64,000 nt of DNA from assembly GCF_006438825.1 (NCBI RefSeq), contig NZ_RCZP01000013.1:59180-123179 (forward strand). The letters are read 5' to 3'. The number at the start of each line of letters is the position of its first letter. Position 1 is the first letter of the stretch. Both the position numbers and the translations under genes were made by a program. Positions 1 through 64,000 of this stretch are shown here, piece after piece. The stretch is from Muricoccus nepalensis. Lineage in GTDB: Bacteria; Pseudomonadota; Alphaproteobacteria; Acetobacterales; Acetobacteraceae. The notes below the pieces were generated by a model. That model was given only the letters and a program-made list of their open reading frames with translations, was not told the origin of the DNA and ran no database searches.

Positions 1-76
1 CTTTGGGAAGGGGCGGCGCTAGTAGAACTCGGCCGCGTGCACCAGGATTATGAATGGGTGGATATTCTAACTGTGA

Positions 77-370
77 GTGGCCAACCACCTCAAGGTCCTG
101 GCCTCCAACCAAGCCCTCCGCCTAGACTCCGGCTGTATCGAGGCTCACAGCGCCCTGGCCGAGGACACCACCGACCAGGACATGGCCCGCCTGCACCTCG
201 AGAAGGCCGTCAGGATCGGCCAGGATCTCTGGCACCCCCTCGCCCGCGCTCGGGATGACTTCGCCTAGTGGGGCGTGACGGCCACCCGCCCGTTCGTGCG
301 GACCATTAAGGCGCTGGGCGCCTTGGCCGCGGAGATGCGTAACGAGAGGATTGCTGGGACCTGCTGCGTG
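77..370 (+). pseudogene. Remnant of a TPR-type protein with an in-frame stop
   Basis: The frame beginning GTG at 77 encodes a TPR-like stretch (ALRLDSGCIEAHSALAE, then LHLEKAVRIGQDLWHPLAR). It is broken by TAG at 266-268 and then resumes in the same frame as WGVTATRPFVRTIKALGALA. That second part resembles the ETRPFxR segment that follows TPR units in a family of small plasmid and genomic-island TPR proteins (recalled similarity, not searched). Beyond about 370 the frame no longer looks like protein. No start signal or operon partner is visible upstream. I read it as a decayed cargo gene; function is not assignable. Confidence 0.4.
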
Positions 371-469
371 GAGGCTCCCAGCCGCCTGGGCAAGGGACGA
401 GCGAGCGGCCCTCTTCTGGGAGACCCTATCATCAGCGCAGCAAGGACGACCGCGCCGCGCCCCTACCGT

Positions 470-1471
470 CTAGCGTCCTGACTCCCTTCCAGTCGCTTTC
501 AGCAGGCCATGAGCTTCGTTGATCTTCCGAGTCAAGGCATCGGCGACGGCACGGATTTCCGGGCTGAGATGAGCGACCTTGTCTGGATGGTTAAGCGCAA
601 TCAGCTTCCTGAATGCAGCGCGGACCTGTTCCTGCGTGAAACCTGGCTCCAATCCGAGGACGGTCATGGCCTCCGCACGGTCCATCTGCTTGGTGCCGGG
701 AGGAGGGCGCCTGTCCCGCGGTCCCGCCGAACCATTCGAGCGAGTACGCCCCTGGGCGGGTTCGACAACCACGGCGATGCAGGTCGCCGAATAGTCGGTC
801 GTCCGATGCCATTTCGTACGATAGTAGGGATTGCCGCGATCGCTGTGCCCAGCGACGACACGCTCGCTCCACGACTCGTCGTGTCGCTCCCAGAAGTAGT
901 CGACGTACGCGTTGCCGCCGACCTGGGCGGTCAGGAGGTCGAGCTGAATGGCCGCCTCCTCTGGCGATGCGGTGCGGCGATGGGTGGCGAGCTTGCGGAT
1001 GACCTTCACGATGGTTTGGCCGGGAACGGTGTCGCGCCGGGACCGTTTAATCCCCATGTTCAAGAGGGAGGTGATCCGGACAACCTCCTTCAACACAAGG
1101 GCGAAGCCGTCCGGTGACAGGTAGTGCGCTACGGCGGCGTAAGGCGTCAGGGGGACAAGCGTCGCCTTGGGTAACTCGTCGAAGGAGCGAATGCGGTTGA
1201 GCCGCGCCGGAAAAAGTCCGCCCGTCGCGGAGCACCGGAAGAATAGGCGGCTTTTCAGGCATTCAGCACAAACGGGGCGATCGGCGTCAAAATCCTTCAG
1301 TTCATACCCATGTATCTGCTGCGATTTGACAAGCTTCTCGCGCAGTCGTCGGTCCTCGGCTGCTTCTGGAGTTCCGTCAAACAGTGTCGACTCAAAACTG
1401 GTTTCGCTGTCGCGGTCGCAGAACTGGCAGTGATTTACATTGTGCCACCAAGTCGAAATGGAGCTGAACAT
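470..1471 (-). CDS. Zinc-finger / C-terminal J-domain protein
   Basis: A 333-residue protein with a C-terminal J domain. Residues 263-325 contain LGLEPGFTQEQVRAAFRKL followed by the HPD tripeptide (295-297) that stimulates Hsp70 ATPase in J proteins. The N-terminus has Cys15-x2-Cys18 and Cys68-x2-Cys71 pairs plus Cys80, which could bind zinc. The middle (about 90-250) has no domain I recognise. There is no Gly/Phe linker or DnaJ zinc centre, so it is not DnaJ. It is the last gene of the leftward element operon, 154 bp after the helicase stop. A co-chaperone role for an element-encoded complex is possible but inferred. Confidence 0.65.
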   Translation of the reverse strand: MFSSISTWWHNVNHCQFCDRDSETSFESTLFDGTPEAAEDRRLREKLVKSQQIHGYELKDFDADRPVCAECLKSRLFFRCSATGGLFPARLNRIRSFDELPKATLVPLTPYAAVAHYLSPDGFALVLKEVVRITSLLNMGIKRSRRDTVPGQTIVKVIRKLATHRRTASPEEAAIQLDLLTAQVGGNAYVDYFWERHDESWSERVVAGHSDRGNPYYRTKWHRTTDYSATCIAVVVEPAQGRTRSNGSAGPRDRRPPPGTKQMDRAEAMTVLGLEPGFTQEQVRAAFRKLIALNHPDKVAHLSPEIRAVADALTRKINEAHGLLKATGRESGR

Positions 1472-1625
1472 CGGCGGTTCCGTGCGTGCCCCTCACCTTA
1501 CCGCCTATGGGCGATCTGCAAAGGCGCCGGATGCAAGAAAGCCGAACGGAGCAGCGCTGTTGCATGAAGTCAGCGGGAATGCCCATGCCTCATTAGATTA
1601 CCGGCTGCCGTCTTGCGAACTTGGC

Positions 1626-3575
1626 TTACCTTCCTTTTGGATCGAGCCCGTGCGCCGCTTTGAGCAAACCATTCAGTCCGACCTCGCGCACATGCGACGC
1701 GGGGGGCTGAGTGATTGAAGCCCGGACAGCGTTCAGATCACCTACGATGACGATCTGCCGCACCCCCCGGGTAACCGCCGTGTAGATCATCGTACGGTCG
1801 ACGCGTGCGCCGTGCGGTACCACTACAACGACCCTCTCGAAGCCGGTGCCCTGCGATTTGTGCACGGTGAGGCCGTATGCCAAGTCGACGTCACCCAGCT
1901 CTCCGGAGTCAATGGCGTGAACCCGGCCATCGAACTCAGCCTGGATGCCCCCTTTCGACGTGACCTCTACCACCCGTCCCAGTGACCCATTCCACAACTC
2001 ACGCCGGTAGTCATTCCTTGTCCAGAGGATGGGGTCACCGACCGCGAGTTGCCGTTCCGGTACGCGCTGCCGACCGACTGCATGGATCTTATGCAGATGC
2101 CGGTTAATGGCAGCGACACCGCCCGCGCCCGCCCTAACCGGCGATAACACCTGCATCTCCCCCCCTGCCCGCCCAAGATCCGCCAGGACATCCGTAACCG
2201 CATCCAGGATCTCATCCTGCGCGCACGCGAGCACGGTCACACCCCGCGTCGTTCCAGTACGCCAGGCACGAAGCAGCGGCACCAAGCCGGTGCGGATGTC
2301 CGCGGCAACATCAGGGATGCCCGTCGCCTGAGCCTGACGGTGGACCTGGAGCAGGGCAGCCTTAGGGACAGCGGGCTGGTTGGCAAGAAGATGGAAGGTC
2401 AGCCCAAATCCAATGGGTGGCAGCTGATAAGGATCGCCAACCAGGACGAGGCGATAGCCCTCACCCACGGCCCTGAGGATCCTGTAGAGCAGAGGGAGGT
2501 CCAGCATGCTGGCCTCGTCGACAACCAACAGTGGACCGGTGCTGGCTGTGACCTCGCCCCGGGCCGCGGCACCAAGGAAGGAGGCGATGGTTGTCGCGTG
2601 CCGCCCAGTGGCTTCCCGCATCCGTGCGGCAGCTCGCCCCGATAGGGCCATCTGATGCACCGTTAAGCCTAGGTGTTCAGCGAGATCTCCGAGTACCCGG
2701 AGCGTCGTCGTTTTGCCCGTACCCGCACCTCCCAACAGCAGTGCCAAGGGATTCAGCAGAAGTCGCCGAACTGCAGCACCCTGCTCCTCGGTCAGACCAG
2801 CCATCGCATCCGGCGGCAAGGCATCCAGGCCACGCTGGATAGCTGCTCTTCCGACGAGGAGATCATCCATCCCAGATGATGTCTGCATCCCGGCAAGTCG
2901 GTCAGCGACATACCGCTCCATGACGTGGGCACCAGCGGGTTGAAGACCCTCGCCCTGGGGGATAGCCGCACCCTCGGCTTCGGCCATCCGGACAGCACGC
3001 GCGGCGACGCCTGGTCCTGAGCCGAGCAGGGAGGCCACCCCGGTCAGAATGGCATCACGCGGGGTCCAGGTGTGCTGCTGTTCCAGACGCCGGTAGAGAA
3101 CAGCCTCCACCGCGGCCACCAACCGATGATCGTGGCCAGTGCCGAAGCCCAGGTGTCGCGCGGCCGCGTCAACCCGGGCCCAGGGTGCGACGGCGATCAG
3201 GACGTAAGGGTTCTCCCGAATACGCCTCAGGACGCCCTCCCCCCAGAACCGGACGGCCTTGAGCGCAAGACGGGCTTCGAAACCCTGCTCATCGAGCCAG
3301 GCCACCACGTCAGCCTCAGCCAGCCGCTCCCGCCAAGCCGCCACCAGTGTCCCAGCTCGGTCGTCGCCGACCACCGGCATCAGGACTTCCAGATTGCCAT
3401 CGCTAAGGGCTCGATAGAGATCGGTTCCCAGGGCCCGCCACAGGGCGGCCGCTCGGGTGACGCCGATACCCTCGAATGCCGGGTTCGTGGCCAGGTAGCG
3501 GACGATGAGCTCGCCACGGACGCCGGGAGGGGAATACCGCCGTCCGACGATAGGATGGGCGCCATCTAGATGCAC
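1626..3575 (-). CDS. RecD/TraA-type SF1B ATP-dependent DNA helicase
   Basis: A 649-residue superfamily 1B helicase of the RecD2/TraA type. Walker A GGAGTGKTT is at 282-290, Walker B LLVVDEASM at 349-357, motif III LVGDPYQLPPIG at 378-389, motif V AYGLTVHKSQG near 566-576 and motif VI YTAVTRG near 598-604. Residues 1-200 fit the helix-hairpin-helix N-terminal region of RecD2-like proteins. The length is somewhat short against RecD2 (about 720-750). GTG 3575 has a GAGG at suitable spacing, but the frame stays open upstream with no ATG, GTG or TTG, so the start is not certain. It sits downstream of three recombinases and may act on DNA during excision, or be cargo (inference). Confidence 0.85.
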   Translation of the reverse strand: MHLDGAHPIVGRRYSPPGVRGELIVRYLATNPAFEGIGVTRAAALWRALGTDLYRALSDGNLEVLMPVVGDDRAGTLVAAWRERLAEADVVAWLDEQGFEARLALKAVRFWGEGVLRRIRENPYVLIAVAPWARVDAAARHLGFGTGHDHRLVAAVEAVLYRRLEQQHTWTPRDAILTGVASLLGSGPGVAARAVRMAEAEGAAIPQGEGLQPAGAHVMERYVADRLAGMQTSSGMDDLLVGRAAIQRGLDALPPDAMAGLTEEQGAAVRRLLLNPLALLLGGAGTGKTTTLRVLGDLAEHLGLTVHQMALSGRAAARMREATGRHATTIASFLGAAARGEVTASTGPLLVVDEASMLDLPLLYRILRAVGEGYRLVLVGDPYQLPPIGFGLTFHLLANQPAVPKAALLQVHRQAQATGIPDVAADIRTGLVPLLRAWRTGTTRGVTVLACAQDEILDAVTDVLADLGRAGGEMQVLSPVRAGAGGVAAINRHLHKIHAVGRQRVPERQLAVGDPILWTRNDYRRELWNGSLGRVVEVTSKGGIQAEFDGRVHAIDSGELGDVDLAYGLTVHKSQGTGFERVVVVVPHGARVDRTMIYTAVTRGVRQIVIVGDLNAVRASITQPPASHVREVGLNGLLKAAHGLDPKGR

Positions 3576-3601
3576 GAAGAACCTCAGAGCCTGTGGGAGG
3601 T

Positions 3602-4042
3602 CTACACAGCCACTCGCCGTCCGGTCTCCACTATGTGTGCCTCGATGTGCCGCAGGCGATCCAGCTCCCCGCGTAGGCGGTTCCTCTCCGCTCGCAGGGA
3701 CCCATTCTCCGCCTTAAGAGAGGCGTTGGCCTGCTCGAGCTGGTGGATGCGCCGGTCACGTGGATCGGGGCCATCCGCATCGCTGCTTGCCGCCCCTTTC
3801 GAGTGATCAGGCATCCCAAGTCCAAGGCGGGAGACTGCATCCTCCAGAAGGCTTCTGGCGCCGGGATTGGCGTACAACACGTTGCGGTCGAAACGGCAGG
3901 CCAGAGCGATCGCGCTGAGGTTTGCCTTCCCGCCCCGCTCTGGTACGCGGACTCCATCCGCCTCCAGGGAAGCGATGTAGGAGCGCAGGACCTCGACGTT
4001 CTCAGCGCCCCGCTCCCGTCCCGATCGGGGTGCGTCAACCAC
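3602..4042 (-). CDS. Small HTH-like/coiled-coil protein (TnpC-like candidate)
   Basis: A 146-residue protein from GTG 4042, which overlaps the preceding stop by 8 bp (GTGGTTGA). The N-terminal half (NVEVLRSYIASLEADGV, then ANLSAIALACRFDRNVLY) looks like a small helix-turn-helix. The C-terminal half, about residues 85-140, is a strong heptad coiled coil (IHQLEQANASLKAENGSLRA). This is the plan of DUF6262/TnpC-like accessory proteins of Tn554-type recombinase modules, which influence integration. Family membership is inferred from layout and context rather than a search. Confidence 0.6.
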   Translation of the reverse strand: MVDAPRSGRERGAENVEVLRSYIASLEADGVRVPERGGKANLSAIALACRFDRNVLYANPGARSLLEDAVSRLGLGMPDHSKGAASSDADGPDPRDRRIHQLEQANASLKAENGSLRAERNRLRGELDRLRHIEAHIVETGRRVAV

Positions 4043-4496
4043 CGTTGGCTCTCCGGGCGACAGACCACCCACGGTCGATGACGGGCATCGGTTGAGCGAG
4101 ATCCGCCGCCGACACACCACGCATGTGCGCGTTGTACTGGTATAGGGCGAACTGCTCCTCAAAGGCGGTCAGCTGCGCTTTGAGCTTGGCCACCTCGGCG
4201 GCAAGTTTCTCCGCGCGCTGGAGGTAGATACTGTCGGCCGGGTCGAGGATGACCTTACGCTGCCTCCGGGAACTCTCCTCCCGGCAGAGTTTGTACGCCA
4301 CCTTGATCTCCGGGTGCCGCTCCAGCGCTTGGCGGGTCCACCGGTATCCAAGCTGGGCATCCGTACGGTCGACTAGGCCTGCCCATGTGATCTGATCCCC
4401 ATCCCAGGACTGGATGACCCCGACCACACGGGCGACCAATCCCGGCGTGATGGCAACGCGCTTCAACGCCTCGGGGGCAACCCGCCTAAGCCGCAC
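4035..4496 (-). CDS. Small helical accessory protein of the recombinase operon
   Basis: A 153-residue protein. GTG 4496 is chosen because a GGAGG lies 8 bases upstream and the start overlaps the preceding recombinase stop by 11 bp, the same overlap as between recombinases 2 and 3. Longer readings from further upstream would run inside the recombinase gene. Residues about 25-60 form a possible helix-turn-helix (ITWAGLVDRTDAQLGYRWTR). Residues about 85-115 form a coiled coil (EKLAAEVAKLKAQLTAFEEQ). It is probably a DNA-binding helper for the recombinases, analogous to TnpC; no specific family is recognised. Confidence 0.65.
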   Translation of the reverse strand: MRLRRVAPEALKRVAITPGLVARVVGVIQSWDGDQITWAGLVDRTDAQLGYRWTRQALERHPEIKVAYKLCREESSRRQRKVILDPADSIYLQRAEKLAAEVAKLKAQLTAFEEQFALYQYNAHMRGVSAADLAQPMPVIDRGWSVARRANGG

Positions 4497-6489
4497 GGGA
4501 AGTCCTCCCCCCGGAAGGAACAGCTCCAACCTGATTGCTGCTGGACAACGTGATCTGGACCAGGGTGCCATCCTCCACGGCGTTGTCGCCATGGACCTCC
4601 AGGGCAGACCTCAGGGCATCTCGCATCCGCTTGTGGTGGGCGACGAAGTTGTTGGCTCCATAGGTCTCCTCCCCCGCCTCGGCTTCAGCACCGGCGAGAA
4701 GGAACTCGTGTTCCTCCAGCAAGACCTCTGCTCGGGCGCGCCGCACCGCATCGCCCTTGACCAGGAGGTGCTGCGGGCACGCGGCGCAGCTGCCGTGTTC
4801 CATGCACGGCGCCAGCGACCAATCATTCGTGCACATGCCGAGATCGGTGGTGTGTGCCGTTGCGAGCTGAGAGTCGCGGAACGCCTTCCGGTCTGCGAGT
4901 GGAAGACGATCATGAACACGGGCGATCGGACCGACGAGCTTGCCTCCGGCCAGGTGCGCGCGTGCCCGCTCGGCGAGTTCGAAACCGCTGGTGTGGTCAT
5001 AGGCCGCGTTCTGGCCGACGTCCTTCCGACCAGACCAGCGGGCGATCTCCATTTGTCCCATGCCGCCCTGTTGGGCCAGGGTGTTGAGCCAGTGCCGGAA
5101 CTGATGCGACCTCATGTTCATCAGGGACCCATCGGCCTCTTTGAACCCAAAGCGATCAAAGACCGTACGCATGGTTAATCGAGACGTCAGGAAGTCAGCA
5201 ACATTCGCGTTGGTAACTGGAAGAACGATTGCCGGGATCTCCCCACGGACGCTGTGGAACATGTTCAAGCAGGTCAAGAAGAGCTGCTTACTCACACCCT
5301 GAACCTCTCCTGGTTGGTTCAGCCAGCTCATCCTCTTGCGCATCGCCCTTTCAAGCACGGCGAGAGGAACCCCTTGCCGCACTGACCCTGATGTACCGCA
5401 CCAAAGCTTGAGCAGGCTTGCCCCATGGACAACATCGAGCATCTCAGGGATGTCGTGTGCCGTAACAATCGTATGGAGGGCTTTTCCTCGCCACCCATCT
5501 GGCAGCCAAGCTCTCCCAGGGTTCGCCACGTTCCAGACCGCCACCTTGCGGAAGGGTTCGGTGATCCTGGTGATGTCCGCTACGGCCCTTCGCGCCACGT
5601 CGACCATGGCGGTCGGGATCCATTTGACCGATGGGCCGCCGCCCTTCTCCGCGAAGTAGCGGATGCCATATCGCTGGAGCGGATTACCCGCCGCGTCGAG
5701 GATCGGCTCCCCATTGTGGACGACGGGTTCGAACACTTCGCAGTCCGCCGGGACCGTCAGCAATTCGTTGATGCGCCAACCGCCACAGACGAGGAGTTCC
5801 ACACATCGCATGAGGAGGACGTCGCCTGGTTCGACAACCAAATTGGCAATCTGCGCCAAGGCATCGAGAGAGGCCTCGCTTGGCAAGTTGCGGTCGCGCC
5901 TCTCCACTGAATCGGGGTCGATGCGACTGTCACCGTGTCCCGAACGGGGAAACGGATTCACGAAGTCGATCGTGATCTTGGTCAGGTTGAAGCGGCTGAT
6001 ATAGCCGACAAGTTCGAGGAGGTGCTGGCCCGTCTTGTACCGAGAAGACGGCTCCTCTCGTGCTTTGACCTCCTTGCACGCGACAATGAAATCCTCGGGC
6101 AAGAGGTCGGCCAGCTTCGCACCGCGGGCCTCCAGAGCATCATAGAGATACCGCGCCGCGCGAATGATGATCGAATGTGTCGAGGAGAACTTGGCTCCGC
6201 GCTGCTGCCGAAGACAGACCACCGCCTTCAGGAATGAGGCAAAGGGTTCCCGCAGTGGGATACGCCTGTCCATGCTCTTCGCATGGCCGCCCTCGTGCGT
6301 GGTGAAGTAGAGGCCGATTCTCTTCTTCGTGTTAGACGCCCTCCCTCCGAAGGGTAGCGTCCACAGCGGCTCATCAAAGTTCAGAGGTACAGGGAAGACG
6401 CCGATGGCCTCCCGCCCTTTGGCAATGAAGACCACCAAATTCTGGGCGGCAGTTCGAGCTTGAGCGCTCGGAAGTTGTTCAACCGACAT
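4486..6489 (-). CDS. Large tyrosine recombinase with Cys-rich C-terminus (recombinase 3)
   Basis: A 667-residue site-specific tyrosine recombinase. Arg239 (CGGWRINEL) is the first catalytic arginine, His462-x-x-Arg465 (SHQFRHW) is the second box, Trp485 lies in the third box (ARWSGRK) and Tyr497 (AAYDH) is the likely nucleophile, so the catalytic set looks complete. Residues 1-220 form an N-terminal DNA-binding region. After the catalytic domain Cys553, 562, 568 and 571 make a probable zinc site. Size and cysteine tail recall Tn554 TnpB. ATG 6489 overlaps the recombinase 2 stop by 11 bp, implying coupled translation. Confidence 0.87.
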   Translation of the reverse strand: MSVEQLPSAQARTAAQNLVVFIAKGREAIGVFPVPLNFDEPLWTLPFGGRASNTKKRIGLYFTTHEGGHAKSMDRRIPLREPFASFLKAVVCLRQQRGAKFSSTHSIIIRAARYLYDALEARGAKLADLLPEDFIVACKEVKAREEPSSRYKTGQHLLELVGYISRFNLTKITIDFVNPFPRSGHGDSRIDPDSVERRDRNLPSEASLDALAQIANLVVEPGDVLLMRCVELLVCGGWRINELLTVPADCEVFEPVVHNGEPILDAAGNPLQRYGIRYFAEKGGGPSVKWIPTAMVDVARRAVADITRITEPFRKVAVWNVANPGRAWLPDGWRGKALHTIVTAHDIPEMLDVVHGASLLKLWCGTSGSVRQGVPLAVLERAMRKRMSWLNQPGEVQGVSKQLFLTCLNMFHSVRGEIPAIVLPVTNANVADFLTSRLTMRTVFDRFGFKEADGSLMNMRSHQFRHWLNTLAQQGGMGQMEIARWSGRKDVGQNAAYDHTSGFELAERARAHLAGGKLVGPIARVHDRLPLADRKAFRDSQLATAHTTDLGMCTNDWSLAPCMEHGSCAACPQHLLVKGDAVRRARAEVLLEEHEFLLAGAEAEAGEETYGANNFVAHHKRMRDALRSALEVHGDNAVEDGTLVQITLSSSNQVGAVPSGGRTSRAA

Positions 6490-8059
6490 GGTTATGATCC
6501 CCAGACTTAGTGGCGGCGACTCGGCTTACGACATCGGCAACGGCCAGGATGGTGGTGTCGGTGAGCGCCACCATCCGGCCGTCCAAGCCCCCCTCTTCTC
6601 GCCGCTTACGCTCGGCCAGCAGGTCACGCAGGAGTTCCTGGTGTGGGGCATCCAACCAGGGCTGGAACTTGTTGCAGGTGTAGCAGGCGACCGGCGCGTT
6701 CAGCCCGCAGAAGGAGAAGGACCCGCAGGTCCCGATCGGGTCGAGGGCTGGTGCCTCCCGATCGTGCCGGTAGATCCTCGCGCCCGCTTCCCCACCCCTA
6801 ACCGCCAAGGCCTCGGTGCGGACCAGATGGCCGAGGAAGGCCTGCGAGATCGGACCCAGGGTCAGAGCCATGGCTTCGTCGAGCTTCTCAACGATGTCCG
6901 ACTTGAGGTCGAAGTAGCACTGGACGTTTTGGAGGTCCGTATGATCCAGCGTCTCCGCGACCTCCCGCTGAGAAGCCCCCTCCCGCACGAGGCGAGTGGC
7001 GAAGGTGTAGCGGAAGCGGCGGCACGTCGCCTGGAGTGCTTTACCGGTCCTGGGAGAGACGACGCCAAGTTGGGCGACACTCGTTCTCACAAGACTGCCG
7101 AATTCGTCCGTCGACATGCTCAAGGCGTATTCATGGAACGCGCCTCCTAGCCGAGCCTCCCGGAGGTACGGCCGCATAAAGACCGGCATCGCCACGCCCG
7201 CTGGAACTCCAGCGCCCAGGGATGCCCGGTTCTGGGAGATCAACTCCTGAACAAGAGAACCGATCTCGCGGGTCAGCTTGCGGGTCTTGAACTCGTGCCG
7301 TTCACGGGCGTGCCTTTTCTTTATACGGGCAACCCGGATCTGGTAGAACGCTCCGTCGGAGTCCGGCTCCTCCAGTTCCAAAAGGTCGTCCGCCCGCATC
7401 AGCACATACTGCTGGTTATTGCCACCCAGAGCTGTGCACAGCCAGATCGCCACCTGCTGCTGCAGGGAGATCCGCCCATCGTCCCGAGATGCCCGCAGAG
7501 CGTTCAGGAGAGCCGTGGTCTCAATGTCATTCAGAGGACCACCATCGGGGTCCAGGGACAGCACCGCGGCGCCCTTGGCGTTCCCACCGAACCGGATCTC
7601 ACGAAGCTCGAAGCAGACCTCGGCTGAGAAGCGTGGGTATCCTTGATCGCAGCACCATTCGTACCAATCCCGAGCATAACGGGCGAGATACCGTGCGTGC
7701 TCGGGGTACGAACCGATGAGTTCGGACATGAACGCCATTCCGATCGGCTCACCGGGGATATCGATAGACCTGAAATACGGAAGTCCAGTCATACGGCTTA
7801 GCATCGAAAAATAATGACTGATGCCACCCGCACGCTGGCTCTTGATGATCTCCGCCATAAAACAGGTCATTCCGGCGAGAAGGTCGTAGGAGCTGACATT
7901 AATCGCGCTCCAGTCGAATGAGCGCCTGCCCGTTGCCTCGTCATAGCGCCAGATCGGGGTATCTGTTTGAACCGGACGGCCACCCTTATCCCGGATGATG
8001 CCATGGCCAGGGAACGGCCGACCATTGGGATCAGGAGAGTTATTGAAGGCGAGGCTCAC
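6479..8059 (-). CDS. Tyrosine recombinase-fold protein with altered active site (recombinase 2)
   Basis: A 526-residue protein of the phage-integrase fold. The first catalytic Arg position reads GGNNQQ (about 212-217) and the HxxR box reads RRFRY (347-351). Arg I and the box-II histidine therefore appear replaced, while Arg350, His373 and Tyr382 (LDHTDLQNVQCYF) remain. The C-terminal tail has Cys445, 451, 459 and 462 and a CNKFQPWLDAPHQ motif, a likely zinc site shared in style with recombinase 3. GTG 8059 forms a GTGA overlap with recombinase 1. It may be an architectural partner rather than a full catalyst (inference). Confidence 0.83.
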   Translation of the reverse strand: MSLAFNNSPDPNGRPFPGHGIIRDKGGRPVQTDTPIWRYDEATGRRSFDWSAINVSSYDLLAGMTCFMAEIIKSQRAGGISHYFSMLSRMTGLPYFRSIDIPGEPIGMAFMSELIGSYPEHARYLARYARDWYEWCCDQGYPRFSAEVCFELREIRFGGNAKGAAVLSLDPDGGPLNDIETTALLNALRASRDDGRISLQQQVAIWLCTALGGNNQQYVLMRADDLLELEEPDSDGAFYQIRVARIKKRHARERHEFKTRKLTREIGSLVQELISQNRASLGAGVPAGVAMPVFMRPYLREARLGGAFHEYALSMSTDEFGSLVRTSVAQLGVVSPRTGKALQATCRRFRYTFATRLVREGASQREVAETLDHTDLQNVQCYFDLKSDIVEKLDEAMALTLGPISQAFLGHLVRTEALAVRGGEAGARIYRHDREAPALDPIGTCGSFSFCGLNAPVACYTCNKFQPWLDAPHQELLRDLLAERKRREEGGLDGRMVALTDTTILAVADVVSRVAATKSGDHNHVG

Positions 8060-9192
8060 CGGTTTTTACCCCTATAGCTCTTGGCTTGCAGATAAAGCAT
8101 GCGGCGGTTTGCCGCCTCGCGCGTATGGCGGGTGGTGTAGTGCGCTGCCTGTTTGGAATTCCGGGACCACCCCATAAGGTAAATGCGCTCCCGGATCTCG
8201 TCCGCATCCTTCACCTTCTGCTCGTCCATTAAACGAGAAAAGGCGTCGTTCCACGTATGGCGGAGAACATGGGCGCTCAGGTTATGGGGGAGTCCTGAAA
8301 CTCGTTTCCGGAGCAGCTGGAACATATCGCTTACGCTTCGCTTGGCGAGCGGTTTGCCCGTGCGAGAGACAAAGACATAAGGAGTCTTCTTCGCTGCCCC
8401 ATAGCGCGCCGGGTCCCTACGGTGTTTGGTAATCCACGTCTGCAGCGCCTCCCAAAGATCGCTCCCCAGGGGGAGTACCCGTGCCGCCGTTTTCACAAGC
8501 GGCTGCGCCAGGCGGAGATCATCCCGATCGTCTGGGCGACGATGCACAGCGAGAGTTGGCCGATCTCCGGACAAACGGAGATCCTCCCCCTTTACGACCA
8601 GGGCCTCCGAGAGGCGGACACCGAGATCGAGGTAGGTGAGAAGGAGGGCGTAATTCCGGTGACGATGCTGCCTTTGGAAAGGGTTTTCCGGATGATTGGG
8701 GTGGATTACTTCGCGCAAGCGGGCAGCCGTCTCCTCGGCCAAACCTTCACGGCCGACAGAGCGCGGCTTTGACAACATGGACGTCATGTTGTTCCGGAAT
8801 TCCGTTACGCGTGTACGCGCCGGGATGAACCTGGCATCTGCGTTTGGAATACGCTGAACCACCCACTGGGCACGCCAGACAATATAATCACGGACGTAGA
8901 GACAGCGATTATAGTGCGTGAGTGAATTAACCCTGCCGTCCTGGGGACGAATACGGTTAATCCAAAGGGCGTCGCGCAGCGCTAACACCTCATCGGGTGT
9001 TAGGAGCTCAGCGGATTCCAGGCGTGCTTCGAGATCAATGCCCCGCTGATCAGCCCAGGCCAATGCCACGGCAATTGCCGAGACTTCCTGGAACATAGTC
9101 GAGACGGAACCCTGATGGGCACGACGGAGAACTAGGCTGTACCTGGTAACCCACGGTAGGGGGAGGCCGACCCGGGTATCGTAAAGCAGCAC
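8056..9192 (-). CDS. Tyrosine recombinase (recombinase 1, TnpA-like)
   Basis: A 378-residue tyrosine recombinase and first gene of the leftward operon. Catalytic residues are visible: Arg193 (DLGVRLSEAL), His308-x-x-Arg311 (SAHVLRHTW), the third-box region with Trp342 (MGWSRNSKQAAHY) and Tyr352. Residues 60-145 form the core-binding SAM-like domain. Its length is close to Tn554 TnpA (361 aa). The start is GTG 9192; an internal ATG about 30 codons later is possible. The 360 bp upstream carry repeats typical of a recombination site, so this gene faces the element end. Confidence 0.87.
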   Translation of the reverse strand: MLLYDTRVGLPLPWVTRYSLVLRRAHQGSVSTMFQEVSAIAVALAWADQRGIDLEARLESAELLTPDEVLALRDALWINRIRPQDGRVNSLTHYNRCLYVRDYIVWRAQWVVQRIPNADARFIPARTRVTEFRNNMTSMLSKPRSVGREGLAEETAARLREVIHPNHPENPFQRQHRHRNYALLLTYLDLGVRLSEALVVKGEDLRLSGDRPTLAVHRRPDDRDDLRLAQPLVKTAARVLPLGSDLWEALQTWITKHRRDPARYGAAKKTPYVFVSRTGKPLAKRSVSDMFQLLRKRVSGLPHNLSAHVLRHTWNDAFSRLMDEQKVKDADEIRERIYLMGWSRNSKQAAHYTTRHTREAANRRMLYLQAKSYRGKNR

Positions 9193-9409
9193 GAATCGTT
9201 CGCCATGGGCGAACCTCGTAGGGCTAACGACGTACCGGGCTACAATATGTCCAACAAGGAACGGGCCTCCAGAGCGACCCGGTTGTAGGCCGCCCTGATA
9301 ATTTCCGTCTACCTAAATTTTTGAGGCCTACGCTCAGCGACATCTAGTTTACACGCAGGGTGCAAACGTTTCTGTAATTCGCCCAAGTTTACTGGGTGAA
9401 AACGCCCCC

Positions 9410-9470
9410 GTTCCCCTTCTGTGTTTACAAATCCAAGTACCGCGTGCTTTCGGGCGCTCAGAAGGGGAAC
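9410..9470. repeat. 12-bp inverted repeat near element end
   Basis: GTTCCCCTTCTG at 9410-9421 is matched by its exact complement at 9459-9470, with a 37-bp spacer. Matching continues with one mismatch on each side. The spacing is too wide for a simple terminator and fits accessory binding sites of a recombinase or a repressor. Confidence 0.6.
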
Positions 9471-9517
9471 AGGGCTACACGAAGAAAGCAATTAAGATGT
9501 TGAAAACGTTCACCAAA

Positions 9518-9547
9518 CGGTAGCTAGTTTACACTTTCTAACTACCG
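9518..9547. other. Candidate tyrosine-recombinase core site
   Basis: Arms CGGTAGCTAG (9518-9527) and CTAACTACCG (9538-9547) form an inverted repeat with 9 of 10 positions matching around a 10-bp spacer. This is close to the geometry of a recombinase core site. It lies 5 bp from the ssb stop codon, where base composition jumps to the chromosomal level. It could instead be a weak hairpin after ssb, but no T-tract follows on the ssb strand. Confidence 0.45.
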
Positions 9548-9551
9548 CCCG

Positions 9552-10124
9552 CTAGAATGGGATGTCGTCGTCGAGGTCCGCCTTGGGCGCGTCCCAGCCG
9601 CCACCGCCGCCACCACCGCCGCGGGCCGGCTTGGCCGCCCCGCCGGAGGAGGCGCCGCCCCGCCCGCCGCCATAGCCGCCGCCCGAGGCCCCGCCCCCGA
9701 AGCCGCCGCCGGAGCGCTCGCCCCGGTCGCCGCCGAAGCCGCCGCCGGCCTCGTCACCGCCGCCGCCGCCCTGGTTGCGGCCGCCGACGAGCGTCATCTC
9801 GCCGCGGAACTGGCGCAGCACGATCTCGGTGGAGTAGCGCTCCTGTCCCTCGTTCGTGGTCCACTTCCGGGTCTCAAGCTGGCCCTCGAGGTAGACCTGG
9901 CTGCCCTTCTTCAGGTAGCGCTCGGCGATCTCGCCGAGCTTCTCGTTGAAGATCGCCACCGAGTGCCACTCGGTCCGCTCCTGCTGGTTGCCCTCGCGGT
10001 CCTTGTAGCGCTCGCTCGTCGCCACCCGCAGGTTCACCACCTTCCCGCCGTTCTGGAAGTTCCGGACCTCGGGGTCCTTCCCCAGCGACCCCAGGATGAT
10101 CACCTTGTTGACGCTGCCGGCCAT
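9552..10124 (-). CDS. ssb: Single-stranded DNA-binding protein
   Basis: A 190-residue SSB. The OB fold occupies residues 1-110 ([20 protein letters not shown], then [13 protein letters not shown] and [11 protein letters not shown]). A long glycine-rich linker follows, and the protein ends in the acidic tip DDDIPF that recruits replication and repair partners. ATG 10124 gives the conserved N-terminus. It is divergent from uvrA, and a LexA box lies between the two. Its 3' end abuts the mobile element without damage, so the element inserted just downstream. Confidence 0.97.
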
Positions 10125-10262
10125 GCCACCCACATCCTCGAAAGGCCGGGCGAACCCGGCCGAAACCCATACAGACCCGGTGGCCTCGCGCCACCGCTGA
10201 TCCCAAATCGTCGCCGCGCGCAGAATTCCCCTTGGGATTCGGGCGCGGGCCGACGAAGCTAC

Positions 10263-10343
10263 CCCCCGGGGGCCGGCGATGCCACCCCCTGGGGGAACCA
10301 GGGCCGGTTCCCGGGGGCGCCGAAGCCGGCTCCCGGGGGAGCC
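10263..10343. repeat. Four evenly spaced CCCGGG palindromes in the ssb-uvrA gap
   Basis: Four G/C palindromes are centred near 10267.5, 10290, 10312.5 and 10335.5, giving steps of 22.5-23 bp. The last is the 16-bp GGCTCCCGGGGGAGCC. No gene lies in 10125-10435; the rest of that gap holds the promoter signals of ssb and uvrA. The even spacing suggests a protein array or a degenerate repeat rather than a terminator. Confidence 0.6.
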
Positions 10344-10405
10344 CGGTCCGGGACCGCCCCCCGGCGACCCCTTCCCGTCACCATTATATGGTGGCACAAG
10401 CTCCA

Positions 10406-10420
10406 GAACACAATGCGAAC
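10406..10420. promoter_or_regulatory. LexA (SOS) box GAAC-N7-GAAC
   Basis: The sequence GAACACAATGCGAAC is an exact match to the direct-repeat LexA operator of alphaproteobacteria. It lies between divergent ssb and uvrA, both commonly SOS-controlled. A TATATG at 10385-10390 about 15 bp upstream could be the uvrA -10 element, which would place the operator at the transcription start. Confidence 0.8.
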
Positions 10421-10435
10421 AGAGGCCGCTCTCCC

Positions 10436-13414
10436 TTGCCCGACAGCCTGCCCGAGACCGTCTCGAACCGGAGCGGCGCCGACCGGCCCGGCGAGGGCCG
10501 AGCCGCCGCCAACCGCCTGGCCCATCGCGGCAGCCTCGAGATCGGCACCGGCGGCCATATTCGCATCCGCGGCGCCCGGCAGCACAACCTCAAGAACATC
10601 GACCTCGACATCCCCAAGGGGACGCTGACGGTCATCACGGGCGTCTCGGGCTCGGGCAAGTCGTCGCTCGCCTTCGACACGATCTACGCCGAGGGCCAGC
10701 GCCGCTACGTCGAGAGCCTCTCGGCCTACGCGCGCCAGTTCCTCGAGCTCCAGCAGAAGCCCGACGTGGACAGCATCGAGGGCCTGTCCCCGGCCATCTC
10801 GATCGAGCAGAAGACGACCTCCCACAACCCGCGCTCGACCGTCGGCACGGTGACGGAGATCGCCGACTACACCCGCCTCCTTTGGGCGCGCGTCGGCATC
10901 CCCTATTCCCCGGCCACCGGCCTGCCGATCGAGGCCCAGACCGTCTCGCAGATGGTCGACCGGGTCATGGCCATGCCCGAGGGCACGCGCCTCCTCATCC
11001 TGGCCCCCGTCGCCCGCGGCAAGAAGGGCGAGTGGAAGAAGGAACTGGCCGAGCTCCAGCGCCGCGGCTTCGAGCGCGTGAAAGTCAACGGCGCCCTCCT
11101 CCGCATCGAGGAGGTCCCCGCGCTCGACAAGAAGAAGAAGCACGACATCGAGGCGGTGGTGGACCGCGTGGTGGTGCGGGAGGGCGCCGGCCAGCGCCTG
11201 GCCGACAGCTTCGAGACGGCGCTCGGCCTCTCGGACGGCGTCGTCTACCTGGAGGGCGCCGACAACGGCGAGCGCACCGTCTTCTCCTCCCGCTTCGCCT
11301 GCCCCGTCTCGGGCTTCACGATCGAGGAGATCGAGCCCCGGCTCTTCTCCTTCAACTCCCCCCAGGGCGCCTGCCCCGCCTGCGACGGCCTCGGCAGCGA
11401 GACCTTCTTCGACGCGGCCCTCGTCGTGCCGGACGACGCCAAGTCCATCGCCGAGGGCGCGGTGGCCGCCTGGGCCGGCGGCGCCTCCTCCCCCTACTAC
11501 GACCAGACGCTCGAGAGCCTGGCGCGGCACTTCAAGGTCTCCGCCAACACGCCCTGGGCCGACCTCGCGAAGCCCGTGCGGGACGCCATCCTGAACGGCA
11601 CCTCGGAGGTCATCACCCTCCGCTACAAGGACGGCCTTCGCGCCTACGAGGTGAAGAAGGCCTTCGAGGGGGTGATCCCCAACCTCGAGCGGCGCCTGCG
11701 CGAAACCGACAACCCCTGGATCCGCGAGGACCTCAGCCGCTACCAGTCCGACCGCCCCTGCCATGTCTGCCGCGGCGCCCGGCTGAAGCCCGAGGCGCTG
11801 GCGGTGAAGGTCGCCGGCCTCAACATCGCGGAATCCTCCGACCTCTCGATCCGCAAGGCCATGGAGTGGTTCGCCGGCGTCTACGACCAGCTCAACCCCC
11901 AGCGCCAGGAGATCGCCCGCCGCATCCTGCGCGAGATCAACGACCGCCTGCGCTTCCTCGTCGATGTCGGCCTCGACTACCTGTCGCTCGCCCGCGGCAG
12001 CGCCAGCCTCTCGGGCGGCGAGAGCCAGCGCATCCGCCTGGCCTCCCAGATCGGCAGCGGCCTGACCGGCGTGCTCTACGTGCTGGACGAGCCCTCCATC
12101 GGCCTTCACCAGCGCGACAACGAGCGCCTTCTCGGCACGCTTCGCCGCCTGCGGGACATCGGCAACACGGTGCTCGTGGTCGAGCACGACGAGGACGCGA
12201 TCCGCGCCGCCGACTACCTCGTGGACATCGGCCCGACGGCCGGGGCAGGCGGCGGGCGCATCATCGCCCACGGCACGCCCGACGAGGTCGCCGCCAACCC
12301 CGACAGCATAACCGGCGCCTACATGTCCGGCCGCCGCTCCATCCCCCTGCCGGAGACGCGCCGCGCCTCCGACCCCAAGCGGCAGCTCCGCGTGGTCGGC
12401 GCCAGCGGCAACAACCTCAAGAACGTCACGGCCTCGCTCCCCATCGGCACCTTCGCCTGCGTCACGGGCGTCTCGGGCGGGGGCAAGTCCACGCTGGTGA
12501 TCGAGACCCTCTACAAGGCCGCCGCCCGCCGCCTGATGGGCGCCGGCACCGTGCCCGCGCCGCACGAGCGGCTGGAGGGGCTGGAGCATCTCGACAAGAT
12601 CATCGACATCGACCAGTCCCCGATCGGCCGCACGCCCCGCTCCAACCCCGCGACCTACACGGGCCTCTTCGCGCCCATCCGCGACTGGTTCGCCGAGCTA
12701 CCGGACTCACGCGCCCGCGGCTACAAGTCCGGCCGCTTCTCCTTCAACGTGAAGGGCGGCCGCTGCGAGGCCTGCGGCGGCGACGGGCTCATCAAGATCG
12801 AGATGCACTTCCTGCCCGACGTCTACGTCACCTGCGACACCTGCAAGGGCAAGCGCTACAACCGCGAGACGCTGGAGGTGAAGTTCCGCGGCAAGTCCAT
12901 CTCCGACGTGCTGGACATGACCGTGGACCAGGGGCTGGAGTTCTTCTCCGCCGTCCCCGCCATCCGCGACAAGCTGAAGGTGCTGAGCGAGGTCGGCCTC
13001 GGCTACATCCACCTCGGCCAGCAGGCGACGACGCTCTCGGGCGGCGAGGCGCAGCGCATCAAGCTGGCGAAGGAGCTCTCCCGCCGCGCCACCGGGCGCA
13101 CCCTCTACATCCTTGACGAGCCGACGACCGGCCTGCACTTCGAGGACGTGCGCAAGCTGCTGGAGGTGCTCCACGCCCTCGTCGCGCAGGGCAACACGGT
13201 CGTGGTGATCGAGCACAACCTCGAGGTCATCAAGACCGCCGACTGGCTGCTGGACATGGGCCCCGAGGGCGGCGACGGCGGCGGGCGGATCGTGGCGGAG
13301 GGCACGCCCGAGCAGGTGGCCGCCAACCCCGAGAGCCACACGGGCCGCTTCCTGGCGCCGCTCCTCGCGGGGCGGCCCGTGGCGGCGCCGGCGCGCAAGC
13401 GCAAGCGGGCCTGA
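10436..13414 (+). CDS. uvrA: Excinuclease ABC subunit A
   Basis: UvrA, the damage-recognition ATPase of nucleotide excision repair, about 992 residues. Two ABC modules are present: the first Walker [11 protein letters not shown], signature LSGGESQRI and Walker [10 protein letters not shown]; the second Walker [10 protein letters not shown], signature LSGGEAQRI and ILDEPTTGL. Zinc-module cysteines are seen at [22 protein letters not shown] and CDTCKG. An in-frame ATG exists at 10388, but it lies upstream of the LexA box, has no Shine-Dalgarno and sits in a -10-like sequence. TTG 10436, preceded by AGAGG, is preferred. SOS control is likely. Confidence 0.95.
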
Positions 13415-13428
13415 GCCCCCCTCAGGCC
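13408..13428. terminator. Bidirectional hairpin spanning two convergent stop codons
   Basis: GGCCTGAG (13408-13415) and CTCAGGCC (13421-13428) form a perfect 8-bp stem with a five-C loop. The stems contain the uvrA stop and the stop of the converging membrane-protein gene. There is no clear T-tract, so its strength is uncertain. Confidence 0.5.
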
Positions 13429-14213
13429 GCGGCCGCGCGCCGGAGCCCCTCCCGCTCCTCCTCGGAGAAGTCCGCCCAGGCGAGGTCCCGGTCGAGAGCG
13501 AAGACCGGCAGGCCCGGCGCCGTGACGCCGAGCGCGACCCGCCCCTCCGCGTCGAGCCAGAAGGGCTCCGCCTTCTTCGGCAGGGGCCAGAGCGTCGGCT
13601 TGCCGCCGCCGGCCGGGCGCACCTGCCAGCCGTTCGGGTCGGCGCCCACCACCACCGCGACCGGCATCAGCGGCTGCCCGGACAGGGCCTCCATGTCCCG
13701 CCGCGCGCGCCCCGCGGCCCGCACGAGCAGCACGCCGCCGCCCAGCAGCAGCAGGACCAGCACCGCCGCGGCCGCGAGGGTGGCGGCGCGGTTGCCGAGG
13801 TGGTCCAGCCCCATGTCGGTCGTGAGCTGGCCGGGCCGGGAGGGATCGGCCAGCAGCCGCACGCTGTAGTCGCCGAGATGGGGCTCGGCGAAGACGTACT
13901 CGGCGCCCTGGCGGATCGGCTCGCCGTTTTTCGTCGGCGCGGCCGAGACGAGGGTCATGGAGCAGGTCTGCAGCAGCCCCATCCGGGCGGTGCAGCGCCC
14001 GTTCTCCACCCGCCCCGCGGCCGGAACCGCGCCGGCCCGGATCTCGTAGTCGGAGAGGAGCGTCGGCAGGAGGGAAGCCGCGGCCCACCAGCCGAATCCG
14101 ATGGCCATCACGAGCATCCCGAGGGCCGAGAGCCACCCCCGCCAGCGCGCGACCGGCGCGTGGATGCGCAGCGGCCGCTTCGGAAAGGCGGCCTGGACCG
14201 TCGGAATGTTCAA
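13422..14213 (-). CDS. Two-TM membrane protein of unknown function
   Basis: A 263-residue protein with two hydrophobic segments (about 28-50 and 147-168). They enclose an extracytoplasmic region with two cysteines (NGRCTARMGLLQTCSM) that may form a disulfide. A cytoplasmic C-terminal part follows. The layout resembles DUF3592-type proteins only loosely, and I do not assign a family. It converges on uvrA with a 7-bp gap and shares the hairpin there. Confidence 0.75.
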   Translation of the reverse strand: MNIPTVQAAFPKRPLRIHAPVARWRGWLSALGMLVMAIGFGWWAAASLLPTLLSDYEIRAGAVPAAGRVENGRCTARMGLLQTCSMTLVSAAPTKNGEPIRQGAEYVFAEPHLGDYSVRLLADPSRPGQLTTDMGLDHLGNRAATLAAAAVLVLLLLGGGVLLVRAAGRARRDMEALSGQPLMPVAVVVGADPNGWQVRPAGGGKPTLWPLPKKAEPFWLDAEGRVALGVTAPGLPVFALDRDLAWADFSEEEREGLRRAAAA

Positions 14214-14300
14214 GAGGGTCGAATCCTGCGTCGGGGCGGCGGAGGCTAGGCGGCGACTGCCGGCCCGTCCGTTCGAGATTGCGTGATACCCGGGCGCGCC

Positions 14301-15095
14301 TCAGAACCGGCCGCGCCAGCCGGCCCAGGCGACGGCCAGCCGGTCGCCCGCGCCGCGCGGCCCCGATGCCTGCCCGGGCTGCCAGGCGGGGCGGAGCACC
14401 CGCGCGAGGTCCCGCCGCGCGAGCACCCCCGGCAGCGCCGCCGCCACCGCCCGGGCGGGCAGGCCGGCCAGGCCCCGCCGCCCGGCCTTGAGCAGCGCGA
14501 GGCCATCCCGGGCCAGCGCCCGCGCCGCCTCCCGCGGCTCCGCGTGCGGCGGCAGGGGGTCGCGCCCCTGGGCCGCCAGGGCCGCGAGGCTGCGCAGCGT
14601 GCCGCCGATGCCGTAGGCGGTGCCGACCTGCCGGAGCCCCGTCATCGCCTCCTCCCCGGCACCCAGCACCCGTCCCGTCTCGGCGGCCATCACGCCGGCG
14701 GTGGCCCGCATCCGCTCGGCCAGCGGGACCGCGTCCTCCCCGGTCTCCTCGGCCTCGCGCCCCTCCACCATGGCCAGCAGCGCCGCGGGGTCGAGCCGCC
14801 CCGCCCGGATCTCGGCCGAGAGCGGCCCCGCCACCTCGTGCCGGCGCGGCGCGGCGCCGGCCGCCGCCTCCTCCACGGCCTCCCGCCACCACTGGAGGCG
14901 GATCAGCGCCATCATCGGCTCGCGCGCCGCCTCCCGCGCCCGGGCCAGCTCGTGGTTGAAGGCGATGAGGGCGAAGAGGGTCTCCCGCGCCTCGGCGGGC
15001 GCGAAGAGGGCGGAGAGAAAGCGGTCGGGATCGTGCCGCCGGGCGAAGCCGGCCAGAAGGCCAGCCGGTCCGGGAAGGTCGGGGGTCGCGTCCAT
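14301..15095 (-). CDS. Squalene/phytoene synthase family protein
   Basis: A 264-residue protein of the isoprenoid synthase class 1 fold (FARRHDPDRFLSALFAPAEARETLFALIAFNHELARARE, then IRLQWWREAVEE). ATG 15095 gives the usual family start. The DxxxD metal motifs of true squalene or phytoene synthases are not evident; the second region reads GTAYGIGGTLRSLAAL. It is therefore closer to the NDUFAF6-like alphaproteobacterial branch, linked in eukaryotes to complex I assembly. A complex I gene lies elsewhere in the window, but no direct link is shown. Confidence 0.8.
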   Translation of the reverse strand: MDATPDLPGPAGLLAGFARRHDPDRFLSALFAPAEARETLFALIAFNHELARAREAAREPMMALIRLQWWREAVEEAAAGAAPRRHEVAGPLSAEIRAGRLDPAALLAMVEGREAEETGEDAVPLAERMRATAGVMAAETGRVLGAGEEAMTGLRQVGTAYGIGGTLRSLAALAAQGRDPLPPHAEPREAARALARDGLALLKAGRRGLAGLPARAVAAALPGVLARRDLARVLRPAWQPGQASGPRGAGDRLAVAWAGWRGRF

Positions 15096-15237
15096 CGGGG
15101 CGACTTGGACCCGGGGGTCCCCGGTGGCAAGCGCCGCCCGGCCTCCCATGTCTCGCGCCGGCGTGACGCCCCCCGGCCTTGGCCGAGGGGGTCGCAAGCG
15201 CGACACTGCGCGCCGAGCGAACCACAAGGAGATGCCC

Positions 15238-15873
15238 ATGGCCTTCAGCCTTCCCCCCCTGCCCTATGATCCCGGCGCGCTGGCCGCGCGCGGCATGCAG
15301 CAGGAGACGCTGGAGCTGCACCACGGCAAGCACCACCAGGCCTATGTGACGGCGCTGAACGGCCTCATCGAGAGCAAGGGCCTGCAGGGCAAGACGCTCG
15401 AGCAGATCGTGGCCGAGGCCGGCAAGGCGGGCGCCGACGGCCTGCCCGTGCTGAACCAGGCCGGCCAGCACTGGAACCACCTCCTGTTCTGGCAGGTGAT
15501 GTCGCCCAACGGCGGCGACGACAAGATCCCGGGCGCGCTGATGAGCCGCATCGAGAGCGACCTCGGCGGCCTCCAGAAGTTCAAGGACGACTTCAAGCAG
15601 GCCGGCGTCACGCAGTTCGGCTCGGGCTGGGCCTGGCTGATCGAGGACGCCTCGGGCAAGCTCAAGATCACCAAGACCCCGAACGGCTCCAACCCCGTCG
15701 CCACCGGCGAGGGCACGCCGCTGCTGGGCGTCGACGTGTGGGAGCACTCCTACTACCTCGACTTCCGCAACCGCCGCCCGGACTACCTGACGAACTGGCT
15801 GGACAAGCTCGTCAACTGGGAGTTCGTGGCCTCGCTGATGGGCAAGGGCATGACCTCCGGCCAGACGGCCTGA
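15238..15873 (+). CDS. sodB: Superoxide dismutase, Fe/Mn type
   Basis: A 211-residue cytoplasmic Fe/Mn superoxide dismutase. The metal ligands are visible: His in LELHHGKHHQAYV, His in QHWNHLLFW, and Asp and His in DVWEHSYYLDF. ATG 15238 is chosen over ATG 15232 because AAGGAG ends 6 bases before it. Fe versus Mn preference cannot be settled from sequence alone. A strong terminator follows. The 142-bp gap to the divergent upstream gene should carry its promoter. Confidence 0.93.
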   Translation: MAFSLPPLPYDPGALAARGMQQETLELHHGKHHQAYVTALNGLIESKGLQGKTLEQIVAEAGKAGADGLPVLNQAGQHWNHLLFWQVMSPNGGDDKIPGALMSRIESDLGGLQKFKDDFKQAGVTQFGSGWAWLIEDASGKLKITKTPNGSNPVATGEGTPLLGVDVWEHSYYLDFRNRRPDYLTNWLDKLVNWEFVASLMGKGMTSGQTA

Positions 15874-15906
15874 CGGTCTCGGTCCGCCGCCACGGCGCCG
15901 GAACGA

Positions 15907-15943
15907 CGAAGGGCGCCGCGGGTCATCCCCGCGGCGCCCTTCG
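15907..15943. terminator. Strong bidirectional hairpin between sod and yajC
   Basis: A perfect 16-bp stem (CGAAGGGCGCCGCGGG with its complement ending at 15943) has a 5-bp loop. It sits between the convergent sod and yajC genes and can serve both strands. Confidence 0.8.
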
Positions 15944-15960
15944 CGCGTTCGGCGGGCCGC

Positions 15961-16308
15961 TCAGGACTTGGCGGGAACCGTGTCGTTGGCCGGCGTCGGG
16001 CGGATGACGCTGCCGATCGTCGTGCGCACGAGGGTCACGCGGACGTTCGGCGCGATCTCGGCCTCGATCTCGTCCGAGCCCTCCTTCACCTTCGTGATGG
16101 TGGCGACGAGCCCGCCGCCGGTGACCACGCGGTCGCCGCGCTTGAGCTGGCCGAGCATGTCCCGATGCTCCTTCAGCTTCTTCTGCTGCGGGCGGATGAG
16201 GATGAAATAGAACACGCCGAAGATGAGCAGCAGCGGCGCGAACTGCATCAGCATGCCGGCGGCGCCGCCTGCGGCCGCGTCCTGCGCGAAGGCCGGGGAG
16301 ATGAACAT
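15961..16308 (-). CDS. yajC: Preprotein translocase subunit YajC
   Basis: A 115-residue Sec accessory protein. An N-terminal membrane segment (about 20-40, FAPLLLIFGVFYFILIRPQQKK) is followed by the conserved cytoplasmic domain (LKRGDRVVTGGGLVATI and VKEGSDEIEAEIAPNVRV). YajC associates with SecDF. secD and secF are not seen next to it here; the neighbouring gene upstream is divergent. Confidence 0.95.
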   Translation of the reverse strand: MFISPAFAQDAAAGGAAGMLMQFAPLLLIFGVFYFILIRPQQKKLKEHRDMLGQLKRGDRVVTGGGLVATITKVKEGSDEIEAEIAPNVRVTLVRTTIGSVIRPTPANDTVPAKS

Positions 16309-16435
16309 GGGGCTGGGCTTCCGTCCGGGCGTTGTGGGTGCGAAGAGGGGCGGAAACTAGCCGTCCGCCCCCCCGCGTCAAGCGGAGGCGGCCGGGCCCC
16401 CCGGCAAACCCGCCCGGCCAACCGACGAGAGCACG

Positions 16436-17287
16436 ATGGACCAAGCCCTCCTCAAACGCATCGCGGAGGCGCTGGAGCGCATGGCGCCCCCGCCCGCGGC
16501 GCCGATCCGCCTCGCCGGCGCGGACGCCTTCGTCTGGCACCCCGCCCCCCTGCCCCGCCTCGTCCCCGTCCGCCGCGTCTCGGCGGTGGACATCGCCCTC
16601 CTCCAGGGCGTGGAGCAACAGAAGGGCCTCCTGCTGGAGAACACCCTCCGCTTCGCCCGCGGCCTGCCCGCCAACAACGCCATGCTTTGGGGCGCCCGCG
16701 GCATGGGCAAGTCCTCCCTCGTCAAGGCCGCCCACGCGCGCGCCAACGCCGAGATCCCCGGCAGCCTCGCGCTGATCGAGATCGCACGCGAGGACATCGC
16801 GACCCTGCCGGAGCTGCTGGAGATCCTGCGCGACCAGCCGCGCCGCGTGCTCGTCTTCTGCGACGACCTCTCCTTCGAGCGCGAGGATGCCGACTACAAG
16901 GCGCTGAAGTCGGTGCTCGACGGCGGTATCGCCGGCCGGCCGGAGAACGTCGTCTTCTACGCGACCTCCAACCGCCGCCACCTCATGCCGCGCGACATGA
17001 TCGAGAACGAGCAGCAGCGCGCCATCCACGCGAGCGAATCCGTGGAGGAGAAGGTCTCCCTCTCCGACCGCTTCGGCCTCTGGATCGGCTTCCACAACTG
17101 TGACCAGCCCACCTACTTCGCGATGGTCGAGGGCTACGCCAAGGCGCTCGGCCTTCCCATCGAGCGCGAGGCGCTGCTGGCGCGCGCGAAGGAGTGGACG
17201 GTCACCCGCGGCTCGCGCTCCGGCCGCGTCGCCTGGCAGTTCGCCCTCGACATGGCGGGGGAGCTGGGCGTGAAGGTGCGGGCTTGA
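16436..17287 (+). CDS. DUF815-family AAA+ ATP-binding protein
   Basis: A 283-residue P-loop ATPase of the DUF815 family. Walker A GARGMGKSS is at about 86-94 and a Walker B-like VLVFCDDLSFE near 139-149, followed by ATSNRRHLMPRDM, a sensor-1-type strand. The molecular role of DUF815 is not established. Its stop overlaps the TTG start of the following hydrolase (TTGA), so the two are probably co-translated. Confidence 0.88.
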   Translation: MDQALLKRIAEALERMAPPPAAPIRLAGADAFVWHPAPLPRLVPVRRVSAVDIALLQGVEQQKGLLLENTLRFARGLPANNAMLWGARGMGKSSLVKAAHARANAEIPGSLALIEIAREDIATLPELLEILRDQPRRVLVFCDDLSFEREDADYKALKSVLDGGIAGRPENVVFYATSNRRHLMPRDMIENEQQRAIHASESVEEKVSLSDRFGLWIGFHNCDQPTYFAMVEGYAKALGLPIEREALLARAKEWTVTRGSRSGRVAWQFALDMAGELGVKVRA

Positions 17288-18249
17288 GCCCTCCGGGAGG
17301 CCGCCAGGGCGCCCAGCGCGACGCCGAGGGACGCTTCCTCAACCCCGACGGCGGCCCGTCCGGCCAGCCCCTCGGGCAGGTCTGGAAGATGATGCGGGAG
17401 GGCACCGGCACGCCCTGGCCGCGGCGGGTGACGGACCCGCCCGAGGCGCCGCCGGCCGAGCCGCCGCCGGGCCACGCCGCTATCACCTTCGTCGGCCACG
17501 CGACCTTCCTCATCCGCGTCGCGGGCGGGCCGACGCTGCTAACGGACCCCGTCTGGTCCGAGCGGTGCAGCCCCTTCACCTTCCTCGGCCCCCGCCGCGC
17601 CCGGGCGCCCGGCCTCGCGCTCGAGGCCCTGCCGCCGGTCGACGCGGTGCTGCTCTCGCACAACCACTACGACCACCTCGACGTCGCGACGCTCCGCCGC
17701 CTCGGCGCCCCCCGGATCATCACGGGGCTCGCCAACGCGCCCATCCTGGCCCGCAACGGCATCCTTGCGGCGGAGGAGCTTGACTGGTGGCAGGAGACCA
17801 GGGTGGGGGCCGCGACCGTCACCTACCTTCCCGCCCGCCACTTCTCCGCCCGCGGCATCCGCGACCGCGGGCGCTCGCTCTGGGGCGGCTTCGCCGTCCG
17901 CACCCCGGCCGGCTCCCTCTTCTTCGCGGGGGACACCGCCTACGGGGGCCACCTGCGCGAGATCGGCGAGGCCCTCGGCCCCTTCCCGATCGGCCTCATC
18001 CCGATCGGCGCCTACGAGCCCCGCTGGTTCATGCGCGCGGTCCACATGAACCCGGAGGAAGCCGTCCGCGCCCGCGCCGACCTGGGCGTGCGGACCGCGG
18101 TGGCCATGCATTTCGGGACCTTCAAGCTCACCCAGGAGGGCATCGACGAGCCCGCCCGTGCCCTCGCCAAGGCCCGCGCCGCCGCCGGGCTGGCCGAGGG
18201 CGACTTCATCGTCCCCCGCTTCGGGCAGACGCTGGTGCTACCCTTCTAG
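17284..18249 (+). CDS. MBL-fold metallohydrolase (NAPE-PLD/UlaG-like)
   Basis: A 321-residue metallo-beta-lactamase-fold hydrolase with the zinc motif SHNHYDHLD (HxHxDH). Further ligands are seen in LPARHFSARG, FFAGDTAYGGH and AMHFGTFKL. The arrangement is that of the NAPE-PLD-like/RomA group acting on phosphodiester or lactone substrates; the substrate is unknown. TTG 17284 overlaps the previous stop in TTGA; a longer in-frame start would lie deep in the upstream gene. Its stop overlaps that of the converging GNAT remnant by 4 bp at CTAG. Confidence 0.87.
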   Translation: MSPPGGRQGAQRDAEGRFLNPDGGPSGQPLGQVWKMMREGTGTPWPRRVTDPPEAPPAEPPPGHAAITFVGHATFLIRVAGGPTLLTDPVWSERCSPFTFLGPRRARAPGLALEALPPVDAVLLSHNHYDHLDVATLRRLGAPRIITGLANAPILARNGILAAEELDWWQETRVGAATVTYLPARHFSARGIRDRGRSLWGGFAVRTPAGSLFFAGDTAYGGHLREIGEALGPFPIGLIPIGAYEPRWFMRAVHMNPEEAVRARADLGVRTAVAMHFGTFKLTQEGIDEPARALAKARAAAGLAEGDFIVPRFGQTLVLPF

Positions 18250-18768
18250 GAGCGCCCTCCAGGGGCGGGGGCGGGCCGCTCGAAGAGCTGCTCCATCACC
18301 TCCTCGCCCCATTGCCGCCCGGGGCGCTCCTCCACGAGGCGGAAGCCCGCCCCCTCGTAGAGGCGTCGGGCGGCGTCGAGGCCGCGGAAGGTCCAGAGAC
18401 GCGTGGCGGCGAAGCCCCCGGCGTCGCAGAAGCGCAGCGCCTCCCCCAGCAGGCGTCGGCCAAGGCCGGAGCCGCGCTCGCCCTCCTCCACGATGAACCA
18501 GCGGAGATGGGCGATCCCCTCGCCCAGGTCCTCGCCGTCGATGGCGACCGTGCCCACCACGCGCCCGCCGCGCCGGGCGGCCCAGAAGCCGTTCGGCGGA
18601 TGGTCCAGCCGGTCCGCGAACTCGCCCAGCCCAGCCGCGACCCGTCCCTCGAAGAAGCGGCCGAAGCCGGAGAGCCGGGCGTTAGGTCGTGGCGTGCATC
18701 TCGACGCATCGGCCGAGCACGCCCGGCGCGTAGCCGCGACGGATCTCGGCCGCCGCGTCCCCGCTCAC
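18246..18768 (-). pseudogene. GNAT acetyltransferase broken by a one-base insertion
   Basis: From GTG 18768 the frame reads SGDAAAEIRRGYAPGVLG and then CVEMHATT, ending at TAA within 18681-18687. Removing one base there joins it to the frame that ends at 18246, which contains the acetyl-CoA site (VEEGERGSGLGRRLLGEA) and ends EEVMEQLFERP. The repaired protein would be about 173 aa, normal for a GNAT. The alternative is that only the 104-aa C-terminal piece from 18560 is made. A sequencing error cannot be excluded. Confidence 0.75.
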
Positions 18769-18798
18769 CGCCGGGGCGCCCCGGCGCGGCGGTCCGGG

Positions 18799-19284
18799 CT
18801 AGCGCGCTGTGCCAAAGATGCGCTGCTCCACCCGGTCGCCCACCCGGATGTTCAGCCGCTCCGCCGTCCCCGCCGCCAGCTCCAGCGTCGCGCGCACCGG
18901 CCCGCCGGAGCTGATGGTGGCGAGGCTCCGCGGCACCGTGCGCTCGGCGATCCGCAGCACCGTGCCGCCCTCGGTGATGAAGACCATGTCGAGCGAGGCG
19001 ATGGTGTTGCGCATCCACATGCTGCTCTCGCGCGGCTGTCCCCAGTCGAAGAGCATCCCCTCGTTCGGCCCGACTTCGGTCCGGAACATGAGCCCGACCG
19101 TCTGCTGCGCGGGGTCGAGCGCCATCTCCACCTCGAAGGCGTGGCGCCGGCCGTCGCGGGTGACGATCACCAGCGGCTCGGTCGGCAGCTTCGGCTGCGG
19201 CCCGTCCTGGGCGGCCGCCGGGCGCGCGATGGCCGCGACGGGGGCGAGGGAGGCGAGGGCGAGAAGTCCGCGGCGCCGCGTCAC
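18799..19284 (-). CDS. Secreted DUF192 protein
   Basis: A 161-residue protein with an N-terminal signal peptide (RRRGLLALASLAPVAAIA, cleavage near ARPAAA) and a DUF192 domain. Typical DUF192 signatures are GLMFRTEVGPNEGMLFDWG, MWMRNTIASLDMVFI and NIRVGDRVE. The function of the family is not known. GTG 19284 forms a GTGA overlap with the prpB stop, so the two are coupled. Confidence 0.9.
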   Translation of the reverse strand: MTRRRGLLALASLAPVAAIARPAAAQDGPQPKLPTEPLVIVTRDGRRHAFEVEMALDPAQQTVGLMFRTEVGPNEGMLFDWGQPRESSMWMRNTIASLDMVFITEGGTVLRIAERTVPRSLATISSGGPVRATLELAAGTAERLNIRVGDRVEQRIFGTAR

Positions 19285-20222
19285 CGCCCCGCCCCCTCCG
19301 CCTCGCGCTGCGGCATCCCCTCGGGGATGACGGTGCGGACGAGGCTCGCGTCCAGCGCCTCGTACTCGTGGTAGCGGATGGTCTCGTAGAGCTCGGCGCG
19401 GGTCTGCATGCGGTCCACCATGCGGTGGGTCCCGCCGTCGCGGCCGATGGCGGCGTAGAGCTCCTCCATCGCCTTGTTGGCGACCCGCAGCGCCGAGACC
19501 GGCCAGATCACCATCGCGTAGCCCATCTCCTCGAACTCGCGATCCGTGAAGAAGGGCGTGCGGCCGAACTCCGTCATGTTGGCCAGCAACTTCACGCCGG
19601 GCATGCGGCGGGCGAACTCGCGGAACATCTCGGCGGTCACCAGCGCCTCCGGGAAGATCGCGTCCGCCCCGGCCTCGATGTAGAGCTTCGCGCGGGCCAC
19701 CGCCCCGTCCATCCCCTCGCTCGCCGCCGCGTCGGTGCGGGCGATGAGGTAGAGGTGGCGGCGGGCCTTGCGGGCGGCGGCGACCTTGGCGGCCATGTCG
19801 TGCGGGTCGGCCAGCTTCTTGTCGTTCAGGTGCCCGCACTTCTTCGGCAGGAGCTGGTCCTCGAGATGCACCGCGGCCGCCCCCGCCTCCTCGAAGGCGC
19901 GGACCATGTGCATGACGTTCAGCGCCTCGCCGTAGCCGGTGTCCCCGTCCACCAGGACCGGCAGGGCCGAGGCCCGGGCGACCTGGCGGATGTACCAGCA
20001 GACGTCGTCGACCGTGATCATGCCGAGGTCGGGCAGGCCCATGTTGGCCGACATGGCCGCCCCCGACATGTACAGCGCCTCGAAGCCCGCCCCCTTGGCC
20101 AGCAGCGCCGCCATGCCGGTGTGGGCGCCGGGAAGGCGCAGGATGCCCGGGCGGTCCAGCAGGGCGCGGAAGCGGGCGCCGGCCGGCGCCTCCGGCAGGT
20201 CTTCACCAATGACGTAGGGCAT
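19281..20222 (-). CDS. prpB: 2-methylisocitrate lyase / PEP-mutase family protein
   Basis: A 313-residue TIM-barrel enzyme of the isocitrate lyase/PEP mutase superfamily. The catalytic loop KKCGH, metal-site residues in DGDTGYGEALNVMHMV and EDQLLPKKCGHLN, and IARTDAAASEG are all present. The length and KKCGH match methylisocitrate lyase (methylisocitrate to pyruvate plus succinate, propionate degradation). prpC and prpD are not in the window, so a related lyase activity remains possible. The start is ATG 20222, divergent from coxG across a 248-bp gap. Confidence 0.85.
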   Translation of the reverse strand: MPYVIGEDLPEAPAGARFRALLDRPGILRLPGAHTGMAALLAKGAGFEALYMSGAAMSANMGLPDLGMITVDDVCWYIRQVARASALPVLVDGDTGYGEALNVMHMVRAFEEAGAAAVHLEDQLLPKKCGHLNDKKLADPHDMAAKVAAARKARRHLYLIARTDAAASEGMDGAVARAKLYIEAGADAIFPEALVTAEMFREFARRMPGVKLLANMTEFGRTPFFTDREFEEMGYAMVIWPVSALRVANKAMEELYAAIGRDGGTHRMVDRMQTRAELYETIRYHEYEALDASLVRTVIPEGMPQREAEGAGR

Positions 20223-20320
20223 GCTCGCCTCCCGGGGTGCTGGCCTCGGGCCCGCGCCGAAGGGGCTCGCCGGGCCTGGCACGCGGAACATCCGCCTTGC
20301 CCCCAGGCTAACACCCGCCC

Positions 20321-20345
20321 TGGCCGCCTGCCAGACAGGCGGCCA
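20321..20345. promoter_or_regulatory. Perfect 10-bp palindrome in prpB-coxG divergent gap
   Basis: TGGCCGCCTG (20321-20330) and its complement (20336-20345) flank CCAGA. Lying between two divergent promoters, it is more likely an operator or leader hairpin than a terminator. Confidence 0.4.
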
Positions 20346-20470
20346 TGCGCGGGCGGCGCGGGAGCGGGCCGCCGGCCGGGAGGGCCCCGCCCTTTCCCCC
20401 CGGCGGCTCAGCCCCTAGCTTGCGCCCCGCAGGAACACCCCCAACCCACCCGCAGAACGGAGAACGCGCC

Positions 20471-21187
20471 ATGGACATGACCGGGAGCCGCCTCATCGAG
20501 GCGCCGCGGCAGCGCGTCTGGGAAGCCCTGAACGACCCGGCCGTCCTCCAGGCCGCCATCCCCGGCTGCGAGTCGGTGGAGCGCACGGGCGACGACAGCT
20601 TCGCGGCCAAGGTCGCCGTCCGCATCGGCCCCATGTCCGCGAAGTTCGGCGGCAAGGTGACGCTGACCAACGTCCGCCCGCCCGAGGGCTACACCATCAC
20701 CGGCGAGGGCTCGGGCGGCGCCATGGGCTTCGCCCGCGGCGGCGCCGACGTCTCCCTGACCGAGGAGGGCCCCTCCTCCACGAAGCTCGACTACACCGTG
20801 AAGGCGCAGGTCGGCGGCAAGATGGCCCAGCTCGGCGCCCGGCTGGTGGACAGCACCGCCCGGCAGATGGCCGATCAGTTCTTCGACCGCTTCGCCGCAC
20901 AACTTGCTCCGCCGGCGCCCGTTGCGCCTGAACCCTCCGAAACCCCGACGATGGCGACCGACAGCATGGCCTCTTCCGACACCGTCCCCACCCAGCCGCG
21001 CCCCGACGGCGCGCCGATTGCGGCCGGCCGCACCGCCACCGCGGCGCTCCGCCCGGCCGCGGCCAAGCGCACCATCTGGGACACGCTGGACGCCATCCCG
21101 CGCGAGCCGCTGGGCCTGCCGATCAACCTCTGGCTCGGCGGCGCCGTCTTCCTCGGCATCCTGATGCTGCTCTTCGTCCTCGGCTGA
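20471..21187 (+). CDS. coxG: CoxG-family SRPBCC protein with C-terminal membrane anchor
   Basis: A 238-residue protein. Residues 1-150 are the CoxG SRPBCC domain (RQRVWEALNDPAVLQAAIPGC, FGGKVTLTNVRPPEGY, GGKMAQLGARLVDS). A proline/alanine-rich linker and a C-terminal transmembrane helix (LPINLWLGGAVFLGILMLLFVLG) follow. CoxG proteins accompany molybdenum CO dehydrogenases and are implicated in their membrane association. It heads a cox accessory operon 7 bp before coxD. The structural genes coxL, coxM and coxS are absent nearby. Confidence 0.9.
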   Translation: MDMTGSRLIEAPRQRVWEALNDPAVLQAAIPGCESVERTGDDSFAAKVAVRIGPMSAKFGGKVTLTNVRPPEGYTITGEGSGGAMGFARGGADVSLTEEGPSSTKLDYTVKAQVGGKMAQLGARLVDSTARQMADQFFDRFAAQLAPPAPVAPEPSETPTMATDSMASSDTVPTQPRPDGAPIAAGRTATAALRPAAAKRTIWDTLDAIPREPLGLPINLWLGGAVFLGILMLLFVLG

Positions 21188-21194
21188 CCGGGGC

Positions 21195-22100
21195 TTGGCC
21201 GAAGCTCGCGCCCCCGCCGACGTCGCCGCCACCCAGGCCCTGCTCGAGGCCGGCGGCTACGTCGCGGACCGGGCGCTCGCCACCACCGTCCACCTGGCGC
21301 TGGCCATGGGGCGCCCCATCCTGCTGGAGGGGGAGCCCGGGACCGGCAAGACCGAAATCGCCAAGGTCCTGGCCGCCCAGCTCCCGCGCCGGCTGGTGCG
21401 GCTGCAGTGCCACGACGGCATGGACCTCTCCTCGGCCGCCTACGAGTGGAACCACGCCCGCCAGCTCATGGCGATCCGCCTCGCCGAGGGCGCGGGCGGC
21501 TCCGGGCGCGCGAGCCTCGAGCACGGCCTCTACGACCGCCGCTTCCTCGAGGCCCGCCCCCTCCTCCAGGCCATCGAGGGCAGCCCCGCCCTCCTCCTGA
21601 TCGACGAGCTGGACCGCGCCGACGAGCCCTTCGAGGCCTTCCTTCTCGAGATCCTCGCCGACTTCCAGATCACCGTGCCGGAGCTCGGCACCATCCGCGC
21701 CGAGACGCCGCCGGTGGTGGTCATCACCTCCAACCGCACGCGCGAGGTCCACGACGCCATCCGGCGCCGCTGCCTCTACCACTGGGTGGACTACCCCGAC
21801 GCGGGGCGGGAGCGGGCCATCCTCGCCCGGCGCGCGCCGGAGGTGCCGGCCGGGCTCTCCGCCCAGGTCGTCGCCTTCGCCCAGGGCCTGCGGGGCGGGG
21901 ACGAGTTCTTCAAGCCGCCCGGCGTCGCCGAGACGATCGACTGGGCCCGGGCGCTGACCGCCCTCGACCGGCGGGAGCTCGAGCCCGCGACGGCCGAGGC
22001 AACGCTCGGCGTGCTGCTGAAGTACCAGGACGACATCGCCCGCCTCCGCGGCGCCGAGCTGGCCCGACGGGTGGAGGAGGCGCGCGAGGCGGGCTCTTGA
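21195..22100 (+). CDS. coxD: CoxD-like MoxR-family AAA+ ATPase
   Basis: A 301-residue AAA+ ATPase. Walker A EGEPGTGKTE is near residues 47-56, Walker B LLLIDELDRADEP near 135, sensor 1 VITSNRTRE and an arginine region IRRRCLYHW. CoxD is the MoxR-type chaperone that helps assemble the CuSMo active site of CO dehydrogenase. TTG 21195 is the first usable start after coxG. It works with a VWA partner, encoded by the next gene in a TTGA overlap. Confidence 0.92.
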   Translation: MAEARAPADVAATQALLEAGGYVADRALATTVHLALAMGRPILLEGEPGTGKTEIAKVLAAQLPRRLVRLQCHDGMDLSSAAYEWNHARQLMAIRLAEGAGGSGRASLEHGLYDRRFLEARPLLQAIEGSPALLLIDELDRADEPFEAFLLEILADFQITVPELGTIRAETPPVVVITSNRTREVHDAIRRRCLYHWVDYPDAGRERAILARRAPEVPAGLSAQVVAFAQGLRGGDEFFKPPGVAETIDWARALTALDRRELEPATAEATLGVLLKYQDDIARLRGAELARRVEEAREAGS

Positions 22101-23251
22101 GCGCGCTCGCCCCGAACCTCCTCGCCTTCGGCCGGGTCCTTCGCCGCGCCGGGCTGCCGGTCGGCCCCGCGGAGACCCTGGGCGCCGCCGAGGCCCTGTC
22201 CCACGTCCCCTTCTCGGACCGCGCCGCCTTCCGGGCCGCGCTCCGAGCCACGATGATCCACCGGCGCGACCACTTCGAGGTCTTCGACGCCGCCTTCGAC
22301 CTCTTCTGGCGCAACCCGGACGCCTCTCTCGGCGCCCTCGACCCCGACGCGCCGCCCGAGAGCCTTCCCCCCGCCGCCCGCCGCGTCTCGGACGCCATGC
22401 CCGGCGCCGCCCCGCCCGCGCCGCCCACGGGCGAGCCCGAGCGGCGCGACGACGCCGCCCTGACGGTGAGCGAGCGCGAGCGCCTGAACCGCCTCGACTT
22501 CGAGGCCATGACCGTGGAGGAGCTGGCCGAGGCCAAGCGCGCGATCCGCCGCCTCGTCCTGCCGCTGGCCGAGCGCCCGACGCGGCGCTTCCGCCCCGAC
22601 CCCTCCGGCCCCCGCGCGGACCTGCGGGCCACGATCCGCGCCTCCATGCGGATGGGCGGCGAGATCACCGGCATCGCCCGCCGGCGCCGCGTCACCCAGC
22701 CGCCGCCGCTGGTGCTGCTCTGCGACGTCTCGGGAAGCATGGCCCATTACGCGCAGATCCTGCTGCATTTTCTCCACGCGGTGGCGAACCACCGCGCCCG
22801 GGTCCACAGCTTCGTCTTCGGCACGCGGCTGACCAACATCACGCGGGCTCTGCGCAACCGCGACCCCGAGGTCGCCTTCCAGGCGGTCTCCCACATCCTG
22901 CCGGACTGGTCGGGCGGCACCCGGATCGGAGAGGCGCTGGACCGCTTCAACCGCCTCTGGGCGCGGCGCGTCCTCGGCCAGGGCGCCGTGGTGCTGCTCA
23001 TCACCGACGGCCTCGACCGCGGCGGCGCGGAGGGGCTGTCGGAGGCCGCCGAGCGCCTCTCCCACTCCTGCCGCCGGCTCATCTGGCTGAACCCGCTGCT
23101 GCGCTACGCCGGGTTCCAGCCCCGCGCCGCCGGCATACGCGCCCTCCTCCCGCACGTGGACGAGCATCGCCAAGTGCATAACCTGAACAGCCTGCGCGCC
23201 CTGGTCGCCACCCTCTCGGCGCCCGCGCCCAACGGAGGACGATCGGCATGA
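22097..23251 (+). CDS. coxE: CoxE-like VWA-domain protein
   Basis: A 384-residue CoxE-type protein. The C-terminal VWA domain has the MIDAS motif LLCDVSGSMAHY (DxSxS), the threonine region SGGTRIGEALDRF and LLITDGLDRGG. The N-terminal half is helical with a proline-rich linker (about 90-120). VWA proteins pair with MoxR ATPases, consistent with coxD directly upstream. TTG 22097 overlaps the coxD stop, and the gene's own stop overlaps the next ATG (ATGA). Confidence 0.92.
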   Translation: MSALAPNLLAFGRVLRRAGLPVGPAETLGAAEALSHVPFSDRAAFRAALRATMIHRRDHFEVFDAAFDLFWRNPDASLGALDPDAPPESLPPAARRVSDAMPGAAPPAPPTGEPERRDDAALTVSERERLNRLDFEAMTVEELAEAKRAIRRLVLPLAERPTRRFRPDPSGPRADLRATIRASMRMGGEITGIARRRRVTQPPPLVLLCDVSGSMAHYAQILLHFLHAVANHRARVHSFVFGTRLTNITRALRNRDPEVAFQAVSHILPDWSGGTRIGEALDRFNRLWARRVLGQGAVVLLITDGLDRGGAEGLSEAAERLSHSCRRLIWLNPLLRYAGFQPRAAGIRALLPHVDEHRQVHNLNSLRALVATLSAPAPNGGRSA

Positions 23252-23568
23252 GCGGCACCGAGGACATCCTGGAGACCGCCCGCGCCTGGCGCGCGGAGGG
23301 CGAGCGCGTGGCGCTGGCGACCGTGGTGGAGACCTGGGGCTCCTCCCCCCGCCCCGCCGGCTCCCGCCTGGCGGTCACCGGCAGCGGGCGCCTGGCGGGC
23401 TCCGTCTCGGGCGGCTGCATCGAGGGCGCCGTGGCCGATGTCGCGAAGCAGGTGATGGAGAGCGGCGCGCCCCAGCTTCTCGACTTCGGCATCACCGACG
23501 AGCGCGCCTGGGAGGTGGGGCTCGCCTGCGGGGGCAAGCTGAAGGTCTTCGTGGAACCGCTCGCGTGA
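23248..23568 (+). CDS. XdhC/CoxI N-terminal-domain protein
   Basis: A 106-residue protein made only of the XdhC/CoxI N-terminal domain (VALATVVETWGSSPRPAGSRLAV, then GSVSGGCIEGAV). XdhC binds molybdenum cofactor and delivers its sulfurated form to xanthine-dehydrogenase-type enzymes. Here the two XdhC domains are separate genes, as in many cox operons (CoxF/CoxI style). ATGA and GTGA overlaps on both sides show tight coupling. Confidence 0.9.
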   Translation: MSGTEDILETARAWRAEGERVALATVVETWGSSPRPAGSRLAVTGSGRLAGSVSGGCIEGAVADVAKQVMESGAPQLLDFGITDERAWEVGLACGGKLKVFVEPLA

Positions 23569-24248
23569 CGCCGGACACCCTCGAGACCCTCCAGGCCGCC
23601 CGCGCCGCCCGGCGCCCGGTCGCGCTGCTGACGCGCCTGCCCGACGGCGCCCAGCGCCTGCACCCCGACGAGGCCCTGCCCGACGCCCTGCGGGACGCCG
23701 CCGAGGCCGCGCTGCGCGACGACCGCGCCGGGCCGGTCACGGCCGGCGAGGAAACCTGGTTCGTCCAGCCCCAGGTGCCCTCGCCGCGCCTGATCGTGGT
23801 CGGCGCCGTCCACGTCGCCCAGGCGCTGGTGCCCATGGCGACCGCGGTCGGGCTGGCCGTCACGGTGGTGGACCCGCGCCGCGCCTTCGCGACGGAGGAA
23901 CGCTTCCAGGGCGATGTCACGCTGGTCGACGAGTGGCCGGACGACGCGCTGCTCGCGCTGCGGCCCGACTCCCGCACCGCCATCGTCACCCTCACGCACG
24001 ACCCGAAGCTCGACGACCCCGCGCTCGACGTCGCGCTGAAGTCCGAGGCCTTCTACATCGGCGCGCTCGGCAGCCGCCGCACCCACGCCAAGCGCGTGGA
24101 GCGGCTCACCGAGGCCGGGCACGGCGCCGAGGCCATCGCCCGCATCCGCGCCCCGGTCGGCCTCGACATCGGCGCCGTGACGGCGCCCGAGATCGCGCTG
24201 TCGATCATCGCCCAGGTCGTCGCGGCGCGCCGGGGCAAGCCCCTGTGA
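23565..24248 (+). CDS. XdhC-family Rossmann-domain protein
   Basis: A 227-residue protein carrying the C-terminal Rossmann-like XdhC domain (RLIVVGAVHVAQALVPMA, TVVDPRRAFAT, FYIGALGSRRTHAKRV, APVGLDIGAVTAPEIALSI). It complements the preceding single-domain gene to make a complete XdhC function for Mo-cofactor insertion. GTG 23565 overlaps the upstream stop as GTGA; the downstream gene also starts in a GTGA overlap. Confidence 0.92.
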   Translation: MTPDTLETLQAARAARRPVALLTRLPDGAQRLHPDEALPDALRDAAEAALRDDRAGPVTAGEETWFVQPQVPSPRLIVVGAVHVAQALVPMATAVGLAVTVVDPRRAFATEERFQGDVTLVDEWPDDALLALRPDSRTAIVTLTHDPKLDDPALDVALKSEAFYIGALGSRRTHAKRVERLTEAGHGAEAIARIRAPVGLDIGAVTAPEIALSIIAQVVAARRGKPL

Positions 24249-25867
24249 TCTTCGGCCCCACCCCGCTGGAGGAGGCGCGCGGCGCCGTCCTCGCCCATAC
24301 CCTCCGCCTGCCCGGCCGCGTCATCAAGAAGGGCACGGTGCTCGACGCCGAGGCCATCGAGGCGCTGCGCGCGGCCCGCCACCCCGAGGTGATCGCCGCC
24401 CGGCTTGAGCCCGGCGACATCCCGGAGAACGAGGCCGCGGACCGCATGGCCGAGGCCATGCTCCGCCCCCTCATCGCCCGCAGCCGGGCCGCGACGGGCC
24501 GCGTGAACCTCACCGCCGAGACCGCGGGGCTGCTCCGGGTGGACGCCGCCATGGTGGACCGCCTCAACGGGCTGGACGAGAGCCTGACGCTCGCGACCCT
24601 GCCCGACCACGCGGTGGTCGCGCCAAAGGACATGCTGGCGACGCTGAAGGTGATCCCCTTCGCCGCCCCCGCCGGCGCGCTGCAGGTGGCCGAGGCGATG
24701 CTGCGCGGCGCCCCCGCCATGACGCTGCACCCCTTCCGCCCGCTGAGGGTCGGCCTCGTCGCCAGCGCGCTGCCGGGCATGAAGGACAAGGTGATCGAGA
24801 GCGGCATCGAGGCCACGCGCGCCCGCGTCGAGGCGCTGGCCGGCACGCTGCTGCCGGCCGAGCGCTGCGCCCACGCGACCGCCGCCATCGCCGAAGCCCT
24901 CTCCCGCCTCCGCAAGGCCGGCGCGGAGCTCCTGCTCGTGCTCGGCGCCTCCGCGGTGGTGGACCGGCGCGACGTGGCGCCGGCCGCCATCATCAAGGCG
25001 GGCGGCGCCATCGAGCACTTCGGCATGCCCGTGGACCCCGGCAACCTCCTCTGCCTCGGGCGGATTGGGGAGGTGCCGGCCATGGTCCTGCCGGGCTGCG
25101 CGCGCAGCCCGAAGGTGAACGGCTTCGACTGGGTGCTGGAGCGCCTTTTCGCCGGCGTGCCCGTCCCCCCCCGCGCCATCATGCGCATGGGCGTCGGCGG
25201 GCTGCTGAAGGAGATCGAGACCCGGCCGCTGCCCCGGGGCGACGCCCCCTCCCAGCCCGCCGTCCTCGCCCCCCGGCGCCCGCGGCGGGTCGCGGCCCTC
25301 GTGCTGGCGGCCGGGCGGTCCCGCCGCATGGCGCCGCTGAACAAGCTGATGGTGCCGGACCGGACCGGGCGCGCGATGATCGTCCGCGTCGTCGAGAACG
25401 CCCTCGCCAGCCGCGCGCGGCCCGTCCTCGTCGTCACCGGCCACGAGCGGGAGCGCGTCGAGGAGGCGCTGGCCGGGCGCCCGGTGCTGATGACCCACGC
25501 GGAGGGCTACGCCGAGGGCCTCTCCGCCTCGCTCAAGGCCGGCATCGCCGCCCTGCCGGAGGACGTGGAGGGCGTGCTCGTCCTGCTCGGCGACATGCCC
25601 CTCGTCGGCCCCGCCATGCTCGACCGACTGCTCGCCGCCTTCGACCCGGAGGAAGGGCGCGCCATCGTGCAGCCGACCTTCCGGGGCAAGCAGGGCAACC
25701 CCGTCCTCTGGGGGCGGGAGCTCTTCGCGGAGATCCTCGCGATCTCGGGCGACGTCGGCGCCCGCCACCTCACGGGCAAGCACGGCGACCGCCTGGTCAA
25801 CGTCGAGATGGCCGACGACGGCGTGCTCCGCGACTTCGACACCCAGGACACGCTGAAGGGCCTCTGA
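24245..25867 (+). CDS. Molybdopterin-binding domain fused to MobA-like nucleotidyltransferase
   Basis: A 540-residue fusion. Residues 1-345 are a MoeA/MogA-like molybdopterin-binding part (LRLPGRVIKKGTVLD, LVLGASAVVDRRDVAPAAI, GMPVDPGNLLCLGRIG, VLPGCARSPKVNGFDWVLERL). Residues 350-540 are a MobA/MocA-type NTP transferase (ALVLAAGRSRRMAPLNKLMV, LLGDMPLVGPAMLDRLL, GKQGNPVLWGREL). Together they would finish a cytidylylated or guanylylated Mo cofactor. This fits the XdhC genes upstream and points to a Mo-hydroxylase target. GTG 24245 is in a GTGA overlap. Confidence 0.9.
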   Translation: MIFGPTPLEEARGAVLAHTLRLPGRVIKKGTVLDAEAIEALRAARHPEVIAARLEPGDIPENEAADRMAEAMLRPLIARSRAATGRVNLTAETAGLLRVDAAMVDRLNGLDESLTLATLPDHAVVAPKDMLATLKVIPFAAPAGALQVAEAMLRGAPAMTLHPFRPLRVGLVASALPGMKDKVIESGIEATRARVEALAGTLLPAERCAHATAAIAEALSRLRKAGAELLLVLGASAVVDRRDVAPAAIIKAGGAIEHFGMPVDPGNLLCLGRIGEVPAMVLPGCARSPKVNGFDWVLERLFAGVPVPPRAIMRMGVGGLLKEIETRPLPRGDAPSQPAVLAPRRPRRVAALVLAAGRSRRMAPLNKLMVPDRTGRAMIVRVVENALASRARPVLVVTGHERERVEEALAGRPVLMTHAEGYAEGLSASLKAGIAALPEDVEGVLVLLGDMPLVGPAMLDRLLAAFDPEEGRAIVQPTFRGKQGNPVLWGRELFAEILAISGDVGARHLTGKHGDRLVNVEMADDGVLRDFDTQDTLKGL

Positions 25868-25917
25868 GCCGTCAAGGCCTGATCTTCGGCGGGGGCGGGC
25901 CCATGTCGGGAGGGATC

Positions 25918-26415
25918 ATGCCGACCGCCTACGCCATCCCCTTCCCGCCCGAGGCCACGCCCGCCGTGGCCCCCCGGGCGCTCCTCCTCGCCTGGGACGC
26001 CGCGCGCGACGCGGCCTCGGCCGCCCTCCACGGTCCCCCCCGGGCCTTCCGCTTCGCCGGCGACCCCTCCCTCGACCTCGTACTGGAGGACCGCGACGCC
26101 TGCTGCTGGGCGGAGGCGCTGGACCGCCGGATCGGGCTCGACCACGCGGACGGGGTCGCCACCCTCCTCCGCCTCCTCGCCCTGCTCGAAGTCATGGGTC
26201 GCGCCTCCTGGCTGCGCGGCCTCTTCGACATCGGGCGCGAGGGAACCGTGCTGCACCCCGACCTTCTTCGCGCCGCGGCGACCCAACCCCTGGACGGCGC
26301 CGCCCGCTTCGATGAAGAGGGTCTGAGGGTCCGGCTCGCGCGGCCGGGCCTGCCACCACGCCAGCCGCCGCCTTCCCCGCCGCGGATCGAGACCACCGGA
26401 GCGACGCCCGCATGA
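25918..26415 (+). CDS. Hypothetical protein
   Basis: A 165-residue protein with no family I recognise. It is alpha-helical in the middle (LLLAWDAARDAASAALHG, ATLLRLLALLEVMGRASWLRGLF) and has a proline-rich tail. ATG 25918 is preferred to 25903 because GGGAGGGATC precedes it. It follows the Mo-cofactor fusion by 50 bp, and its stop overlaps the next ATG (ATGA), so it belongs to the same transcription unit. Confidence 0.7.
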   Translation: MPTAYAIPFPPEATPAVAPRALLLAWDAARDAASAALHGPPRAFRFAGDPSLDLVLEDRDACCWAEALDRRIGLDHADGVATLLRLLALLEVMGRASWLRGLFDIGREGTVLHPDLLRAAATQPLDGAARFDEEGLRVRLARPGLPPRQPPPSPPRIETTGATPA

Positions 26416-26750
26416 ACCCCCTCCTCCCCGCGCTGCTCCCCCTGCTGCTGGCGGCAGGCTGCAGCGCGCCGCTCCCCGGCACCGGCGGCGGCGCGCCCCG
26501 GGGCGAGCGCGCGGCGCTGAACGCCGCCTGCCGCACCCAGGCGGAGCGCGTGGTGAACTACCGCGACCGCGGCCAGACCATGCGGCAGGACGACTACAAC
26601 GCCCGCGTCGGCACCACCTCCTACCTCGGGCCGCAGGTGATCACGGACCAGATTGCCCAGGTCTACGAGCGCGACCGGATCGCGGCCGAATGCGTGCGCG
26701 GCGCCGAGCCCGCCCGCCCCGCGCCCGGTGGGGGCCTCTCCGGGCGCTGA
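26412..26750 (+). CDS. Small lipoprotein
   Basis: A 112-residue protein with a lipoprotein signal peptide (LLPALLPLLLAAGCS, lipobox LAAGC with Cys17). The mature part has a conserved-looking RTQAERVVNYRDRGQTMRQDDYNARVG stretch followed by a Gly/Pro tail; part of that stretch is typical of small Acetobacteraceae lipoproteins. Function is unknown. It starts in an ATGA overlap with the preceding gene. Confidence 0.8.
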   Translation: MNPLLPALLPLLLAAGCSAPLPGTGGGAPRGERAALNAACRTQAERVVNYRDRGQTMRQDDYNARVGTTSYLGPQVITDQIAQVYERDRIAAECVRGAEPARPAPGGGLSGR

Positions 26751-26757
26751 GGCGCCC

Positions 26758-28020
26758 TTGGCCTCGCCCTTCGCCCGGATCGTCGCGGGCCCGCTCGGCC
26801 GGGCGCTCGCCACGCGCAACGCCCGCATCTTCTTCGGGGCCAGCCTCGGCGCCTGGACCGGCCTCTGGATGCACCGGATCGGCGTCGCCTGGCTCGCCTG
26901 GGAACTCTCCCGCAGCGCCGCCTGGGTGGGGCTGATCGCCTTCGCGGACCTCGCGCCGGCGGTCCTGGTCAGCCCCGTGGCGGGCGCGCTGGCGGACCGG
27001 GTGGACCGGGTGCGGCTCACGATGGTCTCCCAGGGGGTGATCGCGGCCGAGGCCCTGACCGTCGCCGCGCTGACGGCGACGGGGGGCATCTCCATCGGCC
27101 TCCTCTTCGCCCTCGAGCTCGTCAGCGGCAGCGCCGCCTCCTTCGCGCAGCCGGCGCGGCAGACGCTGATCCCCGCCCTCGTGGGGCGGGACGACCTGCC
27201 GGCGGCGGTCGCGACGAACAGCCTTCTCTTCAACGTCGCGCGCTTCATCGGCCCAGGGGTCGCAGGCGCGGTCATCGCGGCCTGGGGCGTCGCGCCGGCG
27301 ATCCTCTGCAACGCCCTCGGCCAGAGCTTCGCCAGCCTCTCCATGCCCTGGCTGCGGGTGGACGCCGCCCAGCGGCGCGGCCACCCCGCCACGAGTTCCC
27401 TTCTCGCCGAAACGCTGGAGGGCTTCCGCTACGTCGCCCGCCACCCCGGCCTCGGCCCGATCATCGCCTTCTCCGCCGCGACCTCCGTGCTGCTGCGCGG
27501 CGTGCAGGAGATCCTGCCGCCCTATGTCGAGCGGCTCTTCGGCCGGGGCGCGGAGTCGCTGGCGGCCCTGACCGCCTGCTTCGCGGTCGGCGCGCTCGTC
27601 TCCGGGCTGGTGGTGGCCTCGCGCGGGCGGCTGGCCGGCACCACCCGCGTCGCCGTTCTCGCCATCCTCGCCCAGGCCGCGGCGACGGCGGCCTTCGTCG
27701 CGACCGGCGCCTTCCCCGTCGCCATGCTCTGCGCGGCCCTCATCGGGGCGGCGGCCTCGGCGCACGGCATCTCCGTGCAGGTGCTGGCGCAGACGGCGGC
27801 CTCGCCGGCCATGCGGGGACGCATCATGTCGCTCTGGGCGCTCGTAACCCGCGCCTGCCCGGCGCTCGGGGCGCTCGCCCTCGGCACGGCGGGGGAGGCC
27901 TTCGGGCTCCGCCTGCCCACGCTCGTCGCCGCGCTGCTGGCCGTCGGGATCTTTGCCTGGGGCCTCTCCCGCATGGGCGGGATCGCCCGACAACTCGAGG
28001 CACCGAAGGAGACGCCGTGA
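26758..28020 (+). CDS. MFS transporter (EntS/MFS_3 type)
   Basis: A 420-residue major facilitator with about 12 hydrophobic segments and the loop 2-3 motif GALADRVDRVRL. The pattern (NARIFFGASLGAWTGLWMHRIGVAWLAWELS) matches the MFS_3/enterobactin-exporter-like group of efflux proteins; the substrate is unknown. TTG 26758 has GAGG 5 bases upstream; GTG 26728 is a possible longer start. The stop overlaps the next gene. Confidence 0.87.
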   Translation: MASPFARIVAGPLGRALATRNARIFFGASLGAWTGLWMHRIGVAWLAWELSRSAAWVGLIAFADLAPAVLVSPVAGALADRVDRVRLTMVSQGVIAAEALTVAALTATGGISIGLLFALELVSGSAASFAQPARQTLIPALVGRDDLPAAVATNSLLFNVARFIGPGVAGAVIAAWGVAPAILCNALGQSFASLSMPWLRVDAAQRRGHPATSSLLAETLEGFRYVARHPGLGPIIAFSAATSVLLRGVQEILPPYVERLFGRGAESLAALTACFAVGALVSGLVVASRGRLAGTTRVAVLAILAQAAATAAFVATGAFPVAMLCAALIGAAASAHGISVQVLAQTAASPAMRGRIMSLWALVTRACPALGALALGTAGEAFGLRLPTLVAALLAVGIFAWGLSRMGGIARQLEAPKETP

Positions 28021-28997
28021 TGCTGGAAGCCGCGCTGGTGGGGATGGGGCGCTGGGGGCAGACCCTGGTGAACAGCGTGCAGGGGCGGAACGGCACCGGC
28101 CTCCGCTTCGTCGCCGGGGCGACCCGCAGCCCGGACAAGGCGCGCGGCTGGGCGGCGGAGAAGGGGATCGACCTCCTGCCCGACCTCGACGCCGTCCTCG
28201 CCGACCCGCGGGTGAAGGCCGTGGTGCTGGCCACGCCTCACCGGCAGCACGCGGGACAGGTGGTCGCGGCCGCGCGGGCCGGCCGCCACGTCTTCGTCGA
28301 GAAGCCCTTCGCCCTCTCAAAGGCCGAGGCCGAGGCGGCGGTCGCGGCCTGCCGGGAGGCGGGCGTCGTCCTGGCGCTCGGCCACAACCGGCGCTTCCTG
28401 CCGGCGATCGCCGAGATGAAGCGCCTGCTGGCGGAGGGCGCGCTCGGCACGCTCATGCACGTCGAGGGCCAGATCAGCGGCGCCGGCGCGGAGGGCTGGA
28501 AGCCCGGCATGTGGCGCGCCGACCCCCACGAGAGCCCGCTCGGCGGCATGGGTGCCATGGGCATCCACATGATCGACGCGCTGATCAACCTCGCGGGCCC
28601 CATCGAGCAGGTCTCGGTCCTCAGCCAGGCCCGGGTGCTGGAGAACGGGCTCGACGACACGACCGCCATGCTCTGCCGCTTCCGCGCCGGGCCGACGGGG
28701 CTCTTCGCCACCCTCGCCTCGGCGCCGCGGGTCTGGCGGGTGGGGCTGTTCGGCAGCCAGGGCCGGCTCGAGCAGCGCGACGCGGAGACGCTCGTCTTCC
28801 ACCCGCGCGAGGGCGAGGGCTGGGAGCGGCGCTTCGAGCGGGCCGACATCGAGCGCGCCGAGCTGGAGGCCTTCGCCGCGGCTGTCGCGGGCGGGCCGGC
28901 CTACCCGCTGCCCCTCGAGGAGGCCGTCCACGGCGTCAGCGTCTTCGAGACGATGATCCACGCGGCGGCGAGCGGCGGCCCCGTCCGGGTGCCCTGA
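28020..28997 (+). CDS. Gfo/Idh/MocA-family NAD(P)-dependent oxidoreductase
   Basis: A 325-residue oxidoreductase. The N-terminal Rossmann fold (ALVGMGRWGQTLVNSV) includes the family loop VFVEKPFALSKAEAEAAV near residue 95. The C-terminal alpha/beta domain has GGMGAMGIHMIDALINLAGP with the usual catalytic-region His. The substrate is not predictable. ATG 28020 overlaps the MFS stop (TGATG); GTG 28017 would add one codon. Confidence 0.9.
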   Translation: MLEAALVGMGRWGQTLVNSVQGRNGTGLRFVAGATRSPDKARGWAAEKGIDLLPDLDAVLADPRVKAVVLATPHRQHAGQVVAAARAGRHVFVEKPFALSKAEAEAAVAACREAGVVLALGHNRRFLPAIAEMKRLLAEGALGTLMHVEGQISGAGAEGWKPGMWRADPHESPLGGMGAMGIHMIDALINLAGPIEQVSVLSQARVLENGLDDTTAMLCRFRAGPTGLFATLASAPRVWRVGLFGSQGRLEQRDAETLVFHPREGEGWERRFERADIERAELEAFAAAVAGGPAYPLPLEEAVHGVSVFETMIHAAASGGPVRVP

Positions 28998-29023
28998 GCC
29001 GGGTGCCCTGGGCGGGCTTTCCG

Positions 29024-29068
29024 GGGCGCCGGGCGGGCGGTGCCTTGCCGCCCCCCCGTCCGGCGCCC
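29024..29068. terminator. Possible terminator hairpin
   Basis: GGGCGCCGG (29024-29032) pairs with CCGGCGCCC (29060-29068), and an inner GGGCGG/CCGCCC adds to the stem. It sits after the Gfo/Idh/MocA gene and before ridA. No T-run follows. Confidence 0.5.
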
Positions 29069-29107
29069 TAGAAGCCCCGCGCCATTCCGGCCTCGGAGAC
29101 TTCAGAC

Positions 29108-29458
29108 ATGAGCGCGATCCTTCGCAAGGGCGTCGGCCCCGTCCTCTCGACCTCGGTCGAGTACCACGGCTTCGTCTACCTCGCCGGCATCACCGCCGAC
29201 GACCTCTCCCAGGACGTCACCGGCCAGACGCAGCAGGTGCTGGCCAAGATCGACGCCGCGCTGGAGGAGCACGGCACCGACAAGACCCGCCTGCTGCAGG
29301 CCCAGGTCTGGCTGAAGGACATCCGCGACCGCGACGCCATGAACAAGCTCTGGACGGGCTGGCTGCCCCAGGGCGGCGCCCCCGTGCGCGCCTGCGTCGA
29401 GGCCAACATGGCCGACCCGCGCCACCTCGTGGAGATCATGGTCACCGCCTGCCGCTGA
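29108..29458 (+). CDS. RidA-family enamine/imine deaminase
   Basis: A 116-residue RidA/YjgF-type protein (GFVYLAGITADDLSQDVTGQTQQVLAKI, then APVRACVEANMADPRHLVEI). The arginine in PVRACVEA is the residue that binds substrate carboxylate in RidA. These proteins hydrolyse reactive imines formed by PLP enzymes; some subfamilies have other roles, and this one lacks the classic GPY motif. It is transcribed alone after a GC-rich hairpin. Confidence 0.85.
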   Translation: MSAILRKGVGPVLSTSVEYHGFVYLAGITADDLSQDVTGQTQQVLAKIDAALEEHGTDKTRLLQAQVWLKDIRDRDAMNKLWTGWLPQGGAPVRACVEANMADPRHLVEIMVTACR

Positions 29459-29822
29459 CGGCGCCCGGCCCGGGGCGCGCCGTCCGGCCGCCCCGGAGCC
29501 ACCCTATCAGGCACCGCCGACGCGGCATGGTTGCCCAAAGCGTTGCGTTTTCAACCACTAAGACTCTGTGGCCGCCCGGCAGCCACACTGTGTCCTCAGA
29601 CGACGTTCTGTCCAATCCCTAGGACATCGTTCCCGATCCTTGAACGGGCGCTCTCGCCGAACCGGCAAATCGATCCCTTTGCTGCGCCGCGGCGGGATCA
29701 TCGGTTGCCCGGTTTTCGCCCCAGACCCTAACACCGCCTGAGTAACACCGGCGTGACGGCGCCGCAGCGGCGCGACCGGTCGAACACCGGTGGGGGCGAA
29801 GGACACTGTTTTGGGGGACTAC
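29459..29822. other. Gene-free leader region of the CHAP gene
   Basis: This 364-bp stretch is less GC-rich than its surroundings and has no plausible ORF. It contains a TGTCC-N8-GGACA dyad at 29609-29626 and a CACACTGTG at 29584-29592. It must hold the promoter and a long leader for the secreted CHAP protein. I see no recognised riboswitch. Confidence 0.4.
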
Positions 29823-30614
29823 ATGCGGGCCAAGAACGCTGCTGCCATCGTCGTGACCTGCGGGCTGGTGCTCGCGCCGCAGCTCATCGCAAGCGCCGCC
29901 GCCTCCCCCAGCCGCAGCAACACGAAGCACGTCTCCGCCGCCCCGTCCGCCGGCGAGAGCGACGGGGCGCGCGAGGCCCAGCCCTCCCGCCCGCTCCGCA
30001 CCTCCGGCCCGAAGGCCGGCGCGACGCGCCGCGCCGAGGAGCGCGAGACCCCCCTGGCCACCATGGCGCCGCGCTACGACTTCGCGGCGCGGATTTCCTG
30101 CGTGCCCTACGCCCGGATGGTCTCGGGCATCGAGATCATCGGCAACGGCGGCACCTGGTGGAACAACGCGGCCGGCCTTTACCAGCGCGGCCATCGCCCC
30201 GAGGTCGGCTCCGTGCTCGTGTTCCGGCCTTCGGGCGGCATGCGGCTCGGCCATGTCGCGGTCGTCGAGCGGCAGGTCTCGGCGCGCGAGATCACGGTGC
30301 ACCACGCGAACTGGGAAGGGCCGGGGATCCGCAAGGGCACCGTGACCCGCGACATCACGGTCATCGACGTCTCCGACAACAACGACTGGACCGAGGTGCG
30401 CGTGCAGATCGGGCGCGAGCCCGGCAGCTTCGGCCGCGTCTACCCGACCTACGGCTTCGTCTTCAACCGCCCCGAGGGCGGCGCGCCGCGCGGCCCGATC
30501 ATGGTGCGCGCGAACGGGCCGATGCAGGAGGTGGCGGAGGCGCCGGCGCCGAGCGCGCATCTCCGCTTCATCAACACCTCGATCGGCGGCCTCGGGATCG
30601 AAGGCGGGCGCTGA
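29823..30614 (+). CDS. Secreted CHAP-domain protein
   Basis: A 263-residue protein with an N-terminal signal peptide (AAAIVVTCGLVLAPQLIASAAA). A basic Ser/Pro/Arg linker (30-85) leads to a CHAP domain (about 90-200). The cysteine protease-like residues are visible: Cys in ISCVPYARM, His in LGHVAVVER and Asn in HHANWEGPG. CHAP proteins cleave peptidoglycan or amide bonds in the cell wall. ATG 29823 gives the best signal peptide. Confidence 0.88.
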   Translation: MRAKNAAAIVVTCGLVLAPQLIASAAASPSRSNTKHVSAAPSAGESDGAREAQPSRPLRTSGPKAGATRRAEERETPLATMAPRYDFAARISCVPYARMVSGIEIIGNGGTWWNNAAGLYQRGHRPEVGSVLVFRPSGGMRLGHVAVVERQVSAREITVHHANWEGPGIRKGTVTRDITVIDVSDNNDWTEVRVQIGREPGSFGRVYPTYGFVFNRPEGGAPRGPIMVRANGPMQEVAEAPAPSAHLRFINTSIGGLGIEGGR

Positions 30615-30642
30615 CGCGCGTCGTCGGCCCGGGGGCCGGCGC

Positions 30643-32013
30643 TCAGGCGCGGGCGCGCGCCCAGTCGGCGCCGTCGGCGACCTCGATCCGATTCCGCCCC
30701 TTCTCCTTCGCGCGGTAGAGCGCGAGGTCGGCGGTGCCGGCCAGGGTGTCGACCGTGCATTCCGGCACCGCGACGGCCACGCCGATGCTGATGCTCACCT
30801 CGAGCGAGCGCTCCCCCACCCGGATCGGCCGCTCGCAGATCGACAGGCGAAGCCGCTCGGCCACCATCGTCGCGTCCTCGGGCGGCTGCGGCGACATCGC
30901 CACGACGAACTCCTCGCCCCCGAAGCGCGCGACCACGTCCACAGCGCGGAGATGCAGGCGGAGCCGCTCGGCCACCTCCTTCAGCACGGCGTCGCCGAAG
31001 CCGTGGCCGTAGGTGTCGTTCACCGTCTTGAAGCGGTCGACGTCGATCAGGAGCATCGTGGCGCCCCCGGCGCGCAGCAGCCCCTCAAGGTGGCGGGTGA
31101 CGTAGCGGCGGTTGCGCAGCCCCGTCAGGCTGTCCGTCACCGCGAGCTCGAGACTCCGCTGGAGGTCGCCGCGCAGGCGCTCCTGGTAGCGCTTGCGGCG
31201 GATCTGGTTCCGGGCCCGCGCGCGAAGCTCGTTCGCGTCGACCGGGCGAAGGACGTGGTCGTTGGCCCCGAGGTCGAAGCCGCGCAGCACCTGGTTGCGC
31301 TGGTCCACGTCCGCCACGAGCAGCACGGGGACCTCCCGCGTCGAGGCCTGCGCGCGCATGCGGGACGCGAGCCGGAGCCCCTCCCCCTCGTCGAGCCAGA
31401 GGCTGAGGACCGCGAGGTCGAAGTCGTCGCCCAGCAGGCGGGCCCAGGCGGTGGCGGCGTCGGGCGCGCGGGTCACGCGGATGCCGTCCTGGGCTAGGAT
31501 GGCGGCGAGGGAGGCCGCCTCCCCGTCGTCCTCAGTCGCCAGCAGCGCGCTCGCGCCGGTGACGCTGCGGGAGGGGTCGGGCATCGGCTCGAAGCCGAGG
31601 TCCTTCGCCGTCTCGGCGCGCAGGCGGAAGGCATCGAGCACCTGCTTTGTGCGCAGGAGCGCGCGCAGCCGCGCGAAGAGCGTCGCGTGGTCGACCGGCT
31701 TGGAGAGGAAGTCGTCCGCCCCCGCCTCGAGCCCGCGCACGCGCTCGGCCTGGTCCACCAGGGCGGTGATCATCACGACGGGGATGTAGGAGGTGAGCGG
31801 CGAGCCCTTGAGCAAGCGGCAGACCTCGTAGCCGTCCATGCCGGGCATCATCACGTCGAGGAGGATGACGTCGGGCGACCAGGACTGCGCGAGCCGCAGC
31901 GCCTCCGGGCCGGAATTGGCCAGCGCCACCTCGTAGTACTCGGCGTTCAGCCGGGCCTCGAGGAGCTTTAGGTTGGCGGCGATGTCGTCCACCACCAGCA
32001 CGCGCGCGGTCAC
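30643..32013 (-). CDS. pleD: PleD-type response regulator / diguanylate cyclase
   Basis: A 456-residue protein with REC-REC-GGDEF order. The first receiver has the phospho-acceptor Asp53 (ILLDVMMPGMDGYE) and Lys in FLSKPVD. The second (about 155-275) is degenerate. The GGDEF domain has the active GGEEF motif, and an RAVD inhibitory site lies five residues before it. It makes cyclic-di-GMP on phosphorylation and is feedback-inhibited through the I-site. The partner DivK is not adjacent. GTG 32013 is the start. The convergent CHAP gene ends 28 bp away. Confidence 0.95.
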   Translation of the reverse strand: MTARVLVVDDIAANLKLLEARLNAEYYEVALANSGPEALRLAQSWSPDVILLDVMMPGMDGYEVCRLLKGSPLTSYIPVVMITALVDQAERVRGLEAGADDFLSKPVDHATLFARLRALLRTKQVLDAFRLRAETAKDLGFEPMPDPSRSVTGASALLATEDDGEAASLAAILAQDGIRVTRAPDAATAWARLLGDDFDLAVLSLWLDEGEGLRLASRMRAQASTREVPVLLVADVDQRNQVLRGFDLGANDHVLRPVDANELRARARNQIRRKRYQERLRGDLQRSLELAVTDSLTGLRNRRYVTRHLEGLLRAGGATMLLIDVDRFKTVNDTYGHGFGDAVLKEVAERLRLHLRAVDVVARFGGEEFVVAMSPQPPEDATMVAERLRLSICERPIRVGERSLEVSISIGVAVAVPECTVDTLAGTADLALYRAKEKGRNRIEVADGADWARARA

Positions 32014-32274
32014 GGCCCGCCTATTCCGCGCCTGGGGGGCGGTGCCACGTCACGGCGCCAGGCATGCGACGAAGGGCCAAGGGTTCTTCCTGGAAGTCTG
32101 AGACACGAAACGTCGCACGCTACCGTAAACGAATCCCAACCGCGCTGATCGCTCTTCCGTGAGCTTCCTCGCTGGAACCGTGTCGCGCAAGACGTTCTCC
32201 CGGGCAGGCCGCCGCCGGCCTTCTCCTGCGCTATCCCACGCAACCGCAGGAGGTGAACAGATGCTAAATTTCAA

Positions 32275-32916
32275 TCACGGCGCCGAAGCTTCGATCTCCC
32301 CTCCGGCGGCGTCCCGCAGGCGAAGGACGAGCCGCGGCGCGGCGGCCGCGCGCGGGCGGAGGACGCCCTCCAACCCGCGGTCCCGCAGCGCGGCGGAGAG
32401 GGCGTCAGCCCGCGGGTGCTCGCCCTCGATCGCAAGGAGCCGGCAGCCGCTGTCCGGAAGGCCGGCGGGCGGCCCCGCGGCGCCCCAGTCTATCAGCGTG
32501 GGCAGCAGCCCGTCGAAGCCCGCCTCCTCCGGCGGGGAGGCCAGGATCCAGGAGAGGGTGCCGCGCGCCATGCGCCGCACCCGGCCGGCGCTCGCCGGGC
32601 CCAGGCGGGCGGCGAGCGCCTCCAGCCCCTCCGTGCGGGCCACCCAGGCGATGGGCCCCGGCCGCGCCGCGAGGCGGCGCCGCCGGGCGGGGTCGTCGAG
32701 GCCGAAGAGCCGCGGCAGCGGAGGATTCGGCTGGGCCGGGTCGCGCGCGATCACCTCGAGGTAGCAGCCCTCCCCCAGACCAAGGAGAAGGTTGTGGGTG
32801 CCGGCGCCCGCGTGGATGCCGCCCGGCCCGGGGCGGACGCCGAGCAGCGCCTCGACGAAGTCCGCGCCCTGCTCGAGCGTCGCCGCGCCGATGACGATGT
32901 GGTCGATCGCGGCCAT
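32275..32916 (-). CDS. VOC/glyoxalase-like domain protein
   Basis: A 213-residue protein starting AAIDHIVIGAATLEQGADFV, a typical glyoxalase_3/VOC opening, with GIHAGAGTHNLLLGLGEGCYLEVIARDP. The N-terminal VOC unit is clear; the C-terminal half is a weaker second unit. Metal ligands are plausibly His6 and Glu in YLEVIA. The substrate is unknown. It lies 22 bp downstream of the aminotransferase gene and is probably co-transcribed. Confidence 0.83.
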   Translation of the reverse strand: MAAIDHIVIGAATLEQGADFVEALLGVRPGPGGIHAGAGTHNLLLGLGEGCYLEVIARDPAQPNPPLPRLFGLDDPARRRRLAARPGPIAWVARTEGLEALAARLGPASAGRVRRMARGTLSWILASPPEEAGFDGLLPTLIDWGAAGPPAGLPDSGCRLLAIEGEHPRADALSAALRDRGLEGVLRPRAAAAPRLVLRLRDAAGGEIEASAP

Positions 32917-32938
32917 GCGCGCCCGCCCTCCGCGCCGG

Positions 32939-34123
32939 TCAGGCGTTGCCGGAAAGGTAGTCCATCGCCGCCCTCACCCCGCCGTCCTCGTGCGGGACGC
33001 CGGCGACGCGCAGCCCCATCTCGACGCCGCCGAGGGTGCCGAGGAGGGTGAGGTCGTTGAAGGCGCCGAGATGCCCGATGCGGAACACCCGGTCGTTCAA
33101 CCGCCCGAGCCCGTTGCCGAGGGACATGTCGAAGCGCTCGAGGATGGTCGCGCGGAGCGCGTTGGCCGAGTGGCCCTCGGGCAGGCGCACGGCCGTCAGC
33201 ACGGGCGAGAAGTGCCGGGGCTCGGCGCACTGCACCTCGAGGCCCCAGGCGCGGACCGCGCGCCGCGTCGCCTCGGCGTGGCGCTCGTGGCGCGCGTAGA
33301 CGTTCGGAAGCCCCTCCTCGTGGAGCATGTCCATGGCGGTGTCGAGCGCGTAGAGCATGTTCGTCGCGGGCGTGTAGGGGAAGTAGCCGGTCGCGTTGGC
33401 GGCCAGCATCGGCTTCCAGTCCCAGAAGCTGCGCGGCAGGCGCGCCGACTCGCTCGCCTTGATCGCCTTCTCCGACACCGCGTTGAAGGAGAGGCCGGGC
33501 GGCAGCATCAGCCCCTTCTGGCTCCCGGACACGGTGACGTCCACGCCCCACTCGTCGTGGCGGTACTCCACCGAGCCGAGGGAGGAGATCGTGTCGACCA
33601 GCAGCAGCGCCGGATGGCCTGCCGCGTCCATGGCGCGGCGGACCTCGTCGATGCGGGACGTGCAGCCCGTGCTCGTCTCGTTGTGGACGACGCAGACCGC
33701 CTTGATCTCGTGCCCCTTGTCCGCGCGCAGCGCCGCCTCGATGGCCGGCACGTCGGCCGCCTGGCGCCAGTCGGTCTCGAGCAGCCGCGGCTTGAGCGAG
33801 AGGCGCTCCGCCATTTCCTGCCAGAGATGGGCGAACCAGCCGGTCTCGCACATGAGCACCGCGTCGCCGGGGGAGAGCGTGTTCACCAGCGCCGCCTCCC
33901 AGGCCCCGGTGCCGGAGGAGGGATAGATCACCACCGGCCCCTCGGTGCCGAAGACGGGCTTCACCTTCTCCAGCACCCGCTTGCCGAGGAGGCCGAAGTC
34001 GGGGCCGCGATGGTCCATGGTCGGGTTGTCGAGGGCGCGGAGGACGCGGTCGGGCACGTTGGTGGGCCCGGGAATCTGCAGGAAGTGCCGCCCGTTCTCG
34101 GGTCGGGTGGTGAAATAGGCCAT
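32939..34123 (-). CDS. Class V aminotransferase, serine/alanine-glyoxylate type
   Basis: A 394-residue PLP enzyme. The N-terminus FLQIPGPTNVPDRVLRAL and the PLP lysine in SGSQKGLMLPPGL are diagnostic of the serine-glyoxylate/alanine-glyoxylate aminotransferase group; VDTISSLGSVEYRHDEWGVD gives the PLP-binding Asp. It would convert glyoxylate to glycine with serine or alanine as donor. The start is ATG 34123. It is divergent from the ring-opening amidohydrolase, whose promoter-region element lies 52 bp upstream of this start. Confidence 0.92.
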   Translation of the reverse strand: MAYFTTRPENGRHFLQIPGPTNVPDRVLRALDNPTMDHRGPDFGLLGKRVLEKVKPVFGTEGPVVIYPSSGTGAWEAALVNTLSPGDAVLMCETGWFAHLWQEMAERLSLKPRLLETDWRQAADVPAIEAALRADKGHEIKAVCVVHNETSTGCTSRIDEVRRAMDAAGHPALLLVDTISSLGSVEYRHDEWGVDVTVSGSQKGLMLPPGLSFNAVSEKAIKASESARLPRSFWDWKPMLAANATGYFPYTPATNMLYALDTAMDMLHEEGLPNVYARHERHAEATRRAVRAWGLEVQCAEPRHFSPVLTAVRLPEGHSANALRATILERFDMSLGNGLGRLNDRVFRIGHLGAFNDLTLLGTLGGVEMGLRVAGVPHEDGGVRAAMDYLSGNA

Positions 34124-34174
34124 GGGCGTCCTCCGCTCTGCCCCCCGTCTAGCCCCCGGCCCCACGGCCTGCCA

Positions 34175-34213
34175 ATGAGTTCGGCACCTCCCATTGATGA
34201 GGATTATGGATGC
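34175..34213 (+). promoter_or_regulatory. Shared upstream element, copy 1
   Basis: ATGAGTTCGGC, seven variable bases, then a 20-bp block starting ATTGATGAGG and ending TTATGGATG. The same pair with the same 7-bp gap occurs before the FAD/Fe-S oxidase. Reading rightward, TTCGGC and GATTAT are 16 bp apart and could be -35/-10. On the other strand CATAAT could serve the aminotransferase. It lies 53 bp before the amidohydrolase ATG. Confidence 0.7.
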
Positions 34214-34266
34214 CCCGGGAGGCGGGGGGCTTTCCCTCCAGGGTTCTTCCGGCCAGCCTTCGCGCC

Positions 34267-35370
34267 ATGACACGCCGCGCCGCCCTCCACCGCGTTCCCA
34301 TGGCCCATCCGGGCGACGTCTCGGCGGTCGAGGCGCTGATCGACGGCGGGCTGGACCCGTCGGCCATCGTCGCCATCCTCGGCAAGACCGAGGGGAACGG
34401 CTGCGTCAACGACTTCACCCGTGCCTACGCCGTGGCTGAGCTCGGCACGATGCTGGCGGCGCGCCTGCGCACGACACGGGAGGCGGTGCTCGAGCGCGTG
34501 GCCATGGTGATGTCGGGCGGCACGGAAGGCGGGCTCTCGCCCCATTTCCTCGTGCTCAGCGTGGCCGAGACGGAGGAGGCGCCGACCGGGGCGCTCGCCA
34601 TCGGCGCCGCCTTCACCCCGGCCTTCCGCCCGGAGGAGATCGGCCGGATGGCGCAGGTCGAGGCGACCGCGGCCGCCGTGCGGCAGGCCATGCGCGAGGC
34701 GGGGCTCTCCCGGCCCGAGGAGGTCCACTTCGTCCAGGTGAAGTGCCCCCTCCTCACCACCGCGCGCGTCGCGGAGGCGGCGTCGCGCGGCCGGGAGGTC
34801 GCCACCGCCGACACCTACGAGTCGATGGGCCTCTCCCGCGGCGCCTCGGCGCTCGGCGTCGCCCTCGCGCTCGAGGAGGTGCCGCGCACCGCCCTCTCGG
34901 ACGCGGCGATCGGGCGGGACCTCTCCCTCTGGTCGCGGCGGGCGAGCGCCTCGGCCGGGGTGGAGCTGACGCGGAACGAGGTGATCGTCTTCGGCATGGG
35001 CTCGGGCTGGGCCGGGGACCTCGCCATCGCCCACGACGTCATGCGGGACGGGATCGACCTGCCGGCGGTCCAGCGCGCCCTGGCCGGCGCCGGGCTCGAC
35101 ACCGGCGGCGGGCAGCTCGACCCGCAAGCGGCCGAGCGGGTCGTCGCGCTGCTCGTGAAGGCCGAGCCCTCCTCCTCTGGCGAGATCCGCGGGCGCCGCC
35201 ACATCATGGCCGACGACAGCGACATCAACGCGACGCGCCACGCCCGCGCCCTGGTCGGCGGCGTGGTCGCGGCGGCGGTGGGCCGGACCGACCTCTTCGT
35301 CTCCGGCGGCGCGGAGCACCAGGGGCCGGACGGCGGGGGCCCCGTCGCCGTCATCGCGCGCCGCGGGTGA
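34267..35370 (+). CDS. Ring-opening amidohydrolase, cyanuric acid hydrolase/barbiturase family
   Basis: A 367-residue protein with the three-fold Lys-Ser pattern of cyanuric acid hydrolases (AtzD/TrzD, 363 aa) and barbiturase. The pairs are Lys40 (GKTEGNGCVNDFTR) with Ser83 (VMSGGTEGG), Lys159 (VQVKCPLL) with Ser229 (RRASASAGVE), and Lys298 (LLVKAEPSSSGE) with Ser346 (FVSGGAEHQGPDGGG). The family opens cyclic imides such as cyanurate or barbiturate. No other triazine or pyrimidine catabolic gene is present, so the natural substrate is open. It shares an upstream element with the next gene. Confidence 0.93.
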   Translation: MTRRAALHRVPMAHPGDVSAVEALIDGGLDPSAIVAILGKTEGNGCVNDFTRAYAVAELGTMLAARLRTTREAVLERVAMVMSGGTEGGLSPHFLVLSVAETEEAPTGALAIGAAFTPAFRPEEIGRMAQVEATAAAVRQAMREAGLSRPEEVHFVQVKCPLLTTARVAEAASRGREVATADTYESMGLSRGASALGVALALEEVPRTALSDAAIGRDLSLWSRRASASAGVELTRNEVIVFGMGSGWAGDLAIAHDVMRDGIDLPAVQRALAGAGLDTGGGQLDPQAAERVVALLVKAEPSSSGEIRGRRHIMADDSDINATRHARALVGGVVAAAVGRTDLFVSGGAEHQGPDGGGPVAVIARRG

Positions 35371-35388
35371 CGCGTCACCGCGCGGCGG

Positions 35389-35427
35389 ATGAGTTCGGCG
35401 CGTTCGATTGATGAGGATTATGGATGC
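35389..35427 (+). promoter_or_regulatory. Shared upstream element, copy 2
   Basis: Second copy of ATGAGTTCGGC-N7-(20-bp block starting ATTGATGAGG). It lies between the amidohydrolase stop and the oxidase ATG, 49 bp before the latter. The constant distance to the start in both copies argues for a promoter or operator rather than a random repeat. Confidence 0.7.
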
Positions 35428-35476
35428 GACGGGCAGGCCCCCCTCGGCTAGCTTGCGCGCCCGAGGAGACGCCCCG

Positions 35477-38395
35477 ATGAACGCCATCACCCGCTCGCGC
35501 ATCGCCCCCGGCGACAGCCGCCTCAGCGCCCGCCTGAAGCGCGAGACCGCGGGCGAGGTGCTGTTCGGCGCGGGAGACCGCGGCCGCTACGCGACGGACG
35601 CCAGCATCTACCAGGTAGAGCCCATCGGCGTCCTCGTGCCCCGCACGGTGGAGGACGTGGCCACCGCCATGGCCATCTGCCGCGAGGAGGGCGTGCCCGT
35701 CCTGCCGCGCGGGGGCGGCACCAGCCAGTGCGGGCAGACGGTGAACCGGGCGCTCGTGGTCGACTGCACGCGCCACCTCCGGAACGTGGTCTCCGTGGAC
35801 AAGGCCGCGATGCGCGCCACGGTGCAGCCGGGCATCGCGCTCGGCGCGCTGAACGACGCGCTGAAGGGGGACGGGCTCTTCTTCCCCGTCGACCCCTCGA
35901 CCTGGGCGCGCTGCACGATCGGGGGGATGACGGCGAACAACTCCTGCGGCTCGAAGTCGATCCGCTACGGGCTCATGGCCGACAACGTGCTCTCGATCGA
36001 CGCCATCCTGCCGGACGGCGCGCGCTTCGCCTTCGGCGAGCTGCCCGAGAACCTCGGCGAGGGCGTGCCCGGCTCGGTGGCGGAGCTCGTGAACCGGCTT
36101 CGCACCCTCGGCGCCGCGGAGGCCGCCGAGATCGCGGCGCGCTTCCCAAAGGTGCTGCGGCGCGTCGGCGGCTACAACCTCGAGGCGCTGACGCCAGAGG
36201 CGCGCGCCAGCGGCCGCGGCAACCTCGCGCGCATCCTGGTGGGCAGCGAGGGGACGCTCGCCTTCTCCGCGGGGATCGACCTCAAGCTCTGGCCGATCAA
36301 GCCGCGCAAGGCGCTCGGCATCTGCCAGTTCCCGACCTTCCGGCGCGCGATGGAGGCCTCCAGGCACCTCGTCACCCTCAACCCCGAGGCGGTGGAGCTG
36401 GTGGACCGCACCATGATCGACCTCGGCCGGTCGATCGCGATCTACAAGAACACGATCGACCGCATCGTCATCGGCGAGCCGGACAGCCTCCTGATCGTCG
36501 AGTTCCACGGCCACGAGGACGCGGCGCTGGAGCGCGAGCTGGACCGGCTGGACGAGATGATGGGCGACCTCGGCCTGCCCGGCCAGGTCGTGCGCTGCGT
36601 GGATCCCGGCTTCCAGGCGGCGGTCGCCGAGGTGCGCGAGGCTGGGCTCAACATCATGATGTCCATGAAGGGCGACGGGAAGCCGGTCTCCTTCATCGAG
36701 GACACCGCGGTCGCGCTCGACGACCTCGCCGACTACACCGAGCGCCTCAACGACGTCTTCGAGCGCCACGGCACGAAGGGCACCTGGTACGCCCACGCGA
36801 GCGTCGGCTGCCTGCACGTCCGCCCCGTGCTGAACATGAAGGACGGCGAGGACGTGCGCCGGATGCGCGAGATCGCCGAGGAGTGCTTCGCCCTCGTCCG
36901 CGCGTACAAGGGCAGCCATTCCGGCGAGCACGGCGACGGCATCGTCCGCTCCGAGTTCCACGAGGAGATGTTCGGCCCGCGCATCGTGCGCGCCTTCGAG
37001 GCGGTGAAGGACGCCTTCGACCCCGCGGGGCTGATGAACCCCGGCCGCGTCGTGCGCCCGGCGCGGATGGACGACCGCACACTGTTCCGCTACCCGCCGA
37101 ACTACGCGCCCGACCCCGCCGTGAAGCCGGTGCTGGACTGGTCGGCCTGGCCGGGCCCGCAAGGTGGTTTTCTGGGCGCCGTCGAGATGTGCAACAACAA
37201 TGGCACCTGCCGGAAGTTCGACGCCGGCGTGATGTGCCCGAGCTTCCGCGCGACGCGCAACGAGCGCGACCTCACGCGCGGCCGCGCCAACACGCTGCGC
37301 CTCGCGCTCACCGGCCAGCTCGGCCCCGACGCCCTGGCCTCGGACGAGGTGGCGGAGGCGATGTCGCTCTGCGTCTCCTGCAAGGCCTGCAAGCGCGAGT
37401 GCCCGACCGGCGTCGACATGGCGAAGATGAAGATCGAGGCGCAACACGCCCGCGCGCAACGCCACGGCGTCTCCGCCAAGGACCGTCTGATCGCGAGCCT
37501 GCCGCGCTGGGCGCCGCTCGCCTCCCGCCTGCCGGCGCTGGCGAACGCGCGCGAGTGGGTGCCGGGCGCGCGGGCGATCGGCGAGAGGGCGCTCGGCTTC
37601 GCGCGCGAGCGCGCCCTGCCCCGCTTCGCCCCCCGCCCCTTCCGAGACCCGGCCGAGGACGCGCCCGCCCCGCGCGGCGACGTCGTCCTGCTCGCCGACA
37701 CCTTCAACCGCTACTTCGAGCCGGAGAACCTGCACGCCGCCCGGCGCGTCCTGCGCGCGGCGGGCTACCGCGCGGTGTCCGCGCGCGCGGCGGACAGCGC
37801 GCGCCCGCTCTGCTGCGGCCGCACCTATCTCGCGGCGGGCATGGTGGACGAGGCGCGGGCGGAGGCGCGGCGGACCATGGACGCCCTTTCCGGCTCGGAC
37901 CTGCCGGTGATCGGGCTGGAGCCCTCCTGTCTCCTCACTCTTCGGGACGAGTTCAAGTCCCTCCTTCCCGGCGCGGAGGCCGACCGGCTGTCCGACCGCG
38001 CGGTGCTGCTGTCGGAGTTCCTCGTCCGGGAGAAGGCGGAGCTGCCGCTCCAGGCCGTTGCGCCGGCGGCCCATATCCACGGCCACTGCCACCAGAAGTC
38101 CTTCGGCGCCTTCCCGGACGCCGTGAAGGCCCTGCGCGCGGTGCCGGGGATGGAGGTGAAGCCCATCACCTCCTCCTGCTGCGGGATGGCGGGGGCCTTC
38201 GGCTACGACGCGCGGCGGGTGGAGGTCTCCAAGGCCATGGGCGAGCTCTCCCTGGCGCCGGCGGTGCGCGCGGCGCCGGAGGCCGACCTCATCGTGGCCG
38301 ACGGCACCTCCTGCCGCCACCAGATCCAGGAGCTGACGGGGCGCGAGGCGCTGCACAGCGCGCGCGTTCTTGACCGGGCGCTCCGGCCGGGTTGA
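35477..38395 (+). CDS. FAD-linked oxidase / Fe-S (CCG-domain) fusion, glycolate/D-lactate dehydrogenase-like
   Basis: A 972-residue fusion of a GlcD-type FAD oxidase and a GlcF-type Fe-S protein. The FAD-binding PCMH part shows PRGGGTSQCGQ and GGMTANNSCGSKSIRYG; the FAD-oxidase C part includes SHSGEHGDGIVRSEF. Two 4Fe-4S clusters follow, with cysteines in CNNNGTC/CPS and CVSCKACKRECP, then two CCG-type regions (CCGRTYLAAG and SSCCGMAGAFG). It resembles the D-2-hydroxyacid/glycolate dehydrogenases that feed electrons to quinone. The neighbouring glyoxylate aminotransferase fits production and use of glyoxylate. ATG 35477 has GAGGAG upstream. Confidence 0.92.
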   Translation: MNAITRSRIAPGDSRLSARLKRETAGEVLFGAGDRGRYATDASIYQVEPIGVLVPRTVEDVATAMAICREEGVPVLPRGGGTSQCGQTVNRALVVDCTRHLRNVVSVDKAAMRATVQPGIALGALNDALKGDGLFFPVDPSTWARCTIGGMTANNSCGSKSIRYGLMADNVLSIDAILPDGARFAFGELPENLGEGVPGSVAELVNRLRTLGAAEAAEIAARFPKVLRRVGGYNLEALTPEARASGRGNLARILVGSEGTLAFSAGIDLKLWPIKPRKALGICQFPTFRRAMEASRHLVTLNPEAVELVDRTMIDLGRSIAIYKNTIDRIVIGEPDSLLIVEFHGHEDAALERELDRLDEMMGDLGLPGQVVRCVDPGFQAAVAEVREAGLNIMMSMKGDGKPVSFIEDTAVALDDLADYTERLNDVFERHGTKGTWYAHASVGCLHVRPVLNMKDGEDVRRMREIAEECFALVRAYKGSHSGEHGDGIVRSEFHEEMFGPRIVRAFEAVKDAFDPAGLMNPGRVVRPARMDDRTLFRYPPNYAPDPAVKPVLDWSAWPGPQGGFLGAVEMCNNNGTCRKFDAGVMCPSFRATRNERDLTRGRANTLRLALTGQLGPDALASDEVAEAMSLCVSCKACKRECPTGVDMAKMKIEAQHARAQRHGVSAKDRLIASLPRWAPLASRLPALANAREWVPGARAIGERALGFARERALPRFAPRPFRDPAEDAPAPRGDVVLLADTFNRYFEPENLHAARRVLRAAGYRAVSARAADSARPLCCGRTYLAAGMVDEARAEARRTMDALSGSDLPVIGLEPSCLLTLRDEFKSLLPGAEADRLSDRAVLLSEFLVREKAELPLQAVAPAAHIHGHCHQKSFGAFPDAVKALRAVPGMEVKPITSSCCGMAGAFGYDARRVEVSKAMGELSLAPAVRAAPEADLIVADGTSCRHQIQELTGREALHSARVLDRALRPG

Positions 38396-38527
38396 AGCGG
38401 AGGACCGGGCCGCCCGAACTGCCTGCCCGGCCCGGTCAAAGCAGGCCGGAAGCGGCGGAGCGCACTCGCCAAGCCAGTACCGATGTCGTAACGTATTCGT
38501 GATTGATTCGTTCCGAGAGGTACCAGA

Positions 38528-39625
38528 AGGCAGCTCCTTCGCTGGTCGGCCCTGTCTCTTGGGCTTGTCGCCCCTCTTCTGGCGCAGGCCCAGCCGGTCT
38601 CCGGCCTCTACATCGCGGGCGGTGGAGGCGCGACCTGGCTCCAGGACGCGGATCTCACGCCCCGGTCCGGCCTCGCCCTCGCCGGCGCGGGCACCGGTTC
38701 CGCCAGCTTCAACACCGGCTACACCGTCGTCGGCAGCCTGGGCTGGGGCTACGGCAACGGCTTCCGGGCGGAAATCGAGGGCAACTACCACCGCAACGAC
38801 GTGGATGAGGTCTCGGGCTTCGGGGCCCTGCCCCGCCCGCTCAGCAGCAGCGGGCACCACCGCAGCTACGCCGCGATGGCGAACCTGTTCTACGACTTCA
38901 TCATCCCCGACGCCCCCGTCATCCCCTATCTCGGCGCCGGCCTCGGCTACGGGTGGACGAACTACGAGACCGTGCGGGTTCGCGGCGCGAACGGGACCGC
39001 GCTGGAGATCATCGGGACGGAGGGCCGCTTCGCCTACCAGGGCATCGCCGGCCTCGCCGTGCCGATCGCGGCCTCCCCCGGCCTCTCCCTGACGGCCGAG
39101 TACCGCTATTTCGGCACGCTCGAGCCGAGCCTGGCGACCACCTACATCTCCGCCGCGACCGGGACGCGCCGGATCAGCACCGAGACCCAGGTGAACACCC
39201 ACTCGGTGCTCCTGGGCCTGCGCTACGCCTTCAACGCGCCGCGCCCGGTCGCCCCCGTCGCCGTCGCCCCGGCGCCCGCCGCGGCCCCGGCCCCGGCCCG
39301 CACCTACCTCGTGTTCTTCGACTTCGACCGCGCCGACCTGACGGACCGCGCCCGCCAGATCATCGCCGAGGCCGCCCAGGCGGTCACGACGACCGGCACG
39401 ACCCGCATCGAGGTGGCCGGCCACGCCGACCGCTCGGGCACGCCCCAGTACAACCAGCGCCTGTCCCAGCGCCGCGCCGAGGCCGTCGCGGCCGAACTGT
39501 CGCGCCGTGGCATCGCTCGCAGCCAGATGTCGATCCAGGCCTTCGGCGAGAGCCGCCCGCTGGTCCCGACCGCCGACGGCGTGCGCGAGCCGCAGAACCG
39601 CCGCGTGGAGATCGTCCTGCGCTGA
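38528..39625 (+). pseudogene. OmpA-family outer-membrane protein lacking a canonical start codon
   Basis: The frame gives a clean signal peptide (QLLRWSALSLGLVAPLLAQAQ), an eight-strand-type barrel (about 25-220) and a C-terminal OmpA peptidoglycan-binding domain (YLVFFDFDRADLTDRARQII, then GHADRSGTPQYNQRLSQRRA). No ATG, GTG or TTG lies between the upstream TGA (38504-38506) and the signal peptide. AGG at 38528-38530 sits where ATG is expected, 8 bases after GAGAGG. The first usable codon is GTG 38801, which would lose the signal peptide. It is probably a start-codon mutant or sequencing error; the rest is intact. Confidence 0.75.
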
Positions 39626-39650
39626 GCAGGCGATCCCCTCACGGGAGAGC

Positions 39651-39686
39651 AAAGGGGGGCGGGGCCGCAGGGTCCCGCCCCCTTTT
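39651..39686 (+). terminator. Rho-independent terminator after OmpA copy 1
   Basis: A GGGGGCGGGGCC / GGTCCCGCCCCC stem with a GCAG loop is followed by TTTT. It is repeated after OmpA copy 2 with one fewer G and one fewer C in matching stem positions. Confidence 0.85.
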
Positions 39687-39716
39687 CATATGTCAGACGC
39701 AACGGCCGCGGCCAGA

Positions 39717-39738
39717 CCTGTGTCTTCCAGGACACAGG
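39717..39738. promoter_or_regulatory. Perfect 8-bp hairpin upstream of OmpA copy 2
   Basis: CCTGTGTC (39717-39724) and GACACAGG (39731-39738) flank TTCCAG. It lies about 115 bp before the second OmpA gene and has no T-run, so it may be an operator or leader structure. Confidence 0.4.
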
Positions 39739-39851
39739 GGCAGGGGGACGCGGTGGACCGTTGGAACCCTCAACCTAGGTGAATGTTGGAAAGGCCAGCG
39801 GGACGCACCTACATCCCGTCCAGTCCCCCCACGTTCTCTAAGGATCCCTCC

Positions 39852-40976
39852 ATGTCGCTTCGCAAGGCACTTCTGGCCGCTACGATGCTGGGGCTGCCCC
39901 TTGCCGCCCAGGCGCAGCCCGTGACCGGCCTCTACATCGCCGGCGGCTTCGGCGCCAACTGGCTGCAGGACGCCAAGCTCGGCGCCACCGGCCCCCTCGC
40001 CCAGTCCCTCTCGCGCTCCGGCATCAACCCGGGCGGCGAGATCGCCTTCGACACGGGCTTCGTCGGCCTGGGCAGCCTCGGCTGGGGCTTCGGCAACGGC
40101 CTGCGCGCCGAGGTCGAGGGTAGCTACCGCCAGAACGACGTGGACAAGATCCGCGGCTTCCGCGGCACGACCAGCCAGGCCGACGGCAAGTCCCGCAGCT
40201 ACGGCGTCATGGTCAACGCGCTCTATGACCTCGACTTCACCCGCTTCGGCGTGCCGACCTACATCCAGCCCTACATCGGCGGCGGTATCGGCTACATCTG
40301 GCGCGACTTCGACGACGTGCGCGTGAACGTCCTCGGCGGGCAGCTGCGCAGCAGCGACACCGACGGCCGCTTCGCCTACCAGGGCATCGCGGGCTTCGGC
40401 GTGCCGCTGACACAGTTCGGCGTCACGGGCCTCACGCTGACGGCCGAGTACCGCTTCCTCGGCACGCTCGAGCACTCCATCGACACGACCAGCAGCGGCG
40501 GCGGCTTCTCCTCCTCGCGCGGCGGCACGAAGTCCGAGAACTACAACCACTCCGCCCTGATCGGCCTGCGCTACGCCTTCAACCAGCCGCGCCCGGTGGC
40601 GCCGGCCCCGACCGTTGCCCCGGCGCCCGCCGCGGCCCCGGCCCCGGCCCGCACCTACCTCGTGTTCTTCGACTTCGACCGCGCCGACCTGACGGACCGC
40701 GCCCGCCAGATCATCGCCGAGGCCGCCCAGGCCGTGAACACGACCGGCACGACCCGCATCGAGGTGGCCGGCCACGCCGACCGCTCCGGCACGCCGCAGT
40801 ACAACCAGCGCCTGTCGCAGCGCCGCGCCGAGGCCGTCGCGGCCGAGCTGGCGCAGCGCGGGGTGTCCCGCAGCCAGATGTCGATCCAGGCCTTCGGCGA
40901 GAGCCGCCCACTGGTCCCGACCGCCGACGGCGTGCGCGAGCCGCAGAACCGCCGCGTGGAGATCGTCCTGCGCTGA
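39852..40976 (+). CDS. OmpA-family outer-membrane protein
   Basis: A 374-residue protein. The signal peptide (SLRKALLAATMLGLPLAAQAQ) is followed by a beta-barrel with the same outline as the upstream gene (VTGLYIAGGFGANWLQDAKL, SLGWGFGNGLRAEVEGSYR, FAYQGIAGFGVPL). An Ala/Pro linker and the OmpA C-terminal domain (ADLTDRARQII, VAGHADRSGT, NRRVEIVLR) complete it. It should anchor the outer membrane to peptidoglycan. ATG 39852 is chosen for the signal peptide. The last 360 bp and the terminator are almost identical to the neighbouring copy. Confidence 0.93.
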   Translation: MSLRKALLAATMLGLPLAAQAQPVTGLYIAGGFGANWLQDAKLGATGPLAQSLSRSGINPGGEIAFDTGFVGLGSLGWGFGNGLRAEVEGSYRQNDVDKIRGFRGTTSQADGKSRSYGVMVNALYDLDFTRFGVPTYIQPYIGGGIGYIWRDFDDVRVNVLGGQLRSSDTDGRFAYQGIAGFGVPLTQFGVTGLTLTAEYRFLGTLEHSIDTTSSGGGFSSSRGGTKSENYNHSALIGLRYAFNQPRPVAPAPTVAPAPAAAPAPARTYLVFFDFDRADLTDRARQIIAEAAQAVNTTGTTRIEVAGHADRSGTPQYNQRLSQRRAEAVAAELAQRGVSRSQMSIQAFGESRPLVPTADGVREPQNRRVEIVLR

Positions 40977-41001
40977 GCAGGCGATCCCCTCACGGGAGAG
41001 C

Positions 41002-41036
41002 AAAGGGGGCGGGGCCGCAGGGTCCCGCCCCTTTTC
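41002..41036 (+). terminator. Rho-independent terminator after OmpA copy 2
   Basis: Near-copy of the 39651-39686 hairpin with a slightly shorter stem and a TTTT tail. Confidence 0.85.
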
Positions 41037-41104
41037 TTGTCCGCCGCCGGTGCCCGGGAGCGATCGGGCTGGCGGCCGTCCCCCATCCGTCCTAACCCGC
41101 CCCC

Positions 41105-41371
41105 ATGACCAGCGCGCCCGACCGACAGATCATCCAGGACGAAATCCTCCGCCGGCTCGCCGGCCGCGAGCCCGGCAAGAGCATCTGCCCGAGCGAGGTC
41201 GCCCGTGCCCTCCGGCCGGAGGCCTGGCAGCCGCTCATGGGCCCGGTGCGGCAGGCGGCCGTGGCCCTGGCGCGGGAGGGGCGGCTGGAGGTTCTGCGCA
41301 AGGGCCGCCCGGCCGCGCTCGAGGAGCTCCGCGGCGTCATCCGCCTCCGCGCGCCCCTGGCGGAGGGCTAG
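41105..41371 (+). CDS. DUF3253 small protein
   Basis: An 88-residue protein of the DUF3253 family (IIQDEILRRLAGREPGKSICPSEVARAL, PEAWQPLMGPVRQAAVALAREGRL). It looks like a compact winged-helix fold; function is unknown. It is transcribed alone between the OmpA terminator and the ABC transporter. Confidence 0.85.
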   Translation: MTSAPDRQIIQDEILRRLAGREPGKSICPSEVARALRPEAWQPLMGPVRQAAVALAREGRLEVLRKGRPAALEELRGVIRLRAPLAEG

Positions 41372-41444
41372 CCCGCCGGCAGCCGATTGACCGGAGCGGC
41401 CGGGGAGGGACACTCCTCCCCGAATCGCTCCGGACTCGCCCGCC

Positions 41445-43178
41445 ATGTCGAACGCCTTCGCCGCCATCCGTGACGCTTGGGCGCTGTCGCGGCCCTTCTG
41501 GACGGGCGAGGGGCGCTGGGCGGCGCGCGGGCTGCTGGCGGTGGTGGTGGTCCTGAACCTCGGGCTGGTGGCGATGAACGTCATCCTCACCTACTGGCAG
41601 CGGGGCTTCTACAACGCCCTCGAGGCGAAGGACTGGGACTCCTTCATCGGCCTGCTGCTGCTCGGCCACTCGACCGCGGACACGGGCTTCCTGCCCGGCT
41701 TCAGCCTTCTCGCCGCGCTCTACATCGTCGTTGCGGTCTACGCCCTCTACCTCAAGCAGGCCCTGCAGATCCGCTGGCGGAAGTGGCTGGCGGAGAGCCT
41801 CGCCGCGCGCTGGCTGAGCCACCGCGCCTATTACCGCATGGCCGCAAGCGGCGATGGCGGCGCCGACAACCCCGACCAGCGGATCGCCGACGACACCCGG
41901 CTCTTTGTGGAGAACACCCTCACCCTCGGCCTCGGGCTGATGCGGGCCGTGGTGACCCTCGTCTCCTTCGTCTTCGTTCTCTGGGGGCTATCGGGCGACA
42001 TGACGGTCTTTGGCGTCAACATCCCCGGCTATCTCGTCTGGGTCGCGCTGGCCTACTCGGTCGCCGGAACCTGGATCACGCACGCCATCGGCCGGAAGCT
42101 GGTCCCGCTGAACTTCAGGAAGGAGCGGGTGGAGGCCGACTTCCGCTACTCGCTCGTCCGCGTGCGCGACCATGTCGAGGGCATTGCCCTTCATCGCGGC
42201 GAGGAAGAGGAACGCGCCGGACTGGAATGGCGCTTCACGGCGGTGGTCGCCAACTGGTGGGACGTCATGCGGGCGACGAAGCAGGTGACCTTCTTCACGC
42301 AGGGCTTCGGCCAGGTCGCGACGATCTTCCCCTTCGTCGTCGTGGCCCCGAACTACTTCGCCGGCCGGATCCCGCTCGGCGGCCTCATCCAGACCTCGAC
42401 GGCCTTTGGGCAGGTGCAGGAATCCCTTTCCTGGCTCGTCAACAACTACCCGGAGGTCGCGGAGTGGCGCGCCACGGTGCAGCGCCTGACCGGCTTCGAA
42501 CGCGCCGTGTCGGAGGCCGAGGCCCATGCCGGCGAAGGCCCTTCGGTGAGCACCGAGGCCCGCGACGGCCTGGAAGCGTTGGGCCTGGACGTCTGGCTGC
42601 CGGACGGCCGGCGCCTTCTGGAGGACGCCTCCCTCTCCGTCGCCCCGGGCGAGGCGGTGCTGCTCACGGGTCCGTCGGGCAGCGGCAAGTCGACCCTCTT
42701 CCGGGCGCTCGCGGGCATCTGGCCCTTCGGCCGGGGGCGCGTCCGGGTCCCCGCCGGGCGGGCGGCGCTCTTCCTGCCGCAGCGCCCCTACCTGCCTCTC
42801 GGCACGCTGCGGAGGAGCGTCTGCTACCCCACCACCGAAACCGCCTTCCACGAGGACCAGGTGCAGGAGGCCCTGGCCGATGTCGGCCTGGCCCGGCTCA
42901 TCCCGCGCCTCGACAGCGCCGATGACTGGGAGCGCGTCCTTTCGGGCGGCGAGCAGCAGCGGCTGGCCTTCGCCCGCGCCCTGCTGCAGCGCCCGGCCTG
43001 GCTCTTCCTCGACGAGGCGACGGCGAGCCTCGACGCGGCCGCGGAGGCGGAGCTCTACGCCCTGGTGCGGGAGAGGCTGCCGGGCACGGCCATCATCTCC
43101 ATCGCCCACCGCCCGGCCGTCGCGGCCTTCCACGACCGGTCGGTGCGGCTGGAGGGCGGGCGGCTCGTGCCGGCCTGA
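41445..43178 (+). CDS. SbmA/YddA-like ABC transporter, fused permease-ATPase
   Basis: A 577-residue protein. The N-terminal ABC_membrane_2 region (about 1-330, with LTYWQRGFYNALEAKDWDSF and FRYSLVRVRDHVEGIALHRGE) is like peroxisomal ABCD and YddA/BacA-related transporters. The ATPase domain has Walker A GPSGSGKST, signature SGGEQQRLAFARA and Walker B FLDEATASLD. It would work as a homodimer in the inner membrane. The substrate is unknown; peptide or fatty-acyl compounds are typical. ATG 41445. Confidence 0.9.
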   Translation: MSNAFAAIRDAWALSRPFWTGEGRWAARGLLAVVVVLNLGLVAMNVILTYWQRGFYNALEAKDWDSFIGLLLLGHSTADTGFLPGFSLLAALYIVVAVYALYLKQALQIRWRKWLAESLAARWLSHRAYYRMAASGDGGADNPDQRIADDTRLFVENTLTLGLGLMRAVVTLVSFVFVLWGLSGDMTVFGVNIPGYLVWVALAYSVAGTWITHAIGRKLVPLNFRKERVEADFRYSLVRVRDHVEGIALHRGEEEERAGLEWRFTAVVANWWDVMRATKQVTFFTQGFGQVATIFPFVVVAPNYFAGRIPLGGLIQTSTAFGQVQESLSWLVNNYPEVAEWRATVQRLTGFERAVSEAEAHAGEGPSVSTEARDGLEALGLDVWLPDGRRLLEDASLSVAPGEAVLLTGPSGSGKSTLFRALAGIWPFGRGRVRVPAGRAALFLPQRPYLPLGTLRRSVCYPTTETAFHEDQVQEALADVGLARLIPRLDSADDWERVLSGGEQQRLAFARALLQRPAWLFLDEATASLDAAAEAELYALVRERLPGTAIISIAHRPAVAAFHDRSVRLEGGRLVPA

Positions 43179-43186
43179 TGCCGGCG

Positions 43187-43212
43187 GGGCGGAGGGAACC
43201 TCCCCTCCGCCC
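43187..43212. terminator. Bidirectional hairpin between ABC transporter and bfr
   Basis: GGGCGGAGGG (43187-43196) pairs with CCCTCCGCCC (43203-43212) across a 6-bp loop. The hairpin lies between the convergent ABC transporter and bacterioferritin genes. Confidence 0.65.
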
Positions 43213-43223
43213 ACGCGCCGGGC

Positions 43224-43712
43224 TCAGTGGTCCTGGTCGGGCGCCGGATCGGAGTTGAGCAGCGTGAAGCGCTCCTCGCCGATCCGCTCGATGAGCGTGA
43301 ACTGGGCGTGGAGGAAGTCCTCGTGCTTCTCCTCGTCAGCGAGGATCTTCAGCAGGAGGTCGCGCGAGACGTAGTCGCGCACGGACTCGCAATGGGCGAT
43401 GCCGTCCTTGAGGTCGCCGATGGCCTTCTGCTCGAGGCGGGAGTCGCACTCCAGCACCTCCTTCACCGTCTGCCCGATCAGCACCTGGTTCAGGCGCTGC
43501 ACGTTGGGCAGGCCGTCGAGGAAGAGGATGCGCTTGATGAGCCAGTCGGCGTGGCGCATCTCCTCGATCGATTCCTCGTACTCGTGCTTGCCGAGTCGGG
43601 TGACGCCCCAGTGGTTCAGGATGCGGGCGTGGAGGAAGTACTGGTTGATCGCCGTCAGCTCGTTGGTGAGCTGGGTATTCAGGTACTCGATGACCTTCGG
43701 ATCACCGGCCAT
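43224..43712 (-). CDS. bfr: Bacterioferritin
   Basis: A 162-residue four-helix iron-storage protein. Ferroxidase ligands appear as Glu18 (TNELTAINQYF), Glu51 and His54 (EEMRHADWL), and the later Glu and His in LADEEKHEDFLHAQF. Met52 in EEMRHAD is the haem ligand. It stores iron as a 24-mer cage in the cytoplasm. ATG 43712 gives the conserved N-terminus. It follows bfd by 61 bp in the same direction. Confidence 0.95.
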   Translation of the reverse strand: MAGDPKVIEYLNTQLTNELTAINQYFLHARILNHWGVTRLGKHEYEESIEEMRHADWLIKRILFLDGLPNVQRLNQVLIGQTVKEVLECDSRLEQKAIGDLKDGIAHCESVRDYVSRDLLLKILADEEKHEDFLHAQFTLIERIGEERFTLLNSDPAPDQDH

Positions 43713-43773
43713 GGCACGCCCCTTCCTCAAAGAAGGCGGTGATGCCGCCTGCCCGGCGGGTGGTCAATCGCCG

Positions 43774-43965
43774 TTACGCCGCGCCCGCCGATCCTTCCGC
43801 CGCCGTCGCCGGGGCGCGCAGCAGGCCGAGGATGGTGGCCGTGCAGCAGCCGCACTGCGCCCGGCAGCCGCAGGCCGCGTAGACGTCGTGCGTGCGGCTC
43901 GCCCCGGCATCGATGGCCGCCTGGATCCGCGTGTCGCTCAGGCCGTTGCAGAGGCAGATGTACAT
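43774..43965 (-). CDS. bfd: Bacterioferritin-associated ferredoxin
   Basis: A 63-residue BFD-like [2Fe-2S] protein. The cluster cysteines are seen in MYICLCNG and ACGCRAQCGCC. Bfd reduces the bacterioferritin core to release iron, which fits bfr directly downstream. ATG 43965 begins the conserved MYICLCNG. An iron-regulator-like palindrome lies about 62 bp upstream. Confidence 0.92.
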   Translation of the reverse strand: MYICLCNGLSDTRIQAAIDAGASRTHDVYAACGCRAQCGCCTATILGLLRAPATAAEGSAGAA

Positions 43966-44026
43966 GCCGCGCCGCTCCTCCCCGGACCTTGCCGGGCGGG
44001 AGGGTTCTAGCAGTTGCGAGAGTTTC

Positions 44027-44041
44027 TGCAAGTCATTCGCA
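44027..44041. promoter_or_regulatory. Putative Fur-type box upstream of bfd
   Basis: TGCAAGTCATTCGCA is an imperfect 15-bp palindrome with TGCAA-like ends (one mismatch), similar to alphaproteobacterial Fur operators. It is placed 62 bp before bfd. Confidence 0.4.
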
Positions 44042-44083
44042 TCATCTTGCCGTCGCGCCCCGGACCGGGGGTGGGAAGCCTCC

Positions 44084-45910
44084 TCAGCCCGCCTCCCGCA
44101 GCACCCGCAGCACGTCCTGCCCGTAGCGCTCCAGCTTCGAGGCCCCGACCCCGTGGACGGAGGCAAGGGCGTCGATGTTGCCGGGGCGGCGGGCGGCGAT
44201 CTCCTCCAGCGTGCGGTCGGGGAAGATGACGTAGGCGGGCACCGCCTGGCGCGTCGCCTCCTCCTTCCGCCAGGCCCGCAGCGCCTCGAAGGTGCCGCCG
44301 TCGGCTGGCGGGCCGGAGAAGGCCGTGGCCGCGCGCCGCTCCCCGCGCTGGCGCCGGGGGGCGCGGGCGGCGTCCCGCAGCGCCGCCTCCTGCAGGAGGA
44401 CGGGCTGCGCGCCCTTGAGGATCGGCCGCGCGGCCTCCGTCGCCTGGTAGATCGGGAACTTGCCGTCCCCCGCCATCTCCAGCGCGCCGCGGGCCAGCAG
44501 GTGGCGCGCGATGTTCTTCCAGGCCCCGTCCGCCACGTCGCGCCCGATGCCGAAGACCGAGAGCCCGTCATGCCCGAAGGAGCCGACCTTCTCCGTCCGG
44601 TTGCCCCGCAGCACGTCCACCACGTGCCCGAGCCCGAAGCGCCCCCCCGTGCGGTGGACGGCCGAGAGGAGCTTGCGCGCCGCCTCCGTCGCATCCACCA
44701 GCCGTGGCGGGCGGAGGCAGGCGTCGCAGTTGCCGCAGTCCTTCTCCAGGTCGTCCCCGAAGCAGCGCAGCAGCAGGCGCCGCCGGCAGGTCGCGCTCTC
44801 CACGATGGCGACGAGACGGTCCAGCCGCTCGTGGTCGAGGCGCTTCTGCGTGTCCGCCGCCGGGCTCTCGGCGATGCGGCGGCGGGCGACGGCGATGTCC
44901 TCCGCGCCGTAGAGCAGCATCGCCCGCGCGGGCGCCCCGTCGCGCCCGGCGCGCCCGATCTCCTGGTACCAGGCCTCGGGGCCGCCCGGGAGGGAGAGGT
45001 GGGCCACCCAGCGCACGTCCGGCCGGTCGATGCCCATGCCGAAGGCGATGGTCGCCGCCATCACCACGGGATCGCCGGAGGAGAAGCGGCGCTCGGCCGC
45101 CCGGCGGTCCGACGCCTCCATCCCGGCGTGGTAGTGCAGCGCGTCGAAGCCCTCCTTCTTCAGGCGGGCGGCCGTGCGCTCGGTTTCGGCGCGGCTCGGG
45201 CAGTAGATGATGCCCGCGCCGCGGCCGTCGTCGGCCTCGTCCATGAAGGCGGCGATCTGCGCGGTCGCGTTGTCCCGCGCGGCCACCTCGATCCGGATGT
45301 TCGGCCGGTCGAAGCTGCCGCGGAACACCGGCGCGTCGGTCAGCGACAGGCGCTCGCGGATGTCGTCCACCGTGCGGGCGTCGGCCGTCGCGGTGAGGGC
45401 CACGCGTGGCACCTCGGGGAAGCGCTCGGCCAGCATCGTCAGCGCGCGGTACTCGGGGCGGAAGTTGTGGCCCCAGGCGGAGATGCAGTGCGCCTCATCC
45501 ACCGCGAAGAGGGCGAGGTCCCGCCGCGCGAGGCGCTCCGCCGTGCCCTCCAGCGCGAGGCGCTCGGGCGAGACGTAGAGGAGCTTCAGCCGCCCGTTCG
45601 CGAGGTCGCGCGAGACGCGCCCGCGCTCCTCCTCGTCGAGGCCCGAATGCAGCGCGGCGGCGGCGACGCCCTGCTGGCGCAGCGCCGCCACCTGGTCCTC
45701 CATCAGCGCGATGAGCGGCGAGACGACGACGCCGAGGCCCGGCCGGCAGAGCGCCGGCACCTGGTAGCAGAGCGACTTGCCGCCGCCCGTCGGCATCAGC
45801 ACGAGGCCCGAGCCGCCGCCGGTGACGTGTTCCACGATCTCCGCCTGCCGCCCGCGGAAGTCCGGGAAGCCGAAGACGTCGTGCAGGACGGTGCGCGGGT
45901 CGCCGCTCAC
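44084..45910 (-). CDS. recQ: ATP-dependent DNA helicase RecQ
   Basis: A 608-residue RecQ. Helicase motifs include LMPTGGGKSLCYQ, AVDEAHCISAWGHNF and YYQEIGRAGRDG-type WYQEIGRAGRDGAPA. The zinc-binding RQC cysteines lie in CRRRLLLRCFGDDLEKDCGNCDAC, and a C-terminal HRDC domain includes AARRPGNIDALASVHGVG. It unwinds recombination and replication-fork structures. GTG 45910 gives the usual family start; TTG 45931 is an alternative without a Shine-Dalgarno. Confidence 0.95.
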   Translation of the reverse strand: MSGDPRTVLHDVFGFPDFRGRQAEIVEHVTGGGSGLVLMPTGGGKSLCYQVPALCRPGLGVVVSPLIALMEDQVAALRQQGVAAAALHSGLDEEERGRVSRDLANGRLKLLYVSPERLALEGTAERLARRDLALFAVDEAHCISAWGHNFRPEYRALTMLAERFPEVPRVALTATADARTVDDIRERLSLTDAPVFRGSFDRPNIRIEVAARDNATAQIAAFMDEADDGRGAGIIYCPSRAETERTAARLKKEGFDALHYHAGMEASDRRAAERRFSSGDPVVMAATIAFGMGIDRPDVRWVAHLSLPGGPEAWYQEIGRAGRDGAPARAMLLYGAEDIAVARRRIAESPAADTQKRLDHERLDRLVAIVESATCRRRLLLRCFGDDLEKDCGNCDACLRPPRLVDATEAARKLLSAVHRTGGRFGLGHVVDVLRGNRTEKVGSFGHDGLSVFGIGRDVADGAWKNIARHLLARGALEMAGDGKFPIYQATEAARPILKGAQPVLLQEAALRDAARAPRRQRGERRAATAFSGPPADGGTFEALRAWRKEEATRQAVPAYVIFPDRTLEEIAARRPGNIDALASVHGVGASKLERYGQDVLRVLREAG

Positions 45911-46055
45911 GCCTCCGCCCCCGTCCGGCAAGGGGGACGGCGCGGCGCGAGGACCGGGGCCGCGGCGGGGTGCTGGTCGGTGCGGTGCATGGGACCCCCG
46001 GGAGATAGCGCGGCGCGCCCGCCGGGGACAGGGGACGGCGGCGGAACGAGCGCCG

Positions 46056-47708
46056 TCAGGACATCGCGGGCAGCGCGCGGCCGCCCGCGAGGCGCAGGAT
46101 CCGGGTCGGCCGCTCCACCCCGGTGAGCCGGTGGGTGATGAGGATCGCGCTGCGCCCGGCCAGCGCCGCGTCGAGCGTCTCGAGGAAGGCGCGCTCCGTC
46201 GCGGCGTCGAGCCCCGCCGTCGGCTCGTCGAGGATGATGATGGAGGCCGGCGAGAGCAGCGCCCGCGCGAGGGCGATCCGCCGCGCCTGCCCGCCGGAGA
46301 AGCGGGCGCCCGCCTCCCCGCAGCGGGTCTCGAGCCCCTCCGGCAGCGCGCGGACGAGATCGGCGATTCGGGCGCGCTCCAGCGCCTCCCAGAGGGCGGC
46401 GTCCGGCGCTTCGGGCGCGGCGAGGCGAAGGTTGGCGGCGATGCTGTCGTCGAAGAGCGTCGCGTCCTGGGTCAGGCAGGCGATGCGGGCGCGGACGGCG
46501 TCGGCCGAGAGGGTCTCGTAGTCGGCGCCCCCGAGCGTGATCCGCCCGTCCTGCGGCGCCGCCAGCTTCAGCAGGAGCGCGGCGAGGGTGGACTTGCCGA
46601 TCCCCGACGGGCCGAGCAGCGCAACCCGCGCGCCCTCCGGCAGGTCGAGGGAGAGGTCCTCGAAGACCGGAGGGCGGTCCTCGGCCCAGGCGAAGCGCAC
46701 CCCGCGGACGGAGAGCGCGTGGCCCTGCGGTGTCGCGGAGACGGGCGGGTCCGGCACGGGCACGGGATGGTCCGCGGCCTCGAGCAGGCGCCGCGCGCCC
46801 GCCGCCGCCAGCGCCAGCGCCGCGCCGGCCCGCGGCAGGGCGCCCAGCGCGTCCGCCGCGGCCAGGACGAGGAAGAGCGCGACGATCACCGCCGCCGGCT
46901 CGCCCCCGCCCGTCACCCCCCAGGCGAGGGCGCCGAGCAGCGCGCCCTGGGTGAGCACCGCTCCCGCCGCCCCGCCGAGCGACCCCGCCCGGGTCAGGCG
47001 CCGCCGCTCGAGGTCCATGGCGCGCGCCGCCGCCTCCACCCGGGCGATGGCGCGCCCCTCGCCGTTGGCGGCGAGGACATCCTCGAGCGCCGTCAGCGGC
47101 TCCACCGCCTCCGCCCGCAGCGCGCCGGTGGCCTCGGCGGTGCTCGTCGCCGCGCGGCCGGCGAAGGGCGCGATGAGGACGGGCAGCAGCAGGGCGAGGG
47201 CGAGCGGCAGGGCGACGATCGCGGCGAGCACCGGCGCGACGGCGCCGAGGATGACCGCCAGCGCGAGGACCACCGCCGCCGCCGCGGCCATGGGGACCAG
47301 CGCGCGGAGGTAGAGCCCGTCCAGCGCCTCCACGTCGGTCACCAGCCGGCCGAGAAGGTCGCCCGAGCGCGTCATGCCGGGCCCGGCGGTGAGGCGCTGC
47401 GCGAGGCGGCGGAAGAACCAGGTGCGAGTGTCGGCCAGCGCGCGGAAGGTGGCGGCATGGGTCGCCATGCGCTCCGCCCAGCGGAGGAAGGGGCGGAGGA
47501 AGATGAGGGGCCGGAGGAACACGAGCAGCCCGGCGCCGGCCGCGAGCGAGCCGGTCGCCAGCCCCTGCCCCACCCCGCCGCCCGCCAGCGCCAGCAGCGC
47601 CACCCCGGCCAGGGCCGAGGCGCAGGCGGTTGCGGCGCCGAAGGTGAGCCAGAGCGCCCGCGGGTTCCAGAGACCGAGGACGCGGGCGAGGTCGCGCGCC
47701 GCGCTCAC
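46056..47708 (-). CDS. cydC: Cysteine/glutathione ABC exporter subunit CydC
   Basis: A 550-residue half-transporter with six TM segments (1-300). Its ATPase has Walker A GPSGIGKST, signature FSGGQARRIALARAL and Walker B IILDEPTAGLD. CydDC exports thiols to the periplasm and is needed for cytochrome bd assembly. GTG 47708 forms a GTGA overlap with cydD, as in classic cydDC operons. cydAB is not in the window. Confidence 0.93.
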   Translation of the reverse strand: MSAARDLARVLGLWNPRALWLTFGAATACASALAGVALLALAGGGVGQGLATGSLAAGAGLLVFLRPLIFLRPFLRWAERMATHAATFRALADTRTWFFRRLAQRLTAGPGMTRSGDLLGRLVTDVEALDGLYLRALVPMAAAAAVVLALAVILGAVAPVLAAIVALPLALALLLPVLIAPFAGRAATSTAEATGALRAEAVEPLTALEDVLAANGEGRAIARVEAAARAMDLERRRLTRAGSLGGAAGAVLTQGALLGALAWGVTGGGEPAAVIVALFLVLAAADALGALPRAGAALALAAAGARRLLEAADHPVPVPDPPVSATPQGHALSVRGVRFAWAEDRPPVFEDLSLDLPEGARVALLGPSGIGKSTLAALLLKLAAPQDGRITLGGADYETLSADAVRARIACLTQDATLFDDSIAANLRLAAPEAPDAALWEALERARIADLVRALPEGLETRCGEAGARFSGGQARRIALARALLSPASIIILDEPTAGLDAATERAFLETLDAALAGRSAILITHRLTGVERPTRILRLAGGRALPAMS

Positions 47709-49375
47709 GTCGCCACCGCCCGGCGCTGCGGGACCACGCGCCCCTCCCGCAGCTCCAGCACCTTCGGGAAGCGGGCGCGCAGCATGGCGGAATGGCTGGC
47801 GATCACCACGGTGCGGCCGGTGCAGAGCCGTCGCAGGCTGTCCAGCACCTGGGCCTCCGTCGCGGGGTCGAGGTGCGCAGTGGGCTCGTCGAGCAGCACC
47901 AGCGGCGCGTCGCGCAGGAAGGCGCGGGCGAGGGCGACGCGCAGGCGCTGCCCGCCGGAGAGCCCGTGCCCCCCCTCCCCGATCGGCGTGTCGAGGCCCT
48001 CGGGTAGGCTCTCGGCGAAAGCCGTCACCTGGGCGCTCCGGGCCGCGGCCTCCACCGCGGCGTCGCTCGCCTCCGGGCGGGCGAGGCGGATGTTCTCGCG
48101 GATCGTGGCGCGGAGCAGCACCGGCCGCTGCGGCAGGTAGGCCACGAGGCGACGGAGCTCGGCCGGGGCCAGGGCGAGGGCGTCGCGCCCGTTGAGCGCG
48201 ATGCGGCCCTCGTCCGGACGAGAGAAGCCCATCAGCAGCTTCAGGATGGTGGACTTGCCCGAGCCGCTCGGGCCCGACAGCACGAGGGTCTCGCCGGGGG
48301 GAACGTGGAAGGACACGTCCTCGATCGCGAGCGGCCGCGCGGGGTCCGGGCGGTGGGAGAGGTGGTCCACCACGAGGGTGACGCTCGGCGGCACCTCCTC
48401 CAGCAGCAGGCCGCCGGGCGCGGTCGCGTCGAGGATGGGCGCGAGCGCCGCCGCCGCGCCCTGGGCCGACATGCGCTCGTGGTAGGCGGTGGAGAAGGCG
48501 CGGAAGGGCGTGAAGAAGGCGGGCACCAGCAGGAGGCAGAAGAGCGCCGCGACCGGGTTCGGGTGCCCCTCGGCCGCGAGGATGCCGTGGCGCCAGGCGA
48601 GGCAGCCGAGCACCGCCGCCGCGACCAGCTCCAGCGAGCCCGAGGAGAGGAAGGCGAGGCGCAGCACCCGCATGGTGCGCACGCGAAGCTCCTGCGCCGC
48701 CGCGTCCAGCGCCCGCGCCTCGTCCTCCTGCCGGCGGAACAGCACGAGGGTGGGCAGGCCGCGCATGCGGTCGAGGAAGCGCCCGGACAGGCGCTGCAGC
48801 GCCTCGAACTGCCGCCGGCTGGCGACCGCCGCGCCGATGCCCGACACCGCCATGCCGACCGGGACGAGCAGCCCCGCCGCGACGAGGATCATCCCGCTGA
48901 GCGCGTCGGCCGCGCCGGCGGCCAGGGCCACCATCAGCGGCGCCACCACAGCGAGGGCGGCCGAGGGGATCCAGCGGGCGAAGTAGCCGTCCATGGCCTC
49001 CACCTGGTCGACCGCGAGCGCCGCGCCCTCGCCCGCCGGGCGGGCCGAGGGCGTCTCCGCGAGAAGCCGTCCGAAGAGGCGCCGGCGGAGCGTCGCGCGC
49101 GCCGCCTCGCCCGCGCGGGCGGAGGCGGTCTCCTGCGCGACGACGAGCCCGACCTGGAGGAGGGCGAGGGCCGCCGCCGCCGCGAGGGTGCCGGCGCCCG
49201 CCTCGCCGTGGCCGAGAAGCGTCGCGAGGAGGGTGGCCATCAGCCAGGCCTGCGCGATGCCGGCCGCGGTTGCCGCCAACCCGAGGAGGATCGGCACCAT
49301 CAGGGCGGCGCGGCCCTCCCGCGCGGCGGCGGAAAGGAGGGCGCGGGCGGGGTCTCGGCCGGCACGTCGGGACAT
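47705..49375 (-). CDS. cydD: Cysteine/glutathione ABC exporter subunit CydD
   Basis: A 556-residue half-transporter. The TM domain (20-300, LLGLAATAAGIAQAWLMATLLATLL) is followed by the ATPase with Walker A GPSGSGKST, signature LSGGQRLRVALARAF and Walker B LVLLDEPTAHLD. It pairs with CydC. ATG 49375 is the start, 102 bp from the divergent deacetylase gene. Confidence 0.93.
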   Translation of the reverse strand: MSRRAGRDPARALLSAAAREGRAALMVPILLGLAATAAGIAQAWLMATLLATLLGHGEAGAGTLAAAAALALLQVGLVVAQETASARAGEAARATLRRRLFGRLLAETPSARPAGEGAALAVDQVEAMDGYFARWIPSAALAVVAPLMVALAAGAADALSGMILVAAGLLVPVGMAVSGIGAAVASRRQFEALQRLSGRFLDRMRGLPTLVLFRRQEDEARALDAAAQELRVRTMRVLRLAFLSSGSLELVAAAVLGCLAWRHGILAAEGHPNPVAALFCLLLVPAFFTPFRAFSTAYHERMSAQGAAAALAPILDATAPGGLLLEEVPPSVTLVVDHLSHRPDPARPLAIEDVSFHVPPGETLVLSGPSGSGKSTILKLLMGFSRPDEGRIALNGRDALALAPAELRRLVAYLPQRPVLLRATIRENIRLARPEASDAAVEAAARSAQVTAFAESLPEGLDTPIGEGGHGLSGGQRLRVALARAFLRDAPLVLLDEPTAHLDPATEAQVLDSLRRLCTGRTVVIASHSAMLRARFPKVLELREGRVVPQRRAVAT

Positions 49376-49477
49376 GATGAAGGCTTCTTACGGCAATCGT
49401 GGGCTTGGCGGAATGCGGCTTGGGTGCTGCACCTGCGAGCATAGCTGGTGCCGATTCCCGGCCGAGCGAGGTCCCCG

Positions 49478-50386
49478 ATGCTCCCCACCCACGGCCGGCA
49501 CGGCTACCACCCCTGGCGCGGCCGCCCGCGCTGGACCTGGCCGGGGGGCGCGCGGCTGGCGCTCTACCTCGGCGTGAACCTCGAGCACTTCGCCTTCGGC
49601 GAGGGGCTGGGGGCGGAGCTGGCGCCGGGCGCGGCCAGCGGGGCCGCGCCGCACCCGGACGTGCTGAACCACGCCTGGCGCGACTACGGCAACCGCGTCG
49701 GCGCCTGGCGGCTGATCGAGACGCTGGACGAGCTTCGCCTGCCGGCCACGGTGCTGCTGAACTCCGCGATGTACGACCACGCGCCGGAGCTGCTCGCCGC
49801 GCATCGCGCCCGCGGGGACGAGATGGCCGGGCACGGCCGCACCAACTCCGAGCGCCAGTCCGCCCTGCCCGAGGCGGAGGAGCGCGCCCTCATCGCCGAG
49901 GCCACGGCCGCCATGAGCCGCCACGAGGGGGCCCCGCCCCGCGGCTGGCTCTCCCCCTGGATTGCCGAGAGCCGCGCGACCCCCGACCTGCTGGCCGAGG
50001 CCGGCTACCGCTACACGCTGAACTGGTGCAGCGACGACCAGCCCGTCTGGCACGCGACGCGGCACGGCCCGCTCATGGCCGTCCCCTACCCGCAGGAGGT
50101 GAACGACATCCCCTCCATCATCGCCCGCAAGGACGGCGCCGCCCAATTCGCCGCGATGATTGTGGACGACTTCGACGAGCGGCTGCGCCAGGTGCGGGAC
50201 GGGGTCGCGCAGGTGATGGGGATCGCGCTGCACCCCTACATCATCGGCCAGCCCTACCGGATGCGGGCGCTGCGCCGGGCGCTGGCCCATGTGGCGGCGG
50301 GGCGGGACGACGTCTGGATCACCACCGCCGGCGCCGTCTTCGACCACGCGGCCGCCCTGCCCCCGGGAAGCATCCCCGAGGGCTGA
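49478..50386 (+). CDS. Polysaccharide deacetylase family protein, PuuE/allantoinase-like
   Basis: A 302-residue NodB-fold protein without a signal peptide (RLALYLGVNLEHFAFGEG, HGRTNSERQSALPEAEERALI, GWLSPWIAESRATPDLLAEAGYRYT). Its cytoplasmic location and motifs match PuuE-type cofactor-independent allantoinases and related amidases rather than chitin deacetylases. The substrate is not certain. ATG 49478 follows GAGG at good spacing. It converges on the formaldehyde dehydrogenase gene with a 7-bp gap. Confidence 0.82.
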   Translation: MLPTHGRHGYHPWRGRPRWTWPGGARLALYLGVNLEHFAFGEGLGAELAPGAASGAAPHPDVLNHAWRDYGNRVGAWRLIETLDELRLPATVLLNSAMYDHAPELLAAHRARGDEMAGHGRTNSERQSALPEAEERALIAEATAAMSRHEGAPPRGWLSPWIAESRATPDLLAEAGYRYTLNWCSDDQPVWHATRHGPLMAVPYPQEVNDIPSIIARKDGAAQFAAMIVDDFDERLRQVRDGVAQVMGIALHPYIIGQPYRMRALRRALAHVAAGRDDVWITTAGAVFDHAAALPPGSIPEG

Positions 50387-50393
50387 GCCCCGC

Positions 50394-51512
50394 CTAGAAG
50401 GTCACGACGGAGCGGATCGACGTCCCCTCGTGCATGAGGTCGAAGGCGTGGTTGATCCGGTCGAGCGGCATGGTGTGGGTGATCAAGCTGTCGATGTCGA
50501 TCTTCCCCTCCATGTACCAGTCGACGATCTTCGGCACGTCGGTGCGCCCCCGCGCGCCGCCGAAGGCCGAGCCCCGCCAGTTCCGCCCGGTCACGAGCTG
50601 GAAAGGCCGCGTCGCGATCTCCTGCCCGCTCGGCGCGACCCCGATGATGATCGAGGTGCCCCAGCCGCGATGCGTGCACTCCAGCGCCTGGCGCATCGTG
50701 TTCACGTTGCCCACGCACTCGAAGGAGAAGTCGGCGCCGCCGTCCGTCAGGTCCTGGATCGCCTGCACCACCTTGTCGCGCCCGACCTCGTCGGGGTTCA
50801 CGAAGTGCGTCATGCCGAACTTGCGGGCCATCTCGACCTTGCCCGGGTTGAGGTCGACGCCGACGATCCGGTCCGCGCCCACCATCCGCGCGCCCTGGAT
50901 CACGTTCAGCCCGATGCCGCCGAGGCCGAAGACCACCACGTTGGCGCCGGCCCAGACCTTGGCCGTGTAGACCACCGCGCCGATGCCGGTGGTGACCCCG
51001 CAGCCGATGTAGCAGATCTTGTCGAAGGGCGCGTCCTCCCGGACCTTCGCCACCGCGATCTCCGGCAGCACCGTGAAGTTCGAGAAGGTGCTGCAGCCCA
51101 TGTAGTGCCAGAGCGGCTTGTTCGGGCTGTTGCAGGAGAAGCGGCTCGTCCCGTCCGGCATGATCCCCTGCCCCTGGGTGGAGCGGATGGCCGTGCAGAG
51201 GTTGCTGCGCTGGGAGAGGCAGGTTTTGCACCCCCGGCATTCCGGCGTGTAGAGCGGGATGACGTGGTCGCCCGGCCGCACGGCCGTGACCCCCGCCCCC
51301 ACCTCGCGCACGATCCCCGCGCCCTCGTGCCCGAGGATGCAGGGGAACTTGCCCTCGCTGTCCAGGCCCGAGAGCGTGTAGGCGTCGGTGTGGCAGACGC
51401 CGGTGGCCATGATCTCCACCAGCACCTCCCCGGCCTTCGGCCCCTCGAGGTCCACGGTCTCGACGCTGAGCGGCTTGTTCGCCTCCCAGGCGACGGCGGC
51501 GCGGGTTTTCAT
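50394..51512 (-). CDS. frmA: S-(hydroxymethyl)glutathione dehydrogenase (class III ADH)
   Basis: A 372-residue zinc alcohol dehydrogenase. The catalytic zinc site is Cys in GVCHTDAYTLSG with the GHEGAG His-Glu. The structural zinc cysteines lie in PECRGCKTCLSQRSNLC, and the NAD site is VFGLGGIGLNVIQGA. Class III features (GVTTGIGAVVYTAKV, HYMGCSTFSN) identify glutathione-dependent formaldehyde dehydrogenase. No S-formylglutathione hydrolase gene is adjacent. Confidence 0.96.
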   Translation of the reverse strand: MKTRAAVAWEANKPLSVETVDLEGPKAGEVLVEIMATGVCHTDAYTLSGLDSEGKFPCILGHEGAGIVREVGAGVTAVRPGDHVIPLYTPECRGCKTCLSQRSNLCTAIRSTQGQGIMPDGTSRFSCNSPNKPLWHYMGCSTFSNFTVLPEIAVAKVREDAPFDKICYIGCGVTTGIGAVVYTAKVWAGANVVVFGLGGIGLNVIQGARMVGADRIVGVDLNPGKVEMARKFGMTHFVNPDEVGRDKVVQAIQDLTDGGADFSFECVGNVNTMRQALECTHRGWGTSIIIGVAPSGQEIATRPFQLVTGRNWRGSAFGGARGRTDVPKIVDWYMEGKIDIDSLITHTMPLDRINHAFDLMHEGTSIRSVVTF

Positions 51513-51588
51513 CTCTGGGCGGCTCCCCTTCCTGTCGGTGCGGTGGTTCTATCCGGGCCGAAACGGGCGGACCAGGGGAGGAGGCGGC

Positions 51589-51999
51589 GTGACGCTGGCG
51601 GAACTGACGGCGCGGGTGCGGGAGGGCGTGCCGCTCGCGGGCGCGCTCGGGATCGAGGTGCTGCGGGCCGACGCCACCTCAGCCGAGCTGCGCCTGCCGC
51701 CCTCCGGCCTCTCCCTCCGCCCCGGCGGCACGGCCTCGGGCCCCGCGCTGATGACGCTGGCCGACGTCGCGATCTGGGTGCCCCTGCTGGTGGCGAAGGC
51801 GGGCGCGGACGAGACCCGCACCGCCCAGCTCGGCATCGCCTTCCTCCGCCCCGCCGGCGCCGCGGGCGTGCGGGCCGAGGTGCGGATCGTCCGACAGGGG
51901 CGGACGAGCCTCTACGCCGAGGTCTGGATGCGGGCGGAGGGGGAGGAGAAGCCCTGCGCCCACGCGACCTCGACCTGGATGCGGGCCGCGGCGGGGTAG
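51589..51999 (+). CDS. PaaI-type hotdog thioesterase
   Basis: A 136-residue hotdog-fold protein (VPLAGALGIEVLRADATSAELRLPP, GGTASGPALMTLADVAIWVPLL, ISFLRPA-type IAFLRPAGA). The GPALMTLADVA stretch corresponds to the catalytic-helix region of PaaI/DUF4442 thioesterases. The acyl-CoA substrate is unknown. GTG 51589 has GGAGGAGG upstream. Confidence 0.8.
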   Translation: MTLAELTARVREGVPLAGALGIEVLRADATSAELRLPPSGLSLRPGGTASGPALMTLADVAIWVPLLVAKAGADETRTAQLGIAFLRPAGAAGVRAEVRIVRQGRTSLYAEVWMRAEGEEKPCAHATSTWMRAAAG

Positions 52000-52008
52000 C
52001 GGGGGAAG

Positions 52009-52085
52009 TGGCGCACCCTGAGGGACTTGAACCCCCAACCAACCGGGTAGAAGCCGGTTGCTCTATCCAGTTGAGCTAAGGGTGC
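52009..52085 (-). tRNA. tRNA-Arg (UCU)
   Basis: The cloverleaf folds on the minus strand. Acceptor GCACCCT pairs with AGGGTGC, the anticodon loop CTTCTAC reads TCT between ACCGG/CCGGT stems, and the T-arm is GGTTCAAGTCC. The discriminator is G, with CCA encoded (52009-52011). Confidence 0.95.
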
Positions 52086-52100
52086 GGGCGCGCGGCCGCC

Positions 52101-52412
52101 TCAGTGCGTCCAGTTGACGAGGCGGTCCGTGCGGAAGTTGTCGGCGTAGGACTTCGGGCGGAGGGCCGGCACCTGCCGGCGGCGCTCCACCTCGTAGGGG
52201 ATGCCCTTGGACTTCGCGTAGGCCTCGGCCTGCTCCAGCGTGTCGAAGCGGAGCTGCACCTGGCGGTTGGTGTCGCCCGAGCCGTACCAGCCCATCAGCG
52301 GGTCGATCCGCTTGGGCTCGGAGGGGGACCACTCGAAGATCCACTCGTCGGTGCGCCCCTGGCCCGACTGCATGGCGTTCCGGGCGGGCGAGTGGATGCG
52401 GGCGATGCTCAT
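52101..52412 (-). CDS. NADH dehydrogenase-associated NDUFS4-type subunit
   Basis: A 103-residue protein of the ETC complex I subunit family (18-kDa NDUFS4). It starts ARIHSPARNAMQSGQGRTDEW and includes WEPS-type EWSPSEPKRIDPLMGWYGSGDT, then FDTLEQAEAYAKSKGIPYEV. It is an accessory complex I subunit conserved in alphaproteobacteria. It lies alone between two tRNA genes. The start ATG 52412 gives the conserved N-terminus. Confidence 0.93.
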   Translation of the reverse strand: MSIARIHSPARNAMQSGQGRTDEWIFEWSPSEPKRIDPLMGWYGSGDTNRQVQLRFDTLEQAEAYAKSKGIPYEVERRRQVPALRPKSYADNFRTDRLVNWTH

Positions 52413-52440
52413 CAGGGAACTCCGGCGATGCATCTCGAAT

Positions 52441-52514
52441 TCGGGGCGGCGGGATTCGAACCCACGGCCTCCTGTACCCAAAACAGGCGCGCTACCAGGC
52501 TGCGCCACACCCCG
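52441..52514 (-). tRNA. tRNA-Pro (UGG)
   Basis: Minus-strand cloverleaf. Acceptor CGGGGTG pairs with CGCCCCG (one G-T), anticodon loop TTTGGGT reads TGG between CCTGT/ACAGG, and the T-arm contains GGTTCGAATCC. The discriminator is A and CCA is not encoded. Confidence 0.95.
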
Positions 52515-52565
52515 CGAGACCGCGCGAACCTATGGGCGCGCCGCCCCCGGCGCAATGGGGGCGCG

Positions 52566-53843
52566 TCACGAAGCCGCGGGGATCGCCTCCGCCCCGCCCA
52601 TGAAGGGCCGCAGGACCGGGGGAATGGTGATCGAGCCGTCCTCCCGCTGGTGCGTCTCCATCACGGCCACCAGCGCGCGCCCGACCGCGACGCCGGAGCC
52701 GTTGAGGGTGTGGAGGAAGACGTTCCCCTTCCCCTCCCGCGGCTTCATCCGGGCGTTCATGCGCCGCGCCTGGAAGTCCCGGCAGTTGGAGCAGGAGGAG
52801 ATCTCCCGCCAGGCCCCCTGCCCCGGCAGCCAGACCTCGAGGTCGTAGGTCTTGGTGGCGCCGAAGCCGGTGTCCCCCGCGCAGAGCAGCACGCGCCGCC
52901 AGACGAGGCCGAGCTCCGTCAGCACCCGCTCGGCGCAGCGCGTCATCCGCTCGTGCTCCTCGGCGGAGGCGTCGGGGGTGGTGATGGAGACCATCTCCAC
53001 CTTCGAGAACTGGTGCTGGCGGATCATCCCCCGCGTGTCCCGCCCGGCGGATCCCGCCTCCGAGCGGAAGCAGGGCGAGAGCGCGGCCAGCCGGATGGGA
53101 AGCGCGGTCTCCGGCACGATCTCGTCCCGCACCGTGTTGGTCAGCGGCACCTCGGCGGTCGGGATCAGCCAGCGGCCGTCGGTGGTGCGGAAGAGGTCGT
53201 CGGCGAATTTCGGCAGCTGCCCGGTGCCGTGCATGGAGGCGTCGTTCACCAGCAGCGGCACCACGGTCTCGGTGTAGCCGTGCTCGTCCACCTGCAGGTT
53301 GAGCATCCACTGGCCGATCGCGCGCTCCAGCCGGGCGAGCGGGCCGCGCAGCACGGTGAAGCGGCTGCCGGAGAGCTTCGTCGCGGTGGCGAAGTCCATG
53401 CCGCCCAGCGACTCGCCGAGCTCGAAGTGCTGGCGCGGCGCGAAAGGAAGGTTCGGGATCGCGCCGTGCTGGTGGAGGACGACGTTGCTCGTCTCGTCCC
53501 GCCCCTCCGGCACCTCCGGGTCGAGAAGGTTCGGCAGCGCCTCCAGGATGCGCCGCTGGGCGGCCTCGGCCGCCGCGGCCTCGGCGTCGAGGCCTTCCAT
53601 GCGGTCGCGCAGCGCCGTCGCCTCGGCCTCCGGCGCGGTGGTGTCGGCGCCGGCCTTGCGGCCCTGGCCGATCTCGCGCGCGAGCGCGTTGCGGCGCGCC
53701 TGCGCCTCCTGCGCGGCGGTCTGCGCCGCCCGGCGCGCGGCATCGAGGGAGAGGAGCTCCGCCGAGACCGGGGGCAGCCCCCGGCGCGCGAGGGCGGCGT
53801 CGAACCCGGCCGGATCGGCGCGGACGGCCCGTATGTCGTGCAT
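52566..53843 (-). CDS. serS: Seryl-tRNA synthetase
   Basis: A 425-residue class II synthetase. The N-terminal coiled-coil arm (about 30-105) binds tRNA. Motif 2 ([24 protein letters not shown]) and motif 3 ([16 protein letters not shown]) are present. It charges tRNA-Ser. It ends the tat-serS run; tRNA-Pro follows 51 bp later. ATG 53843. Confidence 0.97.
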
Positions 53844-53853
53844 GGGGAGGGCC

Positions 53854-54642
53854 TCAGACGGTGGGCGGGGTGGGTTTCGGCGTCATCCAGACGGCGGCCA
53901 GGATCGACAACTCGTAGAGGGCGAGCAGCGGCACCGCGAGGCCCACCTGGCTGATGATGTCGGGCGGCGTCAGCACCGCCGCCACCACGAACATGCCGAC
54001 GATCGCGTAGCGCCGCCCGCGCCGGAGCTGCTCGACGCTCACGATGCCCACCCGCGCCATCAGCGTGATAGCCACCGGCATCTGGAAGGCGACGCCGAAG
54101 GCGAGGATCATGTGCATGACGAGCGAGAGGTATTCCGACACCTTCGCCTCGAGCTGCACGGGCAGCCCGCCGCCGCCGGTCGGCGTCTCGAAGGAGATGA
54201 AGAACTTCCAGGCGAGCGGGAAGATGAAGTAGTAGGCCAGCGCCGCGCCCATCACGAAAAGCACCGGCGAGGCCACCAGGAACGGCGTGATGACCTTCTT
54301 CTCGGACTTGTAGAGCCCGGGCGCGATGAACAGCCAGAGCTGCGTCGCCCACATCGGGAAGGAGAAGAACACCGCCCCGAAGAAGGCGACCTTCAGGTAG
54401 GTGAAGAAGGCCTCGTAGAGGGCGGTGAAGATCATCCGCCGCTCGCCCCCGCCCTGCTGCATCAGGATCTCGGCCAGGGGGCGGGCCAGGAAGCCGTAGA
54501 TCGCCGTCGAGAAGTAGTAGCAGAGCGCGAAGGCGATCCCGAAGGCGCCGATCGACCACAGGAGCCGCGTGCGCAGCTCCAGCAGGTGGTCGATCAACGG
54601 CATGGGCTTGTCGTCGATCGTGTCTTCGGGGTCGCGAGGCAC
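53854..54642 (-). CDS. tatC: Sec-independent translocase subunit TatC
   Basis: A 262-residue six-TM protein. The N-terminal signature [18 protein letters not shown] and the later [22 protein letters not shown] are typical of TatC, the twin-arginine signal receptor. GTG 54642 is the start, 19 bp after tatB. It precedes serS by 10 bp. Confidence 0.96.
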
Positions 54643-54661
54643 TGGTGCGGATGCTTCTTCG

Positions 54662-55261
54662 TCAGGCGGTGTGGGTGGTGGCGGGGCGCGCGGGCTCCGC
54701 GGGCGGGCTCGTCGCGGCCTCGGCCTCGCGCGGCGCCGCGGCGGCGGGCTCCGCTGGAGGCTGCGGCGGCGCGGACGGGGCGGTCTCGCCGGGGATGTAG
54801 GTCACGGCGACCGGGTCGAAGGCGGCGGGCGCGGCCGGGAGGTCGGCGGCACCGGCGACCTCGACCTCGGACGCGGGGGTGGTGGCGTCGGCCGGCGGCG
54901 CCCCGTCGGGCAGCGCGGCCCCGGTGCCGGCGGCCGGCGCCGCGTCGGAGGTGGGCGGCGGGGCCGCGCGGAAGGGGTCCTCGCGCATGGTGCGCGTCAG
55001 GGTGCCGTCCTCGTCCACGGCCTTCTCGATGGTGGACTTGAGGTCGAAGTTGCGGATGTCGCGGATCTGGTCGCGCACGTCCTCGAGCTTCGCCTCGCGC
55101 ACCACCTCGTCCAGGTGGCCCTGGAACTCGCCGGCCATGCGGCGCAGCTTCTGGATGCCGCGGGCGATGCCGCGGACGGCGTCCGGAAGGTCCTTCGGGC
55201 CGATCACCACCACCGCGACGACGGCGATGAGGGCGATCTCGGACCAGGCGAGGTCGAACAT
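54662..55261 (-). CDS. tatB: Sec-independent translocase subunit TatB
   Basis: A 199-residue protein. The N-terminal membrane helix (FDLAWSEIALIAVVAVVVIGPKDLPD) and amphipathic helix (VRGIARGIQKLRRMAGEFQGHL) define TatB. The tail from about 95 is Pro/Ala-rich and variable. The usual tatA gene is not found between scpB and tatB. Confidence 0.95.
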   Translation of the reverse strand: MFDLAWSEIALIAVVAVVVIGPKDLPDAVRGIARGIQKLRRMAGEFQGHLDEVVREAKLEDVRDQIRDIRNFDLKSTIEKAVDEDGTLTRTMREDPFRAAPPPTSDAAPAAGTGAALPDGAPPADATTPASEVEVAGAADLPAAPAAFDPVAVTYIPGETAPSAPPQPPAEPAAAAPREAEAATSPPAEPARPATTHTA

Positions 55262-55414
55262 GTTTCTCCGATCACCCGGGGCGGGCCTCCGGCCGACACC
55301 CCTGGCGGCGGCCGGTCCCTCGCGGGGTCGCTTCCGTTAGCAGAACTCGCCCGCACGACAAATGGGGCGGGCCGAAGATGGGGCCTCCGGGCGGGCGATG
55401 GAAGCCGGGGCCCC

Positions 55415-56134
55415 TCAGCCCTCGCCGGGCGGCGCGGCCTCCGCGGCGTGCTCCGCCGGCGCCGCGGGCCGGGCGGGCGCCTCCCCGGCGGGGAAGGGCA
55501 GCCCCGGGTCCGGCAACAATTCCTCACGCTTCGGCAGGTCCCGGAGCGAGGCGAGGCCGAATTGCTCGAGGAAGCGGGGCGTGGTGGCCCAGAGGGTGGG
55601 CCGGCCCGGCGCCTCCTTCCGGCCCCGCGGCGCGACGAGCCCGTTCTCGAGCAGGGTCTCCAGCGTGGTCTGCGAGAGGGCCGTGCCGCGGATCTCCTCG
55701 ATCTCGGCCCGGGTGACCGGCTGGTGCCAGGCGATGATGGCGAGCGCCTCCATCGCGACCCGCGGCAGGCGCCGCGGCACCTCCACCACCCGCGTGAGCG
55801 CGGGCGCGAGGTCCGGCGCCGTGCGGAAGGCGTGCCCGCCCGCGACGGCCACGAGGTTCACGCCCCGGCCCTCGTAGGCGGCGGCGAGCGCGGCGAGCGT
55901 CGCCGCCGCGTCGGCGCCGGGCGGCAGCAGCGGCTGGAGGCGGGCGGCCGTGACGGGGGTCGCAGAGGCGAAGACGAGCGCCTCGGCAAGGCGCAGCGCC
56001 TCCGCGGGCACGGCCGCGGGCCCGCCGCCGTCCGATGCCGACTCGTCGCCCGACGGCCCCGCGGCGGCCTCTCCGTCCGGCGGCACGGCCGGGTCCGGCC
56101 CGATCGCCGCGGGGGTCTCGTCCTCAGGCCGCAT
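55415..56134 (-). CDS. scpB: Chromosome segregation protein ScpB
   Basis: A 239-residue winged-helix protein of the Smc-ScpAB complex (EALVFASATPVTAARLQPLLP, RVAMEALAIIAWHQPVTRAEIEEIRG, GRPTLWATTPRFLEQFGLASL). The N-terminal 40 residues are low-complexity. ATG 56134 overlaps the scpA stop by 11 bp. Confidence 0.95.
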   Translation of the reverse strand: MRPEDETPAAIGPDPAVPPDGEAAAGPSGDESASDGGGPAAVPAEALRLAEALVFASATPVTAARLQPLLPPGADAAATLAALAAAYEGRGVNLVAVAGGHAFRTAPDLAPALTRVVEVPRRLPRVAMEALAIIAWHQPVTRAEIEEIRGTALSQTTLETLLENGLVAPRGRKEAPGRPTLWATTPRFLEQFGLASLRDLPKREELLPDPGLPFPAGEAPARPAAPAEHAAEAAPPGEG

Positions 56135-56903
56135 CGGAGCCCCGCTCCTCGCCCAGCCGCATCCCCCCGCGCGGGGGCCGCAGGAGGATCGGGCTGAAGG
56201 GCGCCTCCTGGTGGAGCTCCGCCAGCCCGGTCTTCGCCATCTCGAGCCCCGCGACGAGGGTGCTCGCCAGCGCGGCCCGCCGCTCCACCGGGTCCATCTC
56301 GGCCTCGGGCAGGAAGCCCGAGAGCTCCGCCCAGTCCGGCGCCCGGCCGACGAGGGCGCGCAGCCGCGCGAGCGCGTCCTGCACCGTCCAGACCCGGCGC
56401 GGGCGGGGGCGGTAGGGCTTGCGGGCGGCGGCGCGGCGGAGGACGTCGCCATAGGCCCGGAGCAGCCCCGGCAGGTCAGCCGCGAGCGCGGAGCGGTCCT
56501 CGATCACGAGGGTCTCGGGCAGCCCCCGCGCCATCACGTCCCGCCCGAGGAAGGGCCGCGTGGCGAGCCAGGCCGCGGCCTCGCGCATGCGCTCGAGCTC
56601 GCGCAGCCGGTCGGCGAGCGCCTCGGCCAGCGCCTCCGCGTCCTCCTCGGCCTCGGGGTCGTCGGGCAGGAGGAGGCGGGACTTCAGCCAGGCGAGCCAG
56701 GCGGCCATGACCAGCCAGTCCGCCGCGATCTCGAGCCGCACCCGCCGCGCGCCCTCGATCACCGCGATGTACTGGTCGACGAGCGAGAGGATGGAGATCC
56801 GCGCGATGTCCACCTTCTGCGCGCGCGCGAGGTCGAGGAGGAGGTCGAGCGGCCCCTCGAAGCCCTCGAGCGTGACGTGCAGCGCGGGCGCGGCCTCGCT
56901 CAT
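56124..56903 (-). CDS. scpA: Chromosome segregation protein ScpA
   Basis: A 259-residue kleisin (LEGFEGPLDLLLDLARAQKVDIARISILSL, AADWLVMAAWLAWLKSRLLLP). It bridges Smc heads together with ScpB. ATG 56903 overlaps the protease stop (ATGA). Confidence 0.96.
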   Translation of the reverse strand: MSEAAPALHVTLEGFEGPLDLLLDLARAQKVDIARISILSLVDQYIAVIEGARRVRLEIAADWLVMAAWLAWLKSRLLLPDDPEAEEDAEALAEALADRLRELERMREAAAWLATRPFLGRDVMARGLPETLVIEDRSALAADLPGLLRAYGDVLRRAAARKPYRPRPRRVWTVQDALARLRALVGRAPDWAELSGFLPEAEMDPVERRAALASTLVAGLEMAKTGLAELHQEAPFSPILLRPPRGGMRLGEERGSDAA

Positions 56904-57592
56904 CCGCCCCCGTGCCCCGTGAGGTTGAGGATCGCCTGCGCCGCCGGCAGCACCAGGGCGCGGACGAGGTAGCGCAGCGGGTCCAGCCCCGGCACGAGCA
57001 TCGGCAGCAGGAAGAGAAGGCCAAGCACGATCAGCAGCCCGAACCGCTCCAGCCGCAGGAAGGGAACGCCGATCGGGGGCGGCAGCAGCCCGCCGAGGAT
57101 CCGCCCGCCGTCCAGCGGCGGGATCGGCAGGAGGTTGAAGAAGGCGAGCACGAGGTTGCCGATGAGGGAGAGCACGAGGAAGGACTCGAGCCAGTCGAGC
57201 AGGTTGTCCCGCCCCGGCCCCTCCAGCGGATGCAGGAGCATGGCCGCCAGCACCGCGAGGGCGATGTTGATCGCCGGCCCCGCCGCGGCCACCAGCACCA
57301 TGCCGAAGCGCGGGTTGCGCAGCCGCTCCACGTCCACCGGAACCGGCTTCGCCCAGCCGAACATCACGTCCACCCGCCCGGAGACGAGGAGCTGGGAGAT
57401 CAGAAGCAGACCTGGCACGAGCAGCGTGCCCACGGGATCCACGTGGCGGAGCGGGTTCAGCGACAGCCGGCCGAGCCGCGCCGCCGTGTCGTCGCCCAGC
57501 GCGCGGGCGGCGTAGCCGTGGGCGGCCTCGTGCAGCGTGATCGCGAAGATGGCCGCGAGCGCCGCGGCCGCGAAGTCGGGAAGCCAGTCCAT
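56900..57592 (-). CDS. M50-family (site-2 protease-like) membrane metalloprotease
   Basis: A 230-residue membrane protein with the zinc motif ITLHEAAHGYAA (HExxH) in the first TM helix. The second ligand region is NLLPIPPLDGGRIL (NxxPxxxxDG). It belongs to the compact rhomboid-like M50 group. The substrate is unknown. It sits between nagZ and scpA, as in many alphaproteobacteria. Confidence 0.92.
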   Translation of the reverse strand: MDWLPDFAAAALAAIFAITLHEAAHGYAARALGDDTAARLGRLSLNPLRHVDPVGTLLVPGLLLISQLLVSGRVDVMFGWAKPVPVDVERLRNPRFGMVLVAAAGPAINIALAVLAAMLLHPLEGPGRDNLLDWLESFLVLSLIGNLVLAFFNLLPIPPLDGGRILGGLLPPPIGVPFLRLERFGLLIVLGLLFLLPMLVPGLDPLRYLVRALVLPAAQAILNLTGHGGG

Positions 57593-57597
57593 CGCGC

Positions 57598-58611
57598 TCA
57601 GGCGTCCGTCAGGGCGTGCGGCGCGGCGGCGACGGGGACGGTGCCGCGGGCCGCGATGGAGGCGGGCCGGGCCGCCTGCACGAGGGCGCGGGCGGTCGCG
57701 AGCCGCGTCGCGGCCCGGGCCGTCAGCGGCGGGCAGTCCCGCAGCAGGGCCGCGGTGTCCTCCAGCACGCCGTTGCAGTGGAGGACGAGGTCGCAGCCCG
57801 CGTCGAGCGAGTCGGCCGCCAGCGTGCTCGACAGCCCCGCGAGCGCCCCCATGGTGAGGTCGTCCGAGACGAGCACGCCGTCGAAGCCGATCTCCCGCCG
57901 GATGGTGCGCTCGATGAGCGTCGGCGAGAGGGTCGCGGGCCGGTCGGGGTCGAGGGCCGCGTAGGTGATGTGCGCCGTCATCGCCCAAAGGTGCCGCCCG
58001 GCGTCGCGGGCGCAGACCGCGCGGAAGGGGGCGATGTCGGCCGCGAGCGTCACCAGGTCGGCGTCCACCCGCGGGAGCGAGAGGTGGCTGTCGGCCGTCG
58101 CGCGGCCGTGCCCGGGGATGTGCTTGACGACGGGGATGCAGCCCGCGGCCGTCAGCCCCTCGATCCAGGCCTCGCCGAGGCGCGCGACCTCCTCCGGGTC
58201 GGCGGAGAAGGCGCGGTCGCCGATCACGTCGTGGGCGCCCGGCAGGCGGAGGTCGAGCACGGGCGCGCAGACCACGTCGAGCCCCATGGCTGCGCAGCCG
58301 GCCCCGAGCAGCGCGGCGTTGGCGGCGGCGCTGGCCGCGCTCGCGCCCTCGTAGGCGCTGGCGGCCGGGAAGGCCGGCCATTCCGGCGGCCGCAGGCGGG
58401 CCACGCGCCCGCCCTCCTGGTCCACCAGGATCGGCGCCTCCTCGCCCAGCTCCTCCCGGATCGCGGCCGTGAGGGCGCGGAGCTGGTCCGGCGTCCCGAC
58501 GTTGCGGCGGAAGAGGATGACGCCCGCCGGTGGCGTCGCGCGGAGGACCGCCGCCTCGGCGGCCGTCAGCGAGAGACCGGACAGGCCGGTGACGGCGGCC
58601 CGGGCCCTCAT
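57598..58611 (-). CDS. nagZ: Beta-N-acetylhexosaminidase NagZ
   Basis: A 337-residue GH3 enzyme. The catalytic loop KHIPGHGRATADSH provides the Asp-His pair, and the nucleophile Asp is in LVSDDLTMGAL. It releases GlcNAc from muropeptides in peptidoglycan recycling. It starts in an ATGA overlap with the SPOR gene, and no signal peptide is seen, consistent with a cytoplasmic enzyme. Confidence 0.94.
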   Translation of the reverse strand: MRARAAVTGLSGLSLTAAEAAVLRATPPAGVILFRRNVGTPDQLRALTAAIREELGEEAPILVDQEGGRVARLRPPEWPAFPAASAYEGASAASAAANAALLGAGCAAMGLDVVCAPVLDLRLPGAHDVIGDRAFSADPEEVARLGEAWIEGLTAAGCIPVVKHIPGHGRATADSHLSLPRVDADLVTLAADIAPFRAVCARDAGRHLWAMTAHITYAALDPDRPATLSPTLIERTIRREIGFDGVLVSDDLTMGALAGLSSTLAADSLDAGCDLVLHCNGVLEDTAALLRDCPPLTARAATRLATARALVQAARPASIAARGTVPVAAAPHALTDA

Positions 58612-59459
58612 CCGCCGATCACGGCGCAGGGAAGGCTCTTGCCGCGGGCGCTCTCGCAGAGGGCGCGGGCGGTGCCGGCGTCGGGCATGTTGGTCGCCCG
58701 GATGCGCCAGAGCGGCGGCTGGTCGCCCCGGTCCACGCGCGTGATCTGCGGCTGGCGGCCCGCGAGCTCCGGCAGCTTCGCCTGCAGCTTCGCCCACTCC
58801 GCGCGCGCGGCCTCTTCGGAGGTCACGGCGCCGAGCTGGACGACGACGCGCCCGGTCCGGACGGCCGGGCCGCTGGCGGGCATGGGCGGGGGGGTGATGG
58901 CCGGCGTCGCCATCGCGGCCGGCGCCGGCTGCGGCGCGGCCGCAGCGGAGGGCTGGGCCGGGGCGCCCACGGGGGGAGCAACCGAGGCCGGGGCGACGGC
59001 CGACGGGGCGACGGTCGACGTGGCGGCCGGCTGCGGGCCGAGGCTCGGGTTGAGGAGCGGCGCGCGGGCCGGGGCCACCTCGGGCGACGGCACGGGCGCG
59101 GGCGGCGGGCGCGAGGCGGCCTGGCGCAGCGCGGCGACGTCCGGCCGCTCCGGCTCCGGCGAGAGGCGGGGCTGGGCGGGCGCGCCCGGCGCGCCGCGGC
59201 GCTGGCTCTCGAAGATCCGCTCGTCCTGGTTGGCGACGCGCATCCCGCCGGGGTCGCTCGGCTTCACCCGGATCGGCCGCGTGTCGGCCTCGATGACCGG
59301 CACGGTGCGGTTGACCGCGCGGGAGATCCCCCAGACCACGCCGCCGCCCACCGCCGCCGCGCCGAGCACGGCGCCGGAGATCGCCACCATCCGCCAGGGA
59401 ATCCGAAAGCCCATCCGCTGCGGGCGGACCCGATAGCTTGGAACCGTAAAGTCGCTCAC
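58608..59459 (-). CDS. SPOR-domain membrane protein
   Basis: A 283-residue protein. It has a short cytoplasmic N-terminus, one TM helix (VAISGAVLGAAAVGGGVVWGIS), a long Pro/Ala periplasmic linker and a C-terminal SPOR domain (VVQLGAVTSEEAARAEWAKLQAKLPEL, WRIRATNMPDAGTARALC). SPOR domains bind denuded septal glycan. GTG 59459 overlaps the argS stop as GTGA. Confidence 0.92.
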   Translation of the reverse strand: MSDFTVPSYRVRPQRMGFRIPWRMVAISGAVLGAAAVGGGVVWGISRAVNRTVPVIEADTRPIRVKPSDPGGMRVANQDERIFESQRRGAPGAPAQPRLSPEPERPDVAALRQAASRPPPAPVPSPEVAPARAPLLNPSLGPQPAATSTVAPSAVAPASVAPPVGAPAQPSAAAAPQPAPAAMATPAITPPPMPASGPAVRTGRVVVQLGAVTSEEAARAEWAKLQAKLPELAGRQPQITRVDRGDQPPLWRIRATNMPDAGTARALCESARGKSLPCAVIGG

Positions 59460-61225
59460 CGCATCTCCTCGACGGGTGTCACCCCCATCACCGCGAGGCC
59501 CGAGCGAATCACCGCGGCCGTGGCCGCCACCAGTGCAAGCCGCGCGCGTGTCGCCTCCGGTTCCCCCTCCCGGATGAAGCGCAGCGTCGCGTCCTCTCGT
59601 CCCCGGTTCCAGAGTAGATGAAAATCCGCGGCCAAGTCATGGAGAAAGAAAGCGATTCGGTGGGGTTCGCGCGCCAGCGCGGCGCCTTCCACGGTGCGCG
59701 GCCAGGCCGTCAGGCGGCGGATCAGCGCCATCTCGGCCGGATCCGCCAGCGAATCGAGCGGCGCGTCGGCCAGGTCCGCCGCCCCGGGCTCGCCGGCGCC
59801 GCGAAGGACGCTCCGCGCGCGAGCATGGGCGTACTGCACGTAGAAGACCGGGTTGTCGCGCGACTGCTGCACGACGGCGTCGAGGTCGAACTCCATCTGC
59901 GCGTCGGCCTTGCGCGTCAGCATGGTGAAGCGGACGGCGTCGCGCCCCACCTCGTCGATGAGGTCGGCCAGCGTCACGTAGGTGCCCGCGCGCTTGGACA
60001 TCCGCACGGGCTGGCCGCCCTTCACCACCTTCACGATCTGCGTCAGCACGACGTCGAGCGGCACCGGCTGGTTCGCCGACAGCGCGGCGACGGCCGCCTT
60101 CATCCGGGGGACGTAGCCGCCGTGGTCCGCGCCCCAGACCTGCACCAGCTCGTCGAAGCCGCGGGCGATCTTGTCGGCGTGGTTGCCGATGTCGTTCGCG
60201 AAGTAGGTGTTGCTGCCGTCGCTCTTGCGCAGCGGCCGGTCCACGTCGTCGCCGAACTCGGTGGAGCGGAAAAGGGTCTGCTCGCGCGGCTCCCAGTCGT
60301 CCGGCAGCTTGCCCTTGGGGGGCTCCAGCACCCCCTCGTAGACGAGGCCGCGCGCTGCCAGCGCCGCGATGGCGGCGTCCGCCGCGCCGTCCCGCACGAG
60401 GGCGGCCTCGCTGACGAAGACGTCGTGGCGGACGCCGAGGGCCGCGAGGTCCGCGCGGATCTCGGCCATCATCGCGTCGACCGTGAAGGCGCGCACCGTG
60501 TCGAGCCAGAGCGCGGGCTCGGCCGGGACGGCGCCCGGCGCCAGCGCGTCGCCGTGCGTCGCGCGCAGGGCCTCGCCGACCGGCAAGAGGTACTCGCCCC
60601 GGTACTGCAGCCCGCCCGGGATGCCGGCCGCGAACTCCTCCTCCGTCATCGACGTCCCGAGCGCCTGGAGGTAGCGCCAGTAGGCGGCCCAGGCGAGGGC
60701 CTGCACCTGCGCCCCGGCGTCGTTGATGTAGTACTCCTTCGTCACCGCCCAGCCCGCCTTGGTCAGCAGGTTGGCCAGCGCGTCGCCCACCACGGCGCCG
60801 CGGCAGTGGCCGACATGCATCGGCCCCGTCGGGTTGGCCGAGACATACTCCACGTCCACCTTCCGCCCGCCTCCGGTCGCGCCGTCGCCATAGGCCTCGC
60901 CGGCCCGGAGGATGACCGGCACCTGGGCGCGCAGCAGCGACTCTTCGAGGCGGAGGTTCACGAAGCCCGGCCCGGCCGGCGTCGCGGCGGCGATGCCGGG
61001 ATGCGCCAGCAGCCGCTCGGCCAGGCCCTGCGCCACCTTCTGCGGCGCCTGGCGCGCGGGCTTGGCGACGACGAGGGCCGCGTTGGTCGCCATGTCGCCG
61101 TGGGAGGCGTCGCGCGGCGGCTCCACCAGCACGCGGGCGAGAAGCCCCTCCGGCAGGTCGGGCAGGAGGGCGCGAAGCTCGGTCACGACCGCGTCGCGGA
61201 TCGTGCGGAAGATGTCGTCGGTCAT
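59456..61225 (-). CDS. argS: Arginyl-tRNA synthetase
   Basis: A 589-residue class I synthetase. The HIGH-type motif is HVGHCRG in SANPTGPMHVGHCRGAVVGD, and the KMSK-type motif is RMSKRAG. The C-terminal DALR anticodon-binding domain includes YVQYAHARARSVLR. ATG 61225 is 9 bp after the dgt stop, so these are co-transcribed. Confidence 0.97.
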   Translation of the reverse strand: MTDDIFRTIRDAVVTELRALLPDLPEGLLARVLVEPPRDASHGDMATNAALVVAKPARQAPQKVAQGLAERLLAHPGIAAATPAGPGFVNLRLEESLLRAQVPVILRAGEAYGDGATGGGRKVDVEYVSANPTGPMHVGHCRGAVVGDALANLLTKAGWAVTKEYYINDAGAQVQALAWAAYWRYLQALGTSMTEEEFAAGIPGGLQYRGEYLLPVGEALRATHGDALAPGAVPAEPALWLDTVRAFTVDAMMAEIRADLAALGVRHDVFVSEAALVRDGAADAAIAALAARGLVYEGVLEPPKGKLPDDWEPREQTLFRSTEFGDDVDRPLRKSDGSNTYFANDIGNHADKIARGFDELVQVWGADHGGYVPRMKAAVAALSANQPVPLDVVLTQIVKVVKGGQPVRMSKRAGTYVTLADLIDEVGRDAVRFTMLTRKADAQMEFDLDAVVQQSRDNPVFYVQYAHARARSVLRGAGEPGAADLADAPLDSLADPAEMALIRRLTAWPRTVEGAALAREPHRIAFFLHDLAADFHLLWNRGREDATLRFIREGEPEATRARLALVAATAAVIRSGLAVMGVTPVEEMR

Positions 61226-61234
61226 GGGATGCGA

Positions 61235-62449
61235 TCAGCCGGGAATGTTGGGGTCCGTCAGGCGACGGTGCTCTTCGAGGGCGAACTTGTCGGTCATGCC
61301 CGCCAGCCAGTCGCAGACGGTGCGCGCGGCCTCGGGCGAGCCCGCCGTGCCCGCCCGCTTCGCCCAGACCGGGGGAAGCATGTCGGGCTGGCCGTGCAGG
61401 AGGGAGAACATGACCTGCAGCGCGCGCTTGGACTTCAGCGCCGTGCGGTTCACCCGCCAGTGGCGGTACATGCGGTCGAACAGGAAGGTCCGCGTCTCCT
61501 GGTTCAGCGCGCGCATGCGCTCGGAGAAGAAGACCACGGGCTGGGGCGCGTTGCGGATGTCGGTCACGCTCTTCGGCTGCAACAAGGCAATGCGTCGCCG
61601 GGCCTCGTCCACCACGTCGTTGATCATGAGGTTGATCACGCGCCGGATGATCTCGCTCGCCACCCGGTCGGGCGGCGCGCCCTCGGGCATGGCGGCCATG
61701 GCGAGGTCCCGCGCGGCGGCCACCAGCGGCAGCGCGCAGGCCTCCTCGAGCGTGAACAGGCCCGCGCGCAGCCCGTCGTCGAGGTCGTGGTTGTTGTAGG
61801 CGATGTCGTCCGCGATCGCCGCCGCCTGGGCCTCGGCGCTCGCGTGGCAGTGCAGCTCGAGGTCGTGGCGGGCGGAATACTCGGCGATGTAGGGCGGCGG
61901 GCGGCGGAGCGGCCCGTTGTGCTTGGCCAGGCCCTCCAGCGTCTCCCAGGTGAGGTTCAGCCCGTCGAAGCCGGCGTAGCGGTGCTCGAGCAGCGTCACG
62001 GCCTTGAGCGACTGCGCGTTGTGGTCGTAGCCGCCCCAGGTCCGCATCACGCCGTTCAGCGCCTCCTCCCCGGCATGGCCGAAGGGGGGGTGGCCGAGGT
62101 CGTGCGCCAGCGCCAGCGCCTCCGCCAGGTCCTCGTCCAGGTGGAGCTGGCGCGCGAGGGAGCGGGCGATCTGCGCGACCTCGATCGAGTGCGTCAGCCG
62201 CGTGCGGAAGGCGTCGCCCTCGTGGAAGACGAAAACCTGGGTCTTGTACTGCAGGCGCCGGAAGGCCGTGCAGTGGATGATCCGGTCCCGGTCCCGCTGG
62301 TAGGGCGAGCGGCCGCTGCCCGAGTCCTCGGCGTAAAGCCGCCCGCGCGAGGCATCGGGCTGCACCGCCCAGGGGGCGAGCCCCTCCGGCGGGCGCGGCG
62401 CGGGGCGCGCGGAAAGGGCCGGCTCGGCGGGGGCGGAGGGATTATCCAT
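61235..62449 (-). CDS. dgt: Deoxyguanosinetriphosphate triphosphohydrolase-like protein
   Basis: A 404-residue HD-domain dNTPase. The metal motif appears as TRLTHSIEVAQIARS and LAHDLGHPPFGHAGE, with a later Asp in IADDIAYNNHDLDD. The family hydrolyses dNTPs to nucleoside and triphosphate. It heads the argS operon and is divergent from the IscA-type gene across 136 bp. Confidence 0.95.
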   Translation of the reverse strand: MDNPSAPAEPALSARPAPRPPEGLAPWAVQPDASRGRLYAEDSGSGRSPYQRDRDRIIHCTAFRRLQYKTQVFVFHEGDAFRTRLTHSIEVAQIARSLARQLHLDEDLAEALALAHDLGHPPFGHAGEEALNGVMRTWGGYDHNAQSLKAVTLLEHRYAGFDGLNLTWETLEGLAKHNGPLRRPPPYIAEYSARHDLELHCHASAEAQAAAIADDIAYNNHDLDDGLRAGLFTLEEACALPLVAAARDLAMAAMPEGAPPDRVASEIIRRVINLMINDVVDEARRRIALLQPKSVTDIRNAPQPVVFFSERMRALNQETRTFLFDRMYRHWRVNRTALKSKRALQVMFSLLHGQPDMLPPVWAKRAGTAGSPEAARTVCDWLAGMTDKFALEEHRRLTDPNIPG

Positions 62450-62585
62450 GGGCTTGCCGGGGGCCGTAGCACCCCCCCCGCGGCAGCGGCAAGGCTGGCG
62501 CGCTTTGGAGAAGCGGCCGGGACGCCCTATCTTACCCCCAACAGCGGCCGCCCCCGGCGGCCCTCCGATCCTGGCGAGGTTCCCG

Positions 62586-62930
62586 ATGCCCGACGGCAGC
62601 CCCCTTCCCGCCCCCTTCACCGTGACCCCCTCGGCGCTCGCCCAGGTGGCGGAGATCGCGGCCGCCCAGGGCCGCCCCGCGGCCGGCCTGCGCCTCGCGG
62701 TCGAGGCCGGGGGATGCTCCGGCTTCCAGTACAAGTTCGACCTCGCCGACGCGCCCGAGGCCGACGACCTCGTGGTGGAGGGCCGCGTCTTCGTCGACCC
62801 CGTCTCGCTCGACCTCCTCCAGGGCGCGCGGCTCGACTGGGCGGAGGAGCTGATCGGCGCCCATTTCAAGGTGAGCAACCCGGTGGCGGTCTCGGGCTGC
62901 GGCTGCGGGGTCTCCTTCAGCGTCGGCTGA
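62586..62930 (+). CDS. erpA: A-type Fe-S cluster carrier (ErpA/IscA family)
   Basis: A 114-residue A-type carrier with the three conserved cysteines: Cys in VEAGGCSGFQYKF and the CGCG pair in VSGCGCGVSF. It transfers Fe-S clusters to target proteins. The dgt-erpA-xth neighbourhood is typical of alphaproteobacteria and supports the ErpA label. ATG 62586 follows GAGG. Confidence 0.93.
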   Translation: MPDGSPLPAPFTVTPSALAQVAEIAAAQGRPAAGLRLAVEAGGCSGFQYKFDLADAPEADDLVVEGRVFVDPVSLDLLQGARLDWAEELIGAHFKVSNPVAVSGCGCGVSFSVG

Positions 62931-62935
62931 GCCCT

Positions 62936-63706
62936 ATGCGCCTCGGCACCTTCAACGTGAACTCCGGCCGCAAGCGGATGCCGCACCTGCGGCGCCTGCT
63001 GGAGCGCCACGCGCCGGACATCGTCTTCCTCCAGGAGCTCAAGTGCCGGACGGAGGAGTTCCCGGCCATGGAGGTGGCCGACCTCGGCTACCGCTGCCAC
63101 GCGGTCGGGCAGCCCGGCGGGCGGAACGGGGTGGCGGTGGTCTCCCGCATCCCCTTCGACGTCGTGGACGAGGCCCTGCCCGGCGGCGAGGAGGACACCC
63201 ACGCCCGCTTCGTCGAGGTCCGGGCGGGCGGCGCCCACCTCGCGGGCATCTACCTCCCCAACGGCAATTCCGGCGGCGCGGAGGGCTACGCCTACAAGCT
63301 CCGCTGGATGGAGCGCCTGCGCGCGCGCGTCGCGGAGCGGCTGGACGCCTTCACGCCCTACGCGGTGCTCGGCGACTTCAACGTCTGCCCGACCGACGAG
63401 GACTTCGCCCCCGGCGCCCTGCCGCCCACCGACGCGCTCGCCCGCCCGGAGACGCGGGCGGCCTACCGGGCCATCACCAACCTTGGCATGACGGACGCGC
63501 TGCGCGCCCTGCACCCCAAGGACGCGCCCTGGACCTATTGGGACTACGGCCCCGCCTTCGAATCCAACCGCGGCCTGCGCATCGACCACGCGCTCCTGAG
63601 CGCGGGGCTGGCGGAGCGGCTGGCCGGCGCCACGGTGGACGTGGTGGCGCGGTCGGAGGAGAGCCCCTCCGACCACGCGCCCGTCCTCTTCGACCTCGCG
63701 GACTAG
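62936..63706 (+). CDS. xth: Exodeoxyribonuclease III
   Basis: A 256-residue EEP-fold nuclease. Active-site motifs are FNVNSGRKR, LQELKCRTEEFP (metal Glu), YLPNGNSGG (catalytic region), LGDFNVCPTDED and SPSDHAPVLFDL (catalytic His). It acts as an AP endonuclease and 3'-exonuclease in base excision repair. Its TAG stop forms part of the CTAG next to the IS end; the coding frame is intact. Confidence 0.95.
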   Translation: MRLGTFNVNSGRKRMPHLRRLLERHAPDIVFLQELKCRTEEFPAMEVADLGYRCHAVGQPGGRNGVAVVSRIPFDVVDEALPGGEEDTHARFVEVRAGGAHLAGIYLPNGNSGGAEGYAYKLRWMERLRARVAERLDAFTPYAVLGDFNVCPTDEDFAPGALPPTDALARPETRAAYRAITNLGMTDALRALHPKDAPWTYWDYGPAFESNRGLRIDHALLSAGLAERLAGATVDVVARSEESPSDHAPVLFDLAD

Positions 63707-63707
63707 G

Positions 63708-64000
63708 TGTTTGATCCCAGGGTTTGATGGTGCAGTCTTCTCCCCTGAGCGGAAGGACGCACTATGGGCCAGGTTCTCCATGGCAGCGCCACAACGACGG
63801 AGGCAATCCGTCGAGCGATACAGCATAGTCAAGAGAGCCTGAGAGGGCTGGCCAAGCGCTATGGAGTGAACCCGAAAACGGTCGCCAAGTGGAAGGCGCG
63901 TGGGTCTGTCACCGATCTGCCGACTGGCCCGAAGGAGCCAAAGTCCACGGTTCTCTCGGTCGAGGAGGAGGCGATCATCGTCGCCTTCCGCCGGCACACC
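63708..64000 (+). mobile_element. IS481-family insertion sequence, left part
   Basis: The IS begins with TGTTTGATCCCAGGGTTTG just after CTAG (63703-63706), which fits the CTAG target preference known for IS481 relatives. It runs off the window, so the right end and the target duplication cannot be checked. Confidence 0.65.
63764..64000 (+). CDS. IS481-type transposase, N-terminal part
   Basis: 79 codons are visible from ATG 63764. An N-terminal helix-turn-helix (TEAIRRAIQHSQESLRGLAK, YGVNPKTVAKWKAR) is followed by LSVEEEAIIVAFRRHT. This is the start of IS481-family transposases; the DDE catalytic core lies outside the window. The reading frame is intact to the window edge. Confidence 0.8.
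   Translation, partial: MGQVLHGSATTTEAIRRAIQHSQESLRGLAKRYGVNPKTVAKWKARGSVTDLPTGPKEPKSTVLSVEEEAIIVAFRRHT

Follow-up and report, generated by a model that had tools for sequence, protein, structure and literature searches.

A ginABCD genomic island at the 3′ end of ssb in Muricoccus nepalensis, with a helicase gene pair that may assist its movement

GInts (the Tn6571 family) are genomic islands that carry three tyrosine recombinases and the small protein GinD in a single operon, ginABCD, at one end, with the cargo behind it (PMC5385486). A typical site is the 3′ end of ssb, where the SSB protein is kept; six of eleven analysed GInts lie there, and the islands are flanked by imperfect direct repeats of 10–17 nt (PMC5385486). 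In laboratory work ginABCD suffices for a minimal GInt to integrate and excise, transcription of the operon probably continues into the cargo and, in the available text of the same study, transfer between cells was attempted and not seen (PMC5385486). GInts of E. coli carry defence-type cargo (PMC10121019). Some gin operons of Alphaproteobacteria have been listed (PMC5385486), and a separate survey, in the part available, reports no ginC–ginD blocks in this class (PMC10214605). The literature describes GinC as catalytically incomplete, finds all four gin genes necessary for excision of the island as a circle, and records that some GInt strains yield the empty site.

Three other systems offer points of comparison. 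Tn554 contains two recombinases (TnpA and TnpB) and the small accessory protein TnpC, and is not known to contain a helicase. A likeness of GinD to TnpC has been reported (PMC5385486). The SE elements (intA-tfp-intB-srap) also combine several recombinases with a small protein, and a copy-out route has been proposed for them (PMC10214605). Their gene order differs from that of the island described here, their proteins are reported to separate from GinC and GinD in protein networks, and the word ‘helicase’ is absent from the SE paper (PMC10214605). Finally, the Gamma-Mobile-Trio (GMT) islands possess a multi-recombinase operon, gmtY-gmtZ-gmtX, and antiphage cargo (PMC12039261).

A GInt between ssb and gyrA

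The window, a 64,000-nucleotide stretch of the M. nepalensis genome, had been described in preliminary form as containing a seven-gene mobile element whose architecture matched none of the kinds compared exactly. On re-examination the seven genes are again seen, all on the minus strand and in low-GC DNA (GC per kb of 0.58–0.67 in positions 1–10000 versus 0.70–0.79 for the remaining window), and the attribution to a mobile element with three tyrosine recombinases holds, as do the helicase and J-protein genes. The block is not, however, a complete element: it forms one end of a larger island whose type is known. Its precedent is the GInt, a family that the preliminary description did not name. 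The features at this end are as follows.

470..1471, minus strand: J protein, 333 aa, with a Cys-rich N-terminus and a C-terminal J domain (PF00226, 27.4 bits); first cargo gene
1626..3575, minus strand: RecD2-like SF1B helicase, 649 aa, second gene of the pair (TIGR01448, PF14490, PF13604)
3602..4042, minus strand: Orf5, 146 aa from the GTG at 4042 (the mechanical ORF extends to 4162), VPA1267-like (NF040697, 42 bits), first gene of the pair
4035..4496, minus strand: GinD, 153 aa from the GTG at 4496 (the mechanical ORF extends to 4592), 21–36% identity to 18 GinD proteins from other loci
4486..6489, minus strand: GinC, tyrosine recombinase-fold protein, 667 aa
6479..8059, minus strand: GinB, tyrosine recombinase, 526 aa (NF041502, 344.5 bits against a cut-off of 350; PF00589)
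8056..9192, minus strand: GinA, tyrosine recombinase, 378 aa (PF00589, XerC-like)
9193..9553, no strand: non-coding gin end of the island, with three GTTTACA repeats at 9347, 9423 and 9527
9509..9553, minus strand: terminal inverted repeat of the right end; its counterpart at the opposite end of the island is C32:33781-33825
9554..9560, no strand: attL core AGAATGG; the second copy (attR) lies outside the window at C32:33774-33780
9552..10124, minus strand: ssb, 190 aa, the target gene; the C-terminal tip DDDIPF is kept and the TAG stop is supplied by the element

Together with the first of the two small proteins, the recombinases of 378, 526 and 667 aa make up the ginABCD operon. The four overlaps reported earlier are confirmed: GinA/GinB share 4 bp (GTGA), GinB/GinC 11 bp, GinC/GinD 11 bp and GinD/Orf5 8 bp, the last two with the GTG starts listed above. 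The protein lengths that these starts give agree with most relatives better than do those of the longer mechanical ORFs. As in the described GInts, genes for three proteins resembling tyrosine recombinases and for a small GinD thus stand in order and overlap, the operon occupies the end of the island with variable cargo behind, and insertion is site-specific at the 3′ end of ssb with the SSB product unchanged. The element is therefore a GInt at a typical GInt site. Assignment to the RIT elements or to Tn554 was rejected on gene number and sizes.

The island covers about 35 kb of contig C32 (33774-68739), with the gin operon at one end and cargo on the far side. Its low-GC DNA extends about 25.4 kb past the left edge of the window and stops just before gyrA on the same contig, and its right end lies at 9554–9560 of the window, at the tip and stop of ssb. 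In 14 of 14 congeners examined ssb and gyrA are adjacent; here the island separates them. This adjacency refutes the possibility, considered in the preliminary description, that the block is syntenic in all relatives. The core AGAATGG was aligned with two of the congener empty sites. As a direct repeat it comprises 7 identical bases, compared with the imperfect 10–17 nt published for GInts; with a single gap, 10 of 11 positions agree. The alignment score of the terminal inverted repeat is reached in 7 of 2000 shuffles and in none of 2000 other windows of the island.

On the gin side ginA abuts the 3′ end of ssb, and the SSB tip DDDIPF and a stop are preserved after insertion. The same arrangement recurs in a survey set of 79 ginC loci from six named phyla, Pseudomonas gin loci included. 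Where the DNA upstream exceeds 700 bp, ssb lies within 1.2 kb upstream of ginA at 37 of 64 loci, and a DDDIPF-like tip with a stop precedes ginA at 37 of the 73 loci with a plus-strand GinA. Counted from the ssb stop, TGTAAAC lies at +19 within the right terminal inverted repeat; TGT[AT]A is found at +18 to +21 in 22 of 38 ends.

The operon is complete at 66 of the 79 loci (GinA at 74, GinB at 75 and GinD at 72), and the set adds 36 alphaproteobacterial ginC loci. In contrast to published descriptions of GInts, GinC here keeps R/K/HxxR/Y, and residues of catalytic type are present in all 29 aligned relatives. None of 102 pattern matches in viral contigs was confirmed as a GinC relative, so a phage origin is not supported there.

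Cargo of the island

The J protein matches PF00226 slightly below the cut-off (27.4 against 27.8 bits). It is absent from all 79 ginC loci and is therefore cargo; in a protein database search it has one close homologue (50% identity), the three other matches covering 15–32% of the query. No relative was found in viral contigs, and a role in the machinery was rejected on these two counts. As the preliminary description had allowed for, the J protein is indeed found mostly apart from the recombinases.

Much of the remaining cargo matches anti-phage models (DUF499/DUF1156/DUF3780/PLD-helicase and GmrSD). A Pfam scan of 17 island proteins gave no relaxase or secretion family, four large cargo proteins having been scanned against PADLOC and NCBIfam only; within this scope a conjugative element is disfavoured.

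The Orf5–helicase pair

The operon differs from those of the described GInts in being longer by two genes, Orf5 and the RecD2-like helicase; no such extension is described in the available text of PMC5385486. The helicase scores 341 bits against TIGR01448 (RecD2), below the cut-off of 500, and matches PF14490 (HHH_RecD2) and PF13604. It has a Walker A motif, GGAGTGKT, and the motif VVDEASM, and its best match among solved structures is RecD 3e1s/3gp8, which we take to be Deinococcus RecD2. TraA/TraI-type helicase matches are also obtained, and would fit a pair left over from, or forming a piece of, a conjugative relaxase-helicase in an integrative mobilizable element. This origin is highly improbable: a domain profile scan finds no relaxase domain in the 649-aa protein, the best NCBIfam match is RecD2 with its HHH domain, and the Pfam-scanned island proteins include no relaxase or secretion family.

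Orf5 matches NF040697 with 42 bits, below the cut-off of 90. An AF2 model (pLDDT 81, with residues before 41 of the long form at low confidence) predicts short helices resembling a helix–turn–helix followed by a long coiled coil, and Orf5 is predicted to be a small DNA-binding protein. During iteration the GinD profile drifted and also matched Orf5 (101 matches), genes being assigned by best score; the two were therefore compared by hhalign, which shows them to be homologous (probability 96.9, E 2e-10). Through this resemblance to GinD the likeness to TnpC of Tn554 may extend to Orf5.

Orf5 and the helicase follow ginABCD in the same order at 26 of the 79 ginC loci, so the helicase does recur with the recombinases as had been supposed, and Orf5 never occurs without a helicase match. 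The two genes overlap by 4 bp at 17 of the 26 loci and overlap or lie less than 50 bp apart at 23, and the pair mostly stands directly after ginD or gmtX. Among the 72 loci with GinD, 43 have neither gene (5 of these have less than 2 kb behind ginD) and a further three have a helicase match and no Orf5. A different helicase variant lies between ginC and ginD at two loci (L017, L030). One locus (L023) has only a short helicase match and ends soon after, and another (L009) has broken Orf5 and helicase frames.

With the best 10 candidates per genome scored for Orf5 and the best three for GinC and the helicase, 385 alphaproteobacterial genomes give three strong Orf5 matches, one being that of the window, each beside a strong GinC match. 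The helicase, at least in this subgroup and in these genomes, is thus not mostly separate from the recombinases, contrary to what the preliminary description had allowed for. NF040697 is itself a weak probe, giving in the same 385 genomes three matches at E <1e-7, three at E >1e-4 and none above its cut-off. Distances between helicases co-vary with those between GinCs (r 0.71 for 21 loci, reached in 0 of 2000 permutations; the set excludes loci that lack GinA as well as L009, L016 and L073–L075, each either broken or a near-copy), and the pair tracks GinD less closely than GinA and GinC (r of 0.42 for GinD–helicase and 0.34 for GinD–Orf5). On the GinC tree, which like the others is the product of a quick search, presence of the pair requires 16 changes versus 21.7 with shuffled labels; the pair has therefore often been lost, gained or swapped.

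The same Orf5-type and helicase pair is found directly behind gmtX in a subset of GMT islands on plasmids. In the helicase tree the GMT helicases fall among those of GInts and apart from 13 chromosomal RecD2 (L016, L073–L075 and pieces of ≤550 aa are excluded, and the tree carries a long-branch warning). Among the matches listed (134 records overall), 39 of 60 GmtX records have a VPA1267-like match. From 331 helicase records, 264 matching less than 60% were left out. The pair is present in 33 plasmid records, and in 20 of them the helicase match ends at 68–70% of the query; many GMT copies may therefore be incomplete. The GInt-borne helicase of locus L172, from Photobacterium, lies in two separate frames. 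The helicase is held in 26 Salmonella plasmid records, and no annotated gmt, gin or VPA1267 gene lies beside it in the single region checked (H79).

The earlier comparison with GMT islands was thus a useful lead to the pair, although the element itself is a GInt. The VPA1267-like gene and helicase held in common might suggest a GMT relative or a GMT/GInt hybrid, but there is barely any likelihood of this: no GmtX, GmtY or GmtZ family appears among the profile matches of the seven proteins (E up to 0.1), the recombinases match ginABC loci throughout, and GmtZ and GmtX are not recognisable as GinC and GinD (profile probabilities of 0.3 and 15, respectively). GMT membership was rejected on these grounds.

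Open-licence titles and abstract starts on VPA1267, the gmt genes and RecD2 in islands hold no description of the pair. Judged against this literature, three findings are new: a GInt variant with six genes, a pair common to GInts and GMT islands, and a conserved motif at the element end.

A possible role for the pair

In our reading the pair is a portable accessory for mobility that most GInts lack. It likely helps such islands to move, because it follows the recombinases of both the GInt and GMT families. The basic reaction proceeds without the helicase, since the ginABCD-only GInt integrates and excises (PMC5385486). The pair might instead be the first cargo of some GInts and GMT islands, a two-gene defence or anti-restriction unit using the operon promoter with no part in movement. 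The helicase does match PADLOC RecD-type models (for example PDLC01734, 170 bits), defence cargo is published for both island families, the probable read-through of the gin operon into cargo (PMC5385486) would serve such a unit, and 43 of 72 loci with GinD lack the pair. This is nonetheless rather unlikely given the mostly fixed, closely spaced position after ginD or gmtX, the homology of Orf5 to GinD itself, the lack of any strong Orf5 match away from GinC in the 385 genomes, and co-inheritance with GinA and GinC.

We therefore favour, with some confidence, an island of about 35 kb whose GinABCD proteins are predicted to insert and excise at the DNA encoding the DDDIPF tip, probably aided by the Orf5–helicase pair. 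GinA, GinB and GinC would cut and join strands at the core AGAATGG, flanked by inverted GGGCGG[T/G]AGT arms, and GinD with its relative Orf5 may steer the complex in the manner of TnpC. After exchange of a single strand, the RecD2-like helicase could then unwind the strand that stays open and let replication produce a circular copy of the island. This route has been published as a model for the related SE elements (PMC10214605); against it, some GInt strains yield the empty site. The pair would act as an optional booster and not as a core enzyme, with the J protein and the defence-like genes as cargo.

A bolder proposal, which we put forward tentatively and would not rate as an even chance, is that the pair is a portable motor traded between GInts and GMT islands which turns site-specific recombination into copy-out transposition, so that pair-bearing islands form a distinct, faster-spreading class using the SSB tip codons. 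To our knowledge ssb is present in nearly every bacterium; if the proposal is true, its tip codons would be a universal landing site in distant phyla. In M. nepalensis a defence-rich island has been placed at the end of this gene. As to how GInts travel between cells, a helicase and a TnpC/GinD-like protein that follow the recombinases in GInts and GMT islands alike are a candidate shared motor.

An island between gyrA and ssb

The seven genes of the preliminary description, and the overlaps between them, were confirmed as described. The window corresponds to C32:59180-123179 of its genome. Reading the contig (C32) leftward of the window shows that the low-GC stretch spans roughly C32:33.8 kb to 68.7 kb, with a GC fraction of 0.54–0.69 per kb as against mostly 0.70–0.80. 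It is flanked by two genes:

gyrA, C32:30951-33719, on the far side of the low-GC stretch, named from its protein sequence
ssb, window 9552-10124, on the near side of the low-GC stretch

The block first described is therefore the recombinase end of an island of ~35 kb. In 14 of 14 genomes of the same genus gyrA directly adjoins ssb with the island absent between them, and the island is an insertion at this site. In two aligned congener sequences, agreement with the gyrA flank ends at about CTCAGAA, and agreement with the ssb flank begins at the ssb tip. The DDDIPF tip of the ssb product is intact despite the element, which supplies the stop codon (TAG; the empty site is expected to have TGA). 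One of the 14 congeners has a different GInt, an island with a ginABCD operon, elsewhere (L085, in G014:C14), its GinC being 37% identical.

AGAATGG is found at both junctions (C32:33774 and 68733). Inside it at both ends lies an inverted repeat, AGnGGGCGGnAGT, a short gap, then TGTAAACT. Of 2000 dinucleotide shuffles, 7 attained its alignment score; of 2000 other windows of the island, none did. The motif TGT[AT]A is present at positions +18 to +21 past the ssb stop in 22 of 38 ends, the window's island being among the 38. Per 20-bp window, it is present in 24 of the 38 ends in the first and in 1–7 in eight of the other nine, with a second rise (15 of 38) about 110 bp in. PMC5385486 describes the GInt 3′ end as poorly conserved and without a common feature; this motif lies at the gin end and, in the window's island, at the far end as well. 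For 64 gin loci over 700 bp of sequence lies ahead of ginA; in 37 of them ssb is located at most 1.2 kb upstream of ginA. In a separate test, the 900 bp preceding ginA contained a DDDIPF-like tip with a stop codon in 37 of the 73 loci with a plus-strand GinA.

Published descriptions have GinC without the first arginine (PMC5385486) or without the catalytic RHRY motif (PMC10214605). Although GinC is described there as catalytically incomplete, all five catalytic-type residues are kept here: R239, K282, H462, R465 and Y497 are invariant in 29 of 29 aligned GinC sequences (that of window 4486-6489 plus 28 relatives). Aligned by profile with a solved Xer recombinase, H462, R465 and Y497 coincide with the H-x-x-R and Y of that enzyme, and R239 with its GxR, where the alignment is weak (5 bits). 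Judged from these alignments, GinC may be an enzyme.

The Orf5–helicase pair in GInts

Behind ginD, a relative of Orf5 (a 146-aa VPA1267-like protein) and a RecD2-like helicase are present in 26 of the 79 ginC loci compared, 25 of them with full ginABCD detected. Orf5 without a helicase match was seen in none of the 79 loci and a helicase match without Orf5 in three. The two genes share a 4-bp overlap in 17 of these 26 loci; in loci L009, L011 and L014 the helicase match starts 196–1147 bp from Orf5. The pair is spread over Alpha-, Beta- and Gammaproteobacteria, Myxococcota, Thermodesulfobacteriota and Acidobacteriota. Loci L017 and L030 have a different, long-branched helicase variant behind ginC and, some kilobases beyond it, GinD. 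Bradyrhizobium GInts contain several additional ORFs between ginC and ginD (L014:11986-14827, L021:11932-15682), and the gin operon itself can therefore serve as a cargo slot.

Across 385 alphaproteobacterial genomes, scoring the best three candidates per genome for GinC and helicase and the best ten for Orf5, strong GinC (>400 bits) was found in four and strong Orf5 (>100 bits) in three, the host genome being in both sets. All three strong Orf5 genes fall within three of the four gin loci. The same three islands give the best helicase matches (1411, 512 and 250 bits); the next, at 219 bits and below, are other RecD2-like proteins. The host genome also has a second, ordinary RecD2-like helicase (G000:C120:106485-108359), which groups with chromosomal RecD2.

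Protein distances over 21 loci, taken without L009, L016 and L073–L075 (broken or near-copies) and without loci lacking GinA, correlate for helicase and GinC (r 0.71), helicase and GinA (0.75) and Orf5 and helicase (0.88), with 0 of 2000 permutations as high. The link to GinD is weaker (helicase 0.42, Orf5 0.34). On a GinC tree of 76 rows, 16 changes are needed to account for where the pair is present, against a shuffled mean of 21.7; the pair is therefore optional and mobile. Walker A is intact in 25 of 25 GInt helicases and 5 of 5 from Gamma-Mobile-Trio (GMT) islands, and a DEASM-like second motif is found in 22 and 5 of these, respectively. Orf5 is predicted to fold into a few short helices resembling a helix–turn–helix, followed by a 47-residue helix. 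By hhalign comparison (probability 96.9) it is homologous to GinD, which PMC5385486 compares to TnpC of Tn554.

Occurrence of the pair in GMT islands and on plasmids

Searching 72,556 plasmid records with an Orf5 relative gave 46 matches, many annotated as 'VPA1267 family' beside gmtX. In four regions the annotated order is gmtY, an integrase-family or VPA1269 protein (presumably gmtZ, by position), gmtX, VPA1267 and an AAA ATPase. A fifth region agrees in gene content but not in the names used, its last gene being annotated as RecD-like helicase YrrC. Gene overlaps in these regions are 1–8 bp, and the last genes of all five match the GInt helicase profile at 577–607 bits. In a sixth region, from Photobacterium, a GInt precedes the same pair and the helicase is split into two frames. 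A helicase lies directly behind the Orf5 relative in at least 33 of the 46 records, a count made against the 60 listed of 331 helicase records; its match is nearly full length in 13 and has 68–70% coverage in 20.

A tree of 47 helicases, built by a quick search with long-branch warnings and without L016, L073–L075 and pieces of 550 aa or less, places GInt and GMT helicases together, apart from 13 chromosomal RecD2 proteins (support 100), with the GMT helicases lying among the GInt ones. Profile comparison of GmtZ with GinC, and of GmtX with GinD, gave no recognisable kinship. One helicase module is therefore common to two different recombinase systems.

A 23,860 bp circular Pseudoalteromonas 'plasmid' (L194, NZ_CP118497.1) carries gmtY, an integrase, gmtX and VPA1267 and, at the edge of the record, the first part of the helicase; it may be an excised GMT circle. 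On a Photobacterium replicon (L192/L195, NZ_CP119424.1) the pair is followed, after a few hundred bases, by a predicted qnrS-like gene. Salmonella IncC plasmids carry a GMT-type helicase matching from residue 96 on (L191, NZ_CP022063.1), likely a remnant; in the one IncC region read it stands beside mercury genes, without annotated gmt genes.

Possible role of the pair

The gin operon, island ends, empty site and recurrence are observed. Recombination at the AGAATGG core would form a circle, which would then enter ssb tips elsewhere. RecD2-family helicases have 5′-to-3′ polarity. Such a helicase with a DNA-binding-like partner would suit copy-out of the type proposed for strand-biased circularizing elements, in which the joining of one strand leaves the circle to be released by replication (PMC10214605). 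For a pseudomonad GInt ginABCD alone suffices in the laboratory (PMC5385486), so the pair is best seen as accessory, and we lean towards a role in aiding mobility. This reading is slightly weakened because 20 of the 33 plasmid helicase copies look cut short.

The chief rival explanation, in which the pair would be conserved cargo serving defence, is less likely. Past the helicase the cargo encodes a J protein, a histidine phosphatase, a DUF4403 protein, a DUF3644 (PDC-S19) protein, an FtsH-like AAA protein and a DEDDh exonuclease-like protein, and DUF499, DUF3780, DUF1156 methylase, GmrSD and PLD-helicase proteins match anti-phage models. The defence-like part lies left of the window:

defence-like cargo, C32:34257-58500, left of the window (regions L002 and L005), resembling anti-phage defence, with DUF499, DUF1156 methylase, DUF3780, PLD-helicase, GmrSD type IV restriction, DUF3644 and FtsH-like AAA proteins

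E. coli GInts with defence cargo are already known (PMC10121019).

The window's element is an alphaproteobacterial, helicase-bearing GInt at ssb and as such a new variant. Among its apparently new features, the helicase module common to GInt and GMT islands is of greatest interest, and for this module we prefer the role of a mobility accessory.
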